Origin: a virus
Reading direction: 5' to 3' (one strand)
Virus record (IMG/VR): IMGVR_UViG_3300032668_000063
Span: 1 to 38,382 of that record
DNA length: 38,382 bases
Positions 1-38,382 of this stretch are shown here, in pieces. Both the position numbers and the translations under genes were made by a program. Position 1 is the stretch's first letter, and every line of letters begins with the position of its first letter. The notes under the pieces are model-generated. The model saw only the letters and a program-made list of their open reading frames with translations. It searched no databases and was not told the origin of the DNA.

Positions 1-163
1 CCATCATCTTAATAAATGCTTTTGTATATCTTCTATCTAAGATAACCCAATATTTATCATCTTGATATGATAAAATTGGTATTTTAACCAAATAATTATA
101 ATAAATTGTATTTCCTTTAACAATCCAATTAGAATCATTATCAGGTATCATATCAGAAATCAT
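1..163 (-). CDS. Hypothetical protein, N-terminal part (runs off window)
   Basis: The frame opens with ATG at 163 and stays open for 54 codons to the window edge, starting MISDMIPDNDSNWIVKGN. It begins one base after the stop of the basic protein upstream, so the two are probably co-transcribed. The visible part is rich in aromatic residues and ends in an 'YWVILDRRYTKAF' stretch. I recognise no domain. It was chosen as a gene because of its tight spacing and because the frame is open to the edge. Confidence 0.55.
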   Translation of the reverse strand, partial: MISDMIPDNDSNWIVKGNTIYYNYLVKIPILSYQDDKYWVILDRRYTKAFIKMM

Positions 164-164
164 A

Positions 165-488
165 TTATGTTTTTATTGTATATATATATTCTTTTATTAA
201 TTGGTTTGTCATTTTTTTATGAAAATTACGACACTTACTTTTTTTACCATACCAATCACATTTACTATTTCTCCACTTTGCTGAATACCTATAAGATTTT
301 CTTTCATTCCCACCTTTATTCTTAAATAAGAAGTGAGTTTCTGTTCCTAACCAATCATGCCAATGAGGATTTTTGATGCGAACTTTATTCGCATCTTTAA
401 ACCAATAAAGGTTTCTATTTTTTCGTTTAAGTCTTTTAATTACGATACATTTTTCTTTATATCGTCTCCAATCTCTTCCTCTGTTCAT
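165..488 (-). CDS. Small basic protein, unknown function
   Basis: A 107-residue, strongly basic protein starting MNRGRDWRRYKEKCIVIKR and rich in Lys, Arg, Trp and His. It has one HWHDWLGTETH stretch and two cysteines near 'CDWYGKKSKC', too few to argue for a zinc site. Small basic proteins opening with an RGRDxRR-type motif are common in phages and bacteria with no assigned function. It is the first gene of a leftward operon whose promoter must lie in 489-669. The plus-strand frame over the same bases is a shadow. Confidence 0.6.
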   Translation of the reverse strand: MNRGRDWRRYKEKCIVIKRLKRKNRNLYWFKDANKVRIKNPHWHDWLGTETHFLFKNKGGNERKSYRYSAKWRNSKCDWYGKKSKCRNFHKKMTNQLIKEYIYTIKT

Positions 489-669
489 GACATGAAATTA
501 TATATAAATATACGATTTATATTTCAAAAAAAAAAATTATTTTTTCAAGACCCCTACGAAAAAAAATCAAATTCATGCAAGATCATGATATATATAATTT
601 ATATAATTACTAACTATTCTGCGGAAAACTTAATTATTAATAATTTATATAAATAAAAAAATATAAATT
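489..669. promoter_or_regulatory. Divergent intergenic promoter region
   Basis: This 181-base, very AT-rich gap separates leftward and rightward operons and must carry promoters for both. It contains poly-A and poly-T runs and, just before the rightward gene, TTTATATAAATA. I see no coding potential and no Shine-Dalgarno sequence. Confidence 0.4.
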
Positions 670-1089
670 ATGGCAAGACCAATTTCAACAAGTATAATAG
701 CAAAAGCTAATAAAGCTGCTATTACAGCAGGTACAAATAATATAATTCCTAGTGGGTCAGGAAATTATACAACAAGAACAAAAAATATAGCTATTGGACA
801 AGGTGCTATTGGTTCAGCAAAACCTGCTGTGTTTCCTGGACCCAATGGTTATACAAAATCATACACAATTACTTTATTAGGTAGAAAGTTTGAATTAGAT
901 TATTATCTAAATGATACAACTAAGTTTCATTTAGCTCAAATTGATTTTCATGGTATTTTATTCTATAAATCATTAAAGAATATGAATATTGAATTTCATG
1001 TAAAAGAAATAACTGATTTTTTAGACACTATGCTAAAAATGCAAGAAAGAGATACACAATTAGAAAATATTTTAGAAAAAATAAATTAA
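670..1089 (+). CDS. Small protein with shared C-terminal tail (paralogue of next gene)
   Basis: A 139-residue protein. The N-terminal half (about 1-70) is low-complexity and rich in Thr, Ser, Gly, Asn and Ala. The C-terminal half holds a compact block, LGRKFELDYY...QIDFHGILFYKSLK, followed by a helical end. The next gene has the same two-part architecture and the same block, so the pair is a tandem duplication. The last residues, ERDTQLENILEKIN, match the C-terminal tail seen on about a dozen other proteins here. The function is not recognised. A structural role is possible because the Ser/Thr/Gly N-terminus resembles virion proteins, but this is inference. Confidence 0.7.
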   Translation: MARPISTSIIAKANKAAITAGTNNIIPSGSGNYTTRTKNIAIGQGAIGSAKPAVFPGPNGYTKSYTITLLGRKFELDYYLNDTTKFHLAQIDFHGILFYKSLKNMNIEFHVKEITDFLDTMLKMQERDTQLENILEKIN

Positions 1090-1090
1090 T

Positions 1091-1495
1091 ATGAAACCAA
1101 GAAAATCAATAGCATCAAGATATGGTACTAATACAATAACCAATGGTTATTGCCAAACAATAATAACAGGAGCATCAGGATCTAGTACGACAACATTAAG
1201 TAGTACATCATCAACAGGAACTACTTATCTTCCTTATACAATTGGTACTTCTACATTTACTTATCAATATCCTAAAGTAAGTATTGAAGTATTGGGTAAA
1301 AAATTTGAAATAATAGAAGATACTTTTCAACAATTATATTTAACTCAAATAGATGTTCATGGAATTGCTTTTTATAAATCCTTAAAAAAGAATGGGTTAT
1401 TAATAAATGATGATGATATAAAAAATTATCTTGATAAATTATTACAGGCTGAGGAACGAGACGATAGAATTGAAGAAATACTGAAAAACTTATAA
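1091..1495 (+). CDS. Small protein with shared C-terminal tail (paralogue of preceding gene)
   Basis: A 134-residue protein starting one base after the upstream stop. It repeats the upstream layout: a Ser/Thr/Gly-rich N-terminal half, then LGKKFEIIED...QIDVHGIAFYKSLKK, then a helical end finishing in EERDDRIEEILKNL. The N-terminal halves have diverged far more than the C-terminal halves. This suggests the N-terminus is either exposed and variable or only a linker. No known domain is recognised. Confidence 0.7.
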   Translation: MKPRKSIASRYGTNTITNGYCQTIITGASGSSTTTLSSTSSTGTTYLPYTIGTSTFTYQYPKVSIEVLGKKFEIIEDTFQQLYLTQIDVHGIAFYKSLKKNGLLINDDDIKNYLDKLLQAEERDDRIEEILKNL

Positions 1496-1620
1496 TAAAA
1501 TTTTTTATATAATTAAAAATTATAATTTACATTTAAAGATTTTATTAAAGATAAATACACTTTGGATTATATGATGGATTTATTTAAATGATAAATATCT
1601 GTAAATTACTTACTACCAAT

Positions 1621-1751
1621 ATTCAGATAGGTAGGTCTAATAAAAATAGATTAGGGTAGGTCATTAAACAATGACATTACATATCTGAAAATTAATCTTA
1701 TTTTTTGTCAGGTGAAATACCTAACAAAAAAATTAAAAAATTACTTTTATT
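1621..1751 (+). promoter_or_regulatory. Structured RNA leader of the RNase H gene with a 19-base direct repeat
   Basis: The 256-base gap 1496-1751 has no gene. Its 3' half is full of potential stems. TTCAGATA (1622-1629) pairs with TATCTGAA (1682-1689), enclosing the hairpin GTCATT-AAAC-AATGAC and a weaker CTAAT/ATTAG stem. A further hairpin pairs TTTTTTGT with ACAAAAAA around a GGT/ACC stem (about 1701-1731). The 19 bases at 1686-1704 recur exactly at 1753-1771, where they overlap the TTG start of the next gene. The function is unknown. A translational control leader is the simplest reading. Confidence 0.45.
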
Positions 1752-2723
1752 TTGAAAATTAATCTTATTTTAGACGGAAATTATTTATTACAGAGAAATG
1801 TATTCTCTTTACACAAAAACAACTTGTTATACGGGGCTTTAGAAACAAGTTTAGAAATGTCAGTTAATAACTATAGACAATGGTTCGGTTTCGAAAATGT
1901 TTATTTTGTATCTGATTCCAAAGAAAAATCTTGGAGAAAACAACATTATAACGAATATAAAGGAAATCGTAAAAAAGATACCGATATTGACTGGGAATTC
2001 GTGTATAATACTTATGACACTTTCAAAGCAAAATTAGCGAATAAAGTAAAAATACTTGAATATTCTCAAGTAGAAGGTGATGATTGGATTTCTTACATTG
2101 CTCAAACTGCAAATAAAGAAGGTATTAGTAATTTAATCGTATCAAACGATTATGATATTAAACAATTAATTAAATATGAATTAGATCCATTATGGATTAA
2201 TATCATGTCTAATGAAGTTTATACTAATCAAAAAATCTTTTTACCTGAAAACTATCAAATCTTTTTAGATAAAGTTAAATCAGCAGCAATAAACAATGAT
2301 ATATTCACATTATCTAATGATGGTGAATTTTTAGGAATGGTTGCTTCTTTCATGGAAAGATATGAAGTTAATGAAGTTAACGCAACAGAATCTTTAGTAA
2401 TTAAATTAATATCAGGTGATGCAGGTGATAATATATTATCAGTATGGGCACTTGAAAAGAATGGAAAACGTAGAGGTATTGGTGGAGCAGGAGCTAAAAG
2501 TTTGTATGATACATATGAATTGGAATTTGGTGATGTGGATATAAATGCGGATGATTTTTTAGATAATATTGCTGATTTAATTTGTGAAAAAAAGAAATTA
2601 GTTAGGAGTAATGAGTTTGATAAAATTAAACAAAATTTAGAATTAAATTATAAAATAATAAATCTAAGTTTAGAAAATATTCCACAAGATATAATTAATA
2701 AAATAGAAACACAAATAAAATAA
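1752..2723 (+). CDS. rnh: T4 RNase H-like 5'-3' exonuclease (FEN family)
   Basis: A 323-residue protein of the FEN/5'-nuclease family, matching T4 RNase H in length. T4 RNase H removes RNA primers and flaps from lagging-strand fragments using two metal ions. The acidic metal ligands are in place: D8 in ILDGNYLL, D55 in VSDSKEKSW, E108/D110/D111 in EGDDW, D133/D135 in NDYD, and D223/D226 in SGDAGD. The basic arch region (KQHYNEYKGNRKK) follows D55. The start is TTG at 1752. It is preferred because MKINLILDGNYLL is the expected N-terminus and no ATG precedes it. The TTG lies at a 19-base repeat also present in the leader. The gene is followed closely by the probable gp62 and NusG genes. Confidence 0.9.
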   Translation: MKINLILDGNYLLQRNVFSLHKNNLLYGALETSLEMSVNNYRQWFGFENVYFVSDSKEKSWRKQHYNEYKGNRKKDTDIDWEFVYNTYDTFKAKLANKVKILEYSQVEGDDWISYIAQTANKEGISNLIVSNDYDIKQLIKYELDPLWINIMSNEVYTNQKIFLPENYQIFLDKVKSAAINNDIFTLSNDGEFLGMVASFMERYEVNEVNATESLVIKLISGDAGDNILSVWALEKNGKRRGIGGAGAKSLYDTYELEFGDVDINADDFLDNIADLICEKKKLVRSNEFDKIKQNLELNYKIINLSLENIPQDIINKIETQIK

Positions 2724-2728
2724 TATAT

Positions 2729-3142
2729 ATGGCTGATGAAAGTCCGATTAAAATTATAGGAGATGCCCTTTTTAAAAATAAAAAAAATTGGTTTAATATT
2801 TCTGACGAAACAAAAAGTTTAGCATTTTTTGTTTTTAATCAAAGATTATCTAGATATTTTCCAAAACAAGCTCAATTATTAAATAATAAGAATATAAATA
2901 AAGCGTCCGCAATGGACGCTTGGTTTTACCACTTAAAAGATGTTCGATATATTCCTACTTTATGGAATAAAAGTGATGGTAAGAAAAGAGAAAAAGAAGC
3001 AATATCTAAAAAAGATAAAGAATTTCTTAGAATAAAATTAGATTTACATGAAGATGATTTAGATTTTTTAATCACTAATCATTTAGATGAGATTTTAGAT
3101 GAATTAAAATGGTATAAAGACCAACAAAAAAATATGAAATAA
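2729..3142 (+). CDS. Probable DNA polymerase clamp-loader small subunit (gp62-like)
   Basis: A 137-residue protein. The pattern FFVFNQRLSRYFPKQAQ, a W-x-Y/W motif after a conserved Pro (IPTLWNKSD), a lysine-rich loop and a C-terminal helical pair resembles the short gp62 clamp-loader subunits of T4-like phages. gp62 works with gp44 to load the gp45 sliding clamp. The position directly after RNase H fits a replication role. The similarity is by pattern only and the protein is shorter than T4 gp62 (about 187 residues). The gene contains a perfect 8-bp inverted repeat with a 5-base loop at 2901-2921. Confidence 0.5.
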   Translation: MADESPIKIIGDALFKNKKNWFNISDETKSLAFFVFNQRLSRYFPKQAQLLNNKNINKASAMDAWFYHLKDVRYIPTLWNKSDGKKREKEAISKKDKEFLRIKLDLHEDDLDFLITNHLDEILDELKWYKDQQKNMK

Positions 3143-3143
3143 C

Positions 3144-3677
3144 ATGGAAACAAAATGGTATACTCTAAGAGTACAAACTAATAAGGAAAGAGTAGTTAGT
3201 CATAAAATTCAAATAGAAATGAATAGGCAAAATATTTATTGCAATACATTAATTCCTATAGAAAAAGTATTTTATGCAAAAAATGGTAAGCAATTACACA
3301 AAGATAAAATGTTATATCCTGGATATTTATTTATTGAAACTAATAATTTAGATGAAATGAGAAATATTATTAGAAATATCTCAGGACATAGTGGATTATT
3401 AAAAGATAGACAAGGAGTTTTTTTAACTTTAAAAGATTCTGAAATTAAAAAAATGTCCCAAGACATGGTAGCCGAAAAGGAAAAAGAAAAAATAGATTAT
3501 TTTATTTTTTCTATCGGTGAGGAAATTAGTATAAAAACTGGCATATTTGCTGAGTTTAAGGGAATGGTTGAAGAAGTTTTTAAGGAAAAACAAAAACTAG
3601 TAGTATCAGTCCCTATATTTGGAAAAAGAACTAATATTGATTTAGACTTTGTACAAGTAGAAAAAATTAAAGAATAA
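3144..3677 (+). CDS. nusG: Phage-encoded NusG transcription factor
   Basis: A 177-residue, full-length NusG. The NGN domain spans about 1-110 (KWYTLRVQTNKE, then a PIEKVFYAKNG loop, then the diagnostic YPGYLFIE). A KOW domain spans about 122-177 (GEEISIKTGIFAEFKGMVEE, ending in VSVPIFGKRTNIDLDFVQVE). NusG binds the RNA polymerase clamp helices, suppresses pausing and couples transcription to Rho or ribosomes. A phage copy could act as an antiterminator or replace host NusG on phage transcripts. It starts one base after the upstream stop and is followed three bases later by another gene, so it sits in the replication operon. Confidence 0.92.
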   Translation: METKWYTLRVQTNKERVVSHKIQIEMNRQNIYCNTLIPIEKVFYAKNGKQLHKDKMLYPGYLFIETNNLDEMRNIIRNISGHSGLLKDRQGVFLTLKDSEIKKMSQDMVAEKEKEKIDYFIFSIGEEISIKTGIFAEFKGMVEEVFKEKQKLVVSVPIFGKRTNIDLDFVQVEKIKE

Positions 3678-3679
3678 AA

Positions 3680-4123
3680 ATGAATTACTTACAATTATTA
3701 ACTATGGATACTGGTTTATATAAAGTAGACCACTTAACTTTAAATACATTAGTTCATTTAATAAAAACTTGTGACTCATCAGGAGTCACAAGTGATTATG
3801 TTAAAAAAATACCATTAGATTTATGGTTTACCGATTTTTGGGATAGATTAGGTTCTAAAATAGATTATATAACAATTTATATAACTACTCGTGTAGTATA
3901 TAATACTGGTGAAGTTATCGAAACAAAAGCAGGTCATACATATTATGATACTTTAGATGATTATGAATATTATATAAATGGTATAAATGGATATTTATGT
4001 CTTTATTCTATAAATAAAATAATTAATTTAGAAACTATGCATGTTTGTTATGAGGTGAGAGATTGTGTAATAACTAATCATAGTATTCAAAGAGATTTTA
4101 CATTAAATAGGATTCTTAATTAA
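3680..4123 (+). CDS. Hypothetical protein with shared C-terminal tail
   Basis: A 147-residue protein with no recognised domain. The middle is rich in Tyr, Ile and Thr with predicted beta character (DYITIYITTRVVYNTGEV). It ends QRDFTLNRILN, a short version of the C-terminal tail. The coding sequence contains an 11-bp perfect inverted repeat with a 5-base loop at 3767-3793, and its last codons form one arm of a 30-base palindromic terminator. Confidence 0.65.
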   Translation: MNYLQLLTMDTGLYKVDHLTLNTLVHLIKTCDSSGVTSDYVKKIPLDLWFTDFWDRLGSKIDYITIYITTRVVYNTGEVIETKAGHTYYDTLDDYEYYINGINGYLCLYSINKIINLETMHVCYEVRDCVITNHSIQRDFTLNRILN

Positions 4124-4134
4124 GAATCCTATTT
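4105..4134. terminator. Bidirectional terminator (30-base perfect palindrome)
   Basis: A perfect palindrome centred on TTAATTAA, with arms AAATAGGATTCTTAA and TTAAGAATCCTATTT. It lies between two convergent genes and includes the stop codon of the rightward one. Runs of T follow on both strands, so it can terminate in both directions. Confidence 0.75.
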
Positions 4135-4686
4135 TTGTATTGAAAATTCATCATTAGAAGTTCCGTCTTCACCTCCATACTCTTTATCAAAATCTAGTGT
4201 TAATTTAATAAGATAATCTTCATTGAAATCTTCTACATCAATAGTTTTTGTGATTTCACCAATTAAATCAACAGTATCATCATTTTTATATTTTTTAAAT
4301 TTGATATAAACTTTTTTGATTTTAGTATCATCAAAATCTTCTTCTTGATTATCATTAATAGCATCTTTTAAGTCAAAGAAAAGAGCTAAATCATAGATAA
4401 ACTTATCATCAGAATATTTAATTTTAAGATTATCTCTTGTAAAAGAGTATTTAGATATTTCACAAGTAGCTAAAGTTAGACCCATGTCTTTTAATGACAT
4501 TTGTCCTTTTTTCTTTTTTAGAGATTTTTCTCTTTCTTCAAAAGAATCAACTTTTTCAGTTTCTTCTTCAGTACTAAACATATTTTGTACCTTTTTTTGT
4601 AATTTCAATAAGGCATTTGAAATATATTCTTCAGGAGATTCTCCTAAATTTTCTTTGATAAATTCATAAAATTTTTGTATCTTCAT
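4129..4686 (-). CDS. Hypothetical protein with capsid-targeting-like N-terminus
   Basis: A 185-residue, highly charged protein starting MKIQKFYEFIKENLGESPEE. The first dozen residues fit the MK-x-x-x-x-Y/F-x-x-F-x-E pattern that recurs in this window and resembles the leader that targets T4 internal proteins into the prohead. A Lys/Glu-rich linker (about 40-65) follows. A mixed alpha/beta domain (about 68-175) ends in an acidic tail. No enzyme motif is visible. A prohead core or internal protein is plausible but unproven. Confidence 0.6.
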   Translation of the reverse strand: MKIQKFYEFIKENLGESPEEYISNALLKLQKKVQNMFSTEEETEKVDSFEEREKSLKKKKGQMSLKDMGLTLATCEISKYSFTRDNLKIKYSDDKFIYDLALFFDLKDAINDNQEEDFDDTKIKKVYIKFKKYKNDDTVDLIGEITKTIDVEDFNEDYLIKLTLDFDKEYGGEDGTSNDEFSIQK

Positions 4687-4690
4687 AATA

Positions 4691-4704
4691 TATATATTAA
4701 TTAA
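4691..4704 (-). promoter_or_regulatory. TTAATATATA-type promoter motif
   Basis: Read leftward, TTAATTAATATATA ends about five bases before the ATG at 4686. The same AT-rich motif precedes at least six other leftward genes. It is probably a phage-specific promoter element, leaving a very short leader. Confidence 0.35.
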
Positions 4705-4737
4705 ACAAACTTAAAAATAAAAAAATAATAAAATTAT

Positions 4738-5427
4738 ATGAATATAGTATTTTTTACAGGATCTGGATTATCAGCAGAATCAGGGCTTCAAACTTTTAGA
4801 GATGCTGATGGTTATTGGAACAAATATAATGTGGAAGATATAGCTACAATTGAAGGATTTCGCAGAAATCCTGAATTAGTTAATAACTTCTTTAACGAAT
4901 ATAGAACTCTAATAAAAAACTCTCAACCAAATTATGCTCATATCCAAATTGCTAATTTTATAAAAAATAGTAAAAATTCATGTTCTATTATTACACAAAA
5001 TGTGGATAATTTTTTAGAACGTGCCGGTGTAAAAGATGATGACATTTATCACTTACACGGACAAATAACTATGGCTAAAACTATAAATAGAGGATTTAGT
5101 TTTCATATCGGTTATGATAATATCAAAACAACTGATAGAGGGGAAGATGGTAGTGGGATAAGACCTGATATAGTATTTTTCGGAGAAATGCCACATTATT
5201 TAGAAGAAGCAGCTGAATTGATTAGCGAATGTGATGTATTGGTAGTTATTGGAACTTCTTTACAAGTTTATCCTGCGGCAGGTTTAATAGATTTATTACA
5301 ACCAAGAAGTAGAGGTATTGTATTAGATCCAAATTGTGATGAATTGGATTTAGGTTCTAAATGGGATAAGATTGCTAAAAAAGCAACAGAAGGAATTGAT
5401 GATGTTATTGATTTAATTAATATTTAA
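4738..5427 (+). CDS. Sirtuin (Sir2-family NAD+-dependent deacylase)
   Basis: A 229-residue protein covering the whole sirtuin catalytic core. The NAD-binding motif is TGSGLSAESGLQTFRDADG (7-25). TQNVDNFLERAG (86-97) and HLHG with the catalytic His107 follow, then RPDIVFFGE (142-150) and GTSLQVYPAAGL (172-183). The zinc-ribbon cysteines of canonical bacterial CobB are missing; the region 118-140 has none. Sirtuins consume NAD+ to remove acyl groups from lysine or, in some families, hydrolyse NAD+. In a phage it could modify host proteins or affect the NAD+ pool that several defence systems use. It starts divergently from the gene at 4129 and is followed two bases later by a small protein. Confidence 0.92.
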   Translation: MNIVFFTGSGLSAESGLQTFRDADGYWNKYNVEDIATIEGFRRNPELVNNFFNEYRTLIKNSQPNYAHIQIANFIKNSKNSCSIITQNVDNFLERAGVKDDDIYHLHGQITMAKTINRGFSFHIGYDNIKTTDRGEDGSGIRPDIVFFGEMPHYLEEAAELISECDVLVVIGTSLQVYPAAGLIDLLQPRSRGIVLDPNCDELDLGSKWDKIAKKATEGIDDVIDLINI

Positions 5428-5429
5428 TT

Positions 5430-5813
5430 ATGAAAAAAGTAATATTATTTTTAAATTATCGGGGAGAACCTTACTATTTTTTCTTTGATAACGATTATTT
5501 ATATCTAAAATCAACAAAATATGAAGCTGGTTATTATACAATACCATTAAATGAAAATTTTGGAAATCGAGGTCTTTATTATTATTTTACTGAGTTTAAT
5601 GATAATATTTTTGAGCAATTTAAAAATGCTCAAGAAGTTTCCAAAACTAAATATCTTTTTGATGAATTTAATAATGAATCTAAGTTAGATTTAAATAAAT
5701 TGTATTTTGAAAATATATATTCAAATATTTTATCTACTTATATTTCGTTAAAGCATTTTGCAAACTTATATAATAGAGAAGAAAGATTAAATCATATTCT
5801 TCTTAATATATAA
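5430..5813 (+). CDS. Hypothetical protein with shared C-terminal tail
   Basis: A 127-residue protein rich in Tyr, Phe and Asn, opening MKKVILFLNYRGEPYYFFF. It follows the sirtuin by two bases and is probably co-transcribed. It ends NREERLNHILLNI, a full match to the C-terminal tail. The N-terminal half looks beta-rich and the C-terminal half helical. No family is recognised. Confidence 0.65.
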   Translation: MKKVILFLNYRGEPYYFFFDNDYLYLKSTKYEAGYYTIPLNENFGNRGLYYYFTEFNDNIFEQFKNAQEVSKTKYLFDEFNNESKLDLNKLYFENIYSNILSTYISLKHFANLYNREERLNHILLNI

Positions 5814-5874
5814 GAATAAAATAACAAATTTATTAATTTTCTATATATTAATATAATTTATTCAAAAACATTTC

Positions 5875-7014
5875 ATGCTTAAAACAATAACATTAAAAAG
5901 TACAATAACAAATGATGATTATACAGACTATGTATATTCTACATTTGATATTCAAGACAAACAACAAACAATCACAAAAATTCCAATGGATCTAGATGAT
6001 TTAGATAAATTTGAATGGTCTATTGGTTTAATAGTAGGTGGTTCAGGTAGTGGTAAATCAACAATCCTAAATTATTTAGGTGGTATGAGAGAAGCTAACT
6101 TTGATGAAAATAAACCTTTAATTAGTAATTTTTCATGGTTATCACCAGAAGAAGCTAGTAAAGTTTTAATGTCAATCGGACTTTCATCAATACCTGCTTG
6201 GCTAAGACCTTACAACTTATTAAGTAATGGAGAACAATATAGAGCTAAATTAGCTTATTTAATTTCTTCCGCAGCAGAAGATGAAATCATTTTAATTGAT
6301 GAATATACATCATTTGTTGATAGAGATGTAGCAAAAGCTATGAGTTTTGCCTTACAAAAGTATATTCGTAAATCAGGAAAAAAAATTATTTTAGCAAGTT
6401 GCCATTCTGATATAATAGAATGGTTATTACCTGATTGGACTTGTTCACCATTAAAAGGAGGCGGTATCGAAAGAGCTGACTGTCTTCGGCAACGCCCAAG
6501 CATTGAGTTACAAGCACATAGAGTCGAATATGATACTTGGGACTTCTTTAAAAAACATCATTACTTAACAGAAGATGTATCTAAATCTTGTAAATTCTTT
6601 TTATTTACTTGGAATAATAAACCTGTTGGAATAAATTGTGTAATACCACAACCTTCTGGATACTTCAAAAAAGGAGTTAGAGAAAGTAGAATTGTAGTTC
6701 TTCCCGAATATCAAGGTTTAGGATTAGGTACAATTATATCCGAATGGACTGCTTCTATCTATAAAGATAGTGGATATAAGTATTTTACAAAAACAGTTCA
6801 TCCTGGATTAGGAAATTATAGAAATGCCCATCCTGAAAAATGGAAACCTACATCAAAAAATGGTATTTATCAAAGTGATAAAAACGATAATAGTATGGGA
6901 AATTGGGCGATAAAAAGACGAAAGTCTTTTTGTCACGAATATATTGGAAATGGAGTAAGTGGTCAGGAAAGATTACTTTTACCTGTATCAGATTTAAGAA
7001 AAGTGTGTGTATAA
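5875..7014 (+). CDS. ABC-type ATPase fused to a GNAT acetyltransferase domain
   Basis: A 379-residue two-domain protein. Residues 1-200 are an ABC ATPase: Walker A GGSGSGKST (55-63), signature LSNGEQ (116-121), Walker B IILIDE (138-143) and the switch His177 in SCHSD. Residues 215-379 are a GNAT domain: KKHHYL (226-231), VGINCVI, and the acetyl-CoA loop VVLPEYQGLGLG (274-285). The layout matches COG2401, ABC ATPase fused to a predicted acetyltransferase, whose substrate is unknown. The HHYL segment and GNAT fold recall Mom-type DNA-modifying proteins, so a base-modification role is one idea. There is no membrane segment, so it is not a transporter. Its end overlaps the convergent gene by 21 bases. 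Confidence 0.85.
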   Translation: MLKTITLKSTITNDDYTDYVYSTFDIQDKQQTITKIPMDLDDLDKFEWSIGLIVGGSGSGKSTILNYLGGMREANFDENKPLISNFSWLSPEEASKVLMSIGLSSIPAWLRPYNLLSNGEQYRAKLAYLISSAAEDEIILIDEYTSFVDRDVAKAMSFALQKYIRKSGKKIILASCHSDIIEWLLPDWTCSPLKGGGIERADCLRQRPSIELQAHRVEYDTWDFFKKHHYLTEDVSKSCKFFLFTWNNKPVGINCVIPQPSGYFKKGVRESRIVVLPEYQGLGLGTIISEWTASIYKDSGYKYFTKTVHPGLGNYRNAHPEKWKPTSKNGIYQSDKNDNSMGNWAIKRRKSFCHEYIGNGVSGQERLLLPVSDLRKVCV

Positions 7015-7896
7015 TTCAAGAAGTCTTCTTTTTAATCTATCTGCTTTTTTCTTAAAATAATTATTATAATAATCAATATCTCTTTTTGGGGTAAAAGTTT
7101 GATTATTTATATTACTTTTATAAAAAGCAGAATTATCTATTTCATTAGTTAAAGTTTTATAAATAAAAATCAATTTTTGAATAAATAAATTAGGATTCTT
7201 TTTTCTTATTTCTTTGAATTTAATTTCATTTTTTTCATAAAAAAATAAAAAATTATTTAATAATCTATTATCATAATTATTAAAGATTATATCCATATTT
7301 ATATGGTTTAAATATAAATATTTTTGATAACTTGGTGATTGTTTTATTAAATTAATAAATAGTTGTTGATTGATTTTAGTAAAAGATTTTTTAAATAAAA
7401 AATCTTTTATATAACCGTATGCTTCATTTACATTTGAATTTATTTCTTCATCAGTAGCTATGTACATTACATAAATAAAATTTTTTATTTGTTCATCTAT
7501 ATTTATAAAGTTTTTTGATTTTAAATAATCTAATTTTTTAACAACATTATTTTTACCCATATTAATTAGTTCATAAGCATGATTCATTTCATGCATAATT
7601 AATCCTAAATTAAAATTTTCTTTTAATTTAATAGATATATCCCAATTACCATTATAATTTTTATTACAATCTTTAGTTACTAAACTACCGTTAAATATAC
7701 CATCATATTTAACTATTTCAATTTTTATTTTGTTTATATTTAATTTTAATGGTATATTATCCTTTATAATATATTTACCTACTGTAGCGGAATTATAATT
7801 ATTAAAAATATATTCTGATATATTAGAAATATCTTCGTTAATATGCTTTTTTTCTAAAAATAAATAATAATCAAAATCAAAAAAATTTTTAATCAT
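6994..7896 (-). CDS. Putative HEXXH metallopeptidase with capsid-targeting-like leader
   Basis: A 300-residue protein. HEMNH at 102-106, preceded by hydrophobic LGLIM, fits the zinc metallopeptidase signature HEXXH. The region around it (about 60-130) is where a catalytic domain would sit, and the rest is Asn/Lys/Ile-rich helix. The N-terminus MIKNFFDFDYYLFLEKKHI resembles the window's leader family. If both readings hold, this could be a virion-packaged protease. The start overlaps the stop of the small ribbon-helix-helix gene by four bases (ATGA), showing translational coupling. No third zinc ligand could be assigned. Confidence 0.65.
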   Translation of the reverse strand: MIKNFFDFDYYLFLEKKHINEDISNISEYIFNNYNSATVGKYIIKDNIPLKLNINKIKIEIVKYDGIFNGSLVTKDCNKNYNGNWDISIKLKENFNLGLIMHEMNHAYELINMGKNNVVKKLDYLKSKNFINIDEQIKNFIYVMYIATDEEINSNVNEAYGYIKDFLFKKSFTKINQQLFINLIKQSPSYQKYLYLNHINMDIIFNNYDNRLLNNFLFFYEKNEIKFKEIRKKNPNLFIQKLIFIYKTLTNEIDNSAFYKSNINNQTFTPKRDIDYYNNYFKKKADRLKRRLLELYTHFS

Positions 7897-8048
7897 TTAA
7901 TATATATTATTTTTTTATCTTCTAAATACTTTTTTAATAAGTTTTCTATCAACTTAGACATATTTATTGAATTTTCATTACAATAAATAACAAATTCTTC
8001 TGATACTTTTTTATCAATCGTAAAATTTTTTCTTATTTTCTTATCCAT
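7893..8048 (-). CDS. Ribbon-helix-helix (Arc/CopG-like) DNA-binding protein
   Basis: A 51-residue protein beginning MDKKIRKNFTIDKKVSEEF. It follows the ribbon-helix-helix plan: a short basic beta strand (KIRKNFTI), helix 1 (KKVSEEFVIYCNEN), a turn with the usual Asn-Met-Ser (INMSKLIENLL) and helix 2 ending KKYLED. Such proteins dimerise to place the strand in the DNA major groove, often as autorepressors. It overlaps the GIY-YIG gene upstream by 8 bases and the metallopeptidase gene downstream by 4. It is probably a regulator of this three-gene operon or of neighbouring promoters. Confidence 0.8.
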   Translation of the reverse strand: MDKKIRKNFTIDKKVSEEFVIYCNENSINMSKLIENLLKKYLEDKKIIYIK

Positions 8049-8850
8049 TTTTCTTATTTATTTTCTTTTGCCAATGCCCATTTTTTGGTCTATCTACATT
8101 ATGTTTTATTAAACATAATTGTATTCGTCTAACCGTTATATTTATTAATTTAGAAATTTCTGGGATTGGCATCTTCCAAATTAAAGGTTTTATAGTATTT
8201 AATAATTCACTATCATCTTTAAAATAATTTTCAGTTCTTTTCTTCTTTCCCGCTAAAAATTCATTCTCATAAAAATCTTTTAGATCTAATTCTAAATATA
8301 GTTGTCTTTTTTCTTCAAAGTTAATAAAACAATCTTTCCCATATAAATATAAACAAACTTTATCATATATTTCTGCTGCTTCTATTTCTGAATTAGCATA
8401 TTTTATTTTTTTGATAATTTTATTATCAAATTTACATACCCAACTTTTTTTATTTTTACGATAACTAACTCCTTTATATATACTACTTGATTTATTGGTA
8501 GGTTTATACTCAGTTCCTAATCTTATATTAGATAAAGAAATTTTTTGTTCTTCCATCATAAACTTATTTTCTCCACATCCTCTTATATTATACCCATAAG
8601 GTTTATATGAGTTATATAACTCAGCATAATAACATTCTTTTTCATTTAATAAATCTATATTAGCTATATTATTTTCAAGTATCTCTACTTCAAAATTTTC
8701 TAATCCATTTTTATTTACAGAATTTTTTAAAATCTCATTATGAGTATAAACCCACCATTTACCATTTTTATATCTTTCATTAAAAGGATTAATTGATTGC
8801 CCTATATAAGATTTGTTGTTTATTTTATTAAATATTCTATATACTATCAT
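8041..8850 (-). CDS. GIY-YIG homing endonuclease with AP2/NUMOD-type DNA-binding modules
   Basis: A 269-residue protein. The N-terminal nuclease shows YRIFNKINNKSYIGQS (4-19), the GIY-YIG signature, with the expected Arg after NPFNER. A NUMOD3-like stretch (KISLSNIRLG) follows, then an AP2-type domain (about 120-175: YKGVSYRKNKKSWVCKF with AAEIYDK). The C-terminus has a helix-turn-helix-like segment (about 215-255). This is the usual build of free-standing phage homing endonucleases, which cut a related genome at an empty site to spread their own gene. Here it leads an operon with a DNA-binding regulator. Confidence 0.88.
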   Translation of the reverse strand: MIVYRIFNKINNKSYIGQSINPFNERYKNGKWWVYTHNEILKNSVNKNGLENFEVEILENNIANIDLLNEKECYYAELYNSYKPYGYNIRGCGENKFMMEEQKISLSNIRLGTEYKPTNKSSSIYKGVSYRKNKKSWVCKFDNKIIKKIKYANSEIEAAEIYDKVCLYLYGKDCFINFEEKRQLYLELDLKDFYENEFLAGKKKRTENYFKDDSELLNTIKPLIWKMPIPEISKLINITVRRIQLCLIKHNVDRPKNGHWQKKINKKNG

Positions 8851-8863
8851 ATATTTTTATTTT

Positions 8864-8875
8864 TATATATTAAAA
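8864..8875 (-). promoter_or_regulatory. TTTTAATATATA promoter motif before the GIY-YIG gene
   Basis: Read leftward, TTTTAATATATA lies 14-25 bases before the ATG at 8850. It is one of a set of near-identical motifs before leftward genes in this window. Confidence 0.35.
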
Positions 8876-8901
8876 ATATACTTATTCGTGTGTATATTTT
8901 T

Positions 8902-8933
8902 TTTGTTTTTTTGATAATTTTTTATTATATTTG
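8902..8933 (+). promoter_or_regulatory. Bacteroidota-type promoter of uvsE
   Basis: TTTG at 8902-8905, 20 bases, then TATATTTG at 8926-8933, matching the Bacteroidota housekeeping consensus TTTG ... TAnnTTTG. The start codon is 28 bases further on after an A/T-rich leader with no Shine-Dalgarno sequence. Confidence 0.65.
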
Positions 8934-8961
8934 TATATAAAATAAAATAAATTAAAAAAAT

Positions 8962-9879
8962 ATGGCTATTGGATATTGTTGTATAAGTAATGGTATAAAT
9001 ATAGGTAGAAGACCAAAAGATTTCATAAAAGTTAATAGAGGTATGATTCGTAAAACTTTCTTAGAAAAAGGGTTACCTTACGCATCAGAACTATCTTTAT
9101 TAAATTTAATTGATTGTTTAGAAGTTCTTAAATACAATGTCAAAAATAAAATTTTTGTTTATCGTCTATCAAGTGATATGATACCTTGGTTTAGTGAATT
9201 TAACTTAGAAGAATTACCTGACTATACTAAGATATGTAGTTTACTTAAAAAAATAGGAGATTATGCTAAAACTAATACCATTAGGCTATCGGCCCACCCA
9301 GGCCCTTATACAGTTTTGGCAAGTGAAACAGAATCAGTTGTTGAAAAATCAATTGATGATTTGAACAAACATTCTCAAATGATGGATTTGATGGGATTGG
9401 ATGCTACTAGGTATTATCCAATTAATATACATATAAATACTACTCAACCTACGAGAGAAGAAGCTGCTGAAAGATTTACGGAAAACTTTTTTCTATTAGA
9501 CGAAAATACTAGAAAAAGATTGACTATTGAAAATGATGATAAATTATCTCAATATTCAGTTAAAATGTTATATGAGTTTATCTATAAACAGATAAAAGTC
9601 CCAATTTGTTTTGACCAACATCACTATAAATATGGTCCACAAGACCAAACTATGGAAGAAGCTCTTAAATTAGCTTATTCAACATGGGGAAGTATTAAAC
9701 CTCTAACACATATGTCTTCTTCAAGAAGAATTGAAGATGTTTCTTCAAAAGAAACTGCTCATGCTGATTTTTTGTATGAAAAAATTGAAACTTTCGGATT
9801 AGATTTTGATACAGATTTAGAATGTAAAGAAAAAGATATTGCTTTATTTAAGTATAGAAAAGATTATGGAGTATTATAA
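8962..9879 (+). CDS. uvsE: UV damage endonuclease (UvdE/UvsE family)
   Basis: A 305-residue TIM-barrel endonuclease of the UVDE family, which nicks DNA 5' to UV photoproducts and other lesions using metal ions. The family motifs are present in order: GYCCIS (4-9), RLSAHPGPYTVLASE (108-122), NIHINTTQ (155-162), LTIENDD (187-193), ICFDQHHY (215-222), HMSSSR (250-255) and AHADF (266-270). Conserved His, Glu and Asp metal ligands lie in these motifs. The length is typical for the family. It has its own host-type promoter, so it is probably expressed early. T4 uses an unrelated enzyme (DenV), so this is a different route to repair of phage DNA. Confidence 0.9.
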   Translation: MAIGYCCISNGINIGRRPKDFIKVNRGMIRKTFLEKGLPYASELSLLNLIDCLEVLKYNVKNKIFVYRLSSDMIPWFSEFNLEELPDYTKICSLLKKIGDYAKTNTIRLSAHPGPYTVLASETESVVEKSIDDLNKHSQMMDLMGLDATRYYPINIHINTTQPTREEAAERFTENFFLLDENTRKRLTIENDDKLSQYSVKMLYEFIYKQIKVPICFDQHHYKYGPQDQTMEEALKLAYSTWGSIKPLTHMSSSRRIEDVSSKETAHADFLYEKIETFGLDFDTDLECKEKDIALFKYRKDYGVL

Positions 9880-10135
9880 AATACAGAATTTTTATTCTTG
9901 GTTTGAGGATGATAAATTTTATATTAATAACACAATCATAAGAGAAACTAGTTTGTGGGAAACAAAAAACTATGTTATAGGATCTATAACTAATACTAGT
10001 ATTTTTAGATATAAAGAATGGATTATGTTAAAAGATACTGATAAAATTATTGATGTAGATGTTAATCAAATGAATAATATTATAAAATGTAAACAAAGAG
10101 AATTAAAACTAAATAAGATATTAGATGATTTATAA
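9866..10135 (+). CDS. Small protein with shared C-terminal tail (pairs with next gene)
   Basis: The ATG at 9866 gives 89 residues starting MEYYKIQNFYSWFEDDKFYI. A longer TTG start at 9839 would only add residues that overlap uvsE. The start overlaps the uvsE stop by 14 bases. It ends KQRELKLNKILDDL, a full tail match. The 'F-x-WFED-x-x-x-I' opening recurs in the next gene, so the two are distant tandem paralogues. The function is unknown. Confidence 0.65.
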   Translation: MEYYKIQNFYSWFEDDKFYINNTIIRETSLWETKNYVIGSITNTSIFRYKEWIMLKDTDKIIDVDVNQMNNIIKCKQRELKLNKILDDL

Positions 10136-10379
10136 ATATGGAAGAGATTTTTTTTGGTTTGAGGATACATATATAGTATCTTCTCATAATGGTAGTCCTA
10201 AATTAGAATATTATTCTTTAATAGAATTTAGTAAAATTAGTGATTATGAATTTATTAAAGAAAAGCAAGGTATAGACTTTAGTAATTATTATGATATTTT
10301 TACTCATGAAGAATTTAATGAGATACTTGTTCAAAAAAGAAGGGAATTAAAAATTTCTTTGATATTAGAAGATATATAA
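10125..10379 (+). CDS. Small protein with shared C-terminal tail (pairs with preceding gene)
   Basis: An 84-residue protein whose ATG lies inside the last codons of the upstream gene (11-base overlap). It opens MIYKYGRDFFWFEDTYIV, close to the WFED motif of its neighbour, and ends QKRRELKISLILEDI. The body is acidic and aromatic and the last 25 residues are helical. The function is unknown. Confidence 0.62.
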   Translation: MIYKYGRDFFWFEDTYIVSSHNGSPKLEYYSLIEFSKISDYEFIKEKQGIDFSNYYDIFTHEEFNEILVQKRRELKISLILEDI

Positions 10380-10402
10380 TATATAAATAAAAAAAATTAT
10401 TT

Positions 10403-10909
10403 ATGCCATATTATGTTGTTTCAAATAATAAGATAATAACTGACTTAGCAAGAAGTTCAGTATTTAGAACCGATTTAGGATATTCTGCTACATTACCAAA
10501 TCCTAACGGTATGAGAAAAATTAATGGTAATGATGAGTTCGCTGCCTCATATAATACATTTTACAAAACTACTATATCTAAAAAAGGTAGAATAGGTGAT
10601 ATTCATTTTTATATAGATGGCGGCATCAATGAAAATGTTTTAGCATTTTATAAAAACTATGAAGAATTTATTTACGAGTATAATCCAAATTATATTAAAG
10701 ATTTTGGTATAGATGCTTATGTAGGTCATTTACTTAAGAAAGTAGATCAAGATTATTCTATTAGAACTAAAAAAGATATACCTGTTCAAGAGGAAGTTGT
10801 GGTTAAACCACAAGGTAATGCGGATATTTTAGTAAAAAATCCTGGAGCAGTTACTTATGCTGATTTGGCAAAATATTTAGAAGAAAAGAGAAAAAAAAGT
10901 ATAGAATAA
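10403..10909 (+). CDS. Hypothetical protein, possibly virion-associated
   Basis: A 168-residue protein. Residues 1-95 look beta-rich and 96-168 contain a Pro/Val/Lys linker (PVQEEVVVKPQGNADILVK) and a short helix (YADLAKYLEEKRKK). It is preceded by TATATAATATATAAATA (10373-10389), the phage-type promoter motif. Its last codons form half of a palindromic terminator, so it ends in the same KSIE as the convergent gene. No family is recognised. The linker followed by a short terminal helix is common in phage structural proteins. Confidence 0.6.
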   Translation: MPYYVVSNNKIITDLARSSVFRTDLGYSATLPNPNGMRKINGNDEFAASYNTFYKTTISKKGRIGDIHFYIDGGINENVLAFYKNYEEFIYEYNPNYIKDFGIDAYVGHLLKKVDQDYSIRTKKDIPVQEEVVVKPQGNADILVKNPGAVTYADLAKYLEEKRKKSIE

Positions 10910-10927
10910 TTTATTCTATACTTTTTT
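10893..10927. terminator. Bidirectional terminator between convergent genes
   Basis: AAAAAAGTATAGAATAA is followed one base later by its exact reverse complement. It contains both stop codons and gives a stem flanked by A and T runs on both strands. Because both genes read it in the same frame relative to their ends, both proteins finish KSIE. Confidence 0.75.
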
Positions 10928-12731
10928 CAAATTTCATTTTACCACAATCATATATTTTATTAATATTTAGATTTTCCATAATTTGAGATTCTGTTAAATT
11001 CAATATATCATACCCCATTTTACCTAATTTGCTTTTATTAAAGTTTTGTTTATTAATCCTAACACCATTAACAATATATTTATAATCAGGTTTAGATTCA
11101 TTAATTAATTTAAATCCTAATTTAAAATAAAGATTTCCTGATGACCAATCTTTATCAGCATAACTTATTATTCTGGAAGGATTATTAATTTTAATAAAGT
11201 GATTTAATAATTTAGAAGCACCTCCAATTATTTGATGATTTAATAAATTACAGAATCTACTTAAATTCCACTCATTTTCAGACATATTTAATCTTCCTTC
11301 TTTTTTATCAAAACACATTAAACTAACTAAAGTATTATCATAATAAAGTCCATAAACTAATTTAACAGGAACATAACCTTGAATGTGATTTGAATTTAAA
11401 AAATCACGATATTCATTTGTATTAACTTCTTTTATTTGACATTTACGACCATATATTTTAGTTTTAGTTTTACCTATCCAATTTGATATTTGAGATTTAA
11501 TTATGTCTAAATTATTATCAAAATCATCTTCATAAATATATTTAATATCTATATTTTTTGATTTAAACCAATTTAATTTATCAACATGATAATTAGATTC
11601 TCTAAATTTATTAGAATGCCAATATAATCCATTAAATTCTATACCTAGTTTTAATTCAGGTAAATAAATATCAATTTCTATACTATCACGATATCCTGAA
11701 ATAATCTCTCCATTATAAATTGATTTAATATATTCTAAAAGTATTTTTTCTTTTATACTTTTTTGATCCCCAATTGGGTAACAAATCGTACAAAGTGGTA
11801 AATTATATGACAACCTATCATGAAAATTATCTGAATGTATTTCAAATTCATGATCTTTATCACTATCACATTTAAATAAAGATCTTTTATTTTCAGTATA
11901 TTTTATATAATTTGGATGTTGACCTATTATAGTATTTAATTTACTGATTTCTGATTTTTTATAATTATCTACATCATATTTTTTTAAATTTGTTTTTTTA
12001 GATTTATCTTTAATATTTTGATTTTGCGTGGCATATTCTACACCATATTTTTTTAAATTTGTTTGTTTAACTTTTTCTATAAATCCATCTATCTGTGAAG
12101 AATATTCAACATCATATTTTTTTATTTTTGTTTGTTTAGATTTTTCTTTTATCTCTATATTTTGTAATCCATATTCACATCCGTATCTTTCTAAATTTGT
12201 TTGTTTAACTTTTTCTTTAAAATTAGTTGCTTGTGAAGCATATTCACACCCATATCTTTCCAAATTTGTTTGTTTAACTTTTTCTTTTACTTCACTATTT
12301 TGTATAGCACTTTCTGTTCCAAATTTTTTCAAATTTGTTTGTTTAACTTTTTCTTTATATTCATCAGTTTTAGAATAGTTTTCAACTCCATATTTTTCTA
12401 AATTAGTTTGTTTAATTTTTTCTTTTATACTATCATTTTGAAAAACATTCTCAGTTCCAAATTTTTCCAAATTAGTTTTCTTAGCTTTAATGCTTCCACA
12501 TTTAGAACTACAAGAAAATAAATTTTCTTGATTTGAAGTATTCATATTATAATATTTATAAGTAACTTCTTTTTCTTTTCCACAAAAATCACATTTAACT
12601 AAAATATATTTTTTAGATGATAATGATAAATCTTCGATTTTTAAATCATAAAACCCATCAATACTAGCTACATAACCAATTTTTCTATATCTATCAGTTA
12701 ATTTTAATCGTAAAAACTTAGTAATAATCAT
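10911..12731 (-). CDS. Large homing endonuclease with eight 24-residue repeats and a Vsr-like nuclease domain
   Basis: A 606-residue multi-domain protein. An N-terminal Cys4 zinc finger (CDFC...CSSKC, about 47-80) leads into eight tandem repeats of about 23 residues (about 85-270) built on 'K-x-K-Q-T-N-L-x-K-Y-G-V-E'. A second Cys/His cluster (FKCDSDKDHEFEIH...CTIC) comes next. The nuclease core is EIDIYLPELKLGIEFNGLYWHS, which fits the PD-(D/E)XK/Vsr-like (EDxHR-type) homing nucleases. The C-terminal domain (about 420-590), with LSRFC, GGASKLL and ISYADKDWSSGNLYFKLGF, resembles the Mom/GNAT-like domain often attached to such phage nucleases. It is flanked by convergent and divergent phage genes, as expected for an inserted mobile gene. 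The long plus-strand frame opposite the repeats is a shadow. Confidence 0.82.
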   Translation of the reverse strand: MIITKFLRLKLTDRYRKIGYVASIDGFYDLKIEDLSLSSKKYILVKCDFCGKEKEVTYKYYNMNTSNQENLFSCSSKCGSIKAKKTNLEKFGTENVFQNDSIKEKIKQTNLEKYGVENYSKTDEYKEKVKQTNLKKFGTESAIQNSEVKEKVKQTNLERYGCEYASQATNFKEKVKQTNLERYGCEYGLQNIEIKEKSKQTKIKKYDVEYSSQIDGFIEKVKQTNLKKYGVEYATQNQNIKDKSKKTNLKKYDVDNYKKSEISKLNTIIGQHPNYIKYTENKRSLFKCDSDKDHEFEIHSDNFHDRLSYNLPLCTICYPIGDQKSIKEKILLEYIKSIYNGEIISGYRDSIEIDIYLPELKLGIEFNGLYWHSNKFRESNYHVDKLNWFKSKNIDIKYIYEDDFDNNLDIIKSQISNWIGKTKTKIYGRKCQIKEVNTNEYRDFLNSNHIQGYVPVKLVYGLYYDNTLVSLMCFDKKEGRLNMSENEWNLSRFCNLLNHQIIGGASKLLNHFIKINNPSRIISYADKDWSSGNLYFKLGFKLINESKPDYKYIVNGVRINKQNFNKSKLGKMGYDILNLTESQIMENLNINKIYDCGKMKFEKSIE

Positions 12732-12822
12732 AATATATTATATATTATTATTAATAATTGTTTAATATTAATAATAACTTTTTCACTTATAAAATATATA
12801 AAATATAATAACAAGATAATTT

Positions 12823-13179
12823 ATGAAACATCTAAAAAAATTTACAAAAAAACCAAAGTCAGAATCATGGATTAATATAATTCAATTTACTAACTACTTA
12901 AGAAAAAAAAGATTTAAACCAAAAAAAGATTATTTTAATTTAAGAGTTTTAATTAAAGGGGATGGAGATAAATTAGATAGAACATTTGATATTGAAGTTC
13001 AAGATATTCTATTAGATAGAAAAGATTTTGACACATATTATGAATATATTGAAATGGTAAAATATTACCAAACACATGAAACTTCTGTCGAAGGTTGGAA
13101 TTATAATGAAGAGGAGACTGAATGGAGAGAAATATTTTTTTCAGATATAATAGATGTATTGGATGATTTGAATAAATGA
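12823..13179 (+). CDS. Hypothetical protein
   Basis: A 118-residue protein starting MKHLKKFTKKPKSESWIN. The opening weakly matches the leader family but lacks its FxE element. The N-terminal 45 residues are basic and the C-terminal half is acidic and aromatic (WNYNEEETEWREIFF). It leads a run of four small genes with almost no spacing. No family is recognised. Confidence 0.6.
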   Translation: MKHLKKFTKKPKSESWINIIQFTNYLRKKRFKPKKDYFNLRVLIKGDGDKLDRTFDIEVQDILLDRKDFDTYYEYIEMVKYYQTHETSVEGWNYNEEETEWREIFFSDIIDVLDDLNK

Positions 13180-13183
13180 CATT

Positions 13184-13369
13184 ATGGCGGAATTAACAAT
13201 GGATGATTGGTTAGACAATTATTTTGGGGAAGAATATTACGGATTTTTAGATTTCTATTGGAGTTTTATATTAAATAATGAACATAAATATTTAAGTATA
13301 AAAGACATTCAAGCTATATATGTGAGTAAATTACGTGAAGAAAAAATAAATGAATTATTAAATGGGTAG
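13184..13369 (+). CDS. 61-residue protein with shared C-terminal tail (copy 1)
   Basis: A 61-residue acidic N-terminal half (MAELTMDDWLDNYFGEEYYG) is followed by a helical end. The stretch I-K/D-x-I-x-x-I-Y-x-x-x-L-R-E-E-K-I-N-E-L-L is shared with the next gene, which is also 61 residues. It ends SKLREEKINELLNG. It overlaps the next gene by 8 bases. The function is unknown. Confidence 0.6.
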   Translation: MAELTMDDWLDNYFGEEYYGFLDFYWSFILNNEHKYLSIKDIQAIYVSKLREEKINELLNG

Positions 13370-13547
13370 ACCTAATAAAGAATTAGAACATTATTATAAT
13401 GATATTCTAAAAATGGTAGAAAATAAAGATTTCTCGGATATTTTAGATGAATGTGATAAACATAATATGGGTGTAGATGAAATCTATATTATTTATAAAA
13501 ATTGGTTAAGAGATAAAAAAATAAATAAAATTTTAGAAAATATTTAA
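13362..13547 (+). CDS. 61-residue protein with shared C-terminal tail (copy 2)
   Basis: A 61-residue protein, the same length as its upstream neighbour and with the same layout, ending KNWLRDKKINKILENI. The central part (ILDECDKHNMGVDEIYIIYK) is helical. It is directly followed by the next ATG with no gap. The function is unknown. Confidence 0.6.
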   Translation: MGRPNKELEHYYNDILKMVENKDFSDILDECDKHNMGVDEIYIIYKNWLRDKKINKILENI

Positions 13548-14000
13548 ATGAAAGAAGAATTAATAAAAAGTAAATTAGATTTTTTGTATAAAGATGCTGA
13601 TAAAAGAAAAAAAAGTTGTATAAAAGATGTTGCATATAATATGTCTTATTCTGGCAAACCTATTACAGATGATCTTTCTAGGCTTAGATATACAAAATAT
13701 ACTGAGGAAATATTAAAAGAGTTTATGTTAAATGAAAATGTTGATTTTGTATTAAAAAAATTACAAGAATTAAATATAGAGTTTGAAAAGCTCTCAGATA
13801 AATGTTATAATAATTTATTTGAGAATCTAGATAATAATCTAGAATTAAAAAAAATAAATTATTATATTAGAGTTTTTGAAAATTTATTAAAAATTTTTAA
13901 TTTAGAAAATGCTTATATACATTTAACTAAAATAGAATTCTCAGAAGAAGAAATAATGGCTTGTAATAGAGATGAAAATATCAATAAAATATTAATATAA
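13548..14000 (+). CDS. Helical hypothetical protein with shared C-terminal tail
   Basis: A 150-residue, Lys/Glu/Asn/Leu-rich protein predicted almost entirely helical. It starts directly at the upstream stop. It ends NRDENINKILI, a shortened but clear tail. No enzyme motif is visible. It is the last gene of the 12823-14000 run and precedes the dnaK promoter. Confidence 0.62.
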   Translation: MKEELIKSKLDFLYKDADKRKKSCIKDVAYNMSYSGKPITDDLSRLRYTKYTEEILKEFMLNENVDFVLKKLQELNIEFEKLSDKCYNNLFENLDNNLELKKINYYIRVFENLLKIFNLENAYIHLTKIEFSEEEIMACNRDENINKILI

Positions 14001-14057
14001 TTTTTGGCATACTTTTTGATAAACTTAAATAAATTTTTTTATATGAATAATAATTAT

Positions 14058-14065
14058 TATATTTG
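14058..14065 (+). promoter_or_regulatory. Bacteroidota-type -7 element of dnaK
   Basis: TATATTTG with the same flanks (ATTATATTTGTATA) as the uvsE promoter. No clear TTTG is seen at the expected upstream spacing. The leader to the ATG is 36 bases, A-rich and without Shine-Dalgarno. Confidence 0.55.
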
Positions 14066-14101
14066 TATAAATTAAATAAAAAATAAAAATAAGTAAAAAG
14101 T

Positions 14102-15970
14102 ATGAGTACAAAAAAAATTGTAGGTTTGGATCTTGGTTCGTATAATTCAGCCATTTCCATTTATGAAGGGAACGAAATCAAAATTATTCCTAATGCAGAA
14201 GGTGGTATGACTACTCCTTCTTATGTAGCATTTACCAAAGATGGTATTAAAGTAGGCGAAGCGGCTAAAAGACAAGCAGCTGTTAATCCGGAAAAAACTA
14301 TTTTTAACATTAAGCGTTTAATGGGTAAGACTTACGAACAAGTTAAACACTTAAAAAGACCATACAAAATAGTAGATAACGGAGGAAAAGCCGCAGTTCA
14401 GATAGACGACAGAATCTATACTCCCGAAGAAATTTCCGCAATGATTATTCAAAAAATGAAAAAATCAGCAGAAGATTTCTTAGGACAAGAAGTAAGTAGA
14501 GTAGTAATTACAGTACCTGCTCACTTTAATAGTGATGAAAGAGATTCAACAAGAATCGCTGGTGAAATCGCTGGTCTAACAGTAGAACGTGTAATCGCTG
14601 AACCTACATCTGCTATTCTAAATGTAGATGCACAATCTGAAAAGAAATACATGGTTGTGGATTTTGGTGGTTGTACATTAGATGTATCTGTTGTAGACGT
14701 GGCTGATGGTGTATTTGAAATCAAATCAACTGATGGTGATTTAGATTTAGGTGGGTCTTTAATTGATGAAAAAATTGTTAATTGGTTAGCTGATGAGTTC
14801 CAAAAAGATGAAGCAACTGATTTAAGAAAAGATCCTATGGCATATTCAAGATTATATGAAGCTGCTGAAAAATGTAAAATAGAACTATCAAGTTCTGCTA
14901 TTGCTGATATTAACTTACCTTATATCACAGCAATTGATAGTGTTCCTAAACACTTAGTTAAACAATTAAGTCGTTCTAAATTGGATCAAATGATTGAACC
15001 AATTGTAGAAAGAGTAATTGAAAAAGCAAAAAGTTCATTAAAATCATCTGGATTACAACTTGCAGATATTAATGACATTCTTTTAGTTGGTGGTTCAACT
15101 CGTGTTCCATTAGTTCAAGAAAGATTAGAAGCGGTTTTCAACAAAAAACCAAATAAATCATTAAACCCTGATACTTGTGTATCAACAGGTGCTACTAAAC
15201 AAGGTGGTGTTCTTTCAGGTCAAGTGAATGATATTCTATTATTAGATGTTATTCCATTATCAATTGGTATTGAAACTATGGGTGGTGTATTTACTAAATT
15301 AATTGAAGCAAATACTACAATTCCTACAAGAAAATCAGAAACTTTTAGTACAGCATCTGATTCTCAAACATCAGTAGATATTCATATATTACAAGGTGAA
15401 AGAGCTATGTCAAAAGATAATAAGAGTTTGGGTAGATTTGTGATGGAAGGTGTTGAATTAGCTCCTCGTGGTGTGCCTAAAATATCAGTAAGTATAGATG
15501 TAGATTCTAACGGTATTATTTCAGTAAGTGCTAAAGATGAAAAAACTGGTAAACAAAATTCAATAAGAATTGAAGGTGGTGGTTCTTTATCTAAAGAAGA
15601 TATTGAAAGAATGAAACAAGAAGCTACTGATAATGCTGAAAAGGATAAGAAAGAATTAGAGAATATTAATAAGTTAAATTCAGCTGATTCTTTAATTTTC
15701 CAAACTGAAAAATTCATTAAAGAATCAGAAGATAAATTGACTGATGAAGACAAAACTGAATTAAATGAAAAAATAGCTGAGTTAAAAACTTTACATAAAG
15801 AGAAAAATGTAGATGCTTTAGATAAAGCTACTGAATCATTAAATGAAACTTGGACTAAGATAAGTACAAAATTATATAGCCAAATGAATGAAAATTCAGC
15901 AGATGCTACAACAGAAACTCCAACAGATGATTCTTCTACTGAAGACATACCATTTGAAGAAGTGAAATAA
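14102..15970 (+). CDS. dnaK: DnaK (Hsp70) chaperone, phage-encoded and full length
   Basis: A 622-residue Hsp70 with both the ATPase and substrate-binding domains plus the helical lid. ATPase motifs are [10 protein letters not shown] (phosphate 1), FNIKRLMGK with the catalytic Lys, [10 protein letters not shown] (phosphate 2), AEPTSAIL and [12 protein letters not shown]. The substrate domain has [17 protein letters not shown] and [11 protein letters not shown]. It ends DIPFEEVK, like the cellular EEVK-type tail. Compared with cellular DnaK, phosphate 1 has LGSYNS where GTTNS is usual, and phosphate 2 has GGCTLD where GGGTFD is usual. The key Asp, Thr, Lys and Glu residues appear kept. No dnaJ or grpE lies nearby, so it would rely on host or distant co-chaperones. 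A likely role is folding of large virion proteins. Confidence 0.95.
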
Positions 15971-15985
15971 GAATACTTAAAAATT

Positions 15986-16018
15986 AAAAACCCCCACATT
16001 TTTTGTGGGGGTTTTTTT
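15986..16018 (+). terminator. Rho-independent terminator after dnaK
   Basis: The stem CCCCCACA (15991-15998) pairs with TGTGGGGG (16004-16011) around a T5 loop. It is flanked by A5 and followed by T7. It is by far the most GC-rich element near here and a textbook terminator. Confidence 0.93.
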
Positions 16019-16030
16019 ATATATAGGTAT

Positions 16031-16867
16031 ATGAAACATATACTTAAATATAAATTATTTGAAGATCTCTATACTGAATTTTTAACAGAAGAAGAAGTGA
16101 AAAATTTTTTTAGTAATCATTTAAATAGTGATAGATTAGAAAATTTTATGAATGAATATAATTATCCATTTTTTCCAATTATCCCTAATATAGGATATAA
16201 TCATGATATTGATAAATGTGAATATATATTAACTTATAAATTTATTAAAAACAATACAGAAACTATAATTAATTATACAATAGATTATAAACTTAGTGCA
16301 AGTATAATTTATACAATGTCTATACAAGTAAATCATACTAATGATTACGATATATATAGATTAATTGATAAAGATACAAAGGGAGTTTTATATAAAACTA
16401 CTAATATATTTTCACCAAATATAGGAAAAGATAAATTACTAAATCAAATGGAGTTTGAAAAAACGAGACTTAAATTTTTTAGACCTCAATTAAGAAATAC
16501 TGATGAAGGTAGTATAGATTTTATAAATATTAAAACATTTTTAATTGATTTAAAACTAATAAAAATATTAGAAAAATATAAATCTAATTTATCTCCATTA
16601 GATACAAAAATAAATATTAATGATAGAGAATATTACAATTTGATAAACAATATAGATTTAACAAATTTTCGAATCCAAAAAAGAAATAATGATTTGATAT
16701 ATTTTGATTATTGTGATGTTTATGATTTTTTAAGTAAAATGAGTTCTTCAAATGAAACTCATACAGAATTACATAAACAATTTATGATTCATGAGCAATA
16801 TTTATATAAAATAGTTAAATTATATAAATTAATTAAAAAAGAAGTAGAAGATGAATTTAATAACTAA
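16031..16867 (+). CDS. Tandem paralogue 1: leader-bearing, HEQY-ending protein
   Basis: A 278-residue protein and the first of four tandem relatives. The N-terminus MKHILKYKLFEDLYTEFLTE matches the leader pattern; the C-terminus has IHEQYLYKIVKLYKLIKKEV. The middle is Tyr/Asn/Ile-rich with a beta-like core containing YPFFPIIP, a motif echoed by YPFYPL in copy 2. I recognise no enzyme motif. The shared leader suggests prohead targeting, and tandem families of internal head proteins are known in T4-like phages. It begins 13 bases after the dnaK terminator and overlaps copy 2 by 17 bases. Confidence 0.7.
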   Translation: MKHILKYKLFEDLYTEFLTEEEVKNFFSNHLNSDRLENFMNEYNYPFFPIIPNIGYNHDIDKCEYILTYKFIKNNTETIINYTIDYKLSASIIYTMSIQVNHTNDYDIYRLIDKDTKGVLYKTTNIFSPNIGKDKLLNQMEFEKTRLKFFRPQLRNTDEGSIDFINIKTFLIDLKLIKILEKYKSNLSPLDTKININDREYYNLINNIDLTNFRIQKRNNDLIYFDYCDVYDFLSKMSSSNETHTELHKQFMIHEQYLYKIVKLYKLIKKEVEDEFNN

Positions 16868-17684
16868 ATATAAATTATTTGAAAATCAAAATACAATGAT
16901 TCTTACGGAAGATATTATTAAATCTATTTTGGAGAAAGAACTTTTTACTCCAGAAGTTATTGAATATTTTGATTATAATTATTATCCTTTTTATCCATTA
17001 TCTTCTAAATATGATTATTCTTATGATAAAAAAGATGATAAACATTTATTACATTATGAATTTGAAAATACTAATTTAGGTGTAATAACCACTATAAATT
17101 TTAATATTCGTGATTTTTCTAGTAAAATGCCTTATTTTAAAGTTTATTTATATATAAATGTGGAGTTTAAAGAAGATAAAAATCTATTAAAAACTTCATC
17201 CGTAATATATCATTCTAATAGCATATATAATGCTTATGGAGGAGATGATATATTTAAGTCAACAAAAATAGGTAAAATTTATAAAGATAAACAAGATAAA
17301 ACTCTTATTACTCAAATAAAACAAAGTTTAAAGGAAAAAATTAAAGAAAATGTTTTTAAATATGGTCCAGAACATCTTAGTATTAAAGAAATAGTTATTT
17401 GTAATGAGTTTATCAAAAAAATTGAAGAATTTTCAAAAACTATGTATATACAAGATGTAACTGAATTAAATTATTATCCTAATAAAAAAGATTATAAATT
17501 AATTGGATGGGATGATAATGTTTTAAAAACTTCTAATCCTTGGTCTTATGCTTATGGAAATAATATAAAATTATACTTTTCAAAATTTAATAGAACTTTT
17601 ATAGTTCATGAACAATATATTTATAAGTTGAAAAAAATCTATGATAGGATAAAAAAAGAAGTTGATAATGAATTTAATAACTAA
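16851..17684 (+). CDS. Tandem paralogue 2: leader-bearing, HEQY-ending protein
   Basis: A 277-residue protein starting MNLITKYKLFENQNTMILTE and ending with VHEQYIYKLKKIYDRIKKEV then DNEFNN, so it is closest to copy 1. The N-terminal YYPFYPL motif also matches copy 1. Its start lies inside the end of copy 1, and the same 34-base junction sequence (ATGAATTTAATAAC...) is found again where copy 2 meets copy 3. This shows how recently the array expanded or was homogenised. The function is unknown. Confidence 0.7.
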   Translation: MNLITKYKLFENQNTMILTEDIIKSILEKELFTPEVIEYFDYNYYPFYPLSSKYDYSYDKKDDKHLLHYEFENTNLGVITTINFNIRDFSSKMPYFKVYLYINVEFKEDKNLLKTSSVIYHSNSIYNAYGGDDIFKSTKIGKIYKDKQDKTLITQIKQSLKEKIKENVFKYGPEHLSIKEIVICNEFIKKIEEFSKTMYIQDVTELNYYPNKKDYKLIGWDDNVLKTSNPWSYAYGNNIKLYFSKFNRTFIVHEQYIYKLKKIYDRIKKEVDNEFNN

Positions 17685-18396
17685 ATATAAATTATTTGAA
17701 AGTAGAGAAGTAAATAAAGAGAGCATTGAAGAATTAGCAAAAATATATCTACTTAATAAAGATTTTTATGATTATTTTAAGTCAAATGGAGTTGAATTAA
17801 ATTTTACTACAGATATAGCACTTAAAACTCCTACTAATGAATTTTGGTTAAAAATTACTTATCAAGGAGATAAAGATTCAAGATTAACAATAAATATGTC
17901 TAAATTTAATGCGATGAATTTATTTGAAAATCTCTTAAATTTTAATATATTATATAATGGATATACATTATATCAAAGTTTTATTCAAGTAGAATTTACT
18001 AAAAATAATTTTGATATTTATGATAATATAAAAGATTTCTTTATTAATTCACATAGAGAAATTTTATCAACCCCTTTTATAGGAACAAAAAAGGATGTTG
18101 ATAATTTAGAACAATTAATGATGTTACTTTATGATACTAAAAAATATCCTGTTTATTTAAGTAAAGATGGGGTACAAAAAGTTAGAGAAATATCTGATAA
18201 TCCAAATTATACAAATGATCTTCCTGATGAATTAAAATTTTTAAAAAATATAAAATACTTAACTTGTTATTATAGTGATAAAGAGAGTACAATATTTTTA
18301 TATGCTAAGTTTGATCATGGAACTGAATTAATCCAAATACACGAACAATATGCCAATAATGTATATAAAATGTATAAAAAAATAGCTAATAAGTAA
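17668..18396 (+). CDS. Tandem paralogue 3: leader-bearing, HEQY-ending protein
   Basis: A 242-residue protein from ATG 17668. The frame could open six bases earlier at a TTG, but the paralogues fix MNLITKYKLFESRE as the start. It ends IHEQYANNVYKMYKKIANK. The body has diverged from copies 1 and 2 and shares mainly the ends. The stop overlaps the next ATG by one base (TAATG). Confidence 0.7.
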   Translation: MNLITKYKLFESREVNKESIEELAKIYLLNKDFYDYFKSNGVELNFTTDIALKTPTNEFWLKITYQGDKDSRLTINMSKFNAMNLFENLLNFNILYNGYTLYQSFIQVEFTKNNFDIYDNIKDFFINSHREILSTPFIGTKKDVDNLEQLMMLLYDTKKYPVYLSKDGVQKVREISDNPNYTNDLPDELKFLKNIKYLTCYYSDKESTIFLYAKFDHGTELIQIHEQYANNVYKMYKKIANK

Positions 18397-19307
18397 TGAA
18401 ATATATTAAAACATATAATGAAAGTAGAGAGGAATTAACTTCTGAGGAAGGTAAAGAATTTTTAGATATAGTTAGACAGAAATTACCAGAAAAAGTTAAT
18501 AGATATATGTCTTTAATTGTAAATAAAGGTCTAGATGCTTCTAAAAAAGATTTTGAATTAAATGATCCTGATGAAGTTAAAAGAAAAAAGAAAATTGAGG
18601 ATAGAATTTTCTTACAAAAGAAGAAAAAAAATAAACTAACAGATTATGAATTTGATATATTAATAGATAAATATATAAAAACAGAAGATTGGAAAGAATG
18701 GATAAAAAAATGTGGATACCCTGATATTGGTAATTTTCCTATATTTAAGTCAAAAATAAGCCTCAAAAAAGATGAATATGAAATAGAGTATAAAAATAAT
18801 GATCAATTTTTTTCATTTTTAAAATTTAAAATTTTAAAATTCAACGATAAGATTGAAATTAATTGTAATTACTCAGTTAAGTTATATCAATATTCAAATT
18901 ATCAATGTTATTTCTTAACATTTAATTTAGAAAAAGAATATGATAGTATCAATTTAGAAGAATCAATTATTATTTTTTTAGAAAAATTTAAAGAAGAAGT
19001 TTATGAAAAAAATGGTTTAACAAAAATAGATGTAGAAGATATTAAAAATTTCGAAATTAAATTAAAAAATGAATCTTATATAACTTCTATGTCTAGTAGT
19101 GAATTTTTAGATATATTCAAATTAAAATTTAATAATATTTTAACTTTTCAAAAAGAATTTTCATTTTTAATGAAAATCCCACTTAGTAGTGTTTACTATG
19201 ATGGAAATTATATTTATATCCGTATTTTAGAAAACAATGTTTTTAAATTTCATGAACAATATGCCCATAAAGTATATAAAATATATACAAAATTAAAAGC
19301 ATCTTAA
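18396..19307 (+). CDS. Tandem paralogue 4: leader-bearing, HEQY-ending protein
   Basis: A 303-residue protein, the most divergent of the four, starting MKYIKTYNESREELTSEE with a shorter leader. It has an extra charged helical segment (about 45-90: KRKKKIEDR, QKKKKNKLTDYEF) before the shared core. It ends FHEQYAHKVYKIYTKLKAS. It includes KCGYPDIGNFPIF, which aligns with the YPFFPI motif of copy 1. Its stop lies in the palindromic terminator that also ends the convergent gene. Confidence 0.68.
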   Translation: MKYIKTYNESREELTSEEGKEFLDIVRQKLPEKVNRYMSLIVNKGLDASKKDFELNDPDEVKRKKKIEDRIFLQKKKKNKLTDYEFDILIDKYIKTEDWKEWIKKCGYPDIGNFPIFKSKISLKKDEYEIEYKNNDQFFSFLKFKILKFNDKIEINCNYSVKLYQYSNYQCYFLTFNLEKEYDSINLEESIIIFLEKFKEEVYEKNGLTKIDVEDIKNFEIKLKNESYITSMSSSEFLDIFKLKFNNILTFQKEFSFLMKIPLSSVYYDGNYIYIRILENNVFKFHEQYAHKVYKIYTKLKAS

Positions 19308-19328
19308 CTATCTAAGATGCTTTTAATT
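19291..19328. terminator. Bidirectional terminator (16-bp perfect stem)
   Basis: AATTAAAAGCATCTTA, a six-base loop, then its exact reverse complement. It covers the last codons of both convergent genes, which overlap by four bases. T runs follow on each strand. Confidence 0.8.
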
Positions 19329-19699
19329 TTTAAGTCCCTTGCAATATATTTTAAACTCTCTATTTGATAAACGTCTGTTTCATTCATCCTAACTACATCA
19401 AATATAAGAATAGTAATATTACTTTTATTATTAATATGTTTTAAATATGTTTTACTTAAAACTAAACACTTTATATCATCCTCATTAAATAAGACTATTG
19501 TAGTATCTTCATAATTTAATCTATTAAGATCTCTTAGTAAATCCATATTAACTTTAATAGTATCTACTATTATATTTAGTTCATGTTGAAAATATAACAT
19601 ATGATTTTTATCTCCAACATCATGATAACTTATTATTTTATAAGAATAAATTGGATAAATTACACCATTATCTAAAATCAAAATTTTATTATACATCAT
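19304..19699 (-). CDS. Hypothetical protein with shared C-terminal tail
   Basis: A 131-residue protein with beta-like strands (KILILDNGVIYPIYSY, NITILIFDVVRM) and a helical end finishing ARDLKIKSILDS. It starts 11 bases inside the end of the upstream gene and shares its tail, so the two form another tandem tail-bearing pair. Two adjacent ATG codons are possible starts. No known domain is recognised. Confidence 0.62.
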   Translation of the reverse strand: MMYNKILILDNGVIYPIYSYKIISYHDVGDKNHMLYFQHELNIIVDTIKVNMDLLRDLNRLNYEDTTIVLFNEDDIKCLVLSKTYLKHINNKSNITILIFDVVRMNETDVYQIESLKYIARDLKIKSILDS

Positions 19700-20075
19700 T
19701 TAATATTTTATTAATTTGTATATCTCTATACAAGCTTTTTAACTCAGGAATAATTGATAAATTAGTGTCTAAAAAATCTCTATAGTGCATCTTTATATGA
19801 AATAAATCATCATATAAAGATGTTTGTTCTATAGTAAATCTTGTTATATAAATACATTCTACTTTTTCAAGAGAATATAATATTAATTCCGTTCTATATG
19901 AAGGAGTATTATCATACCAATGTATTAAATCACCACCATCTTTATAATTAAGAGTTAATTCCAATAAATTAGAATATCTTTTGAGTTCAATATCTTTTTC
20001 AAAAATATCGAACTCAACGATAGGTATATCTAAAATAATTCGTTCAGAGCTTCTAATAATAATTCTATTAATCAT
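19689..20075 (-). CDS. Hypothetical protein with shared C-terminal tail
   Basis: A 128-residue, beta-rich protein starting MINRIIIRSSERIILDIPIV and ending YRDIQINKILNDV. The start overlaps the upstream 456-residue gene by 8 bases. The function is unknown. Confidence 0.62.
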   Translation of the reverse strand: MINRIIIRSSERIILDIPIVEFDIFEKDIELKRYSNLLELTLNYKDGGDLIHWYDNTPSYRTELILYSLEKVECIYITRFTIEQTSLYDDLFHIKMHYRDFLDTNLSIIPELKSLYRDIQINKILNDV

Positions 20076-21438
20076 ATCTTGTTATTATCGCTAATTTAAT
20101 AGCAGGGTCTAATGTTGGTTTAAGTTCAATGAATTTTTCATTAGTAATTTCTTCAATAAATTGAGCACTCTTAAGATTAATTTTACATACCCAATCAACT
20201 CTTCTAACTTCATATTTAGAATTGATTATATAAGCTTTTTCAGCATTTTCTTTGAAAATATATTCACCATAATATTCACTATATACACAATCATTATTAT
20301 GAACATATTTACTTATATAAGGGTCAAATCTAATATCATCATGATCATCAGGATATATACCTCTATATCTTTCTGAACCTACAGAAACTTCTATAGTATC
20401 ATCTCTATATAACCAATCTTGTAATCTATCACTCCATATAGCATCACTTTCTGCTATTGTAGTTTGATAATAATCAGAATGTTTCCTTAATTGCCATTTT
20501 GTATATGAACCATTAGTACTTTCTAATTTATAATAACCCCTCTCATCAGGAGCATAATTTTGAATTATACCTGTTGTAGGATTATAAAACTTAAATGTAT
20601 CAACATACGGGTATGAATCATATTCATTTATTTCTAATTGAAAACCGACTTTTGCGTCATATCTTTTTTCATTTACTACAAATGAAAATTCATCAGAATA
20701 ACTATTCTTATATTTTCTAGCCCAACCATTTTCTTTAGCATACTCATGAAATTTTAGAATATCACTTGGTTTATTGGTATAAACCCTATCCATCATATAT
20801 TCAAAACTAAATTCATCACCTGCATAGTCAATATGCCATATAAGGGCACGACCAACTAATAAATTATCTCTTTTTAAGATAAGCATCTGACATTTAGGGT
20901 TTTTAACATAAATATTAAAGAAAGGTTGACATACCTCTTTTTTCATACACGAGTTTCCTAAATCTCCACAATTACTATAATATTTATAGTCGTTATACCA
21001 ATAACGAATATCTTCACCACTAATTAACTGAAACTCATCATTAATATTTTGTTTAGATTTTACTAAATTAACAAAATCTTCTACTTCTTTAGTAGTGTAT
21101 TTATCAGGGAATAGTTGATTGATAAATCTTCCAATTTTTAATTGGTTTCTTGATTTTGTCCATATTCCATAAGTTGAATCTGAATTACTCATATCGTGAT
21201 ACCAAAAATTTTCTAAAGAATCCCAATCATTTAAGTCTCGTCTTCTTTGATCTTTTAATATTTTTTCAACTTTATCTGCGGGAGAAAATGACAAATATCC
21301 TTCTGTATCTAACTCAATACAGGTCATATTAATATCAATTAAAGAATTTTCTTTATTAAGAATTTCTTGAGAAATTTTATTTTCTGTCAACTTTTGAAAG
21401 AAAGTTCTTAAAATAGGTGAATAGAATAGTTTATACAT
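20068..21438 (-). CDS. Large conserved-looking phage protein, unknown function
   Basis: A 456-residue protein. A helical N-terminal region (1-130) leads to a core around 150-260 with a cysteine cluster (NCGDLGNSCMKKEVC) followed by MLILKRDNLLVGRALIWHID and YMMDRVYT. The C-terminal third (about 300-430) has repeated Tyr/Asp-rich turns (WSDRLQDWLYRDD; VYSEYYGEYIF). The 'GRALIW ... MDR-x-Y' combination looks like a recurrent unassigned phage protein, but I cannot name the family. It heads a three-gene leftward operon with two tail-bearing small proteins. Confidence 0.65.
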   Translation of the reverse strand: MYKLFYSPILRTFFQKLTENKISQEILNKENSLIDINMTCIELDTEGYLSFSPADKVEKILKDQRRRDLNDWDSLENFWYHDMSNSDSTYGIWTKSRNQLKIGRFINQLFPDKYTTKEVEDFVNLVKSKQNINDEFQLISGEDIRYWYNDYKYYSNCGDLGNSCMKKEVCQPFFNIYVKNPKCQMLILKRDNLLVGRALIWHIDYAGDEFSFEYMMDRVYTNKPSDILKFHEYAKENGWARKYKNSYSDEFSFVVNEKRYDAKVGFQLEINEYDSYPYVDTFKFYNPTTGIIQNYAPDERGYYKLESTNGSYTKWQLRKHSDYYQTTIAESDAIWSDRLQDWLYRDDTIEVSVGSERYRGIYPDDHDDIRFDPYISKYVHNNDCVYSEYYGEYIFKENAEKAYIINSKYEVRRVDWVCKINLKSAQFIEEITNEKFIELKPTLDPAIKLAIITRYD

Positions 21439-21497
21439 ATTTTTTTTATTTATGTAAATATAAGAATAATTATTCTAAAAAAAAATTTTTTTCAACG

Positions 21498-21845
21498 ATG
21501 AAAAAATCAAATATATACTTACTAACAGCTATTATTGATGATATAAAAATATATAAAATTGGAATAACAAAAAATGATATTTCTGTAAGATTACGTGCAT
21601 TACAAACAGGAAATCCATATAAAATAAGTATAGTTAATAGTTTTCAATCAAAATGGGCTTCTAAAGTTGAAAATTCTTTACATTCATATTTTAAAAAAAA
21701 TAATGTATTAAATGAATGGTTTATTCTTAGTGATGAAGAAGTTGGTTTATTTACTGAGTTATGTCAAAAAACAGAAAATAATTTACAACTTTTAGAAGAT
21801 AATAATCTATTTATACAAGGAAACGGAGGGATAAAAAATATATAA
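21498..21845 (+). CDS. GIY-YIG/T5orf172-like (MUG113) domain protein
   Basis: The ATG at 21498 gives 115 residues starting MKKSNIYLLTAIIDDIKIYK. Upstream in-frame codons overlap the divergent promoter and look non-coding. YLLTA...IYKIGITKNDISVRLRALQTGNP is the start of the T5orf172/MUG113 branch of the GIY-YIG superfamily. The conserved Glu follows in VENSLHSYFKKN and NEWF ends the core. Such single-domain proteins are common in phages. Nuclease activity is not established for all of them. Confidence 0.82.
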   Translation: MKKSNIYLLTAIIDDIKIYKIGITKNDISVRLRALQTGNPYKISIVNSFQSKWASKVENSLHSYFKKNNVLNEWFILSDEEVGLFTELCQKTENNLQLLEDNNLFIQGNGGIKNI

Positions 21846-21849
21846 GAGT

Positions 21850-22098
21850 ATGAAAGAAATGGCAATTAGAGATTATATCTCAAAAGTAAATTGGAAAGCC
21901 AATTGGAATTATAAAGTTATCGAAGAAGATATGAGACGTTTTTTAGGAGAAAGACCAAGTCTTGAGCCTGAATATAGAAAAGATGTGATTATCAATGAAG
22001 TAACTGGCGAAGCAAAAGAAATCTCTAAATTAGAGAAAATTAGTGTGATTTTTACTGATTTGGATAATAGAATTAAAAAATTAACATTTTTAATATGA
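21850..22098 (+). CDS. Small hypothetical protein
   Basis: An 82-residue protein starting MKEMAIRDYISKVNWKANWN, with a second possible start four codons in. It contains a Trp-rich N-terminal helix and a strand-like end (KISVIFTDLDNRIKKLTF). It follows the GIY-YIG-like gene by four bases and overlaps the next gene by four. No family is recognised. Confidence 0.55.
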   Translation: MKEMAIRDYISKVNWKANWNYKVIEEDMRRFLGERPSLEPEYRKDVIINEVTGEAKEISKLEKISVIFTDLDNRIKKLTFLI

Positions 22099-22331
22099 TA
22101 AAATTAGAAGATTATATATTCAATATTGAAAAATTATTTTCTATGCAAAATGATATAGACAAAAAATTTATTCAAGGATTATATCATGAATTATTAGGAG
22201 AATTTCGTTCTATTCCACATAATAATCCTATTAATTATACTTTTATTTTTAATACATTATATTATGGTGGATTTTTAATTAACAAAACTCAGTTTGATAG
22301 AGAAAAAGTATTTGAAGCTTTAGATGTGTAA
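22095..22331 (+). CDS. Small hypothetical protein
   Basis: A 78-residue helical protein starting MIKLEDYIFNIEKLFSMQND and ending FDREKVFEALDV. The end weakly resembles the shared C-terminal tail (RE, then hydrophobic, then L-D-V) but lacks the IL core. It overlaps both neighbours (4 and 8 bases), so translation is probably coupled. Confidence 0.55.
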   Translation: MIKLEDYIFNIEKLFSMQNDIDKKFIQGLYHELLGEFRSIPHNNPINYTFIFNTLYYGGFLINKTQFDREKVFEALDV

Positions 22332-22602
22332 ATTTGAACCTATAATTTTATTTTATAAAGGAAGATATGAAAAAGGAATCATAGTAAATATTTCAATTAA
22401 ATTTGAAGATATTTACTATGATTCCTTATACTATTATGATAACGAATATATGTTATTAACAGTTCCTGATGATTTAGAAATAAAATTAGGTTATTCTATT
22501 AATGAAGATGATGATTATCTACAACTAATGTTAGAACTAAAGTCTTTAGTTGATCCATTTGATCAAATTATAGAATCACTTCCTATTCTTGAAGATATAT
22601 AA
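22324..22602 (+). CDS. Small acidic hypothetical protein containing a 19-bp palindrome
   Basis: A 92-residue acidic, Tyr-rich protein (ISIKFEDIYYDSLYYYD). It ends ESLPILEDI, which keeps only the last part of the tail pattern. The coding sequence contains a perfect 19-bp inverted repeat at 22373-22427. Its 3' end overlaps the convergent deoxyribosyltransferase-like gene by 40 bases, with a 7-bp TTGAAGA/TCTTCAA stem at 22589-22610 as the only terminator candidate. Confidence 0.55.
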   Translation: MCKFEPIILFYKGRYEKGIIVNISIKFEDIYYDSLYYYDNEYMLLTVPDDLEIKLGYSINEDDDYLQLMLELKSLVDPFDQIIESLPILEDI

Positions 22603-23045
22603 TTCTTCAAATCCTCAACTGTTTCAAACATAGGAATATTTTCTCTATAACATTCTATTTCTACATTTCCTCTTCTACTAAAAGTCTTTGGACAAACTAC
22701 TAACATTTTACCACTTGAGGAATATTTACCAAATTCTAATAAACTTATAGGCGATATAGTTAATGGGAGAAAATTCATAATAATTAAATCTGCTTCTTTT
22801 AAGGAATCTAATTCCCAATTAACTTGGTGATTAAAATTAGAATTTTCAAAGGTCATTGCCCATGATGAGTCCCAAGCTTTTCTTCTTGGATTAAATACTT
22901 CAAAATTTAACTCATTAAAATAATTTGCTAAATCTTCTTGCCAATCATACGAATTAGCGTTATCAACTTCAATTGTTCCTGCTAAGAATACACTTTTCTT
23001 ACTTAAGTCTCTTAACTTTACATTTACTGGGGGTAGGTATATCAT
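22563..23045 (-). CDS. Nucleoside 2-deoxyribosyltransferase-like protein
   Basis: A 160-residue protein with a Rossmann-like start, SVFLAGTIEVDNANSYDWQ (about 18-36). FNPRRKAWDSSW, VNWELDSLKEADLIIMNF, SPISLLEFGKY and VVCPKTFSRRGNVEIECYR follow. This is the pattern of the Nuc_deoxyrib_tr2 family, which exchanges or cleaves N-glycosidic bonds of deoxynucleosides. The catalytic Glu is probably in SLLEFGKY. In a phage it may serve nucleotide salvage. The start overlaps the upstream membrane-protein gene by four bases. Confidence 0.8.
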   Translation of the reverse strand: MIYLPPVNVKLRDLSKKSVFLAGTIEVDNANSYDWQEDLANYFNELNFEVFNPRRKAWDSSWAMTFENSNFNHQVNWELDSLKEADLIIMNFLPLTISPISLLEFGKYSSSGKMLVVCPKTFSRRGNVEIECYRENIPMFETVEDLKNYISSRIGSDSII

Positions 23046-23461
23046 TTTTTACGTTTTTCTAAATTGTGAATATATTCGTGAATTTCTTTCACTTGTTCCA
23101 TCATTAGAAGTTGTTCATCACTATGTTTTGTTCTTTCTTGAATTTCTTTTAGTAAAATATCGTGAGTATCTTTTAATTCTTCAAATTCATTAAGAAGAAG
23201 ATCATGTGATTCTTTAATTACTTTTTCTTGTGCATCCCCACTTTTTTTAGTGGTAAAACCTAAAAGAGGTAAAGCAACAGCTTGTAAAATAGCAGTACTT
23301 AAATACTGAATCCATTCTATAAGAGTAGATGGTCGTTGAAATAATAAAGGTATAACTACACATAAAGTTACTATATAAAACATTTGCATTGAACTCAATC
23401 CATCTGACAGAATAGTTCCTAACTTTTCATTAAAATTAGTTAATTTTTTTAATAATTTCAT
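23042..23461 (-). CDS. Membrane protein with two TM segments and a coiled coil (DUF1003-like layout)
   Basis: A 139-residue protein. Two hydrophobic segments, MFYIVTLCVVIPLLF (27-41) and YLSTAILQAVALPLLGF (53-69), are separated by a short loop. A long heptad-like helix follows (about 75-138: KVIKESHDLLLNEFEELK). The arrangement resembles DUF1003-type membrane proteins but the sequence match is weak. With two membrane helices and a charged tail a holin-like role is possible. I do not have enough to call it. Confidence 0.65.
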   Translation of the reverse strand: MKLLKKLTNFNEKLGTILSDGLSSMQMFYIVTLCVVIPLLFQRPSTLIEWIQYLSTAILQAVALPLLGFTTKKSGDAQEKVIKESHDLLLNEFEELKDTHDILLKEIQERTKHSDEQLLMMEQVKEIHEYIHNLEKRKK

Positions 23462-23463
23462 TT

Positions 23464-24114
23464 TTATTTTTTAATTTTTACACTAACTTCTGTTTTGTTA
23501 TTTGGTATTTTTGGATTAGATTTAGTTTCGTTAATTTTTACACTAACTTTTTTAGATAATTTAACTTCAAAATCATCTTCCCAAGGCACAAAAACAGAAT
23601 CTTCAGCAATAACTTCTAATTTTATTTTACCAACAGTACCTTCTTCTAAGATATTCATTTTTTTAATCGGTATATTACATTTACCATTCTTATCAATTTC
23701 ACCATTAAACATAATATTCCAATCATCAGATTCTAGTATTAATCTAACTTGTGTTTCTTTATAATTAGCACCTTCTAATGTTATTTCACAAGAAAACATT
23801 TCAGGTTTATCTTTGAATATTTTATAATTGTTATTTTCTTTCATTTGTATTGGTTTTTTTGTATGAGCAATTTCATCCTCATATTCTTCAATATCTTCTT
23901 TTTCTTCTTTTTCTTCTTCTTGAATTGAAGGAATTTCTTCGATAGGTTCTTCTAAATATTTTATAGGTTCTTCTTCATTTACATCAATAGTATTTTCTTG
24001 ACCTACATCTTCTTTAATAAAGAAATTATCCATTATTTCTTGTTTATCTAACTTGTCATAAACTTCATTATCATCTGCAATGAAATCTAAAAAATTTATT
24101 ACTTCTTTTTTCAT
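23464..24114 (-). CDS. Acidic protein with leader-like N-terminus and beta domain
   Basis: A 216-residue protein. The N-terminus MKKEVINFLDFIADDNEVYD resembles the leader family. A very acidic linker (about 40-85: EEEPIKYLEEPIEE, EEEKEEKEDIEEYEDE) leads to a beta domain (about 105-185: MFSCEITLEGANYKETQVRL, then EVIAEDSVFVPWEDDFEVK). The end carries two copies of a VSVKI motif. Acidic, leader-bearing proteins of this kind are typical of phage scaffold or prohead core, so that role is suggested but not shown. Confidence 0.65.
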   Translation of the reverse strand: MKKEVINFLDFIADDNEVYDKLDKQEIMDNFFIKEDVGQENTIDVNEEEPIKYLEEPIEEIPSIQEEEKEEKEDIEEYEDEIAHTKKPIQMKENNNYKIFKDKPEMFSCEITLEGANYKETQVRLILESDDWNIMFNGEIDKNGKCNIPIKKMNILEEGTVGKIKLEVIAEDSVFVPWEDDFEVKLSKKVSVKINETKSNPKIPNNKTEVSVKIKK

Positions 24115-24118
24115 AATT

Positions 24119-24129
24119 TATATATTAAA
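24119..24129 (-). promoter_or_regulatory. TTTAATATATA promoter motif
   Basis: Read leftward, TTTAATATATA lies 5-15 bases before the ATG at 24114. It matches the motifs before the genes starting at 24472, 33144, 35241 and 37711. Confidence 0.35.
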
Positions 24130-24472
24130 TTTTAATATTAATTTTTAGTTTCTCATTTAGTGTCTTTTCTATCTTATCTACTGATATTTTTAGATTTTCA
24201 ATTTTCTTTTCTTTGACACTTTCATAAGGAATACCATTAACAGTACATATAATTTTTAGAAAATGTTTAGCAGTTTCAGGTTTAACTTCTTCTACAATCT
24301 TTCTCCACGGATTGTTTTTATATTGTTCGCTACCCCATCCACTTCCACCAGCTCTAGAAATTACTTCTATCATAGTAAAAACTTCATCCCAAGTCATATC
24401 TAATTGTTCCCAATCAATATGAAGATCTTCCCAATTAGTATAAATTTTTTTATGAGTTATTCTATTTGCCAT
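24125..24472 (-). CDS. Hypothetical protein
   Basis: A 115-residue protein with a Trp-rich N-terminal half (NWEDLHIDWEQLDMTWDEVF) and a basic helical C-terminus. The repeated 'W-x-x-L/V' spacing suggests a small helical bundle. It lies divergent to the tnpB element and is followed ten bases later by the acidic protein. No family is recognised. Confidence 0.6.
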   Translation of the reverse strand: MANRITHKKIYTNWEDLHIDWEQLDMTWDEVFTMIEVISRAGGSGWGSEQYKNNPWRKIVEEVKPETAKHFLKIICTVNGIPYESVKEKKIENLKISVDKIEKTLNEKLKINIKI

Positions 24473-24477
24473 TAAAG

Positions 24478-24490
24478 TATATATTAAAAA
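24478..24490 (-). promoter_or_regulatory. TTTTTAATATATA promoter motif
   Basis: Read leftward, the motif is 6-18 bases before the ATG at 24472 and directly abuts the left side of the tnpB element. Confidence 0.35.
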
Positions 24491-24549
24491 TATTATAAAG
24501 GGAGAGTAATAATTTTATATATACTATATAAAATTATAGAATATAAAAA

Positions 24550-25722
24550 TTGTTAAAAAGTTTCAAATATAAATTATTACCAAATCAAGAACAAACCATT
24601 TTGTTGAATAAGCACTTTGGTTGTGTTAGATTTATATATAATCATTATTTAAATGAAAGAAAAAAAGAATATGAAATTAATAAGCAATCTCTAAATTATT
24701 TAGATAACGCTAAAGACTTAACATTTTTAAAGAAAAAAGAAGAATTTTTTTTCTTAAAAGAAGTTTTAACAGCTTCACTTCAACATTCATTAAAACATTT
24801 AGAGGGAGCATATAATGGATTTTTTAAAGGTAGAACTAGTTTTCCTAAATTTAAGTCTAAGCATGATAAAAATTCCTTTCATATTCCACAATATATTTCT
24901 GTTGAAAAATCATATCTAAATATTCCTAAATTCAAGGAAGGTATAAAAATGATTCAAGATAGAAAGTTTAATGGAGAGATAAGACAATGCACTATATCTA
25001 AAACACCAACTAATGAATATTTTGTTTCAATTTTAGTAGAAACTACCCATAAGAAATTAGAAAAGACAGGATTATTTGTGGGTATAGATTTAGGAATTAA
25101 AGATTTTGTTATAACTTCTGATGGGTTTAAATATAAAAATAATAGATATACTAAAAAATATTCTACTAAATTAAAAGTAAATCAACAACATTTAAGTAGA
25201 AAAATTAAAGGAAGTAATAGATATAACAAACAACGCTTAAAGGTAGCTAAGATTTATAAGAAGATAACCAATTCTCGTAAAGATAATTTACATAAAGTTT
25301 CTACTGATTTAATTAAAAATTATGATACTATATTTCTTGAAGACCTCAACATTAAAGGAATGATTAAAAATCATAAATTATCTAAACATATTCAGGATTG
25401 CTCTTGGGGCATGTTTATTAATTTTCTTGAATATAAAGCAACATGGAATGATAAACAAGTTATTAAAATTGATAGATTCTTTCCTTCATCCAAGACATGT
25501 AGTAAATGTGGGTATATTAATCAAAATCTAAAATTAGATTTACGTGAATGGACTTGCCCTTCTTGTAAAACTAAACATGATAGAGATTTTAACGCCGCTA
25601 CTAATATAAAACAAGAAGGGTTTAAAATAATATCGTCAGGGACTGACGATTACAGACATGGAGATCAAATAAGACCATCTATAGATGGCACAATCTATGA
25701 AATGTCTAAAAAGTTATCCTAA
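24550..25722 (+). CDS. tnpB: TnpB, RNA-guided nuclease of IS200/IS605 elements
   Basis: A 390-residue TnpB, full length. The RuvC catalytic residues are D180 in GIDLGIKDF, E264 in FLEDLNIKG and the Asp of HDRDFNAATNI (343-353). The zinc finger is C317/C320/C336/C339 (CSKC...CPSC). The N-terminal region has the family's opening (KYKLLPNQEQ, then FIYNHYLNERKK). TnpB uses an RNA made from the right end of its element to cut DNA at a site next to a short motif, which helps keep the element in place. The start is TTG at 24550, supported by the LKSFKYKLLPN opening. All active-site residues are intact, so it may be functional. Confidence 0.93.
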   Translation: MLKSFKYKLLPNQEQTILLNKHFGCVRFIYNHYLNERKKEYEINKQSLNYLDNAKDLTFLKKKEEFFFLKEVLTASLQHSLKHLEGAYNGFFKGRTSFPKFKSKHDKNSFHIPQYISVEKSYLNIPKFKEGIKMIQDRKFNGEIRQCTISKTPTNEYFVSILVETTHKKLEKTGLFVGIDLGIKDFVITSDGFKYKNNRYTKKYSTKLKVNQQHLSRKIKGSNRYNKQRLKVAKIYKKITNSRKDNLHKVSTDLIKNYDTIFLEDLNIKGMIKNHKLSKHIQDCSWGMFINFLEYKATWNDKQVIKIDRFFPSSKTCSKCGYINQNLKLDLREWTCPSCKTKHDRDFNAATNIKQEGFKIISSGTDDYRHGDQIRPSIDGTIYEMSKKLS

Positions 25723-25798
25723 CCTTTGGTTAGGATAAATGCCTAAATTAATTTTTTAGGTAGTTCATAAACTATTTGACATTTATTAAAATAGTTTA
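25714..25798 (+). ncRNA. Right-end hairpins, candidate omega (guide) RNA region
   Basis: Three stems follow in series. The first pairs TTATCCTAACC with GGTTAGGATAA (11 bp, loop TTT) and includes the tnpB stop. The second pairs CCTAAA with TTTAGG. The third pairs TAAACTATTT with AAATAGTTTA (10 bp). TnpB guide RNAs come from this position, overlapping the tnpB 3' end and running to the element's right end. The first stem could also be a terminator. Confidence 0.5.
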
Positions 25799-25855
25799 AT
25801 AGGTTTAGTTTTTAATCAACATTTAAAAAATTAGTTAAAATAATAGATGGTTTAT
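25785..25855 (+). pseudogene. Decayed tandem copy of the fibre gene's first 24 codons
   Basis: This 71-base stretch aligns with the first 73 bases of the fibre gene that starts at 25854. Over the last 41 bases 35 are identical, and one frame still reads [12 protein letters not shown] against [12 protein letters not shown] in the gene. The position of the start codon is ATT, and small indels break the frame. The two copies are directly adjacent, so this is a tandem duplication that has since drifted toward A and T. Confidence 0.7.
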
Positions 25856-28800
25856 GAATAATAGTTTATATGGATTTAGTGTTTCATCAACTTTTCAAAG
25901 ATTAGTTCAAGTAGTAGATGGTTTATATTACGATGGTTTAGGTAATTTACTTAATATAGGTAGTGGTGGATCAGGTAGTGGTGGTATAGGTCCAACTGGA
26001 CCTCAAGGTGCTACAGGTACGCCTGGAGTATCTTTAATGTGGATGGGTAGTTGGACACAAAGTATGTATTACGTTAGTTATGATGCGGTTAATTATAATG
26101 GAAGTAGTTATATATGTTTAACAAATAATCCACAAAATGCTCCAGGTATAAGTCAATCAGAGTGGGATTTATTAGCACAAGGTGGTCAAAATAGTAGTGG
26201 AACGGGTAGTGTAGTTTATTTTATAGAAACAGGAGAATATTGGGGAGATGCTACATTTTCACAAGCTGTTAATTGGAATTTACATCCTGATGGATCTGCT
26301 AATTTTGGCAATTTTGTAATTAATCCTGATGGTTCTGCTCAATCTAACGGAGAATATGTTGTTTTATCAGTTAATGGTATAACTGCTAGTTCTAATGGAA
26401 ATATAAATATATCTGGAGGATTCGGTGCTACAGGAGCTCAAGGACCAACTGGTTCTACAGGAGCAACAGGAAGTCAAGGTATTCAAGGTATTCAAGGACC
26501 AACAGGACCAACTGGTGCGACAGGTCCTCAAGGAATCCAAGGGTTCCAAGGAAGTCAAGGTATTCAAGGTATAAGAGGTGCTACAGGATCAATGGGTGCT
26601 ACAGGTGCTGATGGTATTCAGGGTATTCAGGGTATTCAAGGGGTTACTGGTTCAACTGGTGCTACAGGAAGTCAAGGTATTCAAGGTATTCAAGGTCCGA
26701 CAGGTTCAACTGGTGCTGATGGTATTCAGGGTATTCAGGGTATTCAAGGGGTTACTGGTTCAACTGGTGCTACAGGAAGTCAAGGTATTCAGGGTATTCA
26801 AGGGGTTACTGGTTCAACTGGTGCTACAGGAAGTCAAGGTATTCAAGGTATTCAAGGTATTCAAGGTATTCAAGGTCCGACAGGTTCAACAGGTGCTACG
26901 GGTAGTCAAGGTAGTCAAGGTCCAACAGGATCTACAGGCGCTACAGGTAGTCAAGGTATTCAAGGTCCAACAGGATCTACAGGTGCTACAGGTAGTCAAG
27001 GTATTCAAGGACCAACAGGTTCTACAGGACCAACAGGAAGTCAAGGTATTCAAGGTATTCAAGGACCAACTGGTTCTATAGGACCAACAGGAAGTCAAGG
27101 TATTCAAGGTCCAACAGGTTCTACAGGAGCAACAGGTATTCAAGGTATTCAAGGTCCAACAGGATCAACAGGTGCTACGGGTAGTCAAGGTATTCAAGGT
27201 ATTCAAGGTCCAACAGGTTCTACAGGAGCAACAGGTAGTCAAGGTATTCAAGGAGTTACTGGTTCAACTGGTGCTACAGGTAGTCAGGGTAGTCAAGGTC
27301 CAACAGGATCTACAGGTGCTACAGGATCAACTGGACCTCAAGGTGCAACAGGTTCAACGGGTGCTACTGGTCCTGGTGTTACAATAACAAATCCATCTAC
27401 ATACTCAGTAATAGTATCAAATGGTAGTTCTAGTTCAATTACAGCATATGCTAATTTTGTATATAATGGAACTAATTTAATACTTGGTGCAGGAACAACT
27501 GATAATTCAGCAGGAATTTTACAAACTGCTGGAAATATAGTTCCTACTACAAATAACTCTTATACATTAGGAGGAAGTTCTTATCAATGGTCAAATATAT
27601 ATTCACAATTGGGTACTTTTGGATCTACTTTAAGCACAGCTGGGTTGTACGTATCGGGTAATGTTGGTATAGGTACAACTACACCAACACATACACTTAC
27701 ATTACCTTCAACCTCAACAGGTATTGTATACTATAATACATTAGATCAAACTACTAACTATGAAAGAACTAGATTATATTGGACTAATAATACATTTAAT
27801 ATATTAAGCGAAGCAGGTGGTACTGCTACAGTTAGGTCTTTAATTCTTCAATTTGGTACTGGTGTTAAATTTACAATTAATGGAAATACAACAACAGGAG
27901 CATTCAATTATTATTATTCAACAGCAGCCAATGGTTCTATTATTGGTTCAAATCCAGTATTACAATCATCAACAGGTAATCAAAATTCTATAGCATTATT
28001 ACCTACAATTAACCAATCATCTAATGGTTATTGGAAAGGTATATGGATTTCTCCATATCTACAATCTGTAGGTACAAGTTCAACTACAAACTATTTAATT
28101 GATGTAGGAACTAACTCATCCGCTAATGGTGGTGGATCTCATTCATCAGTATTTACAGTTGATATATCAGGTAATATAGTAACACCTATTAGTGCTACTT
28201 ATGGTTATACATTTTATAATACAGCAGATCAAACTACTAACTATGAAAAAGCCAGAATATATTGGAATAGTAATGCTTTTAATATATCTACAGAACAAGG
28301 TGGTACTGGTAGTGCTAGAAATATAAACTTTATACAAAATACTCAAACTAAACTTTCAGTAGGTTCAACACAATTAATTGGAGCATTAAATATTGGATTT
28401 ACTTCAGCACTTGCGGGATCAATATTAGGTTTATCACCAGTATTATCAGTTTCTAGTGGTATTCAAAATTCATTAACAATTATACCAACAATAAATCAAA
28501 CTAATACTGCTAATTTTAGAGGTATTTGGATTTCTCCTTATTTACAATCAGTTGGTACATTATCAACTGCAACAAACTATTTAATTGATTTAGGTACAAA
28601 TACTGCTGCTAATGGAGCAGGAACTCATTTGTCAGTGTTTAATATTGATACATTAGGTAATGTTAATGGAGTTGTTTTAGGTTTAGGTTCTGGTAATACA
28701 GTTTCTAATACGGTTTTAGGAGCATCTGCTTTTGGTTCAAACACAATAGGAACATATAATGTATCAATTGGGTATCAAACTTTACAACCCACAAATACAT

Positions 28801-30917
28801 CATTTAATACAGCGGTAGGTGCTCAAGCATTACAAAAAATGACTGGAGGGTATAATGTTGCTGTTGGTTATGCTTGTTTAATAAACGCTACAAATGGTAG
28901 AAATACCGCAGTTGGTGCTCAAGCAGGACAAAGTAATACTGGAGGTGGTTCTAATGTTATATTTGGTAATGCTGCTTTACAATCAAATACAACAGGATCT
29001 AATAATGTTGCTATTGGATATAATTCAGGTGTTTTAACATCAGGAGGAACAATAAGTAATACAGTTATTAATAATAGTATTATTATAGGTTCAAGTGCTT
29101 ACCCATTAGCAAGTAATGATACAAATGAAATTGTTATTGGTTATTCAGCAGTTGGTAATGGTTCAAATACTATAACAATTGGTAATACAAGTTCATTATA
29201 TTCTCAAATATACGGAAATCTTAGTTTAGGATATACTTCTTCTGCTACATCATCTACATATAAATTACAAGTAGCAGGAACTTCATATTTTAACGCACAA
29301 GCAAACTTTATTGTAAATGGTGCTGCTTCTTCACCAATATTTGTACAAAATTTAAATACACAAGGAGTTGCAGCAGTTAATTTTTATGATAGTTCAAGTA
29401 ATAATACAGGTGCTTTTGGTTACGCTGGTAGTGCTTATTCAGGAACAAATTTACAAGATAAAGTTTATTTATATCATACAAAAGATTTTATCATAACCCC
29501 TGATGGTAGTACAGTAGAATTAAAAATTGTTAAAACAAACGGTAATGTTTTAATAGGAACTGCTTCTGATAATGGTACTAAATTACAAGTAGTTGGAACA
29601 TCTTCAATCACAGGTAATTTAATTTTCACATCAACTGCATCTTCTCCTTATATTAAATTTAATAACTTATTAACAGGAACTCCTAGTTACAACACTTATA
29701 GTAATGGTGCTAAACTTATATTAGCAGATAATATAAGTTCATCTAGTACAGGATACGCTATTGGTATAGATGCTGGAACAATGTGGTTTGGCACAGATTT
29801 AGCAGGGGATGGTTTCCAATGGTACGGTGGAACTCGTAGTTTAGCAACTTTAATTTCATCATCTGGTTTAACATTAAATAATTTAGGATCTGTATCTAGT
29901 GCATCATTAAATATAAATGGTATAACAAGTGGTATATTAGCAGGAATAAATGTTACTGGTACAAATACAAAAGGTGGCACAGGTTATTTAGATTTCTTAA
30001 CAGCTACTAATACTTATGGAAGTGGTACAAATCCAAATAAATTCTTTAGAGTAAATAATGTTGGAGGTTTAGAAATTCTTAATAGCGTATATTCAGCTAC
30101 TGTTTTATCAGTAGCTGATAATGGTATATTATATGTCGGTGGTGGGAATGTAGCAACATCTGCAAATACTGATGGTACTTCTAATTATTTATCATTCAAT
30201 GTTAATAACTCTCAAATATATGATGATGGTAATTTTCACATACATTCAAGAAATCCTAATCAAGGTATGTGGATCAATACAAATAATGCTCCTTTATACT
30301 TATTAACACAAGCTCCTGTAAGTGGCGGTACAGCAGGAACTGGTATAGGTATTGGTTCATCTAATATAACAGCTTTTGTTAGTATAAATGCTTCAAGAAG
30401 TTATGTTGTATCAAGTTATGGTTATCTATCAACAAGTGGGGCAGGTACAGGCGGGAGTTCAGGTGTAGTACCATTTAGTTTATATGCAAGTGGTCGTATT
30501 CAATGTCCTGAGTTTGATGCTACATCAGATGAAAGAATGAAAAATATATTAGGAGAAATAGAATTAAATGATGCTATTAAATTAGTTAATAATATAAAAC
30601 CAATTAAATTTAATTGGAAAGATAATGAAGACACAGGATTAAAAACAGGTTATTCGGCTCAACAAGTTGCTAAAATAGGTTTCGACCATTTAATAGGACA
30701 AATACCTAATGATAAATTAGAAAAAACTATTGATGAAGAAGGATTTATGAGCCCTGATAAAGTTCAGTTAACAATGAACTATGACCAAGTAATTCCATAT
30801 CATAGTGTAGTAATTAAAAATCTTTTAGAAAAATTAGATAACTTAGAAAAAACAGTTAATGATCTAACATTACAAAATGCTGAATTAAATAAAAAAATTG
30901 ATAATCTTAGTAAATAA
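25854..30917 (+). CDS. Collagen-like tail fibre with YadA-like repeats and C-terminal S74 chaperone
   Basis: A 1687-residue fibre. The N-terminal module (1-38: [20 protein letters not shown]) is shared with the fibre at 35528 and probably attaches to the baseplate or tail. Short Gly-x-y repeats and a small domain with a [17 protein letters not shown] carbohydrate-binding-like stretch come next. A long collagen-like run follows (about 190-505: [18 protein letters not shown]). Beta-rich shaft segments include YadA-head-like repeats ([18 protein letters not shown]; about 940-1075). The C-terminus is a peptidase S74 intramolecular chaperone: SDERMKN with Ser1558, then TGYSAQQV, ending in a coiled coil. 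S74 domains assist trimerisation and cut themselves off just before the Ser. It overlaps a relic of its own 5' end. Confidence 0.93.
26424..27375 (+). repeat. Collagen-coding tandem repeat tract
   Basis: About 950 bases of nested 9- and 18-base units such as GGTATTCAA and GGTTCTACAGGTGCTACA, encoding G-x-y triplets. The repeats are similar enough at DNA level to allow slippage or unequal recombination, and they leave long open frames in other phases and on the other strand that are artefacts. A related tract lies in the fibre gene at 37260-37590. Confidence 0.9.
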
Positions 30918-30939
30918 ACTAAGATTATCAATCTAAATT
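30897..30939 (+). terminator. Terminator after the large fibre gene
   Basis: ATTGATAATCTTAGT (30897-30911) pairs perfectly with 30918-30932 around loop AAATAA. The stop codon is in the loop, and T-rich sequence follows. Confidence 0.82.
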
Positions 30940-30940
30940 T

Positions 30941-30974
30941 TTTGAAATTTTTTGAAAAATTTTTCGTATATTTG
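30941..30974 (+). promoter_or_regulatory. Bacteroidota-type promoter
   Basis: TTTG at 30941-30944, 22 bases, then TATATTTG at 30967-30974, matching the TAnnTTTG consensus. The leader to the ATG at 30997 is 22 bases and A-rich. Confidence 0.6.
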
Positions 30975-30996
30975 TTTTAACAAAAAAATAAAATAA

Positions 30997-31764
30997 ATGT
31001 ATATCACAGCAACAGACTCAAAAAATTACAAATCATTAATTCTTCTTAATGAACTAATTAATGGAACATCGTTTAGAACCATATTAAATGGGGACGATAG
31101 ACTTTTAGAACCTCTATTTATCGAATTGATGAACAAAGGTTATGTTCAAATCAGCGGTATAAACTATCAAATTACTCAAAAGGGTATAGACACTTTTGAC
31201 ATTTTCATGAAACGTTATGGTGAGTATTTAAGATACTACGATGTATTCGGATTTGTTGATTTAGAAAAAGGTGAATTTGCTTTTTCAAGGTATTTTGACT
31301 TTAATACCGATGAACAATGGAATTTTTATAAAATGGATAGCCGATTTGATGATGTTAGAATCGCAGTTGCTATGTACAAAAATATAAATCCTGCGGAAGT
31401 AGTATTCATGTCTTTTTTAAATGAAAATCGTTTCGATACTCAAAAAACTGGATGGCAAATTGATATGTTATCCGATATGATTTGGGATGAAATTGAAAAC
31501 ATTTGTGCTACCGCAATAACTCCCGAACAATTAGGGCAAGATGTTATTGAAGATATTATCAAACAAGGAACGGAATTAATGGTAAGTCTTTTAGAAGAAG
31601 AAAATAAAAGAAAACAAGTTGAAGTTTTAGAAACTTCAACTTATGAAGAAGTTGTTGAAGAAACAATTGTTGAAGAATATGAAACTATTTCATATTATGA
31701 ACCGTATTATTACGATCCTTTTTATGTAAACCCTATTTGGATAGTCCCTTTATTTATTTGGTAA
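30997..31764 (+). CDS. Hypothetical protein with winged-helix-like N-terminus
   Basis: A 255-residue protein. Residues 15-70 (ILLNELINGTSFRTIL, then LFIELMNKGYVQISGINYQI, TQKGIDTFDIF) have the spacing of a winged helix-turn-helix. The middle (about 75-165) is aromatic, and 195-235 is a Glu/Val-rich low-complexity stretch (YEEVVEETIVEEYE). The C-terminus is extremely aromatic (YYEPYYYDPFYVNPIW). It has its own host-type promoter, so early expression is likely. A role in regulation is only inferred. It is followed by two small membrane-protein genes. Confidence 0.65.
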   Translation: MYITATDSKNYKSLILLNELINGTSFRTILNGDDRLLEPLFIELMNKGYVQISGINYQITQKGIDTFDIFMKRYGEYLRYYDVFGFVDLEKGEFAFSRYFDFNTDEQWNFYKMDSRFDDVRIAVAMYKNINPAEVVFMSFLNENRFDTQKTGWQIDMLSDMIWDEIENICATAITPEQLGQDVIEDIIKQGTELMVSLLEEENKRKQVEVLETSTYEEVVEETIVEEYETISYYEPYYYDPFYVNPIWIVPLFIW

Positions 31765-31767
31765 GAT

Positions 31768-32259
31768 ATGAAGATTTTTAAGCAAACAATGAAAATATTA
31801 GCTATAATAGCTAATATTTCCTTAATAGGATTAAGTGTATGGTATACTATACACCTACTTAATTTACAAAATTCAGGAGGTGGGGCTTTAATGACCGTAT
31901 TAGACGTTATACTAATTGCAATTAGTATAATCATCCCTTGTAATGAACCTGGATATTTTTTATTTCACCCTAAGTTAGGTAAATCCATTTATCATAAATG
32001 TGGAGAATTTTATGTTGATATAAAAGGTGAATACTATTCTTTATATGATGATAAAATTTTAGTTAAAGATGAAATTTATAGAGTAAGATTCGCTGAAGTT
32101 TCAAGTGAAAAACAACTTTTATTAAATTTTAAAGAAGTTTTAGATAAAAAATATGAAGAAAAATTAAAAAAACAAGAAAAGAAAGATTTCTTACTTAAGT
32201 CAGATGGTTATGTAGATGCTGCTTTAAGACGTGAAAAAAGAATAAATAAAATTTTATGA
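31768..32259 (+). CDS. Membrane protein with two TM helices and shared C-terminal tail
   Basis: A 163-residue protein. Two hydrophobic segments, ILAIIANISLIGLSVWYTI (10-28) and MTVLDVILIAISIIIP (42-57), lead to a cytosolic-looking mixed domain and a basic helix. It ends LRREKRINKIL, a truncated but clear tail match. It is the only tail-bearing protein here with membrane segments. The part coding for them contains a 12-bp stem (31793-31819), a 24-base perfect palindrome (31907-31930) and a near-palindrome (31836-31855). It overlaps the next ATG by four bases. Confidence 0.68.
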   Translation: MKIFKQTMKILAIIANISLIGLSVWYTIHLLNLQNSGGGALMTVLDVILIAISIIIPCNEPGYFLFHPKLGKSIYHKCGEFYVDIKGEYYSLYDDKILVKDEIYRVRFAEVSSEKQLLLNFKEVLDKKYEEKLKKQEKKDFLLKSDGYVDAALRREKRINKIL

Positions 32260-32384
32260 TAAGAACAGTAATTAAAATCGCAGCAATATTTTTGCTAATA
32301 AGTCTTTTCTTACCAAGTTTACTTTGGTATGCAGAAATAGTTTTTACTTTAGTTGTAGTTATTTGGTTGATAAGTTTATTATAA
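32256..32384 (+). CDS. 42-residue double-TM peptide
   Basis: Starts with ATG overlapping the upstream stop as ATGA. The product MIRTVIKIAAIFLLISLFLP... is nearly all hydrophobic, with two membrane segments (about 5-22 and 28-42) split by a Pro/Trp turn. Its stop overlaps the convergent gene by six bases. Coupling to the membrane protein upstream suggests a joint role, possibly in lysis or the envelope, but nothing specific identifies it. Confidence 0.55.
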   Translation: MIRTVIKIAAIFLLISLFLPSLLWYAEIVFTLVVVIWLISLL

Positions 32385-32786
32385 ACCACTTGTACCAGTT
32401 GGATAATTTACATTATCTTCTATTGAAATAACAGAGTGATTTGGTTGGATAAGATTAAGTATCTTGTTCAACCAAATCCCTGTTTTAGATAATGTATTAT
32501 CTTCTAAATTTTTTCCTATAACTGAACTAATAGTTTCTTGGTTATTACCAAACGCATTTTTTGATGTAGGAGTTATTAAAACATCATTAAATAATTGTCT
32601 ATTTACCACATTACCTAATTGATCTATACATTGTGCTATTTTGAAAAAATAATCAGAAAAATAACCATTTCTTTCTTTTGTAGAAAAAATTTTAATAATT
32701 TGGTATAAAACCCCAAATGGTAATACTACTATAAAAATTAATATAGCTATAAAAAATAAAAGTATAGATGTTAATAACTTACTCAT
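32379..32786 (-). CDS. Single-pass membrane protein, unknown function
   Basis: A 135-residue protein. A strong N-terminal membrane segment (LLTSILLFFIAILIFIVVLP, 4-23) is followed by FGVLYQIIKIF and a soluble, Asn/Ser-rich C-terminal domain. It could be a signal-anchored envelope protein. A long imperfect inverted repeat lies inside the gene at 32438-32478. It closes the leftward block that starts with the fibres, so it may belong to host adsorption or lysis. Confidence 0.6.
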   Translation of the reverse strand: MSKLLTSILLFFIAILIFIVVLPFGVLYQIIKIFSTKERNGYFSDYFFKIAQCIDQLGNVVNRQLFNDVLITPTSKNAFGNNQETISSVIGKNLEDNTLSKTGIWLNKILNLIQPNHSVISIEDNVNYPTGTSGL

Positions 32787-32802
32787 AGAAAAAAATTAGT
32801 TT

Positions 32803-33144
32803 TTAACTACCTGATTGCGTTCCACCTGAATTATCAGATGATTGCGTTCCGCTAATAGGTAAATCTGCTAAAGGTAAGGCTATACTTGGATCAGATAAAA
32901 TAGCATTTAATTCCGCCCTTAATGTATCTCCTACTACATCTCCATTTTCATTAATATTTTGAATAACACTAACAAAAAGTGGCATATATTGTATTGGAAC
33001 TGGCATGTTCCCTCTGTCTATTACTTTACCATTTGGTGTAATAATCTCCCAGTAAGTGTTAAAAGTATCTGATGTATAAGGAGGGATTATATCTACTTTC
33101 ATTTTAGTAGCAGTCATTGATTTTGGTTGTATGTTGTAAATCAT
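32803..33144 (-). CDS. Fibre-region protein sharing its N-terminal module with the gene at 35269
   Basis: A 113-residue protein. Residues 1-46 (MIYNIQPKSMTATKMKVDII, then YWEIITPNGKVIDRGN) are identical to those of the gene at 35269. At DNA level 144 bases differ at two positions. After RGN the two diverge completely: here MPVPIQYMPLFVSVIQNINE and a Ser/Gly-rich end follow. A swapped C-terminal part on a constant N-terminus is typical of tail-tip or adhesin modules. The function is otherwise unknown. Confidence 0.7.
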   Translation of the reverse strand: MIYNIQPKSMTATKMKVDIIPPYTSDTFNTYWEIITPNGKVIDRGNMPVPIQYMPLFVSVIQNINENGDVVGDTLRAELNAILSDPSIALPLADLPISGTQSSDNSGGTQSGS

Positions 33145-33154
33145 ATTTATATTT
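33011..33154 (-). repeat. 144-base duplicated module (copy A)
   Basis: Differs from 35363-35506 at only two positions over 144 bases. It covers codons 1 to about 46 plus the leader before the ATG. Confidence 0.9.
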
Positions 33155-33162
33155 ATTTTTTT

Positions 33163-33174
33163 TATATATTAAAA
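33163..33174 (-). promoter_or_regulatory. TTTTAATATATA promoter motif
   Basis: Read leftward, TTTTAATATATA lies 19-30 bases before the ATG at 33144, in the short gap after the upstream gene's stop. Confidence 0.35.
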
Positions 33175-33759
33175 TTACCATGTAATAATTCTTCTTCTTG
33201 AATCTGGTGTTTGATAACTTACATTTATTACCCCAACACTATTAAGAAATGCCCCCCACCCAGAAGGTGATGATATATTAATAGAACTACTAGCTACATC
33301 CGTATTTAAAGCAAATGCTTTATCTAAGCCATAAGCACCTTCTTCCAAAGTTATAGAAAAATCTATTGATCCAACTTGATAAGATGGATTTGTTGCTACA
33401 ACAGTATCTATTGATGGTTGGTTATTCCAAGTTGTAACAGTAGCATCAAAAGAACCTGAATTTAACATCGTAATACCTGGTCCATAAACACCTATTGTTT
33501 CACCAAAATTATAAAACTCATTTAAAGATACAGTAGCCGATATATTAAAAGCATTTGTTGGTATGGTTATATGCCAAGAGTATAAAGATACACATTCTGC
33601 CCCACTTTGATCGTATGTTGTTGATTGATCGTTTGTATTATTTCCGATTATACAATAATTGGAACTATGATTAGGGTCTTGAACATAAATATAATCTGGA
33701 TTACCACTATCTATAAATGTTGCTTGATATGAATAAAATGTTGCTGTATATGTTGCCAT
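33175..33759 (-). CDS. Beta-rich adhesin-like protein (DNRLRE-like motif)
   Basis: A 194-residue protein, Ser/Thr/Tyr/Asn-rich and almost wholly beta in character. It contains TTWNNQPSIDT and an AFNISATVSLNEF strand. The 'TWNNQP' motif is typical of DNRLRE-type beta-sandwich domains found in secreted and surface proteins. The match is partial. It sits between fibre genes and is probably a receptor-binding or decoration protein. It starts two bases after the upstream stop. Confidence 0.62.
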   Translation of the reverse strand: MATYTATFYSYQATFIDSGNPDYIYVQDPNHSSNYCIIGNNTNDQSTTYDQSGAECVSLYSWHITIPTNAFNISATVSLNEFYNFGETIGVYGPGITMLNSGSFDATVTTWNNQPSIDTVVATNPSYQVGSIDFSITLEEGAYGLDKAFALNTDVASSSINISSPSGWGAFLNSVGVINVSYQTPDSRRRIITW

Positions 33760-33761
33760 AA

Positions 33762-34418
33762 TTAATTATTTATTTGTAATAAACCATTTTCATATATCTT
33801 GTAAAGATATACTGGTTCCCTTGCTTCCATTACTTTTTGCCCCATATCCATATTCCATCCTAAAATATTAGTAAAATATTTTTTCATTTCTAATAATTCA
33901 GTTGTTCCATTTTGTATTTCATCAAATATGATTATATCCGCATCGTGATTACTCCAACCATTTTTAACTAATCCACCTGTTAAATACATTGTATAATTCC
34001 ATTGTATAGTTTTTGGTAATAAGTTTAATACTTCTTGTATTGTTAATACTGGCAAAGTTGGAATTGGGGTTGGTAGTTGTTTATAAGACATAGTGGTTTT
34101 ATCAAAAATTAAATTACCATTTGAATATAATTGAACTTTTGATATACTATTTCTTTTCCAAGAATTAGATAATGTTCCTGCAATTCCTAATGAATTAACT
34201 AAACTTGAAAAGTATTGCCTTTTTTCATTTGTTATTTGATTATCATCAGTAATAAAAATTAAATTATCAGCAGATCTACCATATTGTGCTAATTTATCAT
34301 CTACCCATATATTTATTGAGTATGTAATACTATCTGGTAATGTAGTTATCAAATCCTGAATTGTTATGGATTTAGTTGGTAAAATTGTTTGTGGTAAAGT
34401 TGTTACGTAAATTGGCAT
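33762..34418 (-). CDS. Fibre-region protein with duplicated nucleotidyltransferase-like motif
   Basis: A 218-residue protein with two similar halves joined by a Pro-rich linker (LPTPIPTLPVLT, 115-126). The second half has YLTGGLVKNGWSNHDADIII (145-164), an exact fit to the polymerase-beta-type pattern hG[GS]x9Dh[DE]h: G148, G149, D159, D161. The first half has WVDDKLAQYGRSADNLIF (38-55), the same spacing with GG replaced by DD and the second Asp lost. It thus looks like a tandem duplication with one active-looking and one degenerate copy. The gene lies among fibre genes, so the fold may have been reused for binding. Enzyme activity is uncertain. Confidence 0.62.
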   Translation of the reverse strand: MPIYVTTLPQTILPTKSITIQDLITTLPDSITYSINIWVDDKLAQYGRSADNLIFITDDNQITNEKRQYFSSLVNSLGIAGTLSNSWKRNSISKVQLYSNGNLIFDKTTMSYKQLPTPIPTLPVLTIQEVLNLLPKTIQWNYTMYLTGGLVKNGWSNHDADIIIFDEIQNGTTELLEMKKYFTNILGWNMDMGQKVMEAREPVYLYKIYENGLLQINN

Positions 34419-34422
34419 ATTA

Positions 34423-35241
34423 TTATGTTATTTTATATTTTATTAAAATCACTAATTGATTTGGAGGTCCCGAATAACTACTTGAGACGAATACAATAAA
34501 ATCATTATTATTTAAGTTTGTTAAACTTAAAGTTGATGTAAAAGTTCCAGTATTAGTTGCTGATAAATTACTCGGTAAAATAGATGTTCCTGTAGAATTA
34601 AGTGTAGATGATGATCTTCTTTCTAAATTAAAATCAAGTGTTGATCCAACACCTAATGTAGTTCCAGTAATAGATAAAAGTTGTATATTACTTCCTAATT
34701 GTGCTATTGGTAATGTTAGTGGATAAGTAGGTTGATCTATCACCACACTTCTTGAAGTTATAGAATAACTTGCTATTGTAGTATATGTTGTTGAAGCAGA
34801 AGCAATTGTTAAATAAGTAGCAGAAGCAGTTGTAGTAGTTAAATAAACTGAATTATCATAACTAATTGTAGTTCCTGTTGCTTTAACAAACCCTGTTCCA
34901 TTTAATGTAGTTCCTGAACCTGTTGGACCTTGAATACCTTGTGGTCCGGTTGGTCCAATAGGACCAACCGATCCTGACTGATTAGGAAAATTTAATCTAA
35001 TTGTATCAATTTGAGATTGTAATAAAGATAGTGCTATTTTAGCATCATTGTTTGAAACAAAATCTAATTGAATAATTTGATCTAATGTATCTATTTTAAT
35101 TATATTTGATATGACTAAAGTGGTTTTTACATTTTGTCCATTAAGGGATAATTTATTCAAATTAAATCTATCTCTAATTTGAATAATTTTATCCTCTGTA
35201 TTTAATGGTAGTAAAAAACTATTTGATGTATAATTTGCCAT
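34423..35241 (-). CDS. Short collagen-like fibre protein
   Basis: A 272-residue protein. The N-terminal domain (1-85) is helical and charged, with an RFNLNKLSLNGQNVKTTL stretch. A short collagen-like run ([20 protein letters not shown], 91-110) and a Ser/Thr-rich beta domain with alternating hydrophobic strands (about 115-272, ending VILIKYKIT) follow. It is probably a minor fibre or fibre-tip protein. It starts 27 bases after the gene at 35269 ends and has the TTTTAATATATA motif upstream. Confidence 0.72.
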   Translation of the reverse strand: MANYTSNSFLLPLNTEDKIIQIRDRFNLNKLSLNGQNVKTTLVISNIIKIDTLDQIIQLDFVSNNDAKIALSLLQSQIDTIRLNFPNQSGSVGPIGPTGPQGIQGPTGSGTTLNGTGFVKATGTTISYDNSVYLTTTTASATYLTIASASTTYTTIASYSITSRSVVIDQPTYPLTLPIAQLGSNIQLLSITGTTLGVGSTLDFNLERRSSSTLNSTGTSILPSNLSATNTGTFTSTLSLTNLNNNDFIVFVSSSYSGPPNQLVILIKYKIT

Positions 35242-35245
35242 ATCA

Positions 35246-35257
35246 TATATATTAAAA
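35246..35257 (-). promoter_or_regulatory. TTTTAATATATA promoter motif
   Basis: Read leftward, the motif lies 5-16 bases before the ATG at 35241, giving an almost leaderless transcript if it is a -10 element. Confidence 0.35.
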
Positions 35258-35268
35258 TAATAAATTAA

Positions 35269-35496
35269 TTATGTTAAACGTATTTGAACAGCATTACCAT
35301 TTCTATATAAACCATATACCGGAACACCTGCTAATGCTGCTGCACTATCACTAGCCGCATTTCCTCTATCTATTACTTTACCATTTGGTGTAATAATCTC
35401 CCAGTAAGTGTTAAAAGTATCTGATGTATAAGGAGGAATTATATCTACTTTCATTTTAGTAGCAGTCATTGATTTTGGTTGTATGTTGTAAATCAT
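35269..35496 (-). CDS. Fibre-region protein sharing its N-terminal module with the gene at 32803
   Basis: A 75-residue protein. Residues 1-46 equal those of the 113-residue protein at 32803; the C-terminus is instead AASDSAAALAGVPVYGLYRN then GNAVQIRLT. The 'VYGLYR-x-G-x-x-x-IR' end is common in small phage tail proteins. The two genes look like one constant module with two alternative ends. Confidence 0.72.
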   Translation of the reverse strand: MIYNIQPKSMTATKMKVDIIPPYTSDTFNTYWEIITPNGKVIDRGNAASDSAAALAGVPVYGLYRNGNAVQIRLT

Positions 35497-35506
35497 ATTT
35501 ATATTT
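35363..35506 (-). repeat. 144-base duplicated module (copy B)
   Basis: Partner of 33011-33154, two differences in 144 bases, same orientation, 2.35 kb apart. Recombination between the copies would delete the three genes from 33175 to 35241. Confidence 0.9.
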
Positions 35507-35527
35507 TTATTTTTAAATATTAATTTT

Positions 35528-37711
35528 TTATGGTTGCATAACCATATAGAAATAATTACACACTGTAGATATTGCAGGAGTAGATTTGAAGAAAATGGTA
35601 AAACTATTTGCCGTTGATGTTACATAATGTATCAAATCATAACTACCTGTTCCACCAAAACTGCTAGATTTAGTTACAAAAACAGATGGTGCTATAGAAT
35701 ATGGAGTAGAAAAACTAATACTAACTTGTTTTCCAGGTGATGTTGCTGTAAAAGTAATTTGTCCAGCAACATCTGATGATGTACTTACAAAAGAAGCTCC
35801 CGAAGCACTAAAACTATTTATAGTAGGTTGTTGAGTTCCCGAACCACCATAATGGTTAGCAGTTGATGTAGAACTTGATGATATACCCCCTGTAATACTT
35901 AAAAGACTTCCATTAAATGTTAGATTAGGTGCACCTGTAGCAGAGTTTGAAGTACCATTAGCTAACAATACATTATTTGTTGTTGTATTAGTTATTGATG
36001 TAAATCCTGCTCCGGTTGCACCAATAGGACCTGTTGCACCAACAGGTCCAGCAGGTCCAGTTCCTCCTCCTGATACAGAACTCCAAAATGGTAACCCAGA
36101 ATTAATACTAAGAACCTGTCCTGTACTACCAATAGCTAACCTAGAAAAAGCACCTGATGAATTTCTATAATAAATATCACCTGTAGCATCACTACCAATA
36201 CTTAAAGATAAAGTACCATTTATTGTAGCAAAAGCAGTTGATATGTTTTGAGAATATAAAGTATTCCATTGAAATGAAGTTGAACCTAAATTATAAGTAT
36301 TATTAGTAGATGGAGCTATACCACCCAATGTTTGTAAAATTGCACCTGAAGCATTTACTGATGTATTACCTGAACCTAATAATAAAGTTCCACTAAGATA
36401 AGTTATTGTTGTAGAGCTATTTCCTATAACTGTAGTATTAGAACCTAATCCAGTTGTACTACTACCTATAACTATTTGATTTGATTGACCTGATCCTAAT
36501 GGAAATGCTTGATAGCCTATTATTACCGATGTACTAATTATATCATTAGATATAGTTCCACCTGATATAAATCTACCTGCCCCATAACCTATTAATACAT
36601 TATTTATACCAGTAGTATTATTTACTCCTGATTGCCATCCTAAAAATGTATTATTACCTCCAGTAGATGTTAATTTACCACTATTATATCCTAAAAATGT
36701 ATTATTAGAACTACTCATTGATAAACCAGCATTTCTACCAATTATTACATTAAGTTGGGAAGATGTTCCGCTTTGTCCAGCAGATTCTCCAATATATATA
36801 TTTTGATTTCCTGTTAAATTACTTAATCCAGAAGATCCCCCAATAAATATATTTTGATATCCTGTTAAATTATTATTACCACTATTATACCCTAAAAAAT
36901 AATTTGCATAACCCGATATGTTATTTAATCCTGCTTGATAACCTATAAAAGTGTTTTGATAACCTGTTGAATTACTTAGTCCTGCTTTATACCCAAATAC
37001 AAGATTATTTATAGTTGAACCTCCACCAAGTCCTATTAATACATTATTAACATATATATCATTAGAAAATGAAGCTGATGTTGCTTTTATATTTCCTTCA
37101 CCCGTAATATAAGCAGTGCTTGTTGCTCCATAACTATATATAGATAATACTGCATTATTATCTAATCCACTCTGACCATTTTGAATAATTAAATCAGGAT
37201 TTTCTGGAGTTGTTAAGATATCTGGATTTGTTGCTGAGTTATTAAATGCTTGTTGTAAATTTACGGTAGATCCTGTTGGACCTTGAATACCTTGACTACC
37301 TGTTGCTCCTGTTGGACCTTGAATACCTTGAATACCTTGACTACCTGTAGCACCTGCTGGACCTTGAATACCTTGAATACCTTGACTACCTGTTGCTCCT
37401 GTAGATCCTGTTGGACCTTGAATACCTTGACTACCTGTAGCACCAGTTGATCCTGTTGGACCTTGAATACCTTGAATACCTTGACTTCCTGTTGGACCTT
37501 GAATACCTTGAATACCTTGACTACCTGTAGCGCCTGCTGGACCTGTTGCTCCTGCTGGACCTTGAGGTCCTACAGATCCTGTACCTCCACTACCAGATCC
37601 TCCTCCGATAGTAAGGGTATTACCTAAACCATCATAAAATACCCCATTTATAACTTGAACTAAACGTTCATATGTAGTAGCTATTCTTAAACCAAATAAA
37701 CTATATGTCAT
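35528..37711 (-). CDS. Collagen-like tail fibre without S74 domain
   Basis: A 727-residue fibre. The N-terminal module (1-40: [21 protein letters not shown]) matches the fibre at 25854. A collagen-like run (about 45-150) and a shaft of YadA-head-like repeats (about 220-420: [20 protein letters not shown] and similar) follow. A second short Gly-x-y run ([18 protein letters not shown]) precedes a C-terminal beta domain ending [20 protein letters not shown]. It lacks the S74 chaperone seen in the other fibres, so it must trimerise by another route or use a chaperone elsewhere. It is transcribed opposite to the 25854 fibre. Confidence 0.92.
37260..37590 (-). repeat. Collagen-coding repeat tract of the second fibre
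   Basis: About 330 bases of the same GGTATTCAAGGTCCAACAGG-type units as the large fibre, on the opposite strand. The two tracts are long inverted homologies about 10 kb apart. Confidence 0.85.
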
Positions 37712-37736
37712 TTTTTAATTAATTTTTATTATTAAG

Positions 37737-37838
37737 TTATATATTAAATAAATCTATTCTTATAAAGATTGTGTTAATCCTGTAATTAATAACAATACCA
37801 CATACGGTAATTGGATAATTAATTGTTGATTGTGTCAT
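37737..37838 (-). CDS. 33-residue open frame, doubtful
   Basis: ATG at 37838, product MTQSTINYPITVCGIVINYR and 13 more residues. It fills the gap between two fibre genes and its end overlaps the promoter motif of the next gene. It may be a remnant of a larger gene. No strong evidence for expression. Confidence 0.22.
   Translation of the reverse strand: MTQSTINYPITVCGIVINYRINTIFIRIDLFNI
37738..37748 (-). promoter_or_regulatory. TTTAATATATA promoter motif before the second fibre
   Basis: Read leftward, TTTAATATATA lies 27-37 bases before the ATG at 37711. Confidence 0.35.
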
Positions 37839-37848
37839 AATTTTTATT

Positions 37849-38382
37849 TTAATTTGATTGAGTTCCTAAAACTATTGTTGATAATTCATTAATAGCCCCT
37901 ACTAATAAAGGTAATAAATCTAAGTATCGCAAACCTAATGTTTGATCTTCATCTTCTCCTGTATCAACTGCTTCTGGTAAAACTTGTTGAACGTCTTGTG
38001 CTATTAAAAATGGTCTTTTAGTTCCTTCTGGATCTGTAATAAATCTACCCATTAATGATCTTAATTTATTAACTTTTTCTAATGGAGTTTCAATTGGAAC
38101 TAAATCTGTTTTACTTCTTTCATCCGATGTAGAAGTCCAAGATGTATTCCCTTGTGATAAATAAACACCAATACCATTATTAATAACAACTATTCTACCT
38201 GCTGATCCATTAGAAATAGCAAAATCATTTTGTCCTGGTAATCCTGTTAATGTGCTTGAATTACCATATTTGAATATATTTGTTATATAACCAGCATTAT
38301 TTATTAATTGTAGATTTGATCTACCTGTGCTTAAATTATTAGTTATTTTAACTTTTAGATCCGAGTTTGATCCTAATATATC
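37849..38382 (-). CDS. Tail fibre or spike with S74 chaperone, C-terminal part
   Basis: The frame is open from the right window edge to the stop at 37849, giving 177 visible residues. A beta-rich shaft (NNLSTGRSNLQLINNAGYIT) is followed by the S74 chaperone start TSTSDERSKTDLVPIETPLE. RPFLIAQDVQQVLPEAV and a C-terminal helix (YLDLLPLLVGAINELSTIV) come next. SDERSK holds the predicted autocleavage Ser. An internal ATG at 38052 is not the real start, because the frame and the chaperone motif continue upstream of it. It is the first of several leftward fibre genes. Confidence 0.88.
   Translation of the reverse strand, partial: DILGSNSDLKVKITNNLSTGRSNLQLINNAGYITNIFKYGNSSTLTGLPGQNDFAISNGSAGRIVVINNGIGVYLSQGNTSWTSTSDERSKTDLVPIETPLEKVNKLRSLMGRFITDPEGTKRPFLIAQDVQQVLPEAVDTGEDEDQTLGLRYLDLLPLLVGAINELSTIVLGTQSN

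What the first reader, a model, noticed from the sequence alone, without database searches (positions are those of the whole stretch)
22373..22427. Perfect 19-bp inverted repeat inside a coding sequence
AAGGAATCATAGTAAATAT and its exact reverse complement at 22409-22427 are 17 bases apart, and the loop has a further TTCAA/TTGAA stem. A perfect 19-bp stem within an open frame, not at a gene end, is unlikely by chance even at this AT content. It may be a strong mRNA hairpin, an attenuator or a product of template switching during replication, which is documented for quasi-palindromes in T4.
Basis: seen in the sequence. Interest (0 to 1): 0.5.

Follow-up and report, generated by a model that had tools for sequence, protein, structure and literature searches.

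The report
Perfect hairpin inside phage coding sequence
A small gene of a very large bacterial virus contains two mirror-image stretches of DNA, so its message can fold into a long hairpin without breaking the protein; it is real and unusual, but probably a known kind of copying accident at a spot where the protein already makes the DNA nearly symmetrical.

Summary
22373-22391 and 22409-22427 are perfect 19-bp inverted arms in codons 17-35 of a 92-codon ORF (22324-22602). Shuffles and synonymous resampling never reach 17 bp. In 1.03 Mb of two related huge phages all 27 perfect stems of 15 bp or more lie between genes or at gene edges.

The gene belongs to a syntenic family; 20 to 22 relatives were compared. 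Both arms encode conserved strands of a predicted beta-hairpin and pair codon to codon. The protein thus imposes a quasi-palindrome: about 9 of 15 pairs expected from the window protein, 15 found (P about 5e-6). No relative has the perfect stem. 8 of 22 have an imperfect hairpin in the same register, with a modest excess of sense-strand pairing. That register ranks first of 61, but a control gene reaches a similar folding signal in 4 of 68 windows.

Best reading: a protein-imposed quasi-palindrome perfected in this lineage, most simply by template switching (inferred, not shown). Selection for an mRNA hairpin is the main rival; an antisense terminator is less likely.

The parts
22324..22602 (+). 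ORF of 92 codons that carries the hairpin; conserved huge-phage family of unknown function, predicted beta-strands plus helices
   Evidence: no Pfam or PHROGs hit
22373..22391 (+). left arm AAGGAATCATAGTAAATAT, codons 17-23 (K G I I V N I), mostly in predicted strand 18-27
22392..22408 (+). loop TTCAATTAAATTTGAAG with inner 5-bp stem TTCAA/TTGAA, hexaloop and one bulged G
22409..22427 (+). right arm ATATTTACTATGATTCCTT, codons 29-35 (D I Y Y D S L), mostly in predicted strand 30-38
22370..22374 (-). run of five T on the - strand at the foot of the stem (AAAAA on +); basis of the antisense-terminator rival
21850..22098 (+). conserved neighbour gene used to find syntenic relatives
22563..23045 (-). 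convergent neighbour (Nuc_deoxyri_tr2) whose end overlaps the ORF by 40 bp

Best explanation
The hairpin is an in-frame quasi-palindrome that the protein itself sets up and that has become perfect in this phage lineage. Shown: strand 2 of the predicted beta-sheet (G-I-I-V, NTN-rich codons) and strand 3 (Y-Y-D/E, NAN-rich codons) lie at a distance where codon 18 faces 34, 19 faces 33, 20 faces 32, 21 faces 31 and 22 faces 30, so much of the pairing comes free with the conserved protein, and the window's codon choices complete it. Inferred: one arm was rewritten as a copy of the other by template switching during replication (quasi-palindrome correction), which can make several codon changes in one step and yields Watson-Crick-only arms; the result stayed because the protein was still acceptable. 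A hairpin in the mRNA follows, without a shown function. The direction of copying cannot be told.
For: Stem beyond chance and beyond synonymous choice (P 4.7e-6 for the five codon pairs). The protein alone already gives 9.2-9.4 of 15 pairs. All 19 pairs are Watson-Crick with no G-U, in a window of 26% GC. Rare codons ATC (6.9%), TAC (10%) and TCC (2.8%) are each the exact complement of a commoner codon in the other arm. The alignment has no gap at the hairpin, so it is not an insertion. None of 22 relatives has the perfect stem, and Watson-Crick pairing in 20 of them (124 of 300 cells) is close to that expected from protein and codon use (118; 66 of 500 resamplings reach it), so the perfect stem is lineage-specific. 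The mechanism has precedents in coding DNA (PMC8604942: abstract and one results section read; PMC6649704: abstract and passages; PMC7202029: passages, which cite Ripley 1982 for T4 rIIB).
Against: No close relative was found in the collections searched (best 43% identity in a segment), so the unmodified ancestral DNA cannot be seen and the mutation itself is not shown. Neither arm is clearly foreign. No interior perfect stem of 15 bp or more was found in 1.03 Mb of related phages, so if template switching makes them they are very rare. Relatives show an excess of sense-strand G-U pairing in the same register (95 seen, 80.7 expected; A-C 27 against 30.3), which DNA-level copying alone does not predict.
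Confidence: 0.45

Rival explanations
1. A functional mRNA hairpin under selection on the sense strand: an in-frame element at codons 17-35 that tunes translation, mRNA processing (a 19-24 bp duplex could suit an RNase III-like enzyme, recalled) or co-translational folding of the beta-hairpin, or is an operator bound by a protein.
For: 20 relatives fold more stably here than synonymous resamples (mean z -1.42 at codon 16, 9 of 20 below -1.64; windows starting at codons 23-65 give -0.54 to 0.06). With within-gene codon permutation 12 of 13 clade representatives are negative (mean -1.48), and in 10 of 13 the sense strand is lower than the antisense (mean -0.88). The window's register ranks first of 61 for Watson-Crick plus G-U pairing in 22 relatives, in 15 clade representatives and without the two strongest (z 4.4, 3.1, 3.1). 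L006 and L017 show the same bulge and hexaloop architecture.
Against: 14 of 22 relatives have less than one expected pair in that register, among them sisters of carriers; one of the 14, L008, pairs in adjacent registers. In L017, the strongest carrier, the antisense fold is the stronger one (-5.28 against -3.72). In a control gene 4 of 68 windows reach a mean z of -1.42 or lower. The neighbour gene gives register z values up to 6.9 with the same method, so the z of 6.1 is not a probability; without L017 and L006 the register is second by that method. Selection on RNA would not need 19 Watson-Crick pairs without a G-U.
Confidence: 0.28
2. An intrinsic terminator of the leftward genes (24472 to 22563) placed inside the opposing + gene, because the two convergent genes overlap at their ends and leave no room for one.
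For: On the - strand the stem is followed by TTTCAT (T5 with the last two arm bases) and meets my own loose terminator pattern (loop up to 20); on the + strand it does not. No terminator-like stem is listed at the 22563-22602 junction. Convergent relatives L019, L020 and L022 carry a stem with 3 or more G-C pairs at the gene end instead.
Against: The standard scan, with loops of 3-8, does not list it (16 of 16 hits shown). Three of the six convergent relatives (L004, L006, L031) lack such a stem at the junction, and two co-directional ones (L018, L023) have one, so stem and arrangement are not tied. In 176 convergent pairs of two related phages terminator-like stems sit at the junction (49 in 20 kb, at 36 of 176) and hardly inside the opposing gene (4 antisense, 2 sense in 91 kb). 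Hairpins in the same register occur in L017, L018, L023, L015, L026 and L029, whose following genes are co-directional. Family G-U bias favours the sense strand. The long stems at convergent junctions of kin have loops of 0-6 nt.
Confidence: 0.1
3. Chance: ordinary codon choice on a protein-imposed quasi-palindrome, noticed because every stem in the window was inspected.
For: The protein supplies most of the pairing.
Against: 0 of 300 synonymous resamplings and 0 of 200 Markov sequences reach 17 bp; no interior stem of 15 bp or more in 1.03 Mb of kin.
Confidence: 0.12
4. Assembly or amplification artefact (fold-back chimera).
For: The window is an IMG/VR virus record, probably assembled from a metagenome (inference).
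Against: The ORF stays open, in register and aligned without gap to relatives through both arms.
Confidence: 0.03

Closest known systems
Quasi-palindrome correction by template switching (T4 rIIB and yeast CYC1, Ripley 1982, as cited in PMC7202029; yeast coding genes, PMC8604942)
   Same: Inverted arms in coding DNA, short spacer, imperfect pairing expected before and perfect pairing after, protein kept in frame
   Different: 19-bp arms against 7-16 bp in the yeast table; here the event is inferred from distant relatives only, with no parent sequence
Coding palindromes in mitochondrial genes of Nematomorpha (PMC6649704)
   Same: Perfect inverted repeats inside genes, both arms encoding conserved residues
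   Different: There numerous repeats, up to 284 bp; here one of 19 bp in a phage gene
Template switching creating RNA hairpins (PMC8794818; abstract, outline and opening text seen)
   Same: A perfect stem could arise in one mutational step
   Different: That study treats RNA genes; here the stem lies in a protein-coding gene and no RNA function is shown
Intrinsic transcription terminators at convergent gene ends
   Same: Stem plus T-run on one strand near a convergent pair
   Different: Inside the opposing gene, about 136 nt past the stop, long loop; the clade puts terminator-like stems at the junction

Membership tests
Quasi-palindrome template-switch product | Perfect inverted arms where the ancestor had an imperfect repeat at the same place | tested here: inconclusive
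   Relatives have partial pairing in the same register (1 to 12 Watson-Crick pairs of 15), but at 43% protein identity or less
Quasi-palindrome template-switch product | Clustered changes confined to one arm, templated by the other | tested here: inconclusive
   Odd residues and rare codons in both arms; summed log10 score -5.97 left, -7.34 right
Quasi-palindrome template-switch product | Changes fall on the branch leading to the perfect repeat | not testable with these tools
   The window branch is very long (9.4 substitutions per codon) and no sister sequence was found
Coding palindrome (PMC6649704 type) | Perfect inverted repeat inside a gene with both arms encoding conserved sequence | tested here: met
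Conserved mRNA structure element | Same structure in relatives beyond protein constraint, with covariation | tested here: inconclusive
   Register first of 61 and G-U excess, but present in 8 of 22 and near the level of a control gene
Intrinsic terminator | Stem followed by a U-run on the transcript it ends | tested here: inconclusive
   Only on the antisense strand, with T5, by my loose pattern; not listed by the standard scan
Intrinsic terminator | Location after a gene end, as in this clade | tested here: not met
   Terminator-like stems of kin sit at junctions, not inside the opposing gene
Rfam families | Score at or above the gathering cut-off | tested here: not met
   Only MIR5649 at 23.6 and 22.6 bits, cut-off 100

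The most novel reading that the evidence does not exclude
A lineage-spanning, in-frame mRNA hairpin in a huge-phage gene family, formed over the codons of a protein beta-hairpin and held in the same codon register by selection on sense-strand pairing, repeatedly renewed by template switching and acting as a regulatory or co-translational folding element.
Probability: 0.2. Interest if true: 0.55.

Novelty: new member of a known kind. Interest (0 to 1): 0.32.

Why it matters
It is a natural case of a long perfect palindrome living inside a conserved gene, and it shows how a protein's own strand pattern (hydrophobic NTN codons facing NAN codons) can set up a quasi-palindrome for replication to perfect. 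If the weak same-register signal in relatives is real, it would link a protein beta-hairpin to an RNA hairpin over the same codons, which can be tested by synonymous recoding. As it stands it is a modest example of a known process.

Tried and rejected
Insertion of a mobile hairpin: rejected, no gap in the protein alignment; an exact 17-mer of the arm hits 11 IMG/VR loci in about four sequence contexts, none with the second arm within 60 nt downstream (best 10 of 17). Conserved structure by Watson-Crick counts alone: not above expectation. Codon-model dating of the event: branch too long, so replaced by a profile times codon-usage score. Frameshift signal: GAA AAA GGA is not a slippery heptamer in frame, and the stem starts at once (inspection, motif recalled). 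Function of the protein: no Pfam or PHROGs hit, no PDB fold at E 0.001 or lower. Searches for closer kin that found none: the protein alone, two neighbouring genes, the protein with L019 (one search returned only L019), and a genome collection scan. Antidiagonal z of 6.1 looked strong until the neighbour-gene control showed similar values; it is not used as a probability.

Rows dropped before counts: L007 and L009 (same protein as L008); L005 (same gene as L004); L021, L024, L025, L028, L030, L032, L033 and all ten of L097-L106 (contigs already used). L107 and L108 entered only. The name Rad50/SMC-like for the downstream ATPase rests on its P-loop start, recalled, from no call. The clade representatives (13 or 15) were picked by me from the tree and the protein alignment.

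Full report
Observation. The two 19-nt arms at 22373-22391 and 22409-22427 are exact reverse complements 17 nt apart. With the inner TTCAA/TTGAA stem, a hexaloop and one bulged G, the RNA folds at -28.3 kcal/mol (+) or -26.8 (-), with 0 of 200 shuffles as low. It is the longest perfect stem in the window; the only other stem of 15 bp or more inside a gene is A/T only. 200 of 200 sequences from a second-order Markov model of the window had longest stems of 11-15 bp. Synonymous resampling of 47 ORFs gave at most 16 bp, once in 300. In 634,780 bases of LR745206 and the first 400,000 of LR756502, with mechanically called ORFs, there are 27 perfect stems of 15 bp or more; 25 are not inside a gene, 2 lie at gene edges, none is interior.

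Context. The window is a 38,382-base virus record, kin to huge phages of more than 600 kb: LR756502 by DNA at 74.5% over about 300 bases, LR745206 and LR756502 by the gene itself (the first weak hit is). The hairpin gene (22324-22602, 92 aa) overlaps the stop of the gene before it. Its neighbour 21850-22098 found 12 IMG/VR loci, and 12 of 12 encode a homologue of the hairpin gene just downstream. A family-profile scan gave 15 loci, 7 of them on the same contigs, and the last scan gave 12, of which two are new, L107 and L108. After removing duplicates 20 relatives, in some, were compared. The best identity to the window is 43% in a segment (L019). Start, frame and both arms align without a gap. 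AlphaFold2 gives a confident model (mean pLDDT 94.5, 19 sequences) with strands 5-15, 18-27, 30-38 and 43-46 and three helices; no PDB match reaches E 0.001.

Why the arms pair. Codons 18-22 (GGA ATC ATA GTA AAT) face codons 34-30 (TCC GAT TAT TAC ATT) exactly codon to codon. The residues are conserved: G18 in 19 of 20 relatives, V21 in 17 of 20, Y32 in 17 of 20 (columns). Hydrophobic NTN codons in strand 2 face NAN codons in strand 3, so the second codon positions tend to pair anyway. From the window's protein and codon usage 9.4 of 15 pairs are expected; 15 are found, P 4.7e-6. Three rare codons (ATC, TAC, TCC) each complement a commoner codon across the stem. The place was chosen because it has the stem, so this P is conditional on that choice; the whole-window tests above are the fair measure of chance.

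Is one arm foreign? Scoring each codon by family profile times codon usage gives summed log10 -5.97 for codons 18-22 and -7.34 for 30-34. At the amino-acid level alone both arms (-0.72, -0.87 per residue) are no worse than the rest of the gene (-0.91), while their codon choice is rarer (-0.47, -0.59 against -0.24). N22 replaces a hydrophobic residue in 20 of 20 relatives; I30 replaces mostly polar ones (V in 2 of 20). The window branch of the codon tree is very long (9.4 substitutions per codon). The direction of any copying stays open.

Is the structure conserved? None of the relatives has the perfect stem. Watson-Crick pairs over the five codon pairs in 20 relatives total 124 of 300, against 118 expected (66 of 500 resamplings reach it). 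One relative, L017, has 12 of 15 (P 1.5e-4; the next lowest of the 20 are 0.013 and 0.015). Counting G-U over 21 pairs in 22 relatives, 287 of 462 pair against 258.6 expected (0 of 2000); G-U is in excess (95 against 80.7), A-C is not (27 against 30.3). Among 61 registers the window's own ranks first in all three sets tried (z 4.4 for 22 relatives, 3.1 for 15 clade representatives, 3.1 without L017 and L006; spread of z over registers 1.2-1.5). By folding, 8 of 22 relatives form 3.6 to 21.8 expected pairs in this register and 14 of 22 less than one; it is first among registers in 15 representatives (z 3.6) and second without L017 and L006. Local folding energy against synonymous resamples is lowest here (mean z -1.20 to -1.42 for windows starting at codons 14-18; 9 of 20 below -1.64 at 16), intermediate just beside it (-0.76, -0.59) and -0.54 to 0.06 further on. 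Under within-gene codon permutation 12 of 13 representatives stay negative (mean -1.48); the antisense mean is -0.88, and the sense strand is lower in 10 of 13, though not in L017. Against this, the downstream ATPase gene of 8 relatives gives mean z -0.47 with 4 of 68 windows at or below -1.42, and the neighbour gene reaches register z of 6.9. I read this as a weak and patchy tendency, roughly a 2-6% event after calibration (my estimate from 1 of 61 and 4 of 68).

Antisense terminator. The - strand reads the stem and then T-rich sequence, and the leftward genes end about 136 nt before it. The + strand has no U-run. The standard terminator scan does not list the hairpin. In 14 of 20 relatives the hairpin gene is followed by a co-directional ATPase gene (in L015 after another ORF, in L008 cut short); in 6 of 20 (L004, L006, L019, L020, L022, L031) by a convergent gene, as in the window. 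L019, L020 and L022 have a G-C-containing stem at the gene end, L004, L006 and L031 do not, and the co-directional L018 and L023 do. Six of the eight carriers of the same-register hairpin are co-directional. In 176 convergent pairs of kin, terminator-like stems cluster at the junction (49 in 20 kb, at 36 of 176) and not inside the opposing gene (4 antisense, 2 sense in 91 kb). This lowers the terminator reading without excluding it.

Verdict. The simplest account is a quasi-palindrome supplied by the protein and made perfect in this lineage, most likely by template switching; that step is inferred. Selection for an mRNA hairpin is the best rival and could have helped keep it. Template switching in coding DNA is reported from yeast (PMC8604942: abstract and the arm-homogenization section), and from E. 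coli and, by citation, T4 (PMC7202029: passages); long coding palindromes are reported from hairworm mitochondria (PMC6649704: abstract and passages). A survey of 118,019 genomes finds inverted repeats concentrated in intergenic regions (PMC13155455: passages). A library search for papers holding template switching, quasi-palindrom and phage genome together found 0; that covers only the held open-licence papers.

Noticed in passing
24550-25722 +: TnpB/Cas12f-like transposon nuclease (OrfB_IS605 and Cas12f1-like_TNB).
   Followed up: no
8041-8850 -: Protein with weak GIY-YIG and AP2 matches, below Pfam cut-offs: perhaps a homing-endonuclease-like gene.
   Followed up: no
21417-21845 +: MUG113/T5orf172 domain gene near the hairpin gene; a homologue sits in the same order in LR745206.
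   Followed up: partly
16031-16867, 16851-17684, 17662-18396 +: Three tandem genes with similar starts (ILKYKLFE / LITKYKLFE), probably paralogues.
   Followed up: no
32803-33144 - and 35269-35496 -: The first 46 residues are the same in two nearby ORFs: a duplicated gene start near fibre-like genes with collagen-like repeats.
   Followed up: no
3767-3793 in ORF 3680-4123 +: A second in-gene hairpin, 11 pairs with 5 G-C, followed by TTTTATT on the - strand; another candidate for an in-gene or antisense element.
   Followed up: no
15986-16016, 19289-19330, 10893-10927, 4105-4134, 30897-30932: Stems at gene ends, several with A/T tracts, terminator-like.
   Followed up: partly
L034-L065 and L066-L085: Many of the long perfect stems at gene ends of both huge phages share an A-tract followed by a CCCA- or CCAC-like core, a likely terminator style of this clade.
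   Followed up: partly
L067:5094-5149: A perfect 28-bp palindrome arm pair (56 nt, no loop) at a divergent junction in LR756502.
   Followed up: no
L008:3456-5256: The downstream ATPase ORF is cut short after 99 codons and another + ORF (3718-5256) follows: perhaps an inserted element.
   Followed up: no
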